Shown: piece by piece, positions 1 through 63,802 of the stretch | Layout: each line of letters begins with the position of its first letter | Numbering within the stretch: the stretch's first letter is position 1 | Assembly: GCF_000738775.1 (NCBI RefSeq) | Contig: NZ_JPOC01000035.1 | Coordinates: forward strand, 1-63,802 | Reading direction: 5' to 3' | Length of the DNA: 63,802 nucleotides | Source of the DNA: Prescottella defluvii | GTDB lineage: Bacteria; Actinomycetota; Actinomycetes; Mycobacteriales; Mycobacteriaceae | Notes under the pieces: generated by a model | Told to the model about the DNA's origin: nothing | Databases searched by the model: none | Seen by the model: the letters and a program-made list of their open reading frames with translations, nothing else | Program-made: the position numbers and the translations under genes

Positions 1-380
1 TCGGCGACCACGCGTGCGAGTACATGACCGGGGGCCGGGTCGTGGTGCTCGGGCCGATCGGCCGGAACTTCGCCGCGGGCATGTCGGGCGGGATCGCCTT
101 CGTCCTGGATCCGGACCCGTCGAAGATCAACACGGCGATGGTGACGTTGCAGACACCGAACGGTGACGATCTGCAGTGGCTGCGGGTGGTGGTGGAACAG
201 CATCTGCGGTGGACGGGGTCCGCGGTGGCGGCGTCGGTGCTGGCCGATTGGCCGCGGCGGTCGGCACTGTTCACGAAGGTGATGCCCGTCGACTACCAGC
301 GGGTGCTCGAGGCGACCCGGATGGCACGGGCCGAAGGGTTGGACGTCGACACCGCGATCATGGAGGCGGCACGTGGCTGA
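1..380 (+). CDS. gltB: Glutamate synthase large subunit, C-terminal fragment
   Basis: Only the last ~126 residues lie in the window. The reading frame is open from base 3 and the start is upstream of the window. The visible part matches the end of the GltB GXGXG beta-helix domain (motif GDHACEYMTGGRVVVLG), followed by the short helical tail. GltB hydrolyses glutamine and uses the ammonia with 2-oxoglutarate to make glutamate (GOGAT, nitrogen assimilation, cytosol). The stop codon overlaps the GTG start of gltD by 8 bases, so the two subunits are translationally coupled. Partial because of the window edge, not because of mutation. Confidence 0.95.
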   Translation, partial: GDHACEYMTGGRVVVLGPIGRNFAAGMSGGIAFVLDPDPSKINTAMVTLQTPNGDDLQWLRVVVEQHLRWTGSAVAASVLADWPRRSALFTKVMPVDYQRVLEATRMARAEGLDVDTAIMEAARG

Positions 381-1878
381 TCCGCAGGGTTTCCTACACG
401 TCGGCAAGCAGGAGGCGCGCAAGCGCCCCGTGGAGGAACGGGTCCACGACTGGCGTGAAGTGTACGAGCCGCAGTCGGCCGAGGACCGTGCCCGGGAGGT
501 GTCCGAGCAGGCCCGGCGGTGCATGGACTGCGGCATCCCGTTCTGTCACTCCGGCAGCGCTGGATGTCCCCTGGGGAACCTGATTCCCGAATGGAACGAC
601 CTGGTGCGCCGCGGTCGGTGGGGCGCGGCGGCGGAACGGTTGCACGCGACCAACAACTTCCCGGAGTTCACGGGGCGGGTGTGCCCGGCACCGTGCGAGG
701 CCGCCTGCGTGCTCTCGCTCGCCGACACCCACACCACCGGCAGCGTCACGATCAAGCGGATCGAGCAGGCGATCGCCGATACCGCCTGGGAGAAGGGCGA
801 CGTGGGGCCGGTGCTGCCGGCGCTCGGCAGCGGACGGCACATCGCCGTCGTCGGCTCGGGACCTGCCGGACTTGCTGCGGCGCAACAACTCACCCGCGTC
901 GGACACGAGGTGACGGTGTACGAGCGCGACGACCGACTCGGGGGTCTGCTGCGGTACGGGATTCCCGAGTTCAAGCTCGAGAAGTCGGTGGTGGACCAGC
1001 GGCTGACCCAGATGCGAGTGGAGGGAACACATTTCGTCACCGAGGTCGAGGTGGGCATCGACCTGTCGGTGTCGGCGCTGCGCGAGAGATACGAGGCCGT
1101 CGTGCTCGCCACGGGGGCCCTGTACGCGCGGGACAACCGCGACGTCGTGGGCCGCGATCTGGACGGTGTGCACCTGGCGATGGAGTACCTCGTCGCCTCC
1201 AACCACGAGTGCGAGGGTGACGGTCCGACGCCGGTCACCGCGCGCGGCAAACACGTCGTGATCATCGGCGGCGGCGACACCGGAGCGGACTGCCTCGGAA
1301 CCGCGCACCGGCAGGGTGCGTCGTCCGTCACTCAACTGGACTACCACCCGGCCCTGCCCGCGGAACGGGACGAATCCGCCACTCCGTGGCCGGCCTGGCC
1401 GATGGTGCTGCGTACGTCCCCGGCGCATGCGGAGGGCGGCGTGCGCCGATACGAGGTTGCGGTCCAGCGCTTCCTCGGTGACGCCGACGGTCACGTGAGG
1501 TCGATGATCCTCGCGGAGGTTCGGCTGGGGCGTGACGATTCGGGCAGAAGGGTGATCGTGCCGGTCGGTGAGGAGATCGAACTGCCTTGCGACCTCGCGC
1601 TTTTCGCAATCGGATTCGAAGGGGTCGAACCGGGACCGTTGCTCGACGACCTGGAACTCGGGACCAATCGTCGAGGATCGCTCTCGTGCGGATCCGATTG
1701 GCAGACGGCGACTCCCGGCGTTTTCGTGTGTGGTGACGCACACCGTGGGGCATCCCTGGTCGTGTGGGCCATCGCGGAGGGGCGGTCCGCTGCACGCGGC
1801 GTCGACGTCTACCTGACCGGGAGTTCGGAACTGCCCGCCCCCGTCCATCCGACGGCACTCCCGCTGACCGTCGTCTGA
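373..1878 (+). CDS. gltD: Glutamate synthase small subunit (NADPH)
   Basis: 501 aa, usual length for GltD. It passes electrons from NADPH through FAD and Fe-S centres to GltB. The N-terminal ~150 residues carry the cysteine clusters for the 4Fe-4S centres (CMDCGIPFC near residue 50, then CPAPCEAAC). The FAD Rossmann motif VVGSGPAGLAAAQ is near residue 158 and the NADPH motif IIGGGDTGADC near 297. The GTG start is fixed by the family N-terminus (MADPQGFL) and by its 8-base overlap with the gltB stop. An antisense open frame of 484 codons is a high-GC shadow. The next gene, pyk, has its own promoter-like sequence. Confidence 0.97.
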   Translation: MADPQGFLHVGKQEARKRPVEERVHDWREVYEPQSAEDRAREVSEQARRCMDCGIPFCHSGSAGCPLGNLIPEWNDLVRRGRWGAAAERLHATNNFPEFTGRVCPAPCEAACVLSLADTHTTGSVTIKRIEQAIADTAWEKGDVGPVLPALGSGRHIAVVGSGPAGLAAAQQLTRVGHEVTVYERDDRLGGLLRYGIPEFKLEKSVVDQRLTQMRVEGTHFVTEVEVGIDLSVSALRERYEAVVLATGALYARDNRDVVGRDLDGVHLAMEYLVASNHECEGDGPTPVTARGKHVVIIGGGDTGADCLGTAHRQGASSVTQLDYHPALPAERDESATPWPAWPMVLRTSPAHAEGGVRRYEVAVQRFLGDADGHVRSMILAEVRLGRDDSGRRVIVPVGEEIELPCDLALFAIGFEGVEPGPLLDDLELGTNRRGSLSCGSDWQTATPGVFVCGDAHRGASLVVWAIAEGRSAARGVDVYLTGSSELPAPVHPTALPLTVV

Positions 1879-1950
1879 CGGTCATCGGGTCGTCACCGTA
1901 CGTTCCCCTGCCGAATAGAGTTCGTTCCTCACATTGACTAGGCTTTCCCC

Positions 1951-3369
1951 GTGACCCGACGTACGAAGATTGTCTGCACACTTGGCCCTGCGACTGCCTC
2001 TGGCGACCGTGTACGTGAGCTCGTCGAGAGCGGGATGGACGTAGCGCGGCTGAACTTCAGCCACGGTGATCACTCCGATCACGAGGACAACTATCGGCGG
2101 GTGCGTGCCGCATCCGAGGTGACGGGACGCGCGGTCGGCATTCTCGCCGACCTGCAGGGCCCCAAGATCCGTCTCGGCCGGTTCGTCGAGGGCAAGACGT
2201 ACTGGGAGACCGGCGAGCAGATCCGCATCACCGTCGAGGACTGCGAGGGCACGCACGACCGCGTCTCGACCACGTACAAGCAGCTCGCGCAGGACGCGCA
2301 GCCAGGGGACCGGTTACTCGTCGACGACGGCAAGGTCGGCCTGGTGGTCGAGGCCGTCGATGGCGACGATGTCGTGTGCCGGGTCACCGAGGGTGGTCCG
2401 GTCAGCAACAACAAGGGCGTGTCGCTGCCCGGCATGAACGTGTCGGTTCCGGCGATGTCCGAGAAGGACGTCGCCGATCTCGAGTTCGCGCTGTCGCTCG
2501 GTGTCGACTTCATCGCGCTGTCGTTCGTGCGGTCACCGGCGGACGTCGAACTGGTGCATGCCGTGATGGATCGTGTCGGTCGACGCGTCCCGGTCATCGC
2601 GAAGCTCGAGAAGCCCGAGGCGATCGAGAATCTCGAGGCCGTCGTGCTGGCATTCGACGCGGTCATGGTCGCCCGCGGCGACCTGGGCGTCGAACTTCCG
2701 CTCGAGCAGGTTCCGCTGGTGCAGAAGCGTGCCATCCAGATCGCCCGCGAGAACGCGAAGCCGGTGATCGTCGCGACGCAGATGCTCGAATCCATGATCG
2801 AGAACTCGCGGCCCACCCGCGCCGAGGCGTCGGACGTCGCGAACGCGGTGCTCGACGGCGCGGACGCAGTGATGCTCTCGGGTGAGACGTCGGTCGGCAA
2901 GTACGTGATGGAGACGGTGCAGACGATGGCCCGGATCCTCCAGGCCGTCGAGACCGATCCGGCGCGCGTTCCGCCGCTGACCCACGTGCCCCGCACCAAG
3001 CGCGGTGTCATCTCCTACGGTGCCCGCGACATCGGTGAGCGTCTCGATGCGAAGGCGCTGGTGGCGTTCACGCAGTCCGGTGACACGGTCCGACGGTTGG
3101 CGCGCCTGCACTCGCCGCTGCCGCTGCTGGCATTCACGCCGCTCGAGGCGGTGCGCCGCCAGCTGGCGCTGTCGTGGGGTACCGAGACGTTCATCGTCGA
3201 GGCGGTCGCGTCGACCGATCAGATGTTCACGCAGGTCGATCACGCGCTGCTCTCGCTCGGCCGCTACAACAAGGGTGACCTCGTGGTCATCGTCGCCGGC
3301 TCCCCGCCCGGCACAGTAGGCTCGACCAACCTGATCCACGTGCACCGGATCGGGGAGGAAGACCACTAG
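1951..3369 (+). CDS. pyk: Pyruvate kinase
   Basis: 472 aa, typical of actinobacterial pyruvate kinase. It converts phosphoenolpyruvate and ADP to pyruvate and ATP, the last step of glycolysis, in the cytosol. The start TRRTKIVCTLGPA is the conserved N-terminus. The active-site lysine region VIAKLEKPEAIEN is near residue 213, the MVARGDLGVEL loop near 239 and MLSGETSVGKY near 309. The GTG start has no clear ribosome site. A -10-like TAGGCT at 1939-1944 ends seven bases before the GTG, suggesting a leaderless transcript (inference). The gene is followed 15 bases later by tesB. Confidence 0.97.
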   Translation: MTRRTKIVCTLGPATASGDRVRELVESGMDVARLNFSHGDHSDHEDNYRRVRAASEVTGRAVGILADLQGPKIRLGRFVEGKTYWETGEQIRITVEDCEGTHDRVSTTYKQLAQDAQPGDRLLVDDGKVGLVVEAVDGDDVVCRVTEGGPVSNNKGVSLPGMNVSVPAMSEKDVADLEFALSLGVDFIALSFVRSPADVELVHAVMDRVGRRVPVIAKLEKPEAIENLEAVVLAFDAVMVARGDLGVELPLEQVPLVQKRAIQIARENAKPVIVATQMLESMIENSRPTRAEASDVANAVLDGADAVMLSGETSVGKYVMETVQTMARILQAVETDPARVPPLTHVPRTKRGVISYGARDIGERLDAKALVAFTQSGDTVRRLARLHSPLPLLAFTPLEAVRRQLALSWGTETFIVEAVASTDQMFTQVDHALLSLGRYNKGDLVVIVAGSPPGTVGSTNLIHVHRIGEEDH

Positions 3370-3384
3370 AAGGGGGCTACTCGG

Positions 3385-4281
3385 GTGACCGACGCGGGGA
3401 CAGGATTACGTCCGTCGAGATCGGCCGATCTGGAGACGCTGCTGGCGTTGCTGGATCTCGAGCAGATCGGCGAGGACACCTACCTCGGTCGGCACCCCGA
3501 GCAGGTCGGCAGCCGCACGTTCGGCGGCCAACTGGTGTCGCAGGCGTTGGTCGCGGCGGGACGGACGGTCGACGGCGACCGTCCGGTCCACGCGATCAAC
3601 GCCCACTTCATCCGCGGGGGCGACGTGAAGGCGCCGATCGAGTACCGCGTCGACCGTCATCGCGACGGGCGGGCGTTCGCGAACCGTCAGGTGACCGCGT
3701 ACCAGGACGGCAATGTCCTGTTCTCGATGTTCGCTGCGTTCCAGGACTGGGGCACGGGTCTCGAACACAGCGTCGACATCCCCGACGTGGCGGGGCCGGA
3801 CGCGTTGCCGTCGATCGGGGACCACCTCGTCGGGTACGAGGATCGGCTGCGGATGTTCGTCGACGCCCTCAAACCGATCGAGATGCGGTACGCCAACGAC
3901 CCCACGTGGGTGCTCCGGGACTCGGGCGAACGACTGACCCACAACCGGGTCTGGATGCGCACGGACGGCGCCCTGCCCGACGATTCCCGAGTACACACCG
4001 CGGCGCTGGCGTATTCGTCGGACACCACCGTGCTGGATTCGATCCTCACCACCCACGGCCTGTCGTGGGGGCTGGATCGCATCGTCGCCGCGACGGTCAA
4101 CCACTCGATCTGGTTCCATCGCCCCTTCCGGTTCGACGAGTGGGCGCTGTACTCCACCGAATCGCCGGTTGCGGCCGGTTCGCGTGGCCTCGCGACCGGT
4201 CGCTTCTTCACACACGACGGTCAGCTGATCGCAACTGTGGTGCAGGAAGGCGTCATTCGGCACTTTCCGGCCCGGCGGTGA
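3385..4281 (+). CDS. tesB: Acyl-CoA thioesterase II (TesB family)
   Basis: 298 aa, the usual double hot-dog length. It hydrolyses medium and long acyl-CoA to free fatty acid and CoA. The N-terminal hot-dog begins with the typical FGGQLVSQALVAAGRTV block (near residue 48) and HFIRGGD (near 74). The C-terminal hot-dog carries LAYSSDTTVLDS and SLDH-like NHSIWFHRPFRFDEW. The GTG start sits behind an AGAAGGGGG ribosome site and only 15 bases after pyk, so the two are probably one operon, the same order as M. tuberculosis pykA-tesB1. The physiological substrate cannot be read from sequence. Confidence 0.93.
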   Translation: MTDAGTGLRPSRSADLETLLALLDLEQIGEDTYLGRHPEQVGSRTFGGQLVSQALVAAGRTVDGDRPVHAINAHFIRGGDVKAPIEYRVDRHRDGRAFANRQVTAYQDGNVLFSMFAAFQDWGTGLEHSVDIPDVAGPDALPSIGDHLVGYEDRLRMFVDALKPIEMRYANDPTWVLRDSGERLTHNRVWMRTDGALPDDSRVHTAALAYSSDTTVLDSILTTHGLSWGLDRIVAATVNHSIWFHRPFRFDEWALYSTESPVAAGSRGLATGRFFTHDGQLIATVVQEGVIRHFPARR

Positions 4282-4375
4282 AGCCGGTTCGGTCATGAGT
4301 CTCCTCGGCGGTCACCGGGGCGGATAGAATTCTGGTTCGCGATTCACGGCATGCCATCCCTGATGGGGGAGCCTC

Positions 4376-6229
4376 ATGCGAAACGAACCGATCGACTGGA
4401 ACCACGAAGTCGTGGCCAGTGTGCTGTGGACCTCCCGGGCGTTCGTGCTGGCACTGGTGTGCTTCGTGGTGGTCGGCGCCCTGCTCGCCCGGCACACCCG
4501 ATGGGGTCGGCAGTTCTGGCGAATCACCGGACGCTACTTCTCGACGCGGGACAGCTGGCGCCCGTGGTCGCTGATCGTGGTGTTGCTGTTCCTGACGATC
4601 CTGGGCGTCCGGGTGATGGTGTTGCTGTCGTATCAGAGCAACGAGATGTACACCTCGCTGCAGTTGATCGCGCAGGGCATCCAGGCCGGTGACCCCGTCA
4701 TGCTCGACGACGCGAAATCGCTGTTCTGGCGGTCGATCGTGGTGTTCACGGTGCTCGCGACCGTGCACGTGGTGCGGACCCTGCTGGCCCAGTACGTGGC
4801 GCAGGCGCTCGAGATCCTGTGGCGCGGCTGGCTCACCGATCGGGTCACCACCGACTGGCTCGGCGGCCGGGCCTACTACCGCGGACGGTTCATCGACAAG
4901 TCGATCGACAACCCGGACCAGCGGATCGAGGCCGACATCACCGAGGTCGCCACCACGACGCAGAGCCTGTCGATGGGTCTGGTCAGTTCGGTGGTGACGG
5001 TGGTGTCCTTCACCGGGATCCTGTGGGACCTGTCCGGTCCGATGGAGATTCTCGGGATCGAGATACCCCGAGCCATGGTCGTGCTCGTCTACGCGTACAT
5101 CCTGACCGCCACCGTGATCGCGTTCTGGATCGGCCGCCCGCTGATCTCGCTGACCTTCCTGAAGGAAAGGTTGACCGCAAACTTCCGCTACGCCCTGGTG
5201 CGTCTGCGGGACAGCGCCGAGAACGTCGCCTTCTACCGCGGCGAGGGCGTCGAGAAACACGGACTACTCGGCAGGTTCGCCGGCGTGATCGCCAACGCGT
5301 GGCAGACCGTCTTCCGGACCCTGAAGTTCAACGGCTTCAACCTGGGCGTCAGTCAGGTCTCCGTCGTGTTCCCGATCGTCATCCAGGCACCCCGATTCTT
5401 CGCCGGCACCATCACCCTCGGCGACATCACCCAGAGCGCGCAGGCGTTCGGCCAGGTCTCGGACGCGCTGTCGTTCTTCCGTCAGTCGTACGACGTGTTC
5501 GCCGGGTACCGGGCCAGCCTGATCCGGCTCGACGGACTGCTCGACGCCGACGAGAAGTCCCGACAACTCCCGACTCTGCGCACCCAGCGACACGACGGTT
5601 CGGTGGACCTGGACCGGGTGTCGGTCCGCACACCCGACGGGCGAGTGCTGATCGACCGCCTCGACGTGCACCTCGAACCGGGCGAGGCGCTGCTGGTGAA
5701 GGGACCGTCGGGCAGCGGTAAGACGACACTGCTGCGTGCCCTCGCCGAGATGTGGCCGTTCGTCGACGGCCGGGTGCGCCGCCCCACCGGGCAGGGTGCG
5801 CTGTTCCTGTCCCAACTTCCCTACCTGCCGCTCGGGGATCTGCGCCGCGCCGTCGCGTATCCGGCAGCCCCCGACGACCTCACCGACACCCGGATCGTCG
5901 AGGCGCTGCAGTCGGTCCAACTCGGCAACCTCGCCGACCGCCTGGACGAGGAAGCGGACTGGGCGAAGATCCTGTCGCCCGGCGAGCAGCAGCGCATCGC
6001 CTTCGCCCGCATCCTGCTGATCTGCCCGCAGGTCGTCTTCCTCGACGAGGCGACGTCGGCGGTCGACGAGGGCCTCGAGTTCGCGCTCTACCACCTGATC
6101 CGTGAACGAGTGCCGGACTGCATGCTCGTGAGCGTCAGCCACCGCAGCACCGTCGACCAGCACCACACCCGGCAACTCGAACTGCTCGGCGACGGACCCT
6201 GGCGACTCTCGGCGGTGACGGTCAACTGA
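4376..6229 (+). CDS. ABC transporter, fused membrane and ATPase domains (SbmA/BacA/Rv1819c type)
   Basis: 617 aa. The N-terminal ~350 residues are an SbmA/BacA-like membrane domain with about six hydrophobic segments (first two near residues 17-37 and 61-82). The C-terminus is an ABC ATPase: Walker A GPSGSGKTT near 443, signature LSPGEQQR near 532, Walker B VVFLDEATS near 552, and a switch histidine in SVSHRS. Architecture and the EANVAFYRGE-like motif (here ENVAFYRGEG) match the Rv1819c/YddA family. The M. tuberculosis member imports cobalamin and hydrophilic compounds, but the substrate here is unknown. Preceded by a 94-base gap after tesB and followed by two palindromes and the convergent Rpf-like gene. 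Confidence 0.88.
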   Translation: MRNEPIDWNHEVVASVLWTSRAFVLALVCFVVVGALLARHTRWGRQFWRITGRYFSTRDSWRPWSLIVVLLFLTILGVRVMVLLSYQSNEMYTSLQLIAQGIQAGDPVMLDDAKSLFWRSIVVFTVLATVHVVRTLLAQYVAQALEILWRGWLTDRVTTDWLGGRAYYRGRFIDKSIDNPDQRIEADITEVATTTQSLSMGLVSSVVTVVSFTGILWDLSGPMEILGIEIPRAMVVLVYAYILTATVIAFWIGRPLISLTFLKERLTANFRYALVRLRDSAENVAFYRGEGVEKHGLLGRFAGVIANAWQTVFRTLKFNGFNLGVSQVSVVFPIVIQAPRFFAGTITLGDITQSAQAFGQVSDALSFFRQSYDVFAGYRASLIRLDGLLDADEKSRQLPTLRTQRHDGSVDLDRVSVRTPDGRVLIDRLDVHLEPGEALLVKGPSGSGKTTLLRALAEMWPFVDGRVRRPTGQGALFLSQLPYLPLGDLRRAVAYPAAPDDLTDTRIVEALQSVQLGNLADRLDEEADWAKILSPGEQQRIAFARILLICPQVVFLDEATSAVDEGLEFALYHLIRERVPDCMLVSVSHRSTVDQHHTRQLELLGDGPWRLSAVTVN

Positions 6230-6240
6230 CCCTGCCGAGC

Positions 6241-6285
6241 TGAAGGGACCCTTCACACGCTGAGAGCGCATGAAGGATCCCTTCG
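6241..6285. terminator. Tandem palindromes between convergent genes
   Basis: Two 15-bp near-perfect palindromes, TGAAGGGACCCTTCA (6241-6255) and TGAAGGATCCCTTCG (6271-6285), sit 15 bases apart between the stop codons of the ABC transporter (+) and the Rpf-like gene (-). The outer arms can also pair with each other to form one longer hairpin. They probably serve as a bidirectional terminator, although there is no strong T-run. They could also be copies of a dispersed intergenic palindrome. Confidence 0.55.
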
Positions 6286-6297
6286 CTCAGGGACGAA

Positions 6298-6795
<498 letters not shown>

Positions 6796-6929
6796 CTAGG
6801 TCGGATCGGGTGCGGCGTCACCCGTCGATTTTCCGGTACGGCCGTCCACGATGACGCTCGGCGCCCGGCGGTATCGGGAGGTAGGCGACCGGAACGGGCC
6901 CGATTCTCGGTTTGGACTACGGTGCAATT

Positions 6930-6945
6930 CGTGATCAGGGTCACC
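6930..6945. promoter_or_regulatory. CRP/GlxR-like site 1 upstream of rpf-like gene
   Basis: CGTGATCAGGGTCACC matches GTGA-N6-TCAC, the core of the CRP/GlxR consensus TGTGA-N6-TCACA. Its centre is 24 bp from a second copy. The only gene it can serve is the Rpf-like gene, whose start is ~300 bp away on the minus strand. CRP-family control of rpf genes is known in M. tuberculosis and C. glutamicum; binding here is inferred. Confidence 0.55.
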
Positions 6946-6953
6946 TGCAACGT

Positions 6954-6969
6954 GGTGATGGGGGTCACA
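6954..6969. promoter_or_regulatory. CRP/GlxR-like site 2 upstream of rpf-like gene
   Basis: GGTGATGGGGGTCACA again fits GTGA-N6-TCAC, with the full TCACA right half. It lies 24 bp, a little over two helical turns, from site 1, as expected for cooperative or tandem binding. The pairing of two such sites makes chance occurrence less likely. Confidence 0.55.
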
Positions 6970-7058
6970 TCTGGAGGTGCGTGAAGCGACCACACGGCCA
7001 GAAACCGTGCGCCCGTGGCGAACTGCGCAACTGTGAGGATCCCGCGTGATAGACCGTT

Positions 7059-7718
7059 TCACACGGTGCCGAGGCGGGCGGCGATCGCTGCTACAGGCAT
7101 CGGCACCACTCCGATCGACTGGGCGTCGGTGAGGTGATCGGGGGTGACCTGGGATGTTGCGTCGGAGGCGAGGATGGTCCGGTAGTCATGTGCGCTCGCA
7201 TCGAAGAGGGTGGCGCGCGGGCAGTTCGGGAAATTACAGCCGGCGACGACAACGGTGTCGACGTCGAGTCCGGACAGGTGCTCGTCCAGGCGGGCCCGGT
7301 GGAACGCGCTCCAGCGTGGTTTCCACATGGCGGTCTCGGACGGGCCGACCGCCTGGAACCCGCCCTCCACGAGGAGTCCAGGCTCGAGTGGCCCCGAGTC
7401 GGCCGGTAGGAGACCGGCGACCACCTGTGAGCCGGCGGTACCCGGCCGCGCCAGCGGTGCGCCGTCACGAGTGACGGCCGCCCGCCGCACGAGGTCGACG
7501 TCGTCGCCGGCGTAGATCCGAACGACGTGCACGATGGGGCGCCGGGCCCGGCGGTACGCGTCGATGAGGTAGACCAGGTTGGGGAGCAGCGCAGCGGTTC
7601 CGGGAACCGGGAGCGCCCCCTCGTCCATGAAGTCGTTCTGCATGTCGATGACCACGAGTGCGGACGAATCAAGATGTGGGCGAACGTGATCGTCGAGGGT
7701 GTCCGCCGTGTCCGTCAT
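7059..7718 (-). CDS. Isochorismatase-family cysteine hydrolase
   Basis: 219 aa from the ATG at 7718. The isochorismatase fold is shown by the catalytic triad motifs: Asp in VVIDMQNDFMDEG, Lys in WKPRWSAFH, and Cys in VVVAGCNFPNCPRATLFDA. The family hydrolyses isochorismate, nicotinamide, N-carbamoylsarcosine and similar small molecules; which one cannot be decided. An ATG at 7730 is also in frame, but the terminator of the upstream thiolase operon ends only 2 bases before it. A -10-like TATGTT overlaps that ATG and ends six bases before the ATG at 7718. This suggests a leaderless transcript starting at 7718 (inference). Confidence 0.85.
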   Translation of the reverse strand: MTDTADTLDDHVRPHLDSSALVVIDMQNDFMDEGALPVPGTAALLPNLVYLIDAYRRARRPIVHVVRIYAGDDVDLVRRAAVTRDGAPLARPGTAGSQVVAGLLPADSGPLEPGLLVEGGFQAVGPSETAMWKPRWSAFHRARLDEHLSGLDVDTVVVAGCNFPNCPRATLFDASAHDYRTILASDATSQVTPDHLTDAQSIGVVPMPVAAIAARLGTV

Positions 7719-7732
7719 GCCGTCGAACATAG

Positions 7733-7770
7733 CGAAGCGCCCCTCTCCCGGTGGGGAGAAGGGCGCTTCG
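7733..7770 (-). terminator. Intrinsic terminator of the DUF35-thiolase operon
   Basis: CGAAGCGCCC and GGGCGCTTCG arms with further pairing (CTCCC/GGGGAG) give a ~17-bp stem with a very short loop and one mismatch. It lies 17 bases after the thiolase stop and immediately upstream of the isochorismatase start, so it separates two co-directional minus-strand units. Confidence 0.75.
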
Positions 7771-7787
7771 ATGCCGCCGGGTATCGG

Positions 7788-8981
7788 TCAGGCGGAGACG
7801 ATCACCGAGGAGCCGTGGCCGAACAGGCCCTGGTTGGCGGTGATGCCGACGCGCGCACCCTCGACCTGGCGTCCCTCGGCCTGGCCGCGGAGCTGCCAGG
7901 TGAGCTCGCAGACCTGTGCGAGTGCCTGTGCCGGAACGGCTTCGCCGAAGCAGGCGAGACCACCGGACGGGTTGACCGGGATCCGGCCACCGATCGTGGT
8001 GTCACCGGCGCGCAGCAGGTGCTCGGCCTCGCCGCGCTTGCACAGTCCCAGGTCCTCGATCCAGTCGAGCTCGACGGACGTGGCGAGGTCGTAGACCTCC
8101 GCGACGTCGACGTCCTCGGGCGAGATGCCGGCCTCTTCGTAGGCCGCGTCGCCGATCGACTCCTTGAACGTGCGCTCGGGTGCGGGGACCGCGGACGCCG
8201 ACTCCGTCGAGAAGTTCGGCATGTCCATGATGGTCTGCGGGAACGTCGGTGTGACAGTCGAAATCGCCTTGATCCGAACGGGATCCACGATGCCCTTCTT
8301 GCGGGCGTATTCCATCGAGGTCAGGATGATGGCTGCGCCACCGTCCGACGTCGCGCAGATGTCGAGCAGGTGCAGCGGATCCGCGACCACGGGCGACGCG
8401 AGCACGTCGGCCGCCGAAACTTCCTTGCGGTAGCGCGCGTACGGGTTGTTGAGGCCGTGCTTGGCGTTCTTGACCTTGACCGCCGCGAAGTCCTCGACCG
8501 TCGCGCCGTACAGGTCGATACGACGACGCGCGTTGAGCGCGAAGTACGCCGGGTTCGTCATGCCCATCAGGCGGAAACGCAGCCAGTCCGGGTCGTCCCA
8601 GCGCTCACCGGCGACCGGAGCCAGGAAGCCCTTCGGAGTGGTGTCGGCGCCGACGACGAGCGCGACGTCGGACAGGCCGGCGAGGATGCGGGCCCGGGCG
8701 GTGTCGAGTGCCTGCGCACCCGTCGCGCACGCCGCGTACGACGTCGCGACACGGGCGCCGTTCCAGCCGAGCGCCTGTGCGAACGTCGCGCCGGCGACGT
8801 AGCCGCCGTAGCCGTTGCGGACCGTCTCGCCGCCGACGATCAGGTCGACGTCCTGCCAGTCGATGCCCGAATCGGCCAGTGCCGCACGGGCAGCGGCCAC
8901 GCCGTACTTGACGAAGGAGTGGCCCCACTTGCCCCACGCGTGCATGCCGACACCGAGGACGGCCACATCGTTCTTGCTCAT
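7788..8981 (-). CDS. Thiolase / lipid-transfer protein (SCP2-thiolase-like)
   Basis: 397 aa. It is of the SCP2-thiolase type that cleaves or forms 3-ketoacyl-CoA or catalyses retro-aldol steps in lipid and sterol side-chain metabolism. The nucleophilic cysteine is Cys85 in SYAACATGAQA. The C-terminus has NPSGGLACFGEAVPAQA in place of the classical GHPIGATG, so the usual thiolase histidine is absent, as in Ltp-type members. AEVYDLATSVE is the family block near 290. The start is set by a 4-base ATGA overlap with the DUF35 gene, an arrangement typical of ltp/DUF35 partners that form a complex. Orthologue by position and sequence of M. tuberculosis Rv1627c. Confidence 0.88.
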   Translation of the reverse strand: MSKNDVAVLGVGMHAWGKWGHSFVKYGVAAARAALADSGIDWQDVDLIVGGETVRNGYGGYVAGATFAQALGWNGARVATSYAACATGAQALDTARARILAGLSDVALVVGADTTPKGFLAPVAGERWDDPDWLRFRLMGMTNPAYFALNARRRIDLYGATVEDFAAVKVKNAKHGLNNPYARYRKEVSAADVLASPVVADPLHLLDICATSDGGAAIILTSMEYARKKGIVDPVRIKAISTVTPTFPQTIMDMPNFSTESASAVPAPERTFKESIGDAAYEEAGISPEDVDVAEVYDLATSVELDWIEDLGLCKRGEAEHLLRAGDTTIGGRIPVNPSGGLACFGEAVPAQALAQVCELTWQLRGQAEGRQVEGARVGITANQGLFGHGSSVIVSA

Positions 8982-9430
8982 GCCTGTGCCCCGTTCTGCG
9001 CTGCCGCGACCGGCTTCCAACGCCAGATGCTGCGGTCGCCCGTCTCGTCCGTGTAGAGGGTCTCGACGACCAGTTCCACCGGGTTGCCCACCTTGAGGTC
9101 CTTGACACCGAAGCCGTCGGCGACCTGACCGAGCACGACCAGTCCCTCGGGCAGCTCGACTGCGGCGAGCGCGAACGGCACGTACGGATCCGTCGTCGCG
9201 ATGTACGGCGCCGGCGGCTTGTACTGCGCATCGGTGTACGACCACACCGTGCCGAAGCGCGACAGCTCGACGTCGTCGAACTCTTCGCCGGAGCACGCCG
9301 GATTCTTGCAGAAGGTGGTCTCCCGCGGGAACGAAATCGTGCCGCAGGACCGGCACTTGGTGCCGATCAGGGCCGGCTCCGGCCCGGTGGTGAACCAGCC
9401 CTCTACGGCCGGTGTGGCGGTGTCGCTCAT
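8978..9430 (-). CDS. DUF35 OB-fold, zinc-ribbon protein (thiolase partner)
   Basis: 150 aa. An N-terminal rubredoxin-like zinc ribbon has Cys26, Cys29, Cys41 and Cys46 (CRSCG and CKNPAC), followed by an OB fold that binds acyl-CoA in this family. These proteins partner Ltp-type thiolases; the 4-base overlap with the thiolase start supports co-translation. ATG 9430 has GAGG five bases upstream. The open frame continues 26 codons further upstream without homologous-looking sequence. Equivalent to Rv1628c by position. Confidence 0.88.
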   Translation of the reverse strand: MSDTATPAVEGWFTTGPEPALIGTKCRSCGTISFPRETTFCKNPACSGEEFDDVELSRFGTVWSYTDAQYKPPAPYIATTDPYVPFALAAVELPEGLVVLGQVADGFGVKDLKVGNPVELVVETLYTDETGDRSIWRWKPVAAAQNGAQA

Positions 9431-9801
9431 GCAAACCTCATCTGCTTGTCGAGCCTGATCGGCCGGTCTGGTCGGCGACCGGCGTCGGAACGGGTTGCAG
9501 TATTGCATGAGTTAACTGATTCCCGATGTGCGATCCCATCCACCGGACGGCGGTCCGGATCGGCGGACTGCGCGGCGACCGGATTCCGTCGTGGGTGTCC
9601 GCCCAGCGGGACTCGTGCAGCGCCGTCGGCTCGACGGAATCCGAACAAACGACCAAAAGCGACACGGTCGTCGAAGGGCGCCGCGCAGTGGGGCCCGGCA
9701 GTCGCCTGGCCTGCGCCGACACGGCCGGAAACTCGAAGTGGCGAAGTCCGTCACAGTCGGGCGACCGACCGTTATCGTGATGCGGACGTCGGAGGTGCGT
9801 T
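9431..9801. other. Divergent promoter region, no gene
   Basis: 371 bases between the DUF35-thiolase operon (-) and the alpha/beta hydrolase (+). It contains an 8-bp palindrome AGTTAACT at about 9511-9518, which could be an operator, and a -10-like TATCGT at 9773-9778 for the hydrolase gene. I compared it by eye with KstR and KstR2 operator patterns and found no convincing match. The short open frames here are shadows. Confidence 0.5.
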
Positions 9802-10677
9802 GTGCCCAGAGTGACTGTCAGGCCTGAGGATCGGGTGATCAGTCTGCGTGACGGTCGGTCGATGGGATTCGCCGACTACGGACCCGCAGACGGCTTCGTC
9901 GTGGTCAATGCCCACGGCGAATTGTCGTGTCGGCTCGACGTCCGTGCGGCGGCGCCCGTGGCTGAGGCGGCCGGGATCCGGCTCATCTCTCCCGATCGTC
10001 CCGGGATCGGTCTGTCCGATCCCAGCCCGGGCCGCACGGTGCTGGACTGGGCGGCGGACGTCGAGGAACTGCTCGATCGCCTCGGGGTCGAACGCGTGGG
10101 TGTTCTGGGCTGGTCGATGGGCGGTCAGTACGCCGCCGGCCTGGGCTACGCGTTGGGGCCGAGGATCAGTCGCGTCGCCATCGTCTCCGGGGCGTTGCCG
10201 TTGGCCGAGGACGATGCGATCTCGCGGCTGGGAGCGATGGACCGCTGGTGTACCTGTCTGTCGCAACGGAGTCCCCGGTTGGCAACCGGATGGTTCCACG
10301 GGATGTCACTCCTGTCACGGTCGATGCCGAAGCGGTTCGCGCGTCTGCTCGCCCGCACACTCGGGTCGGCCGACGCCGAGGTCGTCGGAAACGATCTCGA
10401 GGACTACGTCGCGATGACCGGCGAAGGGTTGCGCATCCCGTCCGGTGTCGTCGAGGACTACCGGGCGTGGGCGCGGCCCTGGGGATTCGCTCCGGAGGAC
10501 CTCGAGGTGCCGGTCGACGTGTGGTGGGGCGATGCCGACCGGCTCGTCCCGAAGGAATGGGTCACCGAGTTGGCCAATCGAATTCCCAAGTCCACCTTGA
10601 ACATCGGAACGGGTGGCCACTTCTTCGCGCACCTGCACTATCGTGCGATCCTGGATTCGCTCGCCGAGGCGGCATGA
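9802..10677 (+). CDS. Alpha/beta hydrolase
   Basis: 291 aa. The nucleophile elbow GWSMGG places Ser105 as catalytic. The oxyanion region is VVVNAHGE near 35, the acid is probably in VDVWWGDADRLVP near 240, and the histidine in GTGGHFFAHLHY near 275. Substrate unknown. The GTG start has a good GGAGGT ribosome site at 9790-9795. It stands alone between the thiolase operon and a convergent SRPBCC gene. No signal peptide is visible, so it is likely cytosolic. Confidence 0.88.
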   Translation: MPRVTVRPEDRVISLRDGRSMGFADYGPADGFVVVNAHGELSCRLDVRAAAPVAEAAGIRLISPDRPGIGLSDPSPGRTVLDWAADVEELLDRLGVERVGVLGWSMGGQYAAGLGYALGPRISRVAIVSGALPLAEDDAISRLGAMDRWCTCLSQRSPRLATGWFHGMSLLSRSMPKRFARLLARTLGSADAEVVGNDLEDYVAMTGEGLRIPSGVVEDYRAWARPWGFAPEDLEVPVDVWWGDADRLVPKEWVTELANRIPKSTLNIGTGGHFFAHLHYRAILDSLAEAA

Positions 10678-10713
10678 TCGGATCGACTACGGGTACTCGG
10701 TTGAGCGTGCAGG

Positions 10714-11175
10714 TCAGGGCCGTTCAGCCCTCGCGGCGATGTCGTCGAGGTCCTGCGTCATCACCTTCGTCGTGACCCGCATACCGAGTCGCCCGAACAG
10801 CAGCGTCATCAGTCGGGTGAACAGCGTCGGATTGTCGGGGCGGGCGGAGAACGTCATCGTCAGATCGGTTCGACCGTCGCGCCCGGTGAGCTCGAACGTC
10901 GTCCGATAGGCGGTGCCCGACGAGGTTGCCTCGACGACGGTCCGACGCGGCGGATCCACCTCGGAGACCCACATCTCCTCGGTGGCCTCCTTGCCCATCA
11001 TCCGCCGCGTCTCCCGCCAGCGTGTGCCCACGTCGTACCCGGTTCCCGCGACCCGTTCGATGCGTGACACCCCGGTCAGCGTGTCGGCGGTGTGATCGAT
11101 ATCGGTGAGAACCCGCCACACAGCCTCGGGTGACGCGTCGATCTCACGGCTCAGATGGACCTCGTTCGGTGGCAC
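10714..11175 (-). CDS. SRPBCC (polyketide cyclase/START-like) protein
   Basis: 153 aa. HLSREIDASPEAVWRVLTDID is the standard N-terminus of SRPBCC lipid-binding-cavity proteins. TDLTMTFSARP and the C-terminal helix (MTQDLDDIAARAE) complete the fold. It may bind a hydrophobic ligand; no enzyme activity can be assigned. GTG start with GGGAGG upstream at spacing 6. It is convergent with the alpha/beta hydrolase, whose stop is 36 bases away. Confidence 0.85.
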   Translation of the reverse strand: MPPNEVHLSREIDASPEAVWRVLTDIDHTADTLTGVSRIERVAGTGYDVGTRWRETRRMMGKEATEEMWVSEVDPPRRTVVEATSSGTAYRTTFELTGRDGRTDLTMTFSARPDNPTLFTRLMTLLFGRLGMRVTTKVMTQDLDDIAARAERP

Positions 11176-11232
11176 AGGGAACCTCCCGGATCGGTACTGG
11201 TCGAGTTCAGCCTAGAGGCGAGGGCCGACAGT

Positions 11233-11592
11233 TCAGGTGCGGTACGTGGCCATTCGGTTGATCCACCCTCGCGTGCGCGGCTCCCCGAGGAGGAACCCCG
11301 GGACGAGGGGCAGGGTCACCGCGGTGATGACGGCGCGGGTGTGGTCACCCGCTATCGCGTCACCGACGATGACGATCGCGCCGAAAGCCGTGTAGGCCAG
11401 AGCAGCGAACAGGGCGGGCTCGCGCTCGGCGTTGCGCAGGAGTTGCACGGCCGCGACGGCCGCGGCCACGACGCAGAGTTCGAGGTAGGCGAATGTCCAC
11501 CCGGGTGCGTCGGCCGCATCGACCAGATGTCGCCCCAGGCTTGCTGCGCACGCGATCGCCAGCACGATCGCCACGATCCGGTTCAGCCACAT
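11233..11592 (-). CDS. Small four-helix membrane protein, function unknown
   Basis: 119 aa. Four hydrophobic segments at about residues 4-22, 32-52, 62-82 and 87-104 predict an integral membrane protein with short loops. The C-terminus is basic (RTRGWINRMATYRT). I do not recognise a family beyond the general small actinobacterial membrane protein type. It lies 57 bases downstream of the SRPBCC gene start on the same strand, so the two may be cotranscribed. Confidence 0.7.
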   Translation of the reverse strand: MWLNRIVAIVLAIACAASLGRHLVDAADAPGWTFAYLELCVVAAAVAAVQLLRNAEREPALFAALAYTAFGAIVIVGDAIAGDHTRAVITAVTLPLVPGFLLGEPRTRGWINRMATYRT

Positions 11593-11784
11593 GATGTCTT
11601 GCTATCAGATCTGGCGGCGAGGACTGCGCGGCGACACGAGATCCTCGGTGCCGTCGACCGTTGTGTCCCTCGGTATTCGGAGTAGGCAACGGAATGAGGT
11701 ACCGGTTCGGTTCATAGGTATCCCGGGGGTCCCACGTTCGCGGTGAACCCCGGCTGATGATCTTGTCGGTTCCGTGGTGTTTCG

Positions 11785-11861
11785 TGGTGCCCTCGGTGAG
11801 ACTCGAACTCACACTGCACGGGTTTTGAATCCGTTTCCTCTGCCAATTGGGATACGAGGGC
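11785..11861 (-). tRNA. tRNA-Leu (anticodon CAA), short variable loop
   Basis: 77 nt including encoded CCA. A 7-bp acceptor stem GCCCTCG/CGAGGGC, T-arm GTGAG-TTCGAGT-CTCAC and anticodon loop TTCAAAA give anticodon CAA (reads UUG). Discriminator base is A, as leucine tRNAs require. The variable loop is only five bases (GCAGT), unlike the long class II arm normal in bacterial tRNA-Leu. The anticodon stem has an A-C mismatch at the pair next to the loop and the D stem is only three good pairs. Strand is fixed by the TTCGA T-loop. Confidence 0.85.
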
Positions 11862-11964
11862 GTGTTGCGCGTTCCTACTCTAGAAGATCGCGGGCCCCAG
11901 TCAAACCACCGGTACCCTCGAACCGTTCGCGCCCCGATCAGCGGGCGCCTACTCGAGGAGATTG

Positions 11965-12591
11965 GTGACTATGAATGCCTCCGCCACGCAGGGTGCCGAA
12001 CGACAGCCGCGGCGTGTGGTGGTGGCGGAAGACGAGGCGTTGATCAGGCTCGACCTGGTCGAGATGCTTCGTGAGGAGGGCTACGACGTCGTCGGTGAGG
12101 CCGGCGACGGCCAGCGGGCCGTCGAGTTGGCGGAGGAGTTGCGTCCGGATCTGGTGATCATGGACGTGAAGATGCCGCGCCGCGACGGGATCGATGCGGC
12201 ATCGGAGATCGCCGCGAAAAGGATTGCGCCGGTGGTGATCCTGACTGCGTTCAGTCAGCGCGAGCTGGTCGAGCGGGCGCGTGATGCGGGCGCCATGGCG
12301 TACCTCGTGAAGCCCTTCTCGAAGGCGGACCTGGTGCCGGCGGTCGAGTTGGCGGCGAGCCGGTTCGCGGAGATCGCGTTGCTCGAACGCGAGGTCGCGA
12401 ACCTGTCGGATCGGCTCGAGACCCGCAAGGTGATCGAACGCGCCAAGGGCATTCTGATGCAGTCCCAGGGATTGTCCGAGCCCGAGGCGTTCAAGTGGAT
12501 GCAGCGCGCCGCGATGGATCGTCGGACGACGATGAAGGCCGTCGCCGAGGTGGTCCTCGACACGCTGGGTGCCGACACCGCGGGTGATTGA
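11965..12591 (+). CDS. pdtaR: Response regulator with ANTAR RNA-binding domain
   Basis: 208 aa from GTG 11965. The receiver domain has the acidic pair in VVVAEDEALIRLD and phospho-acceptor Asp67 in LVIMDVKMPRRDG. The C-terminal ANTAR domain (ETRKVIERAKGILMQ, then EAFKWMQRAAMDRR) binds paired-hexaloop RNA for antitermination. It is the orthologue of M. tuberculosis PdtaR (Rv1626), whose kinase PdtaS is encoded elsewhere. TTG 11962, GTG 11965 and ATG 11971 are all possible starts behind GAGGAG (11955-11960). Located between the tRNA and polA, as in mycobacteria. Confidence 0.93.
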   Translation: MTMNASATQGAERQPRRVVVAEDEALIRLDLVEMLREEGYDVVGEAGDGQRAVELAEELRPDLVIMDVKMPRRDGIDAASEIAAKRIAPVVILTAFSQRELVERARDAGAMAYLVKPFSKADLVPAVELAASRFAEIALLEREVANLSDRLETRKVIERAKGILMQSQGLSEPEAFKWMQRAAMDRRTTMKAVAEVVLDTLGADTAGD

Positions 12592-12652
12592 GGGCGGTCC
12601 GACGGTGTCCTGAGCCCGCCCGCGGGCCGACGCGCGGGGACGAAGGGCTGCG

Positions 12653-12675
12653 CTGTCGGCACGGCTCCCTAGACT
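12653..12675 (+). promoter_or_regulatory. PafBC-type (RecA-independent) damage promoter of polA
   Basis: CTGTCGGCA, eight bases, then TAGACT. This fits the actinobacterial RecA-NDp consensus TTGTCRGTG-N8-TANNNT with exact spacing and a C in place of the first T. The -10 ends eight bases before the polA GTG at 12684, so the mRNA would be leaderless or nearly so. Confidence 0.65.
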
Positions 12676-12683
12676 GGTCAACC

Positions 12684-15431
12684 GTGAGCCCCGCATCCAC
12701 GCCCTCGTCCTCGCCCTCGATTGCCGCCGACACCTCCGACGCGTCCGGCGCGGCGCGGCCGACGCTGCTGCTGCTCGACGGGCACTCGCTCGCCTACCGC
12801 GCCTTCTTCGCGCTGCCGGCCGAGAACTTCAAGACGCAGAGTGGGCAGACCACCAATGCGGTCTACGGGTTCACGTCGATGCTGATCAACCTGCTGCGCG
12901 ACGAGCAGCCCACGCATGTCGCGGCCGCGTTCGACGTCTCGCGGCAGACCTTCCGTGCGGAGGCGTTCCCCGAATACAAGGCGAACCGCAGCAAGACTCC
13001 GGACGAGTTCAAGGGTCAGGTCGAGATCACCAAGGACGTCCTGGGCGCGATGGGCATCCCGGTGATGGCAATCGAGGGCTTCGAGGCCGACGACGTGATC
13101 GCCACGCTCACGACGCAGGCGACTGCTCTCGGCTACCGGGTGCTGGTCGTGACCGGCGACCGGGACGCGCTGCAGTTGGTGACCGACGACGTCACCGTGC
13201 TGTACCCCCGCAAGGGCGTCTCGGACCTCACCCGCTTCACCCCCGAAGCGGTCGAGGAGAAGTACGGGCTCACCCCGCAGCAGTACCCCGACTACGCGGC
13301 CCTGCGCGGCGACCCCAGCGACAACCTCCCGGGCATCCCGGGTGTCGGGGAGAAGACCGCCGCCAAGTGGATCCGGGAGTACGGGTCCTTCGAGAACCTG
13401 GTGAACGAGGTCGACAAGGTCAAGGGCAAGGTGGGTGAGTCGCTGCGGGCGAATCTGCCCGCCGTGGTCCTCAACCGTCAGCTCACCGAGATGGTGCGCG
13501 ACGTGGCGTTGCCCTACACGCCGGACCAGTTGGCGCTCGCTCCGTGGGACCGGGAGCGGATCCACGCGCTGTTCGACGACCTGGAGTTCAAGGTGCTGCG
13601 GGACCGGCTCTTCGCGACCCTGGCCTCCGCCGAACCGGAGGCCGAGGAGGGCTTCGAGGTTCGCGGTCGGGCACTGGAGCCCGGCGAGGTCGCCGCGTGG
13701 ATCGCGGACCACGCGTCGACCGGTGAGCGGCACGGGCTGTCCGTCGTCGGCGCGGGCACCCCCTACGGGGGCGACGTCACCGCGATTGCGATCGCGGCCT
13801 CCGACGGTGAGGGCGCCTACATTCCGGCGGCCACGGTGACCCCCGAGGACGAGGCGGCGCTCGTTGCGTGGCTCGCCGACCCGGCGCAGCCCAAGGCCCT
13901 GCACGAGGCGAAGCGGGCGATGCACGCCCTGTGGGGCCGGGGGTGGACGCTGGCAGGGCTGACCAGTGACACCGCGCTGGCCGCCTACCTGGTGCGACCC
14001 GGGCAGCGCACCTTCAACCTCGACGACCTGTCGCTGCGGTACCTCAAGCGGGAGCTTCGGGTGGAAGAGTCCGGCCAGCAACAGCTTTCGCTGCTCGACG
14101 ACGAAGAGGCGGCGGACGCGGAGGCGGCCGAGGGCGAGATTCTGCGGGCGCGGGCCGTCGTCGACCTCGCGGCCGCGTTGGACACCGAACTCGCCGACAT
14201 CGAGGGCACCGGACTGCTCGCCGACATGGAGCTCCCGTTGCTCGCGGTGCTCGCCGAACTCGAGGCGACCGGCATCGCCGTCGACACGGCACACCTGTAC
14301 GACCTGCAGAGCACGTTCGCGGCCCGCGTCGCAGAGGCCGCCGAGGCGGCGTACGAGGTGATCGGCAAGCAGATCAACCTGGGCTCGCCGAAGCAGCTGC
14401 AGGTGGTGCTCTTCGACGAGCTCGAGATGCCGAAGACGAAGAAGACCAAGACCGGCTACACCACCGATGCCGACGCGCTGCAGTCGCTGTTCGAGAAGAC
14501 CCAGCACCCGTTCCTCGAGCACCTGCTCGCGCACCGCGACGCGACGCGCCTGAAGGTGACCGTCGACGGACTGCTCAAGACCGTCGCCGACGACGGCCGG
14601 ATCCACACCACGTTCAACCAGACCGTCGCGGCCACCGGACGCCTGTCGTCCACCGAGCCGAATCTGCAGAACATTCCGGTTCGGACCGACGCGGGCCGGC
14701 AGATCCGCGACGGCTTCGTCGTCGGCGACGGCTTCGAGACGCTGCTCACCGCCGACTACAGCCAGATCGAGATGCGGATCATGGCCCACCTGTCGCGCGA
14801 CGAGGGCCTGATCGAGGCGTTCAACACGGGGGAGGACCTGCACAGTTTCGTGGGCTCCCGCGCATTCGGTGTGCCGATGGACGAGGTCACGCCGGAACTG
14901 CGTCGCCGGGTCAAGGCGATGTCGTACGGCCTGGCCTACGGACTGAGTGCGTTCGGCCTGGCCTCGCAGCTCAAGATCTCCACCGACGAGGCCAAGCAGC
15001 AGATGGACGCGTACTTCGCGCGGTTCGGCGGCGTCCGCGACTACCTGCACGAGGTCGTCGAGCAGGCCCGCAAGGTCGGGTACACCGAGACCCTGTTCGG
15101 TCGTCGCCGGTACCTGCCCGACCTCACCAGCGACAACCGTCAGCGCCGTGAGGTCGCCGAGCGTGCCGCGCTCAACGCGCCCATCCAGGGCACGGCGGCC
15201 GACATCATCAAGGTGGCGATGATCGACGTCCAGCGCGCGCTGCAGGACGGTGGGTTCGCGTCGCGGATGCTGCTGCAGGTGCACGACGAACTGGTCCTCG
15301 AAGTCGCCGCCGGCGAGCGCGAGCGGGTCGAGCAGTTGGTGCGGGACAAGATGGCGTCGGCCATCGAACTGTCGGTGCCGCTCGAGGTGTCGGTCGGCAC
15401 CGGACGCAGCTGGGACGCCGCCGCGCACTGA
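12684..15431 (+). CDS. polA: DNA polymerase I
   Basis: 915 aa, as in mycobacterial PolA. It fills gaps and removes RNA primers in repair and replication. A 5'-3' nuclease domain spans residues ~25-320 (LLLLDGHSLAYRAFFAL, FEADDVIATL, GIPGVGEKTAAKW). The middle domain lacks the DTE and other acidic residues of a proofreading exonuclease. The polymerase domain has motif A LLTADYSQIEMR (~695), O-helix RRRVKAMSYGLAYG (~745) and motif C LQVHDELVLE (~870). GTG 12684 is chosen over the open frame that begins at 12588 because of the family length and the promoter position. Confidence 0.96.
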   Translation: MSPASTPSSSPSIAADTSDASGAARPTLLLLDGHSLAYRAFFALPAENFKTQSGQTTNAVYGFTSMLINLLRDEQPTHVAAAFDVSRQTFRAEAFPEYKANRSKTPDEFKGQVEITKDVLGAMGIPVMAIEGFEADDVIATLTTQATALGYRVLVVTGDRDALQLVTDDVTVLYPRKGVSDLTRFTPEAVEEKYGLTPQQYPDYAALRGDPSDNLPGIPGVGEKTAAKWIREYGSFENLVNEVDKVKGKVGESLRANLPAVVLNRQLTEMVRDVALPYTPDQLALAPWDRERIHALFDDLEFKVLRDRLFATLASAEPEAEEGFEVRGRALEPGEVAAWIADHASTGERHGLSVVGAGTPYGGDVTAIAIAASDGEGAYIPAATVTPEDEAALVAWLADPAQPKALHEAKRAMHALWGRGWTLAGLTSDTALAAYLVRPGQRTFNLDDLSLRYLKRELRVEESGQQQLSLLDDEEAADAEAAEGEILRARAVVDLAAALDTELADIEGTGLLADMELPLLAVLAELEATGIAVDTAHLYDLQSTFAARVAEAAEAAYEVIGKQINLGSPKQLQVVLFDELEMPKTKKTKTGYTTDADALQSLFEKTQHPFLEHLLAHRDATRLKVTVDGLLKTVADDGRIHTTFNQTVAATGRLSSTEPNLQNIPVRTDAGRQIRDGFVVGDGFETLLTADYSQIEMRIMAHLSRDEGLIEAFNTGEDLHSFVGSRAFGVPMDEVTPELRRRVKAMSYGLAYGLSAFGLASQLKISTDEAKQQMDAYFARFGGVRDYLHEVVEQARKVGYTETLFGRRRYLPDLTSDNRQRREVAERAALNAPIQGTAADIIKVAMIDVQRALQDGGFASRMLLQVHDELVLEVAAGERERVEQLVRDKMASAIELSVPLEVSVGTGRSWDAAAH

Positions 15432-15476
15432 CGTGCGCCGGCCGGCGTCCCAGAGGTTGCTGCGTGAGGTGTTCGG

Positions 15477-15848
15477 TCAGTTCCCCGACGGCGCCTGCTC
15501 GGCGATCTGCTTGCGCACCTCGTCCATGTCCAGGGCCTTGATCTGGGTGATCAGGTCCTCGAGCGCGGCGGGGGGCAGGGCGCCGGCCTGGTTGAACACC
15601 AGCACACCCTCGCGGAACGCCATGATGGTCGGGATCGAACGGATCCCGGCACCGGCAGCGAACTCCTGCTCCGCCTCGGTGTCGACCTTGCCGTGGACGA
15701 CGTCGGTGTGCTTCTCGGCGGAAGCCTCGAACGTGGGCGCGAAGGAGCGGCACGGCCCGCACCACGAAGCCCAGAAGTCGACGAGAACGATGTCGTTGTC
15801 GTCGACGATCTGCTTGAAGTTCTGCTGAGTCAGAGTCTGCGTAGCCAC
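15477..15848 (-). CDS. trxA: Thioredoxin
   Basis: 123 aa single thioredoxin domain with redox motif WCGPC (Cys30, Cys33) and the cis-proline segment RSIPTIMAF. It reduces protein disulfides with electrons from thioredoxin reductase. It resembles the M. tuberculosis protein named TrxB (a small thioredoxin, not the reductase). GTG start with GGAAGGA seven bases upstream; the open frame upstream is not conserved-looking. It is convergent with polA. The C-terminus has a short charged extension. Confidence 0.93.
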   Translation of the reverse strand: MATQTLTQQNFKQIVDDNDIVLVDFWASWCGPCRSFAPTFEASAEKHTDVVHGKVDTEAEQEFAAGAGIRSIPTIMAFREGVLVFNQAGALPPAALEDLITQIKALDMDEVRKQIAEQAPSGN

Positions 15849-15973
15849 AGGGGTCCTTCCGGTGGGAATCGTCGGGGAGTCGTTCAGGATGATCGGCCCG
15901 TTGGCCCGTTCAACGCTCCCGTTCCGCGAATTCTTCCGCATCCGAACGGCGCGAGATCGTCGGCCGCGTCGGA

Positions 15974-16501
15974 TCAGGGCTGCCGTGTGATCAGCCACTC
16001 ACGTTTGGCGTCCGAATCCCACCGTCGGATGCCGTACGACCGGCCGACGACGTCCCGGCTCCCGGCTCTCGTCACCACGATCGCGGTCCCGAGATCCGTC
16101 GCCTGGATCCGCCGCGACAGCGTCACGTGCGGCGTCCACTCGCCCGGAACGATGTGTGAGGGCACACCCTCGCAGTCGACGATCAGTTCGTAGACGATCC
16201 GCTGGAGAGTCAGCAGCTCGGTGGTCGGCACCACCAGTCGGGCGAGAGTGAGCCGGCGGCTGCCGAACACCACGACACCACCGAGGCGCAGGGACAGCGG
16301 GGCCGACGGCAATTCGCGGACCAGCGCGACCTCCACTTCGGGAGGAACCCGGTGCGCGACGCCGAGCGTGATGTGCGGCCGATTGGACTCCGCGGTGATG
16401 CGGTCCTGACTCGGTAGGCGCGCCGACGACAGCCGACGCCACTCGGCTCGTACGGTCGCGTCGACATCGCGGTCGAGCAGCAACTCCACGGACTGGACCA
16501 T
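15974..16501 (-). CDS. 2'-5' RNA ligase family protein (LigT-like)
   Basis: 175 aa. Two HxT motifs typical of the 2H phosphoesterase superfamily are present: HITL near residue 39 and HVTL near 127. Such enzymes act on 2',3'-cyclic or 2'-5' phosphodiester bonds in RNA or nucleotides; the true substrate is unknown. The ATG at 16501 lies one base from the GTG assigned to the divergent dehydrogenase gene, so both 5' ends are packed together. No standard ribosome site is evident, suggesting leaderless expression or a different start. Confidence 0.82.
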   Translation of the reverse strand: MVQSVELLLDRDVDATVRAEWRRLSSARLPSQDRITAESNRPHITLGVAHRVPPEVEVALVRELPSAPLSLRLGGVVVFGSRRLTLARLVVPTTELLTLQRIVYELIVDCEGVPSHIVPGEWTPHVTLSRRIQATDLGTAIVVTRAGSRDVVGRSYGIRRWDSDAKREWLITRQP

Positions 16502-16502
16502 C

Positions 16503-17618
16503 GTGAGTAATGATTGCCTGATGGGGAGCGCGAGTACAGGAGATCTGCCGAAATCGCGGATCGGTCTGCTGCAAGGCGACGGCATCGGACGCGAAATCGT
16601 GCCGGCCACCCGGGACGTCGTCGACGCGGCGGTGGCCGCGGTGGGACTCGGCGGGGTGGAGTGGGTGCCCCTCCCGATCGGACGCGACGCGATCGCCACT
16701 CACGGGTCACCGACGCCCGAGAGCACCCTCGTCGCCCTCGCCGAACTCGATTCGTGGATCCTCGGCCCACACGACAGCGCGTCGTATCCCGAGCCGTTCC
16801 GGACGCAATTGACGCCCGGCGGGATGATCCGCAAGCGGTTCGACCTCTACGCGAACATCCGCCCGGCGCGGGCACTGCCAGGTGTGCGCGCGATGTCGCC
16901 GCACATGGATCTCGTCATCGTCCGGGAGAACACCGAAGGCTTCTACGCCGACCGGAACATGTTCGCCGGCAGCGGCGAGTTCATGCCCACCCCCGACGTC
17001 GCGATGGCGGTCGCGGTGGTGACCCGGCACGCGTGCGAGCGGATCGCGCACACCGCCTTCGATCTCGCGCGCCGCCGACGCCGGCGAGTGACGGTGGTGC
17101 ACAAGGCCAACGTCCTCCGCGCCACCACCGGTCTGTTCCGGGACGTCTGCCGGGAGGTGGGCGCGCACTACCCGGACGTCCGACTCGACGACGAGCACGT
17201 CGATGCGACGGCCGCGTACCTGGTGCGCCGCGGCGAGGAGTACGACGTCGTCGTCACCGAGAACATGTTCGGGGACATCCTGTCGGACCTGGCCGCGGAG
17301 TTGTCGGGGTCGCTCGGCACGGCGGCGTCGATCAACGCGTCGGGATCGAAGGCGATGGCGCAGGCGGCGCACGGCGCCGCCCCGGACATCTCCGGACGCA
17401 ACCGTGCCAACCCGACGGCGCTGATGCTGTCGGCGGCGATGCTCCTCGACTGGCTGGCGTCGACCGGACACGACCAGAGATTCGCCGCCGCGGGCGCGAG
17501 GATCCGCAGCGCCGTCGAACGCACCGTCGAGGCGGGCGTGGCCACCGCGGATCTGGGCGGGCTCGCATCGACGAGCGAGTTCACGGAATCGGTGATCGCG
17601 CGGGTGTTCAGGCGTTGA
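16503..17618 (+). CDS. Isocitrate/isopropylmalate dehydrogenase family protein
   Basis: 371 aa. It is an NAD(P)-dependent beta-decarboxylating dehydrogenase, of the LeuB, tartrate or homoisocitrate type. Nucleotide-binding start IGLLQGDGIGREIVPA, substrate-binding LYANIRPAR, signature VRENTEGFYADR near residue 140, catalytic VHKANVLR near 200, and DNMFGDILSDL-like ENMFGDILSDLAAELSG near 256. It is unlinked here to leuCD, so leucine synthesis is not implied. The start could instead be ATG 16521. The amino-acid ABC operon begins 79 bases downstream. Confidence 0.85.
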   Translation: MSNDCLMGSASTGDLPKSRIGLLQGDGIGREIVPATRDVVDAAVAAVGLGGVEWVPLPIGRDAIATHGSPTPESTLVALAELDSWILGPHDSASYPEPFRTQLTPGGMIRKRFDLYANIRPARALPGVRAMSPHMDLVIVRENTEGFYADRNMFAGSGEFMPTPDVAMAVAVVTRHACERIAHTAFDLARRRRRRVTVVHKANVLRATTGLFRDVCREVGAHYPDVRLDDEHVDATAAYLVRRGEEYDVVVTENMFGDILSDLAAELSGSLGTAASINASGSKAMAQAAHGAAPDISGRNRANPTALMLSAAMLLDWLASTGHDQRFAAAGARIRSAVERTVEAGVATADLGGLASTSEFTESVIARVFRR

Positions 17619-17697
17619 CCATGATCAACTTCCGTGGTAGGGCGTCGAGCCAGTAGGGTTTCGGGGTCCAAACCGCCGGAAATGGGAGGAGTGACCG

Positions 17698-18624
17698 ATG
17701 TTCGGACGAGTGGCCGCAGCCACCGGCGGTCGGCGAACACGGTCGGTCCGGACGGTCGTCGCTGCGTTGCTGGTGTCGGTCGCGATGACGGCGACCGGAT
17801 GCGTCACGAACAACGAGGGACTCGTTCCCGAGTTGCCGCCGCTCGACGTCCACCGCGTCGACTCGATCGCCGACCAACTGCCTCCCGCGATCGCCGAATC
17901 CGGGCACCTCCGGGTCGGTACCAATCCGCCCTACGCGCCCAACGAGTTCAAGGACGAGGACGGAGAGATCGTCGGATTCGACGTCGACCTCCTGACGGCT
18001 GTGGCCGCAGTCCTCGGCCTCACCCTCGACGTCAAGCAGACCGACTTCGACAAGATCATTCCCGCCGTGCAGGCGGGAAATCTGGACGTCGGCATGTCGT
18101 CGTTCACCGACACCCTCGAACGCGAGAAATCGGTGGACTTCGTCACCTACTACAGCGCCGGCGTGCAGTGGGCGCAACGGACGGGGGACGACGTCGATCC
18201 GGACAACGCCTGCGGACTACGGGTCGGTGTGCAGACGACCACCATCGAGGACATCGACGAGGTTCCGGCCAAGAGCGCGGCCTGCGAAGCCGCCGGCAAA
18301 CCGCCGATCCGGAAGGTCAAGTACGACAGCCAGGACGATGTCGCGAATGCGCTGATCCTCGGCCGCGTCGACGCGCTGTCGGCCGATTCGCCGGTCACCG
18401 CGTACGCGATCAAGCGCAGCAACGGGCGTCTCGAGGAGGCCGGCGGCGTGTACGACGCGAGCCCCTACGGGTGGGTGATCGCGAAGGGCTCACCCCTCGG
18501 GCCGACCCTGCAGCAGGCCCTGCAGTACCTCATCGACGGTGGCCAGTACCGCGCGATCGCCGAAGCGTGGGGCGTCGAAGCGGGAATCATCGACACCTCG
18601 GTCATCAACGGCGCAACCCAGTGA
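17698..18624 (+). CDS. Amino-acid ABC transporter substrate-binding lipoprotein
   Basis: 308 aa. A lipoprotein signal peptide ends in the lipobox ATGC (Cys35). The mature part is a SBP family 3 domain: [35 protein letters not shown], and [17 protein letters not shown]. It captures a polar amino acid outside the membrane and delivers it to the downstream permease. GGGAGGAG precedes the ATG. The stop overlaps a possible GTG start of the permease gene. Confidence 0.93.
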
Positions 18625-18644
18625 GCACGGGAGAGGGAACAGGC

Positions 18645-19583
18645 ATGCCAGCCAACGAGAGTCGGCCGCCGGACACGGCGGCCGAGCCGGAGCCGATCCA
18701 GGCGGTCCCGTTGCGGCACCCCGGCCGGTGGATCGCGGCGGTGGTCGTGGTGGGGCTGTTCGGGTTGTTCGTCTACGGGGCCGCCACCAACGAGTCCTTC
18801 CACTGGGAGGTGTACGGCCAGTACCTCTTCGACACGAGGATCACCGAGGCCGCCGTGAAGACGATCCAGCTCACGGTGCTGGCGATGGCGATCGCGATCG
18901 TGCTCGGCGTGCTGCTCGCCGTCATGCGCCTGTCGCCCAACCCCGTCCTGCGGTCCGCGGCCTGGGTCTACCTGTGGGTGTTCCGCGGAACACCCGTCTA
19001 TGTCCAGCTGGTGCTGTGGGGATTGTTCCCGGTCATCTACCAGACGATCGACCTGGGCATCCCGTTCGGACCCCAGTTCGTGCACCTCGACATCAAGACG
19101 CTCGAGGCCGCCTTCATGTTCGCGGTGATCGGCCTGGCCCTCAACGAGGCCGCGTACATGGCCGAGATCGTCCGCGCCGGCGTCGGCTCGGTGAGCGAAG
19201 GCCAGATCGAGGCCTCGACCGCGCTCGGGATGTCGTGGGCGCAGACCATGCGCCGTACCGTGCTGCCGCAGGCGATGCGGGTGATCATTCCACCGACGGG
19301 CAACGAGCTGATCAGCATGCTCAAGACCACGTCGCTGGTTTCGGCGGTGCCGTACAGCGGCGAACTGTACGGCCGGGCCCGGGACATCTCCGGCGCCAAC
19401 TTCTACCCGGTGCCGCTCCTGCTGGTCGCGTCCACCTGGTACCTGGCGATCACCAGCATCCTGATGATCGGTCAGTACTACATCGAGCGGCACTACTCGA
19501 AGGGTGCCTCACGCACCCTCACCGCCGGACAGTTGCAGGCCCTCGCGAAGGCACAGCGGCAGGACGAGGGGGGCGCGGCGTGA
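18645..19583 (+). CDS. Amino-acid ABC transporter permease
   Basis: 312 aa from ATG 18645 (ribosome site GAGAGGGA). GTG 18621, overlapping the upstream stop by four bases, is the alternative and would add eight residues. It is a HisM/GlnP-type permease with about five to six membrane segments. The EAA loop is [22 protein letters not shown] (split here as [12 protein letters not shown] then [10 protein letters not shown]) near residues 190-212. It has a long hydrophilic N-terminus (~25 residues). Middle gene of the SBP-permease-ATPase operon; both subunits of the pore would be this one protein. Confidence 0.92.
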
Positions 19584-20344
19584 CGACACCGATGGTCCGC
19601 GCCGAGCGTGTGTGCAAGAACTACGGCGCGTTGCAGGTGCTGCGGGGGATCTCCCTCGAGATCGAGGCGGGCCAGGTGCTGTGCCTGATCGGCCCGTCCG
19701 GCTCCGGAAAGTCGACGTTCCTGCGCTGCATCAACCACCTCGAACGCGTCGACGCGGGCCGGCTGTACGTCGACGGTGAACTCGTCGGCTACGCCGAACG
19801 CGGCGGCAAGCTGCACGAACTGAGCCCGCGGGCGGCCGCCCGTCAGCGCCGCGACATCGGCATGGTGTTCCAGCACTTCAACCTGTTCCCGCACCGCACC
19901 GCCCTCGAGAACATCATCGAGGCACCCATGCAGGTGAAGAAGGTGCCCCGCGCCAAGGCGGTCCAGAGGGCCCGCGACCTGCTCGACCAGGTGGGGCTCT
20001 CCGCGAAGGCGGACGCCTACCCGGCGCAGCTGTCGGGAGGCCAGCAGCAGCGCGTCGCCATCGCGCGGGCGCTCGCGATGGACCCCAAACTCATGCTCTT
20101 CGACGAGCCCACGTCCGCCCTCGACCCGGAACTGGTCGGTGAGGTGCTCGGTGTGATGAAGCAACTCGCGAAGGACGGCATGACGATGGTCGTCGTCACC
20201 CACGAGATGGGGTTCGCCCGCGAGGTCGCCGACCAGCTGGTGTTCATGGACGGCGGCGTGGTCGTCGAATCGGGCGAGCCGGGGCAGTTGCTGACCGACC
20301 CGCAGCAGGAACGGACCAAGGCGTTCCTGTCGAAGCTGCTGTGA
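19580..20344 (+). CDS. Amino-acid ABC transporter ATP-binding protein
   Basis: 254 aa. Full ABC ATPase of the GlnQ/HisP family: Walker [14 protein letters not shown] near 37, Q-loop [11 protein letters not shown] near 96, signature LSGGQQQR near 150, Walker [15 protein letters not shown] near 172, H-loop [13 protein letters not shown] near 207. It energises the preceding permease. The GTG start overlaps the permease stop by four bases. The operon ends here; the next gene is convergent. Confidence 0.95.
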
Positions 20345-20356
20345 GCGGCGGGCGCG

Positions 20357-21205
20357 TCAGTTCGGCTTGCGGGTGACGAAGATGGCCGTGCCGGGGAACA
20401 ACTGCCCGCGCAGGGGACTCCACTGGCCCCACTCGCGGTCGAGCCACTCGGGCCACTCGGGTTCGACGATGTCACGGACCTCGAGCCCGGCCGCGACGGC
20501 CTCGCGGACCCGGTCGCCGATCGTCCGGTGATGCTCGACGTACGTCGGGACACCGTCGGAGTCGACCTCGACGTACGGCGTGCGGTCGAAGTAGGGCAGC
20601 GTCGCGGTCAGCCCCTGCGGGCCCGGATCGTCCGGGAAGATCCACCGGATCGGATGGTTCACCGCGAACACCCAGAGCCCGCCCGGCCGCAGCACCCGGG
20701 CCACCTCGGCCATCACCCGCGCCGAATCCGCGACGAACGGAACCGCCCCGAAAGCCGAACACGCGAGGTCGAAGCTCGCGTCACGGAACGGCAGGGACTC
20801 GGCGCCGGCCTGGACCAGCGGAACCGACCGGCCGCTCTGATCCATCGCCGCGAGGCCGCGCGCGAGCATGCCCATGGAGATGTCGAGCCCGACGACATCC
20901 GCTCCCTGCCCGGCGAGCCAGCGCGAGCACGGAGCCGACCCGCAGCCGACCTCGAGGATGCGCTTGCCGGCCACGTCGCCCAGCAACTGCACGTCGCCCT
21001 CGTGCAGCCCCTCCGGGCACCACACGAACTCGCCGGCCGTGGAATCGACACCGAGGAACTCGCCGTGGGTGCGGTGGTAGTCGTCGGCGTCGGCATCCCA
21101 CCACGCGCGGCTCGCGCGTTCGCTGTCCTCCGTGCCTATCCGGGAGCGGGTCACCCCGCTGGTACCGAGAGTGGAGATGGCGGCGGCATGGCGATCGTCG
21201 GACAT
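20357..21205 (-). CDS. SAM-dependent methyltransferase (class I)
   Basis: 282 aa. SAM-binding motif I ILEVGCGSAPCSRWLAGQG near residue 100, the acidic end of beta-2 in VVGLDIS, and the UbiE-like segment EVARVLRPGGLWVFAV near 200. It is a Methyltransf_11 type enzyme; the methyl acceptor is unknown. The C-terminal part (EPEWPEWLDREWGQWSPLRG) is Trp-rich and shared with actinobacterial homologues as I remember them. ATG 21205 start. It is divergent from rpsA. Confidence 0.86.
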   Translation of the reverse strand: MSDDRHAAAISTLGTSGVTRSRIGTEDSERASRAWWDADADDYHRTHGEFLGVDSTAGEFVWCPEGLHEGDVQLLGDVAGKRILEVGCGSAPCSRWLAGQGADVVGLDISMGMLARGLAAMDQSGRSVPLVQAGAESLPFRDASFDLACSAFGAVPFVADSARVMAEVARVLRPGGLWVFAVNHPIRWIFPDDPGPQGLTATLPYFDRTPYVEVDSDGVPTYVEHHRTIGDRVREAVAAGLEVRDIVEPEWPEWLDREWGQWSPLRGQLFPGTAIFVTRKPN

Positions 21206-21272
21206 GGGTCAAGCGTAGAGACCGCCCGGGCGCGTCGAACCGCCAGGTGAATCGACCGGGCGTCCTGAGGGT

Positions 21273-21302
21273 TTGCCCAGCTAGCTCGAGGTCGCGTACC
21301 CT
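21273..21302 (+). promoter_or_regulatory. Likely promoter of rpsA
   Basis: TTGCCC (21273-21278), 18 bases, TACCCT (21297-21302) resembles a housekeeping sigma-A promoter. It would give an mRNA with a leader of ~180 nt before the rpsA ATG at 21491. The leader has only a weak ribosome site (GGAG eleven bases before ATG), as is usual for S1 genes, which are often autoregulated. Confidence 0.55.
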
Positions 21303-21490
21303 GTTGCTCGCGAGTGTCTTCGGTGTACGCCCTACCGGTTGCAGATTGACCGGTGGATTACGCAGAAGCCTCGTGGGGGACTGGAAGTCGGGTCGATTTC
21401 GGCGCTCGGCCGGGATCTACGGCATGCCGGTCCACCTGTCTGACAGAACACCATCAACCGACTATCAACCCGTCCGGAGCAACTCAACAC

Positions 21491-22963
21491 ATGCCCTCCA
21501 ACACCGTGACCTCGCCGCAGGTAGCCGTCAACGACATCGGCTCCGCCGAGGACTTCCTCGCCGCCATCGACGCAACGATCAAGTACTTCAATGATGGTGA
21601 CATCGTCGAAGGCACCATCGTCAAGGTCGACCGCGACGAGGTCCTGCTCGACATCGGTTACAAGACCGAAGGTGTCATCCCTTCCCGCGAGCTCTCCATC
21701 AAGCACGACGTCGACCCCAATGAGGTCGTCTCCGTGGGCGATGAGGTCGAAGCCCTGGTCCTCACCAAGGAGGACAAGGAAGGTCGACTGATCCTGTCGA
21801 AGAAGCGCGCTCAGTACGAGCGTGCCTGGGGCACCATCGAGGAGCTCAAGGAGAAGGACGAGGCCGTCAAGGGCACCGTCATCGAGGTCGTCAAGGGTGG
21901 CCTCATCCTCGACATCGGTCTCCGTGGCTTCCTGCCCGCGTCGCTCGTCGAGATGCGTCGTGTCCGCGACCTCCAGCCGTACGTCGGCAAGGAGATCGAG
22001 GCCAAGATCATCGAGCTCGACAAGAACCGCAACAACGTGGTCCTGTCGCGTCGTGCATGGCTCGAGCAGACCCAGTCCGAGGTCCGCAGCGAGTTCCTGC
22101 ACCAGCTGCAGAAGGGCCAGGTCCGCAAGGGCGTCGTGTCCTCCATCGTCAACTTCGGTGCCTTCGTGGACCTGGGTGGCGTCGACGGCCTGGTTCACGT
22201 CTCCGAGCTGTCCTGGAAGCACATCGACCACCCGTCCGAGGTTGTCGAGGTCGGCAACGAGGTCACCGTCGAGGTTCTCGACGTCGACCTGGACCGCGAG
22301 CGCGTCTCCCTGTCGCTGAAGGCGACCCAGGAAGATCCGTGGCGTCAGTTCGCCCGCACCCACGCCATCGGCCAGATCGTGCCCGGCAAGGTCACCAAGC
22401 TGGTTCCGTTCGGTGCGTTCGTGCGCGTCGAAGAGGGAATCGAAGGCCTCGTCCACATCTCCGAGCTGGCCGAGCGCCACGTGGAGGTTCCGGACCAGGT
22501 TGTCGGCGTCGGCGACGATGCACTCGTGAAGGTCATCGACATCGACCTGGAGCGTCGTCGTATCTCGCTGTCGCTGAAGCAGGCGAACGAGGACTACAAC
22601 GCCGAGTTCGATCCGTCCAAGTACGGCATGGCCGACTCGTACGACGAGCAGGGCAACTACATCTTCCCCGAGGGCTTCGATCCCGAGACCAACGAATGGC
22701 TCGAGGGCTTCGACAAGCAGCGTGAGGAGTGGGAGTCCCGCTACGCCGAGGCTGAGCGTCGCCACAAGATGCACACCGCTCAGATGGAGAAGATGGCCGC
22801 CGACGAGGCTGCCGAGGCTGCTGCCGGCGCTGCCGGCACCAACTACTCCTCCGAGTCGGGTGCCGACGAGGGTGCGGCTGTGTCCACCGAGTCCGCTGGT
22901 GGCTCGCTGGCCAGCGATGCACAGCTCGCCGCTCTGCGCGAGAAGCTGTCGGGCAACGCTTGA
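21491..22963 (+). CDS. rpsA: 30S ribosomal protein S1
   Basis: 490 aa, typical actinobacterial S1 with four S1 RNA-binding repeats (about residues 35-105, 120-190, 208-276, 293-363; each with a VxxxxxFGAFVxL-type core such as IVNFGAFVDLGG). A less ordered, Ala/Glu-rich C-terminal tail of ~120 residues follows. S1 binds mRNA on the 30S subunit and supports initiation. Strong codon bias fits high expression. The ATG is the family start; an in-frame extension to 21353 is non-coding leader. A strong terminator follows at 22999. Confidence 0.97.
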   Translation: MPSNTVTSPQVAVNDIGSAEDFLAAIDATIKYFNDGDIVEGTIVKVDRDEVLLDIGYKTEGVIPSRELSIKHDVDPNEVVSVGDEVEALVLTKEDKEGRLILSKKRAQYERAWGTIEELKEKDEAVKGTVIEVVKGGLILDIGLRGFLPASLVEMRRVRDLQPYVGKEIEAKIIELDKNRNNVVLSRRAWLEQTQSEVRSEFLHQLQKGQVRKGVVSSIVNFGAFVDLGGVDGLVHVSELSWKHIDHPSEVVEVGNEVTVEVLDVDLDRERVSLSLKATQEDPWRQFARTHAIGQIVPGKVTKLVPFGAFVRVEEGIEGLVHISELAERHVEVPDQVVGVGDDALVKVIDIDLERRRISLSLKQANEDYNAEFDPSKYGMADSYDEQGNYIFPEGFDPETNEWLEGFDKQREEWESRYAEAERRHKMHTAQMEKMAADEAAEAAAGAAGTNYSSESGADEGAAVSTESAGGSLASDAQLAALREKLSGNA

Positions 22964-22998
22964 TAGCAGCGGCCTGATCACTCAGGCCTGAGCAACCG

Positions 22999-23035
22999 GA
23001 AGACCCCGGCCCTGGTACACAGGGTCGGGGTCTTC
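22999..23035 (+). terminator. Intrinsic terminator of rpsA
   Basis: GAAGACCCCGGCCCT and AGGGTCGGGGTCTTC pair over 15 positions with a single G-T wobble around a 7-base loop, followed by TGTATGTT. It lies 35 bases after the rpsA stop. Confidence 0.9.
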
Positions 23036-23066
23036 TGTATGTTCCGCACTTCTCGTAGATACGACG

Positions 23067-23098
23067 GTGGCCCCGTTCCCTTGCGGGAGCGGGGCCAC
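23067..23098. terminator. Hairpin downstream of the 70-residue minus-strand gene
   Basis: GTGGCCCCGTTCCC / GGGAGCGGGGCCAC, a near-perfect 14-bp stem with TTGC loop. It lies 22 bases past the stop of the small minus-strand gene and back to back with the rpsA terminator, so it most likely ends that small transcript. Confidence 0.75.
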
Positions 23099-23120
23099 TG
23101 TGTGCGTCGTACGCGGGCGG

Positions 23121-23333
23121 TCAGTTCGCCGCGGCCGGCACCCATCGGGTCGGCATGGTCGCCGTGCGCTTCCGGATCGATGCGAAGCTGTGGCGGGCGG
23201 GCGTGAGCACACTGGTGAACCAGTTGCGGCGGTGTTCCGCGAGTGCCGTGGCCACCTCGGGGATGAGGATGGCGTGGATGCCGTTGTCCATGCCGAGACG
23301 GTGCCGACCGGGGCGGGTGGGATTGCTGCTCAT
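23121..23333 (-). CDS. Small basic protein of unknown function (70 aa)
   Basis: 70 aa with a good ribosome site (TAGGAG six to seven bases before ATG 23333) and its own terminator hairpin at 23067-23098, which together support a real gene. The sequence is basic and Ala/Arg-rich with no membrane segment. It starts MSSNPTRPGRHRLGMDNGIH and includes EHRRNWFTSVLTPARHSFASI in the middle (given here in two parts: EHRRNWFTSV, LTPARHSFASI). I recognise no family. It is divergent from coaE. Confidence 0.65.
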   Translation of the reverse strand: MSSNPTRPGRHRLGMDNGIHAILIPEVATALAEHRRNWFTSVLTPARHSFASIRKRTATMPTRWVPAAAN

Positions 23334-23462
23334 GAGCGTCTCCTACTCGGGTCGCGGATCGGCTGGTCGGACGGCTTACGGAAGGCTATCCGACCAGGTC
23401 GTGGAACGGCGACATTTGGTCGCTTGATGATCTTCGGCGTGTTTAGTGCGACACTGGTCGGC

Positions 23463-24686
23463 GTGTTGAGAGTGGGCCTCACCGGAGGCATCGGAGCCGG
23501 CAAATCGACCGTGTCGAAGGTCCTCGCGTCGCTGGGCGCGGTGATCGTCGACGCGGACCTGATCGCGCGTGAGGTCGTCGAGCCCGGAACCCCGGGACTC
23601 GCGGCGCTCGTGGAGGCCTTCGGTGACGGCATCCTGCATCCCGACGGTTCGCTCGACCGCCCGGCCTTGGCCGAACGGGCGTTCGGCAGCGAGGAATCGC
23701 GGCTGCTCCTGAATTCGATCCTGCACCCCCGGATCGGTGCCCGCACTGCGGAACTCGTGGACGGCGCAGCCTCCGACGGCATTGTCGTGCAGGACATCCC
23801 GCTGCTCGTCGAGGGACGGATGGGGCCGGCGTTCAACCTCGTCGTCGTCGTGTACGTCGACGAGGGCGAGCGCGTTCGGCGACTCGTCGAACTCCGGGGG
23901 ATGCCCGAGGCTGATGCGCGGGCACGGATCGCGGCGCAGGCGTCGGACGACCAACGTCGCGCGGCCGCCGATGTCTGGCTCGACAACACCGGTGCCCCGG
24001 AGCTGATCGAGGCTCAGGCCCGCGCCCTGTTCGAGGACCGGCTGGTGCCGTTCGAGCGGAACGTGCGCACACGGACGGTGGTGTCGGTCCCCGCGGTACT
24101 ACGTCCGTCGGACCCCGCATGGTCCGCGCAGGGGCAGCGCCTGGTGGCGCGCCTGCAACTCGTGTGCGGCGATCGAGCTGTCCGCGTCGACCATGTCGGC
24201 TCCACCGCGGTCGAGGGGCTCGACGCGCGGGATCTGATGGACCTGCAGATCACGGTCCCGGATCTCGCGACGGCAGAGGCCCTCGCCGAGCCCCTGGAGG
24301 CAGCGGGCTTCCCCCGGGTCACCGATGTCACGCGCGACGAGCCCAAGCCCGCGTACGGCGTCGGTGGGGAGGCGGATCCGGCGCTGTGGGACAAGCGAAC
24401 CCATGGCGGCGCCGACCCGGGCCGCCCCGTCCGGATCGACATCCGGGTCGACGGGTGGCCCGGTCAGCAGTTCGCCCTGTTGCTCCGGGACTGGTTGCGG
24501 GCCGACCCCCAGGCGCGTGCGGAGTTCGTCGAGGTGAAGAAGCTGGCGGCGGCGACGGCCGCAGAGAACACTCACGAGGGCGCCGCCGAGACGGCGTACT
24601 CGGAGGCGATGGCGCCGTGGTTCGACCAGGGCTACCAGCGGGCGTGGGCGTGGGCCGAGCGCACCGGGTGGACCGCGGCCGGCTGA
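23463..24686 (+). CDS. coaE: Dephospho-CoA kinase fused to a GrpB (UPF0157) domain
   Basis: 407 aa, the same length as M. tuberculosis CoaE. Residues ~1-195 are dephospho-CoA kinase, the last step of CoA synthesis: P-loop VGLTGGIGAGKSTVSK, acidic VIVDADLIAREVV, and lid QASDDQRRAAADVWLDN. Residues ~215-400 are a GrpB/nucleotidyltransferase-like domain (VRVDHVGSTAVEGL, DLMDLQITV, HIRVDGWPGQ-like IDIRVDGWPGQQF). GTG 23463 is chosen by family N-terminus and total length; TTG 23466 and ATG 23427 are alternatives. No clear ribosome site is seen. The GrpB domain aids folding or stability in the M. tuberculosis enzyme, as I recall. Confidence 0.94.
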   Translation: MLRVGLTGGIGAGKSTVSKVLASLGAVIVDADLIAREVVEPGTPGLAALVEAFGDGILHPDGSLDRPALAERAFGSEESRLLLNSILHPRIGARTAELVDGAASDGIVVQDIPLLVEGRMGPAFNLVVVVYVDEGERVRRLVELRGMPEADARARIAAQASDDQRRAAADVWLDNTGAPELIEAQARALFEDRLVPFERNVRTRTVVSVPAVLRPSDPAWSAQGQRLVARLQLVCGDRAVRVDHVGSTAVEGLDARDLMDLQITVPDLATAEALAEPLEAAGFPRVTDVTRDEPKPAYGVGGEADPALWDKRTHGGADPGRPVRIDIRVDGWPGQQFALLLRDWLRADPQARAEFVEVKKLAAATAAENTHEGAAETAYSEAMAPWFDQGYQRAWAWAERTGWTAAG

Positions 24687-24699
24687 CGACAGCCGCGTA

Positions 24700-25302
24700 T
24701 CACCGCCAGCTGACCGGCATCCCTCTCGACGCGAGCCAAGCGTCGGTGTCGTGCCCGTGGGCGGCGATCCCGTCCACCGCACGCATGGCCGTCTGGACGG
24801 CCCGGTCGGCCGTCGCGGGCGAGATCAGCCCGTGTGCAGTCGCCGAGATCAGTTCGTCGACGTCGAGGAGTTCGGTTTCCTTGCCTGTCCGCACCACGAG
24901 GTCGAGGTAGTGGTCCTCCGACGTCCACACGTCCGGGCCCGCGGTGAAGTCGCCGATGTCGATGTACCGGTCCTGATCCCGCTCGTGATACGGGTGGAAG
25001 TGGAAGATCGACGCCCTGATCCCCAGATCCGGGATCAGCCACGACTCCAGGTAATGGAATGCGGGGTGATCGGCCGTCCGCGCCATGTAGAGCCCCCAGG
25101 GCTCGCGGCGATAGTGTTCGACGGGCCGGACGAATCCCTTGGGGTCGGTGTTGGTGCGCTCGGTGATGTTGAAGTGCTCGATCTTCGGACGGTGCGCGGG
25201 CACCATGTCGAGCGCGGGAACGAACACGGGACCCGGGGGTGCGACGGTGGTGGCCGGGTTGGCCTGGGTGGCTCGGGTCGTGCGCTGTTCGACGTTCTCC
25301 AT
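24700..25302 (-). CDS. DUF402 domain protein
   Basis: 200 aa from ATG 25302; a further in-frame ATG at 25329 is less likely. The DUF402 (FomD/SA1684-like) fold is suggested by [34 protein letters not shown] and [22 protein letters not shown] (the last in two parts: [22 protein letters not shown]). Members studied are nucleoside di/triphosphate or CMP-conjugate phosphatases that use Mn2+ or Mg2+; activity here is not proven. It lies convergent to coaE and divergent from uvrB, in the same place as Rv1632c. Confidence 0.75.
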
Positions 25303-25376
25303 ACCGCAAGAAATTACAGGGATTCCCATGCTTCGTCAGGGGCGATGGACGGGGAGCGCCGAGGCGTTATCAGAAC

Positions 25377-25399
25377 TTGTCGGAAGCTGCGCATACCCT
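25377..25399 (+). promoter_or_regulatory. PafBC-type (RecA-independent) damage promoter of uvrB
   Basis: TTGTCGGAA (25377-25385), exactly eight bases, then TACCCT (25394-25399): a match to TTGTCRGTG-N8-TANNNT. The -10 ends six bases before the uvrB ATG at 25406, predicting a leaderless mRNA. In mycobacteria this class is activated by the WYL-domain pair PafBC after DNA damage. Confidence 0.8.
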
Positions 25400-25405
25400 G
25401 GACGC

Positions 25406-27562
<2,157 letters not shown>

Positions 27563-27583
27563 CGCCCGCTAACGTTCTCGGTC

Positions 27584-28456
27584 ATGGACCCACATGTCGC
27601 CGGACGCACGGCTCGGTCGCTCGAACTGCTGCACTCGCTCGCCTACTTCGCGCCCGAGGTGGAGCAGGAACTCGTCGGGGCCGGACTCGAATCCGGCCGA
27701 ATGACCTACTTCGCGGGTCGGGCTGCGCCGATGGGCGCCGTCGGCGCCGGAGTCGTCGCTGCGACCTTCTACAACTTCAACCCGGACCTCGTCGGTGACG
27801 TCGTCCCGCGGGCATGGACGCTCGCTGACCCGGACGAGATCGTCCGCGCGCGGTACCGCGGTGTCGACGCCGCGTACCGGAGGATCTTCGGAGAGGCCGT
27901 CACGGCGTCGCAGGAGATGTCCGAGGTGGCCCAGCTGGCGGCCATTGCGGCACAGGGAATTCCGGGCGTCGACGGTCGTCCCCTGTACGCGGGCTACGCG
28001 GCACTCGAGTGGCCCGACACACCTCATCTCGTCCTGTGGCACGCCCTGACGCTGCTTCGTGAGTACCGCGGCGACGGCCACGTCGCGGCGCTGCAGACCG
28101 CCGGACTGGGAGGCCTCGAGGCGCTGATCACGCACACCGCCACCGGTATCGGCTTCCAGAAGAAGTTCGCGCAGAGCCGGCGCGGATGGTCGCAAGGCCA
28201 GTGGGACGGTGCTGCGGCGGGCCTACGCGATCGAGAACTGCTCGACGAGCGCGGCGGACTGACCGGGGACGGGCGCGAACTGCGTGAGGTGATCGAGGAT
28301 CTCACCGACGAGCTGGCGTCGGCGCCGTGGACGCACCTCGGCGAGGACGGCACTGCACGGTTGGCGGAGCTTGCGGCGCCCTGGAGTCGCACCGTTCGGG
28401 AGTCCAGGCTCTTCCCGGACTCACTGTTCGGTCCGCGGTACGGCGAGCCGCGCTGA
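27584..28456 (+). CDS. SCO6745 family protein
   Basis: 290 aa. It matches the actinobacterial SCO6745 family as I remember it: an N-terminal helical block (ARSLELLHSLAYFAPEVEQE), the GRMTYFAGRAAPMGAVGAGVV segment (in two parts: GRMTYFAGRAAP, MGAVGAGVV) near residue 44, and a C-terminal winged-helix-like segment. No catalytic motif is visible and no function is established for the family. It starts 21 bases after uvrB, so it is probably in the uvrB operon and may be damage-inducible with it (inference). Confidence 0.75.
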   Translation: MDPHVAGRTARSLELLHSLAYFAPEVEQELVGAGLESGRMTYFAGRAAPMGAVGAGVVAATFYNFNPDLVGDVVPRAWTLADPDEIVRARYRGVDAAYRRIFGEAVTASQEMSEVAQLAAIAAQGIPGVDGRPLYAGYAALEWPDTPHLVLWHALTLLREYRGDGHVAALQTAGLGGLEALITHTATGIGFQKKFAQSRRGWSQGQWDGAAAGLRDRELLDERGGLTGDGRELREVIEDLTDELASAPWTHLGEDGTARLAELAAPWSRTVRESRLFPDSLFGPRYGEPR

Positions 28457-28654
28457 CGGGGGACACCCGCGCACGCCGCCGCCCGTGGTGAAATGAGTTC
28501 CAGGGGTGGATCGTCCACCGGGGGACGCATGTTGTGCCGTAATTCCGCTTGGTTCTGCGCCGGTACGGCTAATGTCAGCGCAGCGAAGGGTGATCTCGGT
28601 CGAACAGGGCACTGCAGTCACCGTCCTCGATCAACTGCACACATGGAGGAATGA

Positions 28655-29107
28655 ATGACCGCCTACCGGACCGTCGTCGTCGGAACCGATGGATCGGATT
28701 CGTCGTTTCGTGCTGTCGACAAGGCTGCGGCTCTCGCAGGCGCCGCCGATGCGGAGTTGGTGATCGCGTGCGCGTACTACCCGGCCGATCCCAAGGACAC
28801 CGAGGCGGCGCAGGACACGTTGCGTGAGGACGCCTACCAGGTGACCGGATCCGCACCCACCTACGAGATCCTGCGAACGGCGCGCGAGCGTGCCACCGCG
28901 GCCGGCGCGAAGAAGATCGTCGAACGTGCCGTCGTGGGGGCCCCGGTCGACTCGTTGCTCGCGCTGGTCGACGAGGTCGAGGCGGACCTGCTGGTGGTCG
29001 GCAACCGCGGACTCAACACGATCACGGGTCGACTGCTCGGATCGGTGCCGTCCGATGCGGCCCGCAAATCGACATCGGACGTCCTGATCGTGCACACCGT
29101 GCGCTGA
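28655..29107 (+). CDS. Universal stress protein, cAMP-binding Rv1636 type
   Basis: 150 aa single UspA domain: VVVGTDGSDSSFRAVDKAA at the start and the nucleotide-binding VVGNRGLNTITGRLLGSVP (near 115). It is close to M. tuberculosis Rv1636 (TB15.3), which binds cAMP more tightly than ATP and is thought to buffer cAMP. The key GNxGL...G-9-GS pattern is conserved here. ATGGAGGA lies just before the ATG. A -10-like TAATGT is at 28570-28575. The link with several CRP-like sites in this window is suggestive only. Confidence 0.9.
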   Translation: MTAYRTVVVGTDGSDSSFRAVDKAAALAGAADAELVIACAYYPADPKDTEAAQDTLREDAYQVTGSAPTYEILRTARERATAAGAKKIVERAVVGAPVDSLLALVDEVEADLLVVGNRGLNTITGRLLGSVPSDAARKSTSDVLIVHTVR

Positions 29108-29118
29108 TCGGCGGCGTT

Positions 29119-29547
29119 TCAGCAGAAGTCGGTGCGAGCGGCGCTCAAGAGCAGTTGGGCGGCGCTCGCACCGGTCAACGCACCCCCGGACTGGCTCGCG
29201 GCGTAGGCGCTCACCGGGCGGAGCTGCTCGAGGATCACCTCGTCGGGTGTGCCGGCGCCCAACTGCTGGCACACCCCCGTACCGAGGGCGAACAGAGTCG
29301 GATCCGGGACCACCGCCGGAAATCCGCCGACGAGTACCGCGCGCGCGTAGCGGACGGTGCGGGCGTCCGAGCCGACCGCTGTCTCAGGCTCCGACGACGG
29401 TGCGGTCGTGACGGTTTCCAGCACGGCCGTGTCGTCGGAGGCCGCGGGGGTGCCGCATCCGGTGACCGAGGCGACCATCCCGAGGACGCCGATCATCCCC
29501 ACCGCCACTGCACCCGGACCGCGTCGATGCGTCATCGGAGTGGACAC
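29119..29547 (-). CDS. DUF732 lipoprotein
   Basis: 142 aa from GTG 29547 (GGGAAG upstream). A lipoprotein signal ends in VTGC, followed by a disordered Thr/Ser/Glu linker (ASDDTAVLETVTTAPSS). The C-terminal ~75 residues are a DUF732 domain with the two typical cysteines (GVCQQLGAGTPDE and the final DFC). It would be anchored on the outer face of the membrane. Function unknown; DUF732 proteins are common in Mycobacteriales. ATG 29535 is an alternative start. Convergent with the Usp gene. Confidence 0.8.
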   Translation of the reverse strand: MSTPMTHRRGPGAVAVGMIGVLGMVASVTGCGTPAASDDTAVLETVTTAPSSEPETAVGSDARTVRYARAVLVGGFPAVVPDPTLFALGTGVCQQLGAGTPDEVILEQLRPVSAYAASQSGGALTGASAAQLLLSAARTDFC

Positions 29548-29666
29548 GATTCTTCCCGTCCTCTGTGCTGTCTGATGGGAGCTGCCATCGCCTGGTCGAC
29601 GTGGATCAGCCCGGCGCCCCTGGCACCGTACCGCTTCGGTTCCGCCGGTGAGGGCGGGTTCGGCGA

Positions 29667-31949
29667 TCAGCTTCCGGAAACGACGACGGACGCGTCGAGG
29701 GCGCCGAGGACTGCCGGCAGCGGACGCGCGTGCACGATTCCGAGCCGCTGCGTCGCGCGAGTCAACGCGACATAGAGGTCGTTGAGACCACGCGGCGATT
29801 CGTCCAACAGATCCTGGGGCTCGACGATCAGGACGTTGTCGAACTCGAGGCCCTTCGCATCCTTGACGGTGAGGACACTGACCGAGTCCGATCGCAGATC
29901 GGCGAGCTCGTCGACCAGTTGGTGCCCGGCGAGCACCGCCGTCAGGCCCGGCCCCGTCACCGCGGCGACGCGGCGCCGCACGGCCTCGCCGAGATCGGAT
30001 TCGTCGACGCGTTCGGCCCACGGGGCGAATCCCGATTCGCGCACCGACCGTGGCACCGTCTGCTGGGGATCGATCTCCTCGAGGACCCGGTGGGCCAGCT
30101 CCATGATCTCGGCGGGCGTGCGGTAGTTGACCGTCAGTTCGGTCAGCTTCCAGCGCTGGGCCACGTAGGGGCCGAGGACGTCCTGCCACGAGGAACTGCC
30201 CGCAGGGTCGCCGGTCTGCGCGGTGTCCCCGACGAGCGTCATCCACCGATTCGGGATGCGGCGCATCAGCATTCGCCACGCCATCTCCGACAGCTCCTGC
30301 GCCTCGTCGACGATGACGTGCCCGTACGTCCAGGTCCGGTCGGCGGCGGCACGCTCAGCCGTGGTCTGGTGGTGCCCGAGATCCTGGCGTTCCGCGAGCT
30401 GGCCGGCGTCGATGAGGTCGTAGGCCATGAGGATCTCGGGGTCGAGGTCGTCCTCGAGATCCTGCGGCGCGGATCCGGTGAGGATGTCCAACGCGCCCTG
30501 CGCATCGGCGATCTGTGCCCGCCAGCGCCGTTGCGCACGTTCGCGTTCTGCTGCGTCGTCGATTCCGAGCAGTTCGGCGAGCTCGTCGAGCAGCGGAGCG
30601 TCCGCGGTACTGAATCCGATGCCGCGGGTGCGGAGGAGAGCGGCCCGCTCGTCGTCGGTGAACTCGGGTGTCGCCGAGGCCAACCGCTCGGGGGAACGGA
30701 GCAGATCCGTCAGCACCTGCTGCGGCGTCAGGTCCGGCCACAGGCCGTCGAGCGCCGCCATGATCGACGGGTCCTCACGCATCTCGTCACGCATGTCCGC
30801 GATGTCGTCACGGCTGAGCAGGTTGCCGCCGTCGACGATGTTGGCGCCGATCGTGGCGGCGAGCTGATCGGCCAGGGCCTCGATGGCCGCGGACACGAAG
30901 ATCGGCCGTGCCAGGTTGTGCGGGCGCCGCGACGACCGGGCCCGCCCGCGGGCCCGGGTGACGATCTTGCGATCCAGCCTGATCGGGTAGGTGTCGAAGC
31001 GCAGTTCGATCGGAGTCTTCGGAACTTCCTGACGGTCGCGGACCGCCTTCTTCAGCACGTCGATCATCGCGAGTGAGCCCTTGAGTGCGCCCGCGTCGAG
31101 CGAATCCTCCCGGGTGGCCCGGACGCCGGGGTACAGGTCGCCGATCGTGGAGAGCAGCACGCCGGTCTCGCCGAGTGACGGCAGCACCTGGCTGATGTAG
31201 TCGAGGAACGTGGCATTGGGTCCGATGATCAGGACACCGGCCTTCTCGAGCTGCTTCCGGTAGGTGTAGAGCAGGTACGCGGCACGGTGCAGAGCCACCG
31301 CGGTCTTGCCGGTACCGGGGCCGCCCTGAACCACGAGCACGCTCTTGTGGGTGGACCGGATGATGGCGTCCTGCTCGCTCTGGATGGTCTCGACGATGTC
31401 GTGCATCTGCCCGGTCCGCGCGGCGTTGAGCGCGGACAGCAAGGCGCTCTCTCCGGCGACACCCCCCGCGCCGGCACCGCCGCCGTTCGCTTCGGCAGCG
31501 GCGAGGTCGAGGTACTCGTCGCTGATGGACGTGACGGTCCGGCTGCGGCTGCGGATGTGCCGTCGGCGGGTCACACCCTCGGGTGCCGCCGGGGTCGCCA
31601 GATAGAACGGCCGCGCCAGCGGAGCTCGCCAATCGAGCAGCAGGGTCTCGTAGTCGTCGGCCTCGTCGAGAATGCCGACCCGGCCCACATAGCGCGGCTC
31701 GTCGGCGCCGTCGATGCGACCGAAGCACAGACCGTTCTCGGCGGCGTCGTAGCGGGCGATGTCCTCGGCGTACATCTGGGTGAACGACTCGCGTTCGCTG
31801 CGGGCCTGGGGCGTCCCCCCGGTCTCGAGGAGAACACGCGCGAGACGGTTCGACGCGTACTCGCGGAGACCGTCGAGACGCTCGTACAGCATCGTCACGT
31901 ACCCCTGCTCGTGTTCGAGTTCGGGGTGCACACGGGCCTCGTCCGACAA
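29667..31949 (-). CDS. helR: HelD/HelR-type RNA polymerase-recycling ATPase (UvrD-like helicase superfamily)
   Basis: 760 aa from TTG 31949, which has AGGAG five bases upstream (31955-31959). N-terminal HelD region (ELEHEQGYVTMLYERLDGLR, RYVGRVGILDEADDYETLLL, DWRAPLARPFY). SF1 motifs: Walker A VQGGPGTGKTAVALHRAAYL (~230), Walker B GHVIVDEAQELSEM (~560), Q-GDTAQTGD, and motif VI LYVALTRATQRLGIVH near the end. HelD proteins prise open RNA polymerase and release stalled or rifamycin-bound enzyme; HelR gives rifamycin tolerance in mycobacteria and Streptomyces. The longer open frame to 32324 runs into the divergent gene and is not used. Confidence 0.88.
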   Translation of the reverse strand: MSDEARVHPELEHEQGYVTMLYERLDGLREYASNRLARVLLETGGTPQARSERESFTQMYAEDIARYDAAENGLCFGRIDGADEPRYVGRVGILDEADDYETLLLDWRAPLARPFYLATPAAPEGVTRRRHIRSRSRTVTSISDEYLDLAAAEANGGGAGAGGVAGESALLSALNAARTGQMHDIVETIQSEQDAIIRSTHKSVLVVQGGPGTGKTAVALHRAAYLLYTYRKQLEKAGVLIIGPNATFLDYISQVLPSLGETGVLLSTIGDLYPGVRATREDSLDAGALKGSLAMIDVLKKAVRDRQEVPKTPIELRFDTYPIRLDRKIVTRARGRARSSRRPHNLARPIFVSAAIEALADQLAATIGANIVDGGNLLSRDDIADMRDEMREDPSIMAALDGLWPDLTPQQVLTDLLRSPERLASATPEFTDDERAALLRTRGIGFSTADAPLLDELAELLGIDDAAERERAQRRWRAQIADAQGALDILTGSAPQDLEDDLDPEILMAYDLIDAGQLAERQDLGHHQTTAERAAADRTWTYGHVIVDEAQELSEMAWRMLMRRIPNRWMTLVGDTAQTGDPAGSSSWQDVLGPYVAQRWKLTELTVNYRTPAEIMELAHRVLEEIDPQQTVPRSVRESGFAPWAERVDESDLGEAVRRRVAAVTGPGLTAVLAGHQLVDELADLRSDSVSVLTVKDAKGLEFDNVLIVEPQDLLDESPRGLNDLYVALTRATQRLGIVHARPLPAVLGALDASVVVSGS

Positions 31950-32179
31950 GAGGTCTCCTAGGTTCGGGAACAGCAGAAAAGCGCCCAAGTAGTCTAGTGC
32001 GCCCGCTCGTCCGCCGCAGAATCCGTGGTCGAACCGGTCAGATGAGAACGGTGTTTCCCGTCCCGGTCCTGAGAGGGCTGCCTCGATCCGGTCGAGAACG
32101 TCCGCACACCGGCACCCCGGGGTTAGCGTGCAGCCGATCCGGGTAGTCGGTAGGTGCCGGCCACAAGGAAGGAGTCTCG
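31950..32179. other. Divergent promoter region helR / aldehyde dehydrogenase
   Basis: 230 bases. A -10-like TAGACT occurs on the minus strand near 31992-31997 for the helR-type gene. I searched for the rifamycin-associated element, a GC-rich 19-bp inverted repeat found before some helR genes, and did not see it. No gene is supported; open frames crossing this region overlap both neighbours in the wrong phase. Confidence 0.4.
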
Positions 32180-33643
32180 ATGACGTCCACGAATATGCAG
32201 CCGACCAGTGCGTCGGGTCCCGACGCCACCCCGTTCCATACCGTCGATCCGTACACGGGTCGGCCGATCGCCGAGTATCCCTACCTCGTAGGCGAGCAAC
32301 TCGATGCCATTGTCGACCGTGCATCGGACGCGTTCGAGGCGTGGCGTGAAGTGCCGGTGGAGCAGCGGGCGGGAGTGCTCGCCCGCGCGGCGGAACTGAT
32401 GCGCGAACGCAAGGAGGAACTCGCCACTCTGGTCACCCGTGAGATGGGGAAGCTCATCGGGGAGAGTCGTGCGGAGGTGGACATCGCGGCCGCCATTCTC
32501 GACTACTACTCCAAGCGGGGGCCGCAGTATCTGCGCCCGCAACGTATCGATGTCGAGGAAGGCTCGGCGGATCTGGTCAACGAGCCGATCGGCGTACTGC
32601 TCGGGGTCGAACCGTGGAACTTCCCGCTCTATCAGGTCGCACGGTTCGCGGCCCCCAACCTCCTGCTGGGAAACGTGATCCTTCTCAAACACGCCAGCTC
32701 ATGCGCCCGGACCGCGTCGGAACTCGATCGGTTGTTCGTCGACGCAGGTGCTCCGGAGGGGGTGTACACCAATATCTACCTGCGGATCTCGGATATCGAA
32801 CGGGTTGTCGAGAATCCTGCAGTGCAGGGTGTGTCCCTCACCGGGAGTGAGGCTGCGGGCGCCTCCCTGGCCGAGATCGCCGGGCGCCATCTCAAGAAGT
32901 GCGTCCTCGAACTCGGTGGGAGCGACCCGTTCATCGTCCTCGACGCCGATGATCTCGATCGAACACTTGACGCTGCCGCGGCAGGAAGACTCGGCAATAC
33001 CGGCCAGAGTTGCGTTGCTGCGAAGCGGTTCATCGTTCCCGAGGCCATCTACGACGACTTCGTGGCAGGCCTGGCGCAACGGTTCGAAGGCCTGGTCGTC
33101 GGGGATCCGTCGGACCCCGACACCACCCTCGGCCCCTTGTCGTCCGAATCGGCGGCGCAGACGTTGCTCGAGCAGGTGGACGACGCCCTCGACAAGGGCG
33201 CCACCGTCGCGGCCGGCGGCGGCCGCCCGGCGCATCGGGGCCCCGACGGATCGGGAGCCTTCGTCGACGCAACGATCCTCACTGACGTCACACCGGGCAT
33301 GCGGGCTTTCGAGGAGGAACTGTTCGGCCCGGTCGCGGTGGTGTACCGAGTCGCCGACGAGGACGAGGCGGTCGAACTGGCGAACCGGACCCGCTACGGG
33401 CTGGGTGGCACCGTCTTCGGCTCCGACGAGGCCCACGCGCGGGCGGTGGCGGATCGCATCCGTAGTGGAATGGTGTGGATCAATCATCCGACGTCCACGG
33501 AACCGGAACTGCCGTTCGGCGGCGTGAAGAATTCGGGATTCGGACGGGAACTCGGTGACCTGGGATTGTTCGAGTTCGCCAACCGCAAGCTGATCCGCGC
33601 GGTGCCTTCGGGCGGCGCGAAGACACCCGCGGCCACCGGATGA
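32180..33643 (+). CDS. gabD: NAD(P)-dependent succinate-semialdehyde dehydrogenase (ALDH family)
   Basis: 487 aa. Aldehyde dehydrogenase with [20 protein letters not shown] (oxyanion Asn in WNFP), LTGSEAAG, general base Glu244 in [10 protein letters not shown] and nucleophile Cys278 in [12 protein letters not shown]. Sequence features fit the SSADH group (succinate semialdehyde to succinate, GABA and polyamine catabolism), but substrate is inferred. AAGGAAGGAG ribosome site before the ATG. It stands alone, with no GABA transaminase beside it. Confidence 0.88.
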
Positions 33644-33680
33644 TCGGCGCCTCGCGCCGAGCGAGTTCACCGGGGACCGA

Positions 33681-33959
33681 TCAGTGGTCGCGCAGTGCGG
33701 AGATCAGTTCGGACTTGTTCATCGACGAATACCCGGTGATCCCGAGTTCCTCGGCGCGGTCACGCAGTTCGTCGACGGTGCGGTCCTCGTAGTTCTGGGC
33801 CTTGCCGCCCTTGCGTCCCACCGCGGAACGGCCCTCGTCGGCGGCCGCGTTGGAGATCCGGGCCGCCTTCTCCTTGGGTTCGCCTTCTTCCCTGAGCTTT
33901 TCGTACAGCTCCTGGTCCTTCAGATGCGGGTCCGAATCGTTCGATCGATTGCCGGGCAA
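33681..33959 (-). CDS. Small Rho_N-like (SAP-type) domain protein
   Basis: 92 aa from TTG 33959, which is preceded by GAGGTGATCAC, an excellent ribosome site; the GTG at 33968 overlaps that site and is less likely. N-terminal ~45 residues are charged ([20 protein letters not shown]). The C-terminal ~40 residues have the Rho termination factor N-like fold ([34 protein letters not shown]), which may bind nucleic acid. A basic [11 protein letters not shown] linker joins them. Function unknown; widely found in actinobacteria. Confidence 0.78.
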
Positions 33960-34007
33960 CGTGATCACCTCGTTTCGCGGTGGGAGCTCCCGAGTCGGGT
34001 CGGTAGG

Positions 34008-34850
34008 TCAGTCCTGCAGTTCGGCGGCCTTCGCCCGCGCGGTGGCGAGCGCCTTCTCGGCCTGCTTCCGCGCGCGTCGACTCAGCACTTCGCCCTGTTC
34101 GCCGGCAGCGGCAGCCCACTCGGTGCCGCGCTCGCGCGCGAGGTGCGCGAACTCGGTGCCGCGCTCCTTGGCCAACTCGGCGAGGACGGGGCCGCGCTCC
34201 CGCGCGATCTCGGTGAGTTCGGATCCCCGCTCCCGGGCAAGGTGAGCAAGCTCCACGCCGCGGTGCCGGGCGGCATCGAGCAGCTCACCGCTGCGTTCCC
34301 CGGCCTGCTCGGCTGCGGTGCGGGCGCGATCCGAAACGACGGCCAGCGCGTGGTCGGTCTCGTCGTTGCCGGAGACGACCTCGGCGACCTTGGCCTGGGC
34401 CTTGCGGGCCGCCCGTCGACCACGCCACCCGAGCGACGGCTTGCCCTCGGTGTCGACGGCCGCGAGCAGGAGCCCACCGAGCATCGTCATGTTCTTGTAG
34501 AACTGCATGCGCTGCATCGCACGCTGCTGGGGATCGTCGACATTCCAGAAGTCGTGGCCCGCGAGTGTCGTCGGGACCAGTGTCCCGGCCAGGACGAGCG
34601 ACGATGCGCGCGGCGCCTTACCGAGCGCCAGCATCGCGCCGGCCCCGATCTGCACCGCTGCGTTGATCTTCACGAGCGTCTCGGGGTCGGACGGGATCCG
34701 GTCCGTGACGGTGCCCGGCAGGGTCTCGATGCTCTTCTCGAAGAATGGCGCTGCAGCCTGCGCCTTCGGCGCGGGGCTGCGCAGGGAATCGATCCCACCG
34801 GCGATGAACACGGTCGACAGCAACGGGCGGGCAATTCGGCGAACGATCAT
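34008..34850 (-). CDS. DoxX-family membrane protein with LEA-like 11-residue-repeat tail
   Basis: 280 aa. Residues 1-~150 form a DoxX-type four-helix membrane domain (IARPLLSTVFIAGGIDSLR at the start, YKNMTMLGGLLLAAVDTEG at its end). Residues ~178-276 are nine tandem 11-residue units, four of them very alike: ELAHLARERGS, ELTEIARERGP, VLAELAKERGT, EFAHLARERGT. This periodicity and the Ala/Glu/Arg/Gly makeup resemble group 3 LEA proteins or apolipoprotein helices, predicting a long amphipathic helix in the cytosol. ATG 34850 is the family start; upstream open frame is a shadow. DoxX function is often linked to redox or sulfur metabolism. Confidence 0.8.
   Translation of the reverse strand: MIVRRIARPLLSTVFIAGGIDSLRSPAPKAQAAAPFFEKSIETLPGTVTDRIPSDPETLVKINAAVQIGAGAMLALGKAPRASSLVLAGTLVPTTLAGHDFWNVDDPQQRAMQRMQFYKNMTMLGGLLLAAVDTEGKPSLGWRGRRAARKAQAKVAEVVSGNDETDHALAVVSDRARTAAEQAGERSGELLDAARHRGVELAHLARERGSELTEIARERGPVLAELAKERGTEFAHLARERGTEWAAAAGEQGEVLSRRARKQAEKALATARAKAAELQD
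34011..34319 (-). repeat. 33-bp tandem coding repeats (nine 11-residue units)
   Basis: In-frame 33-bp units encoding the tail of the DoxX protein. The four central units share the pattern hydrophobic-x-x-hydrophobic-A-[RK]-E-R-G. Outer units are more diverged (EWAAAAGEQGE, VLSRRARKQAE, KALATARAKAA). Such repeats can change copy number by slippage. Confidence 0.75.
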
Positions 34851-34953
34851 GGACGGCCTCCCAACCTGGATTCTCGTCCCACCGTATCCAGGTGGCGACG
34901 ATCCGGCACGGGACGAGACGAATGCGAGGCAGACCGGTCTCGATCGTCCCGTT

Positions 34954-35646
34954 TCACCAACCGCGCTCGCGCCACTCGGCCAGATGCGGGCGCTCTGCTC
35001 CGAGGGTGGAGTCCTTGCCGTGGCCCGGGTAGAACACGGTGTCGTCGGGGAAGCGCTCGAACAGCTTGGACTCGACGTCGTCCATGAGTGACGCGAACCG
35101 TTCGGCATCCGGGGTCTTGCCGACACCGCCGGGGAAGAGCGAGTCCCCGGTGAACAGGTGGACGCGACCGCCGTCGTGCTTCGCGGTGAGGGCGAGTGTG
35201 ATCCCGCCGGGGGTGTGCCCGGCCAGATGGATCACCTCGAGGGTGAGATCACCCACGGTTACGAGGTCGCCGTCGTTGAGCGCGCGGGCCGGGGTGACGG
35301 AGAGGATCTCGGAATCCAGCGGATGCGCCGCGGTGGGGACACCGGTTGCGGCGGCGACCTCGGCGAGCGCGAACCAGTGGTCGTGATGCTGGTGCGTGGT
35401 GACGATCAACTCGAGCTGCGGCGCCTCCTGCGCAATGAGCGCGGCGATGCGCGCGGCATCGTTCGCAGCGTCGATGAGCAGCGACTTTCCGGTCTCGGAA
35501 CACGTGACGAGGTACGTGTTGTTGTCCATCGGGCCCACCGACATCTTCACGATCGTCGCGCCCGGCACAGTGCGACGCTGGGCACCCTGGGCCGCGGAGA
35601 GGTCGCCGGTGTAGTCGTCGTCGATGGTGATGCGCTGCTGCTCCAT
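34954..35646 (-). CDS. MBL-fold metallo-hydrolase (glyoxalase II-like)
   Basis: 230 aa. Metallo-beta-lactamase fold with the metal motif THQHHDHW (HxHxDH), a second His in LAGHTPGG, Asp in [14 protein letters not shown] and His in FYPGHGKDS. The length and motifs fit hydroxyacylglutathione-hydrolase-like enzymes; actinobacterial members probably act on mycothiol or other thioesters, but this is inference. It is the positional counterpart of Rv1637c, divergent from uvrA. ATG 35646 is taken; an upstream ATG at 35676 is possible. Confidence 0.87.
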
Positions 35647-35723
35647 GATCGGGAGGCTACCGTCGAGGGGAGGCATCGCGGATGGTACCCACCGATCACC
35701 GGGAAAGCTGCTGGTCGGGAAGT

Positions 35724-35746
35724 TTGTCGGTACCCGCGCCTACCAT
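35724..35746 (+). promoter_or_regulatory. PafBC-type (RecA-independent) damage promoter of uvrA
   Basis: TTGTCGGTA (35724-35732), exactly eight bases, then TACCAT (35741-35746). Eight of the nine -35-region positions fit TTGTCRGTG, and the -10 fits TANNNT. It would give a leader of ~50 nt before the uvrA GTG at 35804. Confidence 0.8.
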
Positions 35747-35803
35747 GGTTTGCGCCCGGACGCGTATGTCCGCGCCATGGTCGAAACCGAGAAGGGACTA
35801 CGT

Positions 35804-38758
<2,955 letters not shown>

Positions 38759-38766
38759 AAGTGACA

Positions 38767-38808
38767 CACGAAAGCGGTGGGGGACCGAGGTCCCCCACCG
38801 CTTTCGTG
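38767..38808 (+). terminator. Intrinsic terminator of uvrA
   Basis: A perfect inverted repeat of 20 bp per arm (CACGAAAGCGGTGGGGGACC and its complement) around two bases. It begins nine bases after the uvrA stop. It may work in both directions, since the 40-residue minus-strand gene ends at 38859. Confidence 0.92.
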
Positions 38809-38858
38809 GATCCGTAGGTCCGGTCCTTGCGGTACCGGACCTGCCTGACGACCTACTG

Positions 38859-38981
38859 CTAGGACGCCAGCAGGCTGGTCAGCGAGCCGAGGTCGACGTT
38901 GCCGAGCAGGCTGGTCAGCGAGCCGAGGTCGAGGTTGCCGAGCAGGCCGCCGAGCAGGCTGGTGAGCGATGCCGTGTCCAT
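38859..38981 (-). CDS. Repetitive 40-residue leucine-rich peptide
   Basis: 40 aa. ATG 38981 has an excellent ribosome site (GAAGGAG, seven bases). The peptide is almost wholly built of the unit SLTSLLG plus NLDLG or NVDLG (three SLTSLL copies), with only Met, Asp, Thr, Ala, Ser, Leu, Gly, Asn and Val. It has three acidic and no basic residues. It could form an amphipathic helix or a membrane-active oligomer, loosely like the short helical porin peptides of Corynebacterium, but I know no homologue. A CRP-like site lies 55 bp upstream. An upstream in-frame extension to 39050 lacks a ribosome site. Function unknown. Confidence 0.65.
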   Translation of the reverse strand: MDTASLTSLLGGLLGNLDLGSLTSLLGNVDLGSLTSLLAS

Positions 38982-39035
38982 GTGGAGCTCCTTCGATACC
39001 GGATTCCCCGAGCGGGAGAACCCTGCGTGGTGGCG

Positions 39036-39051
39036 CGTGACCTGTGTCACA
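39036..39051. promoter_or_regulatory. CRP/GlxR-like site upstream of the 40-residue peptide gene
   Basis: CGTGACCTGTGTCACA, reading TGTGACACAGGTCACG on the minus strand, matches TGTGA-N6-TCACA at nine of ten conserved positions. It is centred ~62 bp upstream of the peptide start. A perfect 12-bp palindrome GGACATATGTCC also lies further upstream at 39152-39163. Confidence 0.6.
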
Positions 39052-39214
39052 CGGCGATCACGGTATCAATGCGGAGCTGTAACGGGAGCGGTTTTGCCGA
39101 ACCGATTATCCGGCACCTTTTTCGGGTGTTTCCGCCGGTCAGGGGGAAACCGGACATATGTCCAATAGCTGGCGTGCCGCAGGGGGCCAGTGGGGCCAGG
39201 GGGGCGCTGGACGG

Positions 39215-39592
39215 TCAGAAGACCGGGCCGGTGTACTTCTCGCCGGGGCCCTTGCCGGGCTCGTCGGGGTGCGCCGAGGCCTCCCGGAAGGCGCGCTGCA
39301 GAGCCTGCAGGCCCTCGCGGATCGGGCCGGCGTGCGGGCCGAGGTACTCGACCGAGGAGGTGACCAGTCCGGCGAGTGCGGTGATCAGGCGGCGGGCCTC
39401 GTCGAGGTCGAGGTGGGGGCTGTTGTCGGGGTTCGGATCCGACAGGCCGAGCTTCTCCGCGGCCGAGCTCATCAGCATCACGGCGGCGCGGCTGATCACC
39501 TCGATCGCGGGAACCTCGGCGAGATCGCGCACGTCGTCGAGATCGTCCTCGGCATGCTGGACGGAATCGGCCGGATCAGGGTTCTGCGTCAT
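39215..39592 (-). CDS. DUF1844 domain protein
   Basis: 125 aa. The DUF1844 core is visible as AIEVISRAAVMLMSSAAEKLG (in two parts: AIEVISRAAVML, MSSAAEKLG) near residue 30, LDLDEARRLITALAGL near 62 and a long helix to ~110. The N-terminus is acidic and the C-terminus (PGKGPGEKYTGPVF) unstructured. All-helical, cytosolic. Function unknown, but position next to infC is conserved in several actinobacteria as I remember. Divergent from infC. Confidence 0.8.
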   Translation of the reverse strand: MTQNPDPADSVQHAEDDLDDVRDLAEVPAIEVISRAAVMLMSSAAEKLGLSDPNPDNSPHLDLDEARRLITALAGLVTSSVEYLGPHAGPIREGLQALQRAFREASAHPDEPGKGPGEKYTGPVF

Positions 39593-40010
39593 GGTGAAGA
39601 GGATTCCATCCGCGTGTGGGGCCGCCGCGGCAGGGTGATGCGGGCGGGGGCGATTCGATCCGCGCCTCGATCGATGCTACGCTGTTCCTCACGACCGCCC
39701 TCGGCTTCGGCCAGGGCAGCAAAGTGGAGTCCGACTCCCACCTCTGCGCGGCACCGTCAGGTGCAGTTCAGTGGTCCGGTCGCCGCACGGATCAATGCTG
39801 ATCGTATCGGTCAGTTGATTAGCATCCGTCGGCTCCTTCGTTCTCGCGAAGGGGATGGCAGTCCCGATGGATCGGGAGTGGCGTCTGGCCGGTCGACATC
39901 GGGCCCCGCACGGCGACATCAGTCGCTGACGCGGGGCTTTCTTGTTGGGGTAGAGGGCGCACGGGCTGCGGCGCGGTCACCGGACTGCACCGCTCAACCT
40001 AGGAGGCCCC
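39593..40010 (+). promoter_or_regulatory. infC leader region with promoter
   Basis: 418 bases without a gene. A promoter-like TTCGAT-N18-TACGCT (39654-39683) would start an mRNA near 39690, giving a leader of ~320 nt. The leader contains small hairpins (CTTCG/CGAAG at ~39837-39852; TCCCGAT/ATCGGGA at ~39862-39877) and an intrinsic terminator at 39903-39940. This is the layout of a regulated attenuator before the infC-rpmI-rplT operon. The ligand or protein that controls it cannot be read from sequence. Confidence 0.6.
39903..39940 (+). terminator. Attenuator hairpin in the infC leader
   Basis: GCCCCGC (39903-39909) pairs with GCGGGGC (39931-39937), and the interior CGGCGAC/GTCGCTG extends the stem around an ATCA loop. 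It is followed by TTTCTTGTTG. It lies ~70 bases before the infC start and after its promoter, so it acts inside the leader, not at the end of a gene. Confidence 0.75.
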
Positions 40011-40616
<606 letters not shown>

Positions 40617-40670
40617 CGAGACCACTTCACGCAAGACCGAAGTACAGAGAACACAAGAACTGAGGACTCC

Positions 40671-40865
40671 ATGCCCAAGTCGAAGACCCATAGCGGCACC
40701 GCGAAGCGATTCAAGGTGTCCGGTAGCGGAAAGATCCTGCGCCAGAAGGCCGGACGTCGCCACCTGCTCGAGCACAAGAGCTCCCGCGTGACCCGTCGCC
40801 TCGATGGCAAGGCCGTCGTCGCCGACGCGGATGCTCCTCGCATCAAGCGCCTGCTCGGCATCTGA
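40671..40865 (+). CDS. rpmI: 50S ribosomal protein L35
   Basis: 64 aa, standard length, strongly basic ([20 protein letters not shown] at the start, [14 protein letters not shown] in the middle). Structural protein of the large subunit. Second gene of the infC-rpmI-rplT operon, 54 bases after infC. In other bacteria L20, encoded next, represses the operon. Confidence 0.97.
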
Positions 40866-40928
40866 GCCCTTCCCCCTACTGACCACACGGGGCCGCTTCC
40901 GCGCCCCGAAGATTGACAGGATTTTGCA

Positions 40929-41318
40929 GTGGCACGCGTAAAGAGGGCAGTCAACGCCCAGAAGAAGCGTCGTTCGATTCTCGAGGCCTCGAGCGGCTAC
41001 CGCGGACAGCGTTCGCGCCTGTACCGCAAGGCCAAGGAGCAGCAGCTCCACTCGATGACCTACGCCTACCGTGACCGTCGCGCGCGCAAGGGCGACTTCC
41101 GGAAGCTGTGGATCGCGCGTATCAACGCTGCGGCTCGCGCCAACGACATCACCTACAACCGCTTCATCCAGGGCCTGAAGGCTGCGGGTGTCGAGGTTGA
41201 CCGCAAGATCCTCGCCGAGCTCGCAGTGTCCGACGCTGCGGCGTTCGCCGGCCTGGTTGCCGTTGCGAAGGCGGCTCTGCCGGCCGACGTCAACGCTCCT
41301 GCCGGAGAAGCGGCCTGA
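40929..41318 (+). CDS. rplT: 50S ribosomal protein L20
   Basis: 129 aa with the family start [19 protein letters not shown] and the [20 protein letters not shown] block. It binds 23S rRNA and is needed for early 50S assembly. GTG start with ACAGGA ten bases upstream. The Ala-rich C-terminal tail ([18 protein letters not shown]) is a typical actinobacterial addition. A 1430-codon antisense open frame that begins inside this gene is a shadow. Confidence 0.97.
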
Positions 41319-41341
41319 GTCAGCAGTTCCGGAATCGACCC

Positions 41342-42142
41342 GTGGAGCCGTTCACCGAACGGACTCCGCGGGTCGTTTCTGCTGTCAAGCTCCTGCGCGG
41401 CGCAGAGCGCAGGAAGGCAGGCCGCTTCCTCGCGGAGGGCGAGAACGCGGTCGCCGGGGCGCTCGCGTCCGGTCCGGTCCACGAGTTGTTCTTCACCGAG
41501 AATGCGGCCGAGCGCTATCCCGATCTGATTGAGAAGGCGGACGTCGCCGGCGTTCGGGCCTCGCTGGTCACCGATCGTGCGATCCGGGCCCTGAGCGATA
41601 CGGTCACCCCTCCCGGCGTCGTCGCGGTCTGCGACCTGCTGGATGTACCGCTGGACACCGCGCTGTCCGGCACACCGCGTCTGGTCGCAGTGCCGGTCGC
41701 GATCGGTGAACCCGGCAACGCGGGCACCGTCATCCGGGTGGCGGACGCCGTGGGCGCCGACGCGGCGATTCTCGCGGGCGACAGCGTCGACCCGCACAAC
41801 GGCAAGTGTGTGCGGTCCTCCGCCGGGAGTCTGTTCCACCTGCCGATCGTGCGTGAGCGGAACATCGACGTCGTGCTCGATTCGCTGTCCGGTGCCGGCA
41901 TCCAGATCCTCGCGACCGCCGCCGACGGTGAAGTCGATCTCGACGAGGCCGACGCCCTGCTGGATCGTCCCACCGCCTGGTTGTTCGGCAACGAGGCGCA
42001 CGGTCTCGATCCCGCGGTCGCGGCTCGCGCCGATCACCGAGTACGGATTCCCATCCGCGGGCGCGCCGAGAGCCTCAACCTCGCGACGGCCGCGTCCATC
42101 TGTCTGTACGCCAGCGCGCGCGTGCAGCATCGAAGCCCGTGA
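41342..42142 (+). CDS. TrmH/SpoU-family RNA 2'-O-methyltransferase (TsnR-like)
   Basis: 266 aa. N-terminal substrate-binding domain (SAVKLLRGAERRKAGRFLAE) followed by a SPOUT domain with the trefoil knot: NAGTVIRVADAVGADAAILA (motif 1, near 125), WLFGNEAHGL (motif 2, near 215) and IPIRGRAESLNLATAASICL (motif 3, near 239). It methylates a ribose in rRNA, most likely 23S, using SAM. GTG start 23 bases after rplT, so it is in the ribosomal operon, as in M. tuberculosis (Rv1644, tsnR). Confidence 0.92.
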   Translation: MEPFTERTPRVVSAVKLLRGAERRKAGRFLAEGENAVAGALASGPVHELFFTENAAERYPDLIEKADVAGVRASLVTDRAIRALSDTVTPPGVVAVCDLLDVPLDTALSGTPRLVAVPVAIGEPGNAGTVIRVADAVGADAAILAGDSVDPHNGKCVRSSAGSLFHLPIVRERNIDVVLDSLSGAGIQILATAADGEVDLDEADALLDRPTAWLFGNEAHGLDPAVAARADHRVRIPIRGRAESLNLATAASICLYASARVQHRSP

Positions 42143-43315
<1,173 letters not shown>

Positions 43316-43345
43316 TCGCGACGAGAACGAGAGAGCTGAGAAGAC

Positions 43346-45835
43346 GTGCGAGTAGCGCAATCGTGGCTGACCGAGATCCTGCAGCGGGCGACGCCCGAGT
43401 GGCAGGTGACCGCCGAGGAGTTGGACGCCGGGTTCGTCCGCGTCGGTCTCGAGGTCGAGGAGGTCGACGTCCTCGAGCCGGTGTCCGGTCCGCTGGTGGT
43501 GGGCCGGGTCCTGGAGATCACCGAGCTCACCGAGTTCAAGAAGCCGATCCGTTTCTGCAAGGTTGACGTCGGGGCGGACGAGCCTCAGGAGATCGTCTGC
43601 GGCGCCCGTAATTTCGCCGAAGGTGACCTGGTCGTCGCGGCGCTGCCCGGTGCCGTGCTCCCCGGTGGATTCGCGATCGCGTCCCGCAAGACGTACGGCC
43701 AGGTCTCCAACGGCATGATGTGCTCGGCGTCCGAGCTGGGCATCGGCAAGGACCATTCGGGAATCCTGGTCCTCGAGCCGGGGACGGCTGCGCCGGGCAC
43801 CGACGCGAACGAGTTGCTCGGCCTCGACGACACCATCATCGAGCTCAACATCACCCCGGACCGTGGCTACTGCTTCTCGGTCCGCGGACTGACCCGTGAG
43901 CTCGCCTGCGGGTTCGATCTCGAGTTCGCCGATCCCGCCGTGGTCCCGGCGCTGCCCGCCGACGGTGGCGAGGCGTGGCCGATCGAACTGCGGCCCGAGT
44001 CGAAGGCCACCCGTTTCACCGCCCGCCGGATCACCGGAATCGATCCGAAGGCCGTCAGCCCGTGGTGGCTGCAGCGGCGCCTGCTCCTGTCGGGCGTCCG
44101 TCCGATCTCGCCGGCCGTCGATGTCACCAACTACGTCCTGCTCGAGCTCGGTCAGCCGCTGCACGCGTTCGACGCCGTCAAGGTCGACGGCGGCCTCGTC
44201 GTCCGCCGCGCGCAGGCGGGGGAGAAGCTGACCACCCTCGACGGCGTGGAACGCACCCTCGACGGCGAGGACGTCGTCATCGCCGACAACTCTGGCGCCA
44301 TCTCGCTCGCGGGTGTCATGGGCGGTGCCAGCACCGAGGTCCATGACGGCACCACCGACATCCTGCTCGAGTCGGCGACGTGGGATCCGCTGGCGGTGTT
44401 CAAGACCGCCCGCCGGCACAAGCTGACGAGTGAGGCGAGCAAGCGGTACGAGCGGGTCGTCGACCCGGCGGTGGCGCTGCCGGCTCTCGATCGTGCGGCC
44501 GCGTTGCTGGTGGAGATCGCGGGCGGCACCATCGAACCCGTCCTCAGCGACGTCGGCGGTGTGATCCGGGTCGGCCAGATCCGCATGGACATCGACCTGC
44601 CGGACCGCGTCGCGGGCGTGACCTACCCGAACGGCACCGCCGCACGACGCCTGACCCAGATCGGCTGCATCGTCGAGGTCGGCGTCAGCGAGACCGGGCA
44701 CGGTCAGCTGGTCGTGACCCCGCCGTCGTGGCGTCCGGACCTGACCCAGCCCGCCGACCTGGTCGAGGAGGTGCTGCGCCTCGAGGGGCTCGAGCAGATC
44801 CCGTCCGTGTTGCCGCAGGCGCCGGCGGGCCGGGGACTGACTCCGCGGCAGCGTCGCCGCCGTGCCATCGGACGCACGCTCGCCGCGTCGGGCTACGTGG
44901 AGATCCTGCCGCCGGTGTTCCTGCCGCACGCGGTGTTCGACACGTGGGGACTCGACGCCGACGACCCGCGTCGCAACACCAGTGCGGTACTCAACCCGCT
45001 CGAGTCGGACCGCCCCGAACTGAACACCACGCTGCTGCCCGGCATGCTGGAGGTGTTGGCACGCAACGCCTCTCGTGGCCAGCGTGACCTGGCGCTGTAC
45101 GGCATCGCGCAGGTGGTGCTGCCGGGTCCGGACACCAAGCCGGTCGAGGCGCTGCCGGTGGACCGCCGTCCCACCGACGAGCAGATCGCCGAGCTGCTGA
45201 AGTCGCTGCCGGCGCAGCCGCTGCATGTCGCGGCCGTCCTGTCGGGTCAGCGGGAGCCGTCCGGTCCGTGGGGTGCGGGCCGTGCCGCGGAGGCGTCGGA
45301 TGCGTTCGCCGCGGTCCGTACCATCGCGGCCGCCGCCGGTGTCACCGTGGAACTGCGTGCCGCGCAGTACCTGCCGTGGCATCCGGGTCGCTGCGCCGAG
45401 GTGCTGTTCGACGGTGCTGTCGTCGGCCATGCCGGTGAGCTGCATCCGGCGGTGCTCGAGCGGTCCGGCCTCCCGGCCCGGACGTGCGCCGTCGAGATCG
45501 ACCTCGATGCCCTGCCGATCACCGAGGTGCTGCCGTCCCCGCGGGTGTCGCCGTTCCCTGCCGTGCTGCAGGACGTCGCGGTGGTCGTGGACAAGGCGGT
45601 GCCGGCCGCAGCCGTCGAGGCCGCACTCCGCTCGGGCGGCGGCGAACTGCTCGAGGACATCCGCCTGTTCGACGTGTTCGAGGGCGAGCAGGTGGGTGAG
45701 GGACGCAAGTCGCTGGCGTTCGCGCTGCGGTTCCGCGGTGCCGATCGCACGCTGACCGAGGACGAGGCCAGCGCGGCCCGCGACGCGGCGGTCGCTGCCG
45801 CGGCGGACGCGGTGGGAGCCGTGCTCCGCGGCTGA
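43346..45835 (+). CDS. pheT: Phenylalanyl-tRNA synthetase beta subunit
   Basis: 829 aa, full length. GTG start. N-terminal EMAP/tRNA-binding domain ([22 protein letters not shown]), B3/B4 editing domain (residues ~210-385, with [15 protein letters not shown]), B5 domain, catalytic-like core, and the C-terminal anticodon-binding FDX-ACB domain ([19 protein letters not shown] near 730). It edits Tyr-tRNA-Phe and presents the tRNA to PheS. Operon with pheS. Confidence 0.97.
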
Positions 45836-45902
45836 GTCCGGAGATCGACCGACGAGGGGCTCCTCTCGGTAGCCTGGAAAGCGCTACTGGGAGGAGCCCT
45901 TC

Positions 45903-46349
45903 ATGGTCGAGATGGATGATGTGATCGCGCAGCTTCGGGGCGCGAGTGACGCGGAACTGCTCGCGGTGGTGCTGGCGGTCACCGGCGACCGTCCCGGACT
46001 GTCTCCGGTGCATGCGGCCGCTGCGGCGCTGTCCGCGGGTGGCGGCCACACCCCGGACCTGCCTCCCGACCCTTCGCGTCCGGCGATCCCGCCGGAGGTG
46101 CCGCCGCCGTTGACGATGGCCGCCGGTTCCGGGCCGTCGGTTCCGTCGCCGGACTACACCGAGGCCGGAGTCCCGATGTTCGATCGGGTCCGTGACCGGA
46201 TCGAGGAACGCTTCGGGACGGCACTCGGCTCGGAGGAACTCGAGCGCGAGAGCCGGGCGGGCCGGGACCTCGACGAGCAGTGGCAGGCACGGGAGAAGGC
46301 AGGCCGCGACAGGCTCGACGAGATTCGCCGATCCATGAAGGACCGGTGA
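45903..46349 (+). CDS. Hypothetical protein with proline-rich linker
   Basis: 148 aa with an excellent ribosome site (GGGAGGAG, eight bases). The N-terminal ~45 residues are helical (DVIAQLRGASDAELLAVVLA). A Pro-rich stretch follows (DLPPDPSRPAIPPEVPPP, ~52-69). The C-terminal ~60 residues are highly charged and helical (RVRDRIEERFG, EKAGRDRLDEIRRSMKDR), possibly a coiled coil. No membrane segment or signal peptide. I recognise no family. It sits between pheT and an SGNH hydrolase. Confidence 0.7.
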   Translation: MVEMDDVIAQLRGASDAELLAVVLAVTGDRPGLSPVHAAAAALSAGGGHTPDLPPDPSRPAIPPEVPPPLTMAAGSGPSVPSPDYTEAGVPMFDRVRDRIEERFGTALGSEELERESRAGRDLDEQWQAREKAGRDRLDEIRRSMKDR

Positions 46350-46420
46350 CCCCCGGATCGGCCGTGACGGCGAAGTTCTAGGCTCGTCGCACAGGTGCAG
46401 TAGAGATGAGGGGGATACCC

Positions 46421-47185
46421 GTGTTCAGTCGGTTCGTGGCGATCGGGGACAGCCAGAGCGAAGGACTCAACGACGGGGACGACGACGCGGGCTACCGCGG
46501 CTGGGCGGATCGGCTCGCCGAACGACTCGCGGAGGCCGACCCTGACGTCCGGTACGCCAACCTCGCCATCCGGGGGCGGCTGGCCCGTCAGGTGCGGGAG
46601 GAGCAGTTGGCTCCCGCGCTGGCGCTGCAGCCCGACCTGGCATCGGTCGTCGCGGGAGTGAACGACCTGCTGCGACCCAAGTTCGAACCCGTCGCGATCG
46701 CGGCAGAGCTGGAGATCGCGTTCGATGCGCTGACCGCGTCGGGCGCGCAGGTGCTGACGATGGCCTTTCCGACGCTCGGTGCAGGTATGCCGGGTGGCCG
46801 CGCGATCATGGCCCGGATATCGGCGCTGAACGCGGAGATCCGGGCGGCCGCGGCACGGCACGGCGTCGCGGTGATCGACCTCGAGATGTACCCGGTCTCC
46901 ACGGATCCGCGGCTGTGGAGCTGGGATCGTCTGCACCTCAACGCGGACGGACACGACCGGCTGGCCGCCGCCGCAGCCACCGTGCTGGGGCTGCCCGGCA
47001 CCGACCTCACGTGGCAGGACAGCCTGGGTCCGCTCCCGCCGGTCACCGTGCCGGGGCGGCTTCGCGCGGACGCCGAGTGGGCGGTGCGCTTCCTCGGGCC
47101 GTGGCTCGGCCGGCGCCTGCGTGGGACGTCGTCGGGTTCCGGTCGGATCGCGAAGCGCCCGGAACTCACACCTGTCCGGCAGTGA
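46421..47185 (+). CDS. SGNH/GDSL-family hydrolase
   Basis: 254 aa from GTG 46421, behind GAGGGGGA; ATG 46406 is an alternative. SGNH blocks: FVAIGDSQSEGLND with Ser nucleophile in GDS, Gly in NLAIRGRLARQ, Asn in VVAGVNDLLRP, and the D-x-x-H pair WDRLHLNADGH near 170. Esterase or lipase activity on an unknown ester. No signal peptide is seen, so it is probably cytosolic. The C-terminal ~50 residues are basic. Confidence 0.88.
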   Translation: MFSRFVAIGDSQSEGLNDGDDDAGYRGWADRLAERLAEADPDVRYANLAIRGRLARQVREEQLAPALALQPDLASVVAGVNDLLRPKFEPVAIAAELEIAFDALTASGAQVLTMAFPTLGAGMPGGRAIMARISALNAEIRAAAARHGVAVIDLEMYPVSTDPRLWSWDRLHLNADGHDRLAAAAATVLGLPGTDLTWQDSLGPLPPVTVPGRLRADAEWAVRFLGPWLGRRLRGTSSGSGRIAKRPELTPVRQ

Positions 47186-47277
47186 TCGGGAGCGGGTCGC
47201 GGTAGCGGAAGAGTGGAATGATCGGACAGGGTCGACCGGCGCGCTGCCTGCGTGTGGCCGACCGGTCACCATCTCTG

Positions 47278-49628
<2,351 letters not shown>

Positions 49629-49632
<4 letters not shown>

Positions 49633-50576
49633 GCGGCGGTATCGGAGACGCCGCGGTCACCGACCCGAGCATCGCGAACCTGACGTCGAGCCAGAAGGCG
49701 TACGTCCTCGCGGAGGCACTGCCGTGGCTGCAGCGTTTCCACGACAAGGTCGTCGTGATCAAGTACGGCGGCAACGCCATGATCGACGACGAGCTCAAGC
49801 GCGCGTTCGCCGCGGACATGGCGTTCCTGCGGACCATCGGCATCCACCCGGTCGTCGTGCACGGCGGCGGACCGCAGATCAACGCGATGCTCAAGCGCCT
49901 CGGCATGGAGGGCGAATTCCGGGGCGGGTTCCGCGTCACCACGCCCGAGGTCATGGACGTGGTCCGGATGGTGCTGTTCGGTCAGGTCGGCCGCGAACTG
50001 GTCGGCCTGATCAACGCGCACGGTCCGTTCGCCGTCGGGATCTCCGGCGAGGACGCGCGGCTGTTCACCGCGACCCGGCGCACCGTCCGGGTCGACGGCG
50101 AGGCCACCGACATCGGGCTGGTCGGAGACGTCACCACCGTCAACCCGGCCGCGGTGCTGGATCTCATTGCGGCCGGACGCATTCCGGTGGTGTCGACGAT
50201 CGCGCCCGACGAGGACGGCGTCGTACACAACATCAACGCGGACACCGCCGCGGCGGCGCTCGCGGAGGCCATCGGCGCCGAGAAGCTCGTCGTCCTCACC
50301 GACGTCGAGGGTCTCTACACCGACTGGCCGGACCGCAGCTCGCTCGCGTCCGAGATCGACACGGCCGCGCTGCGTCAGCTGCTGCCGAGCCTCGACGCCG
50401 GCATGGTCCCCAAGATGGAGGCGTGCCTGCGCGCCGTCGAGGGCGGCGTGCCCACCGCACACGTCATCGACGGCCGTGTCGCGCATTCCGTACTGCTCGA
50501 ACTCTTCACCGGGGAGGGCATCGGCACGATGGTCGTCCCCGCCCCGCAATTGGTAACCACGGAAGGACTGGAATGA
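49629..50576 (+). CDS. argB: Acetylglutamate kinase
   Basis: 315 aa. It phosphorylates N-acetylglutamate, the usual arginine-inhibited step. Amino-acid kinase motifs: [16 protein letters not shown] near 43 and [18 protein letters not shown] near 78; [20 protein letters not shown] near 206. The N-terminal helix ([19 protein letters not shown]) is the extension found in arginine-sensitive hexameric kinases, so feedback inhibition is likely. ATG overlaps the argJ stop (ATGA). Confidence 0.96.
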
Positions 50577-51790
50577 CTGCCACGACGGATCTCCAGCAGC
50601 GCTGGTCCGGCGCACTGATGAACACCTACGGCGTTCCCCGGGTGGCGTTGGTCCGTGGCGAGGGCGCGGTCGTCACCGATGCCGACGGCAAGCAGTACCT
50701 CGATCTGCTCGCCGGTATCGCCGTCAACATCCTCGGGCACGCGCACCCGGCGATCGTCGAGGCGGTCACCACGCAGCTGTCCACCCTGGGTCACGTGTCG
50801 AACCTCTATGCGAGCGAGCCTGCCGTGGCGCTGGCCGAGCACCTGCTCGCTCAGCTGGGTGCCGGCGACGCCGCCGGTTCCGTCACCGGCCGGGTGTTCC
50901 TGTGCAACTCCGGCACAGAGGCCAACGAGGCCGCGTTCAAGCTGGCCCGGGCGACGGGCCGGCGCAAGATCATCGCCGCCGAGAAGGCGTTCCACGGCCG
51001 GACGATGGGGGCACTGGCGCTCACCGGTCAGCCCGACAAGCGGGCGCCGTTCGAGCCGATGCCGCCCGGCGTCGAGCACGTGCCCTACGGCGACCTCGAG
51101 GCGCTCGACCGGGTCGTCGACGAGGACACCGCCGCGGTGTTCCTCGAACCGATCATGGGTGAGGGCGGCGTCGTCGTTCCACCCGAGGGCTACCTCGCGG
51201 GCGCCCGGAAGATCACCGCCGACCGCGGTGCGCTGCTCATCCTCGACGAGGTGCAGACGGGCATCGGCCGCACCGGCTGGTTCTACGCGCACCAGGCCGC
51301 CGGCATCGTGCCGGACGTCATGACGCTGGCGAAGGGCCTCGGTGGCGGCATGCCGATCGGCGCCTGCATCGCGACCGGTGCGGCGGCGGAACTGTTCGGT
51401 CCGGGCAAGCACGGCACCACGTTCGGCGGTAACCCGGTGTGCGCGTCGGCGGCGCTGGCGGTGCTGCAGACGATCGCCGCCGAGGATCTGCTGTCGCACG
51501 CCGACAACCTGGGCAAGACCATCTCCGCCGGAATCGAGGGTCTCGGGCATCCGCTCGTCGACCACGTCCGGGGCTCGGGCCTGCTGCTGGGCGTCGTGCT
51601 CACCGCGGACATCGCGCCGGCGGTCGAGACCGCGGCCCGTGAGGCCGGGTATCTCGTGAACGCCGCGCAGCCCGGTGTGGTCCGGTTGGCACCCCCGCTG
51701 ATCCTCACCGAGGAGCAGGCGGAAGGATTCGTCGCGGCGCTGCCCGAGATCCTCGACAGCGCCACCGCGGCAACCAGTGGAGGCAAGTAG
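50573..51790 (+). CDS. argD: Acetylornithine aminotransferase
   Basis: 405 aa class III PLP aminotransferase. It makes N-acetylornithine from the semialdehyde and glutamate. [11 protein letters not shown] and [18 protein letters not shown] near 105, PLP-binding [14 protein letters not shown] near 223 and the Schiff-base Lys in [14 protein letters not shown] near 250. The ATG overlaps the argB stop by four bases. argF follows three bases after its stop. Confidence 0.96.
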
Positions 51791-53250
<1,460 letters not shown>

Positions 53251-53299
53251 CCACTAGACTCTTTCCCGAACACTTCTCTCTCTAAGGAGCACACACACC

Positions 53300-54499
53300 A
53301 TGGCTGAACGCGTCGTACTCGCCTACTCCGGCGGGCTGGACACCTCGGTGGCCATCAGCTGGATCGGCAAGGAGACCGGCAAAGAGGTCGTCGCCGTCGC
53401 CATCGATCTCGGCCAGGGCGGCGAGGACATGGAGGTCGTGCGTCAGCGTGCCCTCGACTGCGGCGCCGTCGAGTCGGTCGTGGTGGATGCGCGCGACGAG
53501 TTCGCCGACGAGTACTGCCTGCCGACCATCCAGGCCAACGCGCTGTACATGGACCGCTACCCGCTGGTCTCGGCCATCAGCCGTCCGCTGATCGTCAAGC
53601 ACATCGTCGAGGCTGCTCGCGCGCACGGCGGCACCGTCGTCTCGCACGGCTGCACCGGCAAGGGCAACGACCAGGTCCGCTTCGAGGTCGGCTTCGGCGC
53701 CCTCGCTCCCGACCTCGAGGTCATCGCACCGGTCCGCGACTACGCCTGGACCCGTGAGAAGGCGATCGCCTTCGCCGAAGAGAACAACATCCCGATCAAC
53801 GTCTCCAAGCGCTCGCCGTTCTCGATCGACCAGAACGTGTGGGGCCGCGCCGTCGAGACCGGGTTCCTCGAGGACCTGTGGAACGCGCCGACCAAGGACG
53901 TCTACGACTACACCCAGGACCCCACGCTCAACTGGAACGCCCCCGACGAGCTGATCATCAGCTTCGAGGCCGGCAAGCCCGTCGCGATCGACGGCAAGCC
54001 CGTCACCGTGCTCGAGGCCATCCAGGAGCTCAACAAGCGCGCGGGCGCGCAGGGTGTCGGCCGCCTGGACGTCGTCGAGGACCGTCTCGTCGGCATCAAG
54101 AGCCGCGAAATCTACGAGGCCCCGGGCGCGATGGTGCTCATCACCGCGCACCAGGAGCTCGAGCACCTCACCCTCGAGCGTGAGCTGGGCCGCTACAAGC
54201 GTCAGATGGAGCAGCGCTGGAGCGAACTGGTCTACGACGGCCTGTGGTTCTCGCCGCTCAAGGACGCGCTCGATTCCTTCGTCGCGAAGACCCAGGAGCG
54301 GGTCACGGGCGACATCCGCCTGTTCCTGCACGGTGGCGCCATCACCGTCAACGGCCGCCGCAGCCCCGAGTCGCTGTACGACTTCAACCTCGCGACCTAC
54401 GACGAGGGCGACTCGTTCGACCAGTCGTACGCGAAGGGCTTCGTCAACATCCACGGCCTGTCCTCCAAGGTCGCCGCGAAGCGCGACCTGGGTCTCTAG
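53300..54499 (+). CDS. argG: Argininosuccinate synthase
   Basis: 399 aa. ATP-dependent joining of citrulline and aspartate. PP-loop [15 protein letters not shown] at residue ~8, citrulline/aspartate-binding [13 protein letters not shown] near 118, and [15 protein letters not shown] near 173. Preceded by 49 bases containing CTCTCTCTAAGGAGCAC, with AAGGAG as ribosome site; a separate promoter is possible here. argH follows three bases after its stop. Confidence 0.97.
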
Positions 54500-55927
<1,428 letters not shown>

Positions 55928-55999
55928 CCGGACCGGAGATCGACTCGGTGTAACCGCAGTCCCACATACGCAGTAATGTGAAAGGCTCATCGACGATGA

Positions 56000-56015
56000 T
56001 GTGATTCAAGTCACG
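56000..56015. promoter_or_regulatory. CRP/GlxR-like site before the acyl-CoA synthetase gene
   Basis: TGTGATTCAAGTCACG matches TGTGA-N6-TCACA at nine of ten conserved positions. It lies 22 bases before the GTG start at 56038 and ~20 bases after a -10-like TAATGT (55974-55979). That location, downstream of the likely transcription start, favours repression (inference). Confidence 0.65.
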
Positions 56016-56037
56016 ATGGGTTGCTGGGGGAGTGCTG

Positions 56038-59000
56038 GTGAGTCTGAGCTCCGACTATGTGGTGGGTTCGCTTCGGCGAGCGGTTGCCACGGCGCAGAAC
56101 GGTCTCGAAGTTGTCCGTCTCGGCGGTCTGGAGACGGGGGCGACACCGTCCCCGTTCCAGATCGTCGAGCGCGCCCCGATGTATCGGCTGCGCCGCTACT
56201 TCGCGGGCGCGGGGCCGGATCCGGTGGGTCCGCCGGTCGTGCTCGTGCCGCCGATGATGATGTCGGCGGACGTGTACGACGTCACCCGTGACCAGGGAGC
56301 CGTCGGGATCCTCCACGAGATGGGTCTCGATCCGTGGGTCGTCGACTTCGGCTCCCCGGACACCGAGGAGGGCGGCTGGGACCGCACACTCGCGGACCAC
56401 ATCGTCGCGATCAGCGAGATCATCGACCGTGTCCACGAACACACCGGTCGTGACGTCCACCTGTCGGGCTACTCGCAGGGCGGCATGTTCTGCTACCAGG
56501 CCGCGGCCTTCCGGCGGTGCCGCAACATCGCGTCCCTGATCACCTTCGGTGCTCCCGTCGACACGCTGGCCGCGTTGCCGTTCAACATCCCCGAGGGCAT
56601 CGCGACCAAGGCCGCCGACGTCCTCGCCGACCACGTGTTCAACCGGCTGTCCATCGCCGGATGGATGGCGCGCACCGGGTTCCAGTTGCTCGACCCCGTG
56701 AAGACCGCCAAATCCCGACTCGACTTCCTGTGGCAGTTGCACGACCGCGAGGCCCTGTTGCCGCGTGAGCAGCAGCGCCGATTCCTGGCGCAGGACGGCT
56801 GGGTGGCGTGGTCCGGCCCGGCGGTCGCCGAACTGCTCAAGCAGTTCATCGTCCACAACCGGATGATGACCGGCGGGTTCGTCATCAAGGACACCCCGGT
56901 GAGTCTCGCCGAGATCTCGTGCCCGATCCTGGCGTTCGTCGGTGAGGTCGACGACATCGGTCAGCCGCTCGCCGTCCGTGGGATCAAGCGTGCCGCACCC
57001 CGTGCGGAGGTGTTCGAATCGACCTTGCGCGCAGGGCACTTCGGCCTCGTCGTCGGATCCGCTGCCGCCTCCCGGACGTGGCCGACTACCGGCGAGTGGA
57101 TTCGGTGGCGGGAGGGCCTCGGCCCGCGCCCGGAGACCGTCGACGTGATGATCCACGACGAGCCCTCCGGCACCGACAGCGGCGTCAGTATCGCCAACCG
57201 ACTCGCCCACACCGTTGCGTCCATTGCCGAGGTCGGGGTGGGTGTCGGTAAGGGGATCGCCGATCTTGCCACCGACACCGTCCGCGGTACCCGCGAACTG
57301 TCCGTCGAAGCGGCACGCGCCCTGCCGCGGCTGGCCCGGCTCGGTCAGTTGCAGCCGCACTCGCGGATCTCCCTGGGGCTGTTGCTCGCCGAGCAGGGAC
57401 GCAAGGCCGCGAACGGGGAGTTCTTCCTGTTCGACGACCGGGTGCACACCAACGCCGCGGTCAACACGCGTATAGACAACGTCGTCCGGGGTCTCATCCA
57501 CGTCGGTGTCCGGCCGGCCAACCACGTCGGTGTCCTCATGGAGACACGGCCCAGTGCGCTGGTCGCGATCGCGGCCCTGTCCCGGCTGGGTGCCGTCGCC
57601 GTGCTGCTTCCGCCGGGCGGGGACCTCGGCGAGGCGGTGCGACTCGGTGGGGTCGACCGCATCCTCGCCGACCCCGACAACGTCGAGGACGCTGCCGCGA
57701 CCGGCAAGAAGGTTCTCGTGCTCGGTGGCGGCGAGTTCCGCGGTCTCGACGTCGAACTGGGTCCGGACGTGGTCGACCTCGAGCAGGTTGATCCCGACGC
57801 GGTGACCCTGCCCGGGTGGTACCGACCGGATCCCGGGTTGGCTCGCGAGTTGGCGTTCGTGATCTTCAGTGGGTCGAGCGCGAACCTCGAGGCCAAGTTC
57901 ATCACCAACTACCGGTGGGCGCTCTCCGCGTTCGGCACGGCCTCCGCGGCCTCGCTCAGCCGCGGCGACACGGTGTATTGCCTGGCGCCGCTGCATCATT
58001 CGTCGGGGCTCATGGCCACGCTCGGAGGCGCGATCGCGGGCGGTTCGCGGATCGCGCTGTCGCGCGGGCTGGATCCGGACCGTTTCGCGGAGGAGATCCA
58101 CCGCTACGGTGTCACCGTCGTCAGCTACACGTGGACGATGCTGCGCGAGATCCTCGACGCGGAGTTGCTGCCGTTCGAGCACGGACATCCGGTGCGCCTG
58201 TTCATCGGGTCGGGCATGCCGCCCGGGCTCTGGCGCCGAACCACCGAGCGGTTCGCCCCGGCGCAGGTGCTGGAGTTCTACGCGTCCACCGAGGGCGACG
58301 TGGTGCTTGTGAACGTATCGGGCGCGAAAGTCGGTTCCAAGGGGCGTCCGCTCCCCGGCAGTGCCGAGGTGCGACTGGGCGCGTACGACCCGATCGAAGG
58401 GCGTCTACTCGAAGACGCCCAGGGATTCGTCCGCGAGTGCGAGGACGACGAGGTGGGTCTGCTTCTCGGCCGGCCGGGCGCACGTGCCGAGGCGGTTCCG
58501 GGCGTGATGCGCGGTGTCTTCGCTGCCGGTGACGCCTGGGTGCCCACCGAGAACCTCTTCCGGCGGGACGTGGACGGGGACTACTGGCTGGTCGACCACA
58601 AGCGCACCGTGGTCACGGCCGCACGCGGACCGGTGTTCACCCAGCCGATCGTCGACGCCCTCGGCGAGATGCCGCACGTCGAACTCGCGGTCGCCTACCC
58701 GGTGGCCGCGGGTCTCTCCCAGGTCGCGGTCGCGGCGATCACCGTCCACGAAGGCCACAGCCCCAGCGCAGCGGAGATCGGGGCCGCGCTCGGGCGGTTG
58801 CCGATCGAGCAGTGCCCCGACATCGTGCACGTCGTCGACCACATTCCCCTCGGCGCGTCGTATCGCCCTCGGGCGTCGGAACTGCAGACGGCGGGGCTTC
58901 CGAAGCCGAGCACGCACGCCTGGTTCCTGGACGTGGACACCGGCCGGTACAAGCGGCTCACCAAGGCGGCGGCAGCGACGTTCGCCGACGTCCCGGCGAC

Positions 59001-59043
59001 GCCGGGTGGGTGCCCGCGTGAGCACTTGGTCGCCGACTTGTAG
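56038..59043 (+). CDS. Fused alpha/beta hydrolase - acyl-CoA synthetase-like protein (Rv1683 type)
   Basis: 1001 aa from GTG 56038, five bases after GGGGGAG (GTG 56032 overlaps that site). Residues ~60-370 are a PhaC-like alpha/beta hydrolase with elbow SGYSQGG (Ser146). Residues ~435-990 are an acyl-adenylate domain: LAPLHHSSGLMATLGG and YASTEGDVVLVN are recognisable. The P-loop-like motif is degenerate (FSGSSANLEAK near 606, in place of SGTTGxPK) and no clear C-terminal catalytic Lys is seen (IPLGASYRPRASELQ). It resembles M. tuberculosis Rv1683, called a lipase/long-chain acyl-CoA synthase and linked to triacylglycerol turnover. Adenylation activity is uncertain. Confidence 0.88.
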   Translation: MSLSSDYVVGSLRRAVATAQNGLEVVRLGGLETGATPSPFQIVERAPMYRLRRYFAGAGPDPVGPPVVLVPPMMMSADVYDVTRDQGAVGILHEMGLDPWVVDFGSPDTEEGGWDRTLADHIVAISEIIDRVHEHTGRDVHLSGYSQGGMFCYQAAAFRRCRNIASLITFGAPVDTLAALPFNIPEGIATKAADVLADHVFNRLSIAGWMARTGFQLLDPVKTAKSRLDFLWQLHDREALLPREQQRRFLAQDGWVAWSGPAVAELLKQFIVHNRMMTGGFVIKDTPVSLAEISCPILAFVGEVDDIGQPLAVRGIKRAAPRAEVFESTLRAGHFGLVVGSAAASRTWPTTGEWIRWREGLGPRPETVDVMIHDEPSGTDSGVSIANRLAHTVASIAEVGVGVGKGIADLATDTVRGTRELSVEAARALPRLARLGQLQPHSRISLGLLLAEQGRKAANGEFFLFDDRVHTNAAVNTRIDNVVRGLIHVGVRPANHVGVLMETRPSALVAIAALSRLGAVAVLLPPGGDLGEAVRLGGVDRILADPDNVEDAAATGKKVLVLGGGEFRGLDVELGPDVVDLEQVDPDAVTLPGWYRPDPGLARELAFVIFSGSSANLEAKFITNYRWALSAFGTASAASLSRGDTVYCLAPLHHSSGLMATLGGAIAGGSRIALSRGLDPDRFAEEIHRYGVTVVSYTWTMLREILDAELLPFEHGHPVRLFIGSGMPPGLWRRTTERFAPAQVLEFYASTEGDVVLVNVSGAKVGSKGRPLPGSAEVRLGAYDPIEGRLLEDAQGFVRECEDDEVGLLLGRPGARAEAVPGVMRGVFAAGDAWVPTENLFRRDVDGDYWLVDHKRTVVTAARGPVFTQPIVDALGEMPHVELAVAYPVAAGLSQVAVAAITVHEGHSPSAAEIGAALGRLPIEQCPDIVHVVDHIPLGASYRPRASELQTAGLPKPSTHAWFLDVDTGRYKRLTKAAAATFADVPATPGGCPREHLVADL

Positions 59044-59085
59044 CCTGGACCGGCCGAGATCGTAGGACGGCCCGAGAGGACTGAA

Positions 59086-59304
59086 GTGGTTATTGATCCC
59101 ACCCTGCTCAGCATTCTGGCGTGCCCGCAGGACAAGGGGCCGTTGCTGTTGATCGGTGACGACGTGCTCTACAACCCGCGACTGCGCCGGGCCTACCCGA
59201 TCGAGAACGGAATCCCCGTGCTGCTGATCGACGAGGCTCGCGACGTCACCGATACCGAGCACGACGACTTCGTCGCGCGCGGCGTTGCGTCCGAGTCCGA
59301 CTAG
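59086..59304 (+). CDS. Trm112-family small protein
   Basis: 72 aa. Matches the Trm112/YcaR family: DPTLLSILACPQDKGPLLLI at the start and LRRAYPIENGIPVLLIDEAR in the second half. Eukaryotic and archaeal Trm112 activate methyltransferases; bacterial members are thought to do likewise. Only one cysteine remains of a zinc site, as usual in actinobacteria. GTG start behind GAGAGGACTGAA. It ends 4 bases into the convergent TetR gene. Counterpart of Rv1684. Confidence 0.88.
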   Translation: MVIDPTLLSILACPQDKGPLLLIGDDVLYNPRLRRAYPIENGIPVLLIDEARDVTDTEHDDFVARGVASESD

Positions 59305-59912
59305 TTCGGTTCCAGCGGGCCGGTGAGGTACCGCTGCAGCGTCGGCGCGATGAGCCGAACGGTGCGCTCGGTGGTCAAGGCTCGCAGGGCGTCGATCCTC
59401 AGCAGGTGACGGGTGACGAACATGCCCGTCATCTGTGAGGCGACGAGCGCGACGCGCAGATCTCCGGTTCCGGCCGGAGTATCCACTCGCGCGGCGATCC
59501 CCTTCAACGCGACCTCGAGCAGGAAGCTGCGAACGAGGCTCTGCTCAGTCCCCGTCAGCGCGGACCGCACCGCGGCGACAACGGCCGTCTGGTGGGCGGA
59601 GTCCCAGACTTCGATCACCGTCCGCGCGAGTGCCTCACCCAGATTGTCGACCGGCGCGTCCTCGAGTGCGTCCAGGATCGTTGCGGGGTCGAGCGGTAGT
59701 TCGATCGCGTCGACCAGCAGACGTTGCTTCGTCCCGAAGTAGTGGTGGACGAGCGCCGAGTCGACACCGGATTCCGCCGCGATCGACCGAATGGTGGTGT
59801 GGTCGAATCCCTTGTCCGCAAACTGGTTCCGGGCGACCTGCAAAATCCTCTCGCGGGTACCCGAGCGTCCGGGCCGTCGGCCCGTCCGGGTGGATGCGGA
59901 CGGTTCCGCCAT
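59301..59912 (-). CDS. TetR-family transcriptional regulator
   Basis: 203 aa. N-terminal helix-turn-helix: RERILQVARNQFADKGFDHT and TIRSIAAESGVDSALVHHYF, then FGTKQRLL. The C-terminal domain is TetR_C-type with a probable ligand pocket. It is the last gene of a three-gene minus-strand operon with an ABC exporter (its ATG shares one base with the permease stop) and probably represses that operon through the palindrome at 61427-61460. The inducer is unknown. Counterpart of Rv1685c. Confidence 0.92.
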   Translation of the reverse strand: MAEPSASTRTGRRPGRSGTRERILQVARNQFADKGFDHTTIRSIAAESGVDSALVHHYFGTKQRLLVDAIELPLDPATILDALEDAPVDNLGEALARTVIEVWDSAHQTAVVAAVRSALTGTEQSLVRSFLLEVALKGIAARVDTPAGTGDLRVALVASQMTGMFVTRHLLRIDALRALTTERTVRLIAPTLQRYLTGPLEPN

Positions 59913-60673
59913 CACGGTGTCCGCCGACGCAGTGTCGCGGCGCCGAGACTCAGCGCGACGACGACGAACGCGGCGACGATCCCGAGGTCGCGCCACATCA
60001 CTGCTGTCGTGCCGGGATTGGTGGCCACCTGCTGCAGTGCCTCCACCGCGTAGCTCAGTGGCAGCACGTTGCTGATCCATTCCAGCCACTGCGGCAACTG
60101 CCCGCGCGGCACCAGTAGCCCGCACAGCAGGAGTTGCGGGATCACGATGACCGGCATGAACTGCACGGCCTGGAACTCGGTCCGGGCGAACGCACTGCAC
60201 AGTAGGCCCAGCGCAACTCCCAGGACCGCATTGACGACAGCGATGAGCAGCACCCAGACGACGCTGCCTTCGGTGGACAGGCTCAGGAATCCGAAGGTGA
60301 CCGCGCAGGCCAGACCGGCCTGGGCCGCGGCCGCGATCGAGAACGCGGTGCCGTAGCCGGCCAGCAGGTCGAGCTTCGACAACGGAGTTGTCAGCAGACG
60401 TTCGAGGGTGCCGGAACTCCGCTCGCGTTGCATCGCGATCGACGTCACCAGGAACATCACGATGAAGGGGATTATTCCGAGCATCGTGATCGCGATCCGG
60501 TCGAACAGTGGCGTCTGCCCGGGTGGAGTCGGCACGTTCTGGTACAGGAAGTACAGCAGCACCATCAGCAGTGACGGCACCACCAGGATCATCGCGACGG
60601 TCCGGTGATCGACGCGGAGTTGACGCAGGATGCGGGTCGTACTCGCGGCGTAGATCCGAGGAGTGATGATCAT
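59912..60673 (-). CDS. ABC-2 type exporter permease
   Basis: 253 aa with about six membrane segments (first at ~29-47, FIVMFLVTSIAMQ near 85). The ABC-2 signature is in MQRERSSGTLERLLTTPLSK near residue 97 and LPQWLEWISNVLPLSYAVEA near 200. It forms the pore of a drug- or lipid-type exporter with the ATPase encoded just upstream. ATG 60673 overlaps the ATPase stop by four bases. Substrate unknown. Confidence 0.92.
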   Translation of the reverse strand: MIITPRIYAASTTRILRQLRVDHRTVAMILVVPSLLMVLLYFLYQNVPTPPGQTPLFDRIAITMLGIIPFIVMFLVTSIAMQRERSSGTLERLLTTPLSKLDLLAGYGTAFSIAAAAQAGLACAVTFGFLSLSTEGSVVWVLLIAVVNAVLGVALGLLCSAFARTEFQAVQFMPVIVIPQLLLCGLLVPRGQLPQWLEWISNVLPLSYAVEALQQVATNPGTTAVMWRDLGIVAAFVVVALSLGAATLRRRTP

Positions 60674-61416
60674 CGTTCGACCTCCACCTGCTGTTCCCGG
60701 ATGAGCGAGAGGAAGGCGTTCTCCAGGTTCGACTTGCCGGTGCGACGCCGCAGTTCGTCCGGTGGTAGATGTGCGAGCAGCCGGCCGTCCCGCAGCAGCA
60801 GGAGACTCTCGCAGTGGTCGGCCTCGTCCATCACGTGACTCGACACCAGCAGCGTCGTGCCCGCCGCGGCCAGCGACGCGAAGTGCTCCCACAGTTCGGC
60901 GCGCAGGACGGGGTCGAGCCCGACGGTGGGCTCGTCGAGTACCAACAGCTCCGGCTGGGCGACCAGCGCGCACGCCAACGACACACGGCCGAGCTGACCG
61001 CCGGACAGATCGCCGGCCTGGTGGTGGGTGTGACTCGTCAGCCCGACCGCCTCGATGGTGTCGGCCACGGCGTCGTTGCCGCGGCCGTACAGCGACGCGA
61101 AGTACCGCACGTTGTCCCTGATCGTCAGATCCAGGTAGACACTCGGCGCCTGGGTCACGTAGCCGATCCGACGACGCAGATCCGTCGCTCCTGCCGGCCT
61201 GCCCAGGACGGTGACGGTGCCGGACTCCACGATCTGGGTGCCGACGATGCACCGCATGAGGGTGGTCTTTCCGCAGCCCGACGGCCCCAGTAGCCCCGTC
61301 ACCGACCCGGAGGGGATCGACAGTGAGACATCTCGCAGCGCGGGGGCGCCGCCACGCCGGACCGTGAGCTCGCGGATCTCGATCGCCGCGACGGGCGCGG
61401 CGGACGACTGGGCCAT
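60670..61416 (-). CDS. ABC exporter ATP-binding protein (drug/DrrA-like)
   Basis: 248 aa. Walker [16 protein letters not shown] near residue 42, Q-loop [13 protein letters not shown] near 86, signature [12 protein letters not shown] near 137, Walker [14 protein letters not shown] near 157, H-loop [11 protein letters not shown] near 192. First gene of the ATPase-permease-TetR operon. A 115-base gap with a palindromic operator separates it from divergent mpg. Counterpart of Rv1687c. Confidence 0.94.
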
Positions 61417-61426
61417 GACGACCTCG

Positions 61427-61460
61427 ATTCATCGAGTGATGAACTCACCGTTCGATGAAT
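61427..61460. promoter_or_regulatory. Candidate TetR operator between the ABC operon and mpg
   Basis: Arms ATTCATCGA (61427-61435) and TCGATGAAT (61452-61460) are exact inverted repeats of 9 bp. Between them lies GTGATGAACTCAC, with its own GTGA/TCAC arms. An overlapping 16-bp palindrome TTCATCGAGTGATGAA spans 61428-61443. It begins 11 bases upstream of the ATPase start, a classic place for a local TetR repressor. Confidence 0.7.
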
Positions 61461-61531
61461 TGTCGGCCCGCCCGGGAGCGCCCGTCAACGATCCGGATGC
61501 CTCGGCGGCACGTCGGTGCACAATCGTCACC

Positions 61532-62149
61532 GTGACTACCCCCGGACGAGGCATCCTGCGCGACGCCGGCCACCCGCTCGCGGCGGCCCGGGCCGTCCTG
61601 GGCGGGACTCTGACCGTCGGCGCGGTGCGTGCGCGGATCGTCGAGGTCGAGGCGTACGGAGGTGACCCCGACGGGCCGTGGCCAGACCCGGCGGCGCATT
61701 CCTTCCGTGGACCGACCCGGCGGAACTCGGTCATGTTCGGACCCGCGGGTCACCTGTACGTCTACCGCAGCTACGGGATGCATGTCTGCGCGAACGTCTC
61801 GTACGGACCCGACGGGGTGGCTGGGGGAGTGCTGCTCCGTGCGGCGGAGATCGTCGAGGGCCACGAACTCGTGGCGTCCCGCCGGCCCGGAGTCCGGCGC
61901 CACTTCGATGCGGCCCGTGGACCGGGCAACCTCGGATCGGCATTGGGTCTGACGCTCGACGACAACGGCCTCGACCTGTTCGGCGACGACGCAGATACGA
62001 GCCTCGCACTTGGCCCCGGCATCGCTCACAGCAGTGGTCCGCGGGTGGGGATCTCGGTGGCGGCCGACCGGCCGTGGCGGCTGTGGATCCCGGGATCGCC
62101 GGCCGTGTCGGCCTATCGCCGCAGCCCGCGCGCACCGGCCGGCACCTGA
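61532..62149 (+). CDS. mpg: 3-methyladenine DNA glycosylase (AAG/MPG family)
   Basis: 205 aa, close to the M. tuberculosis protein in length. It excises alkylated purines in base-excision repair. [16 protein letters not shown] contains the catalytic Glu of the family (IVEVEAY), with [34 protein letters not shown] and the LLRAAEI segment. [12 protein letters not shown] is the C-terminal conserved block. GTG 61532 is chosen by family N-terminus ([14 protein letters not shown]); a -10-like CACAAT ends eight bases upstream, so it may be leaderless. tyrS follows after 19 bases. Confidence 0.93.
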
Positions 62150-62168
62150 CGGTGGGATGATCGGGTGC

Positions 62169-63446
62169 GTGACTGAGAACATCCTTGACGAACTGACCTG
62201 GCGGGGCCTCATCGCCCAGTCCACCGATCTGGACGCATTGCGTCGTGAGACCGAGGCCGGTCCAGTCACCTTGTATGCCGGGTTCGACCCGACCGGCCCG
62301 AGCCTGCACGCCGGCCACTTGGTGCCCCTGCTCGCGCTCAAGCGCTTCCAGCGGGCGGGCCATCGCCCCATCGTCCTGGCCGGCGGGGCCACCGGAATGA
62401 TCGGCGATCCCCGTGACGTCGGTGAGCGGGTCATGAACACCGCCGACACCGTCGCCGACTGGGCGGAGCGCATCCGGTCCCAGCTCGAGCGTTTCGTCGA
62501 CTTCGACGAGTCGCCGACCGGCGCGGTCATCGAGAACAACGCGAACTGGACGTCGAAGCTGACCGCGATCGACTTCCTGCGCGACATCGGCAAGCACTTC
62601 TCGGTGAACGTCATGCTCGCGCGGGACACCGTCAAGCGGCGTCTCGAGTCGGACGGCATCTCGTACACCGAGTTCAGCTACATGCTGCTGCAGGCGAACG
62701 ACTTCGTGCACCTGCGCCGCAACTACGGGTGCACGCTGCAGGTCGGCGGGTCCGACCAGTGGGGCAACATCATCGCCGGAGTCGACCTCAACCGGAAGCT
62801 CGACGGCGAATCGGTCCACGCTATGACGGTTCCACTGGTGACCTCCGCCGACGGCAAGAAGTTCGGCAAGTCCACCGGTGGCGGCAGCCTGTGGCTGGAT
62901 CCCGAGATGACCAGCCCGTACGCCTGGTACCAGTACTTCGTGAACACGGGCGACGCCGACGTGGTGAAGTACCTGCGCTGGTTCACGTTCCTCACCCAGG
63001 AGGAGCTGGCCGAGCTCGAAACCGCGACCGCGGAGCGTCCGCAGGCGCGGGAGGCGCAACGTCGGCTCGCCGCCGAGATGACGACGCTCGTGCACGGCCA
63101 GGCCGACACCGACGCCGTCGAACTCGCCAGCAAGGCGCTGTTCGGCCGCGCCGAGCTCACCGACCTGGACGAGTCGACACTCGCCTCCGCGCTGAAGGAG
63201 GCCTCGATCGCCGAGGTCACGGGGGATGCACCGCGAACGATCGTGGATCTGCTGGTGGCGAGCGGGCTGAGCGAGAGCAAGGGCGCGGCACGGCGGGCAG
63301 TCAAGGAAGGCGGCGCGTACGTGAACAACCAGCGCGTCGATGCCGAGGACTGGGTGCCCGCAGCGGAGGATCTGCTGCACGGACGATGGCTGGTCATCCG
63401 ACGGGGACGGAAGAACTTCGCCGGCATCAAGGTGCTCGCCGACTGA
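62169..63446 (+). CDS. tyrS: Tyrosyl-tRNA synthetase
   Basis: 425 aa, the normal TyrRS-type length. Class I signature HIGH-like [17 protein letters not shown] near residue 40, tyrosine-binding [13 protein letters not shown] near 173, [12 protein letters not shown] near 194 and KMSKS-like KKFGKSTGG near 232. The C-terminal S4 RNA-binding domain ([20 protein letters not shown]) lies at ~355-415. GTG 62169 fits the family start ([18 protein letters not shown]); ATG 62157 would add four residues. Followed by a strong terminator. Confidence 0.97.
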
Positions 63447-63477
63447 CGTGTCCGGCGTCACCATGATCGTTTTCGGC

Positions 63478-63511
63478 CCGAACGGGACGGGGTTCACCCC
63501 GTCCCGTTCGG
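63478..63511 (+). terminator. Intrinsic terminator of tyrS
   Basis: Perfect 15-bp stem CCGAACGGGACGGGG / CCCCGTCCCGTTCGG around TTCA, starting 31 bases after the tyrS stop. It insulates tyrS from the rRNA-type promoter region that follows. Confidence 0.92.
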
Positions 63512-63755
63512 TCTACCTGGGGCTTTGTGAAGCGCGGGTATCGCGGTTGGGTCCTGACCAGGCGATTTGGCGATACGGAGTCGGGACCCGTAACTTATTC
63601 CAGGTCAGAGCGACACGGACACCGACCCGGACGCGATCTTCACAGGTCAGCGAGGGAAAACGAGGTTGTACGGAGAACGCCTGACGATCCGGTCAGTGAA
63701 TCACCCTCTGGTAGGGTGGTTGTACTGCGTCCGGAGGCCCGGATGGGAGTCGAGT
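63512..63755 (+). other. Upstream region of a probable rRNA operon, no gene
   Basis: 244 bases without a credible gene and noticeably richer in A/T than the coding regions around it. It holds a second promoter-like -10, TAGGGT at 63712-63717. Multiple tandem promoters are normal before mycobacterial and rhodococcal rrn operons. Open frames in this stretch are short and lack ribosome sites. Confidence 0.5.
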
Positions 63756-63784
63756 TTGCACTCGGTTCCTGATCGGGATAGACT
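63756..63784 (+). promoter_or_regulatory. rRNA-operon-type promoter
   Basis: TTGCAC (63756-63761), 17 bases, TAGACT (63779-63784), followed by GGAACGGTTGCCCCGGAA. The same TAGACT plus GGTTGCCCC arrangement follows the rRNA promoter of mycobacteria. The 16S rRNA gene is therefore expected within a few hundred bases past the window's end. Confidence 0.8.
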
Positions 63785-63802
63785 GGAACGGTTGCCCCGG
63801 AA

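Follow-up and report, generated by a model that had tools for sequence, protein, structure and literature searches.

The interval between uvrA and a DUF1844 gene of Prescottella defluvii raises the question whether a 40-residue open reading frame located there is a gene and, if so, what its product might do. The frame lies in a window of 63,802 nucleotides, i.e. the whole stretch of DNA that was analysed (NCBI RefSeq assembly GCF_000738775.1, contig NZ_JPOC01000035.1, positions 1 to 63,802 of the forward strand). A sequence-only reading of this DNA had regarded it as a small-protein gene without a described family.

The micro-ORF of the window and its peptide

That reading had located the frame correctly; the strand, unstated there, is the minus strand (Table 1). 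The immediate neighbours of the micro-ORF are uvrA and the DUF1844 gene, with no exporter among these, and infC lies beyond the DUF1844 gene on the far side. An operon leader peptide was ruled out because the next gene, uvrA, is convergent and separated from the frame by a perfect inverted repeat. The inverted repeat may serve as a two-way terminator shared by uvrA and the micro-ORF; it was not called by a consensus terminator scan, which wants a T-run.

Table 1. Features of the window at the uvrA-DUF1844 interval
Feature	Position	Strand	Remarks
uvrA	35624-38758	plus	convergent neighbour of the micro-ORF; UvrA domains
Perfect 20-bp inverted repeat, 2-base centre	38767-38808	no strand	separates uvrA from the convergent micro-ORF
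Tandem pair of 36-base units that encode SLTSLL repeats	38869-38940	minus	
40-residue micro-ORF (type B)	38981 to 38859	minus	ATG at 38981, stop TAG; translation MDTASLTSLLGGLLGNLDLGSLTSLLGNVDLGSLTSLLAS*
Ribosome site GAAGGAG	38994-38988	minus	6 bases ahead of the micro-ORF ATG; aligned leaders keep a purine-rich site here
Dyad TGTGACACAGGTCACG	39036-39051	minus	9/10 to the GlxR consensus TGTGA-N6-TCACA; candidate operator or 5' mRNA hairpin
Extended -10-like box TTGATACCGT	39060-39069	minus	columns fully or almost fully conserved across the 23 leaders aligned; putative promoter
DUF1844 gene	39215-39592	minus	upstream neighbour, on the micro-ORF strand; PF08899

The good ribosome site and the three SLTSLL units joined by NxDLG linkers, as previously described, were both found, the linkers ending in NLDLG and NVDLG. 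The composition also agreed with the earlier description, i.e. acidic with a net charge of -3, without aromatic residues and without K, R or H; the peptide is rich in Ser and Gly and by eye has no signal peptide. At the DNA level the repeats are a tandem duplication of 36 bases each (38869-38904 and 38905-38940, 97% identical), and a third copy with 67% identity is located at 38953-38988. On the other hand, the proposal of a membrane-active helix was not borne out. The best 19-residue Kyte-Doolittle mean was 1.21, while the usual transmembrane level is about 1.6, and no stretch was of transmembrane grade. The helical hydrophobic moment of 0.16 was below that of most shuffles of the peptide (p 0.88). 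Peptides of type A, the commonest relatives (see below), had moments of 0.23-0.41 with shuffle p values of 0.02-0.73.

The absence of a described family held in the databases searched. Neither the window peptide nor its relatives had a credible match in Pfam or NCBIfam; Pfam matches of the G013 peptide with E values of 0.31 and 1.3 were taken as chance, as were the only matches of single family members in PHROGs (E 0.053 and 0.7) and the matches in the PDB (E 0.41 and worse). Rfam yielded four matches, all below the gathering score. A plasmid collection queried with type A and a phage collection queried with the window peptide gave no match. Among the literature matches listed, none was recognised as describing a small protein next to uvrA in either Prescottella or Rhodococcus equi; the search largely leaves subscription journals outside.

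Prescottella proteins whose N-terminus looks by eye like that of a secreted protein and which end in D[LAF]GSLxx[IL]L repeats were observed at L002 1438-2046 (minus strand; C40 of the window's own genome), L006-L010 and L026. The C40 protein matched the window peptide with an E value of 8.1e-4. Shared origin or low-complexity chance may account for the likeness, which we note without making a claim of it.

A micro-ORF family in the uvrA-DUF1844 slot of Prescottella

The DUF1844 neighbour has its closest named relatives in Prescottella, and fourteen genomes of this genus, one per species, were compared. In 12 of them, the strand of the DUF1844 gene carries between one and four micro-ORFs in the uvrA-DUF1844 gap, each 35-53 residues long. 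The other two, G003 and G011, are sisters in the uvrA tree and have no micro-ORF; their gaps measure only 42 and 81 bp. A scan of the 14 gaps (16,322 bases) for an ATG with GGAG 3-15 bases upstream and a product of 25-75 amino acids returned 27 matches (23 on the strand of DUF1844, 4 on the opposite one). In 100 dinucleotide shuffles of the gaps, both strands included, the number of matches averaged 6.0 and never exceeded 14. Judged on this locus, micro-ORFs at the slot exceed chance. All but one of the 23 matches on the DUF1844 strand (22/23) belong to one cassette family; the exception, MNGSTADTA... of G006, is without the cassette leader and is counted as a scan match, not as family.

The slot copies fall into five sequence types, A to E. 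Type A (MGSI...GDLDITALL...EQQQ) has 11 copies and is commoner than the form of the window, type B, which was found in 2 of the 14 genomes (G000 and G008). Types C and D occur in G001, G002 and G008; type E is present in two copies in G001 and one in G002, and is degenerate in G008. The G008 assembly is poor (79% complete, with a broken uvrA frame) and its type C frame is 53 residues long, perhaps through error. Its type B peptide is 80% identical to the window peptide with an E value of 1.8e-10. The SLTSLL repeats were rejected as the essence of the family, since they are a local 36-base duplication in one of several forms.

A profile made from type A alone placed types B and D and all C copies but one above every non-cassette frame of the set. 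The window form scored 7.3 bits (E 0.17) and outranked every unrelated frame of the set, the C copy of G002 fell below three unrelated frames, and type E was absent from the best 60 matches listed. These weak scores suggest that types B, C and D are homologous to type A. The type B frame of G008 has MGSI in frame at codon 3 and matches the type A profile with an E value of 2.2e-4. Because of this, and because the window form ranks above the unrelated frames with that profile, type B looks like a changed type A with its start shifted two codons upstream.

With regard to the origin of the copies, the G008 array contains a 328-base copy of the uvrA 3' end with 79% identity and the G001 array contains two fragments of the uvrA 3' end. 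In these two genomes at least, part of uvrA was thus duplicated together with the micro-ORFs, and such duplication may be a general route of copy increase. The uvrA region of G008 (L055) has a frame broken in places and a 3' end duplicated in the array; assembly errors are possible there.

Another small frame of 67-75 residues (VDTGSLVNLITSVDVGSL...) was seen at L029 1495-1698 (plus strand) and L013 1477-1704 (plus strand), and frames of similar length were also matched in G004 and G008. The L029 form had no match in Pfam or NCBIfam.

Leader of the cassettes

The leaders of 23 slot copies were aligned, including that of a degenerate 81-residue type E frame of G008 which is not counted as an ORF. 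They share a TTGNTANCGT box, followed usually by a small dyad and then by the ribosome site; by eye a G+C-rich hairpin is located 3' of many cassette ORFs. No sigma-70-like promoter was called on either strand by a scan that also misses the conserved box. The GlxR consensus applied to the dyad is that given in PMC7999487. In 15 of the 23 leaders the best GlxR-like site follows the box at a distance of 8-10 bases, in 3 at 19 bases, and in the other 5 it lies elsewhere. The dyad is also the sole fold predicted from the leader alignment, with 6 pairs, 4 of which have changes on both sides, and a weak energy of -3.02 kcal/mol calculated without a shuffle control. Because the leaders of G004 and G005 have lost the GlxR consensus and kept most of the pairing, the dyad can be read equally well as a 5' hairpin or as an operator. 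Three near-consensus GlxR sites were seen in the window vs 0.96 expected, a number reached in 5 of 100 shuffles. In view of the variable spacing, the loss in G004 and G005 and such chance sites, a GlxR operator is not settled as the only reading.

A sequence model of the leader recovered from the 14 Prescottella genomes at E < 1e-6 its 23 source copies in the slot and just two more, each ahead of a type C ORF; the genome of the window itself contains one of the two (C10:43488-43607). In a search of 101 family genomes with stricter filters, five genomes matched at E 0.001 or better, all of them Prescottella. The off-slot type C cassette is divergent from an alpha/beta hydrolase-like gene (by eye) in both genomes (L216 and L217, about 1655-2570, plus strand).

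The window microprotein shares all that defines the family, i.e. slot, box, ribosome site and an ORF of 35-53 amino acids on the DUF1844 strand. Lack of conservation of the frame in relatives, which the sequence-only reading had named as an argument against a gene, was looked for and did not refute it.

Selection on the coding sequence

The synonymous-rate test proposed in the earlier reading was positive for type A, yet not for the window's own form. The tests were binomial, with all changes taken as equally likely and with pairs that are not independent. Seven within-type pairs of type A had a synonymous excess with p values of 1.2e-6 (G010_A2/G009_A2, the best pair with 12 to 1 synonymous), 0.0027 (G004/G005), 0.0035 (G012_A2/G010_A2), 0.017, 0.023, 0.039 and 0.053. 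This substitution pattern indicates that type A is protein-coding and under purifying selection, and translation of the family is therefore well supported. One of three type C pairs was significant (p 0.0008; the others 0.32 and 0.37), as was none of three type D pairs (p 0.2 to 0.61). For type B no amino-acid constraint was found in the one pair, G000/G008, with 2 synonymous and 11 nonsynonymous changes (pS 0.056, pN 0.130), and selection on this type is possibly relaxed. Positive selection is not claimed for types B and E, the p values for fewer synonymous changes being 0.21 (B) and 0.082 and 0.12 (E).

Within the type B cassette, conservation is highest in the ORF: G000 and G008 are identical at 110 of 123 positions in the ORF, at 84 of 109 aligned positions in the leader and at 78 of 96 downstream, with the frame intact and no indels. 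Since divergence is greater in the flanking DNA than in the ORF, we do not favour a simple recent transfer between the two genomes. The pS of type B compares with 0.374 for a 331-codon piece of uvrA from the same genomes; repeat homogenisation or codon constraint might account for its low value. Overall, we consider it very probable that the window micro-ORF is a genuine small-protein gene with its own transcription.

Relatives outside Prescottella

The same scan, applied to 56 loci from other genera in which uvrA was within reach (84,602 bases), gave 23 matches. Three of these loci, L092 (R. tukisamuensis), L100 (R. oryzae) and L103 (R. triatomae), have M..PGDIDGLFGSIANIVNSLLSG-type ORFs in the uvrA-DUF1844 slot, and six of the remaining 20 matches are Nocardia frames of one kind with 73-74 residues. 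This conserved frame (MSARTDL/MTARRDLE...GVTKRIMFGD) is present in the uvrA-DUF1844 gap of the Nocardia loci L120, L130, L132, L133, L147 and L151.

A profile of the three Rhodococcus ORFs matched 6 of 301 family genomes at E < 1e-11, all of a single genus, where the denominator is all 301 genomes and not the genus and where three of the six carry the profile's own source sequences. The Rhodococcus micro-ORFs are located 0.3 to 6.2 kb from DUF1844 on the same strand. Three matches near E 0.01, in frames of 191-1255 residues, were taken as chance. The type A profile scored the three Rhodococcus ORFs at 4.9-6.9 bits vs 4.3 for the first unrelated frame, and the reverse profile put just four type A copies above unrelated frames. 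Searched against 3206 open frames of 75 named non-Prescottella loci, including Nocardia, a joint profile found nothing credible except the three Rhodococcus ORFs that it includes. The Prescottella leader model found none of 6 loci with Rhodococcus forms at E 1, and purifying selection among the Rhodococcus ORFs was weak, with 0.0064 as the smallest p of 15 pairs. By place and pattern the Prescottella and Rhodococcus micro-ORFs are likely to share descent; this is not proved, because the Rhodococcus leader differs and purifying selection there is weak. The check for a conserved frame and ribosome site that had been suggested thus came out well inside Prescottella only, while beyond it there is a distant likeness in one Rhodococcus clade alone and nothing credible in the Nocardia loci by the joint profile.

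Proposed role of the peptide

The best explanation of the whole, which we put forward tentatively as somewhat short of an even chance, is that the micro-ORF is a real cassette gene of a fast-evolving family of the Prescottella slot and encodes an envelope microprotein that works like PorA/PorH. The window gene would be a lineage-specific form of this microprotein family. Each copy would constitute a cassette in which an extended -10 promoter precedes a ribosome site, the ORF and often a hairpin. Most copies would also have a short dyad where the transcript probably begins, and expression would depend on this dyad, which could act as an operator of the cAMP-GlxR type or form a hairpin at the 5' end of the mRNA. 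The acidic, Ser/Gly-rich peptide would leave the cytoplasm without a signal sequence for the mycomembrane or cell wall and act there like the small PorA/PorH of Corynebacterium; its serines would be candidate sites of O-mycoloylation. By analogy, an envelope role is the likeliest single reading of the window peptide, though we hold it to be possible rather than probable. That the slot is a hypervariable array, where a conserved cassette multiplies while its product of about 40 residues diversifies almost freely (A to E) into species-specific envelope peptides, a new mycomembrane protein class outside Corynebacterium, appears rather unlikely to us.

Regulators are common among small proteins that have no signal peptide, and the product could be a cytoplasmic or inner-face microprotein that binds a protein partner and is not exported. 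The short hydrophobic cores and variable Q/G/T-rich tails of type A and of the Rhodococcus forms would agree with such a function, but several types under one kind of leader in one to four copies per genome fit a one-partner interface poorly, and we consider it improbable. Size, acidity, multiplied small ORFs and fast divergence are also what would be expected of a peptide that is secreted as a surfactant or signal and lacks a leader, as do the phenol-soluble modulins of staphylococci, to which the likeness is by description alone. Yet the window peptide is not amphipathic by its helical moment and the adjoining genes, uvrA and DUF1844, include no exporter, which makes this reading unlikely. 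A leaderless bacteriocin was ruled out by the net charge of -3 and the neighbours uvrA and DUF1844; bacteriocins of this class are cationic peptides beside transporter or immunity genes.

Type I toxins are a class of small tandem ORFs with narrow distribution, and the short hydrophobic tandem ORFs in few taxa resemble them in this. A toxin with an unseen antisense RNA is nevertheless very doubtful: the window peptide, unlike these toxins, is acidic (net charge -3) and its hydrophobic stretch (1.21) is below the transmembrane level, and a sigma-70-like promoter was found on neither strand, though the scan is narrow and misses the conserved box. Finally, a small regulatory RNA might be the product, with the type B ORF as a decaying passenger. 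The changes on both sides in 4 of the 6 pairs of the leader dyad and the missing amino-acid constraint in type B would suit an RNA, while the purifying selection on type A amino acids, the retention of ribosome site and frame in type B with the ORF as its best conserved part, and the absence of an Rfam family at the gathering score speak against it; we give it only a slight chance.

With a PorA/PorH-like envelope peptide as the preferred reading, products in the mycomembrane would mean that leaderless small-peptide outer-membrane proteins are not confined to Corynebacterium. The small-protein family was found described nowhere among the literature matches listed and is well supported as translated for type A. 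It illustrates well how expression signals can be conserved while the coding sequence changes fast. Prescottella includes a veterinary pathogen, and because the slot of the family is fixed the proposal is directly testable.

Comparison with known systems

The window peptide of 40 residues is within the size of about 40-57 residues of PorA and PorH, where PorACj has 40 residues, PorA 43 on average and PorH 57 (PMC3792995). The same source describes the PorA/PorH genes as poorly conserved, autonomously transcribed and located between two housekeeping genes, and here, too, small genes with low sequence conservation and a probable transcription of their own, one or two of them in the PorA/PorH case, lie between housekeeping genes. 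PorA, PorH and ProtX are described as being without signal sequences (PMC12632848), like the window peptide by eye, which has no basic residue. O-mycoloylation sites are reported to fall among Ser, Gly and Ala (PMC11066868). Unlike PorA/PorH, the micro-ORFs are present in up to four copies per Prescottella genome and are known from sequence alone, whereas the channel and O-mycoloylation are features of PorA/PorH. We know of no PorA/PorH-like system in the Rhodococcus group. This follows from the porins of Rhodococcus, which are described as MspA-like (PMC9233653). The locus is uvrA-DUF1844 and not groEL2-ppk2 as for PorA/PorH (PMC3792995). Because the locus differs and the sequence test is not decisive, with no match in Pfam or NCBIfam, collections that may or may not include PorA/PorH models, we did not file the window peptide as a member of the PorA/PorH family.

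A further likeness is to the small proteins of mycobacteria found by ribosome profiling, where many unannotated ORFs of 5-50 residues were predicted, some of which keep their place and not their sequence (PMC4633059). The window micro-ORF is likewise small and unannotated. The emphasis of that source is on leaderless ORFs, many of which are coupled to a downstream gene, whereas the micro-ORF of the window has a ribosome site and a convergent next gene.
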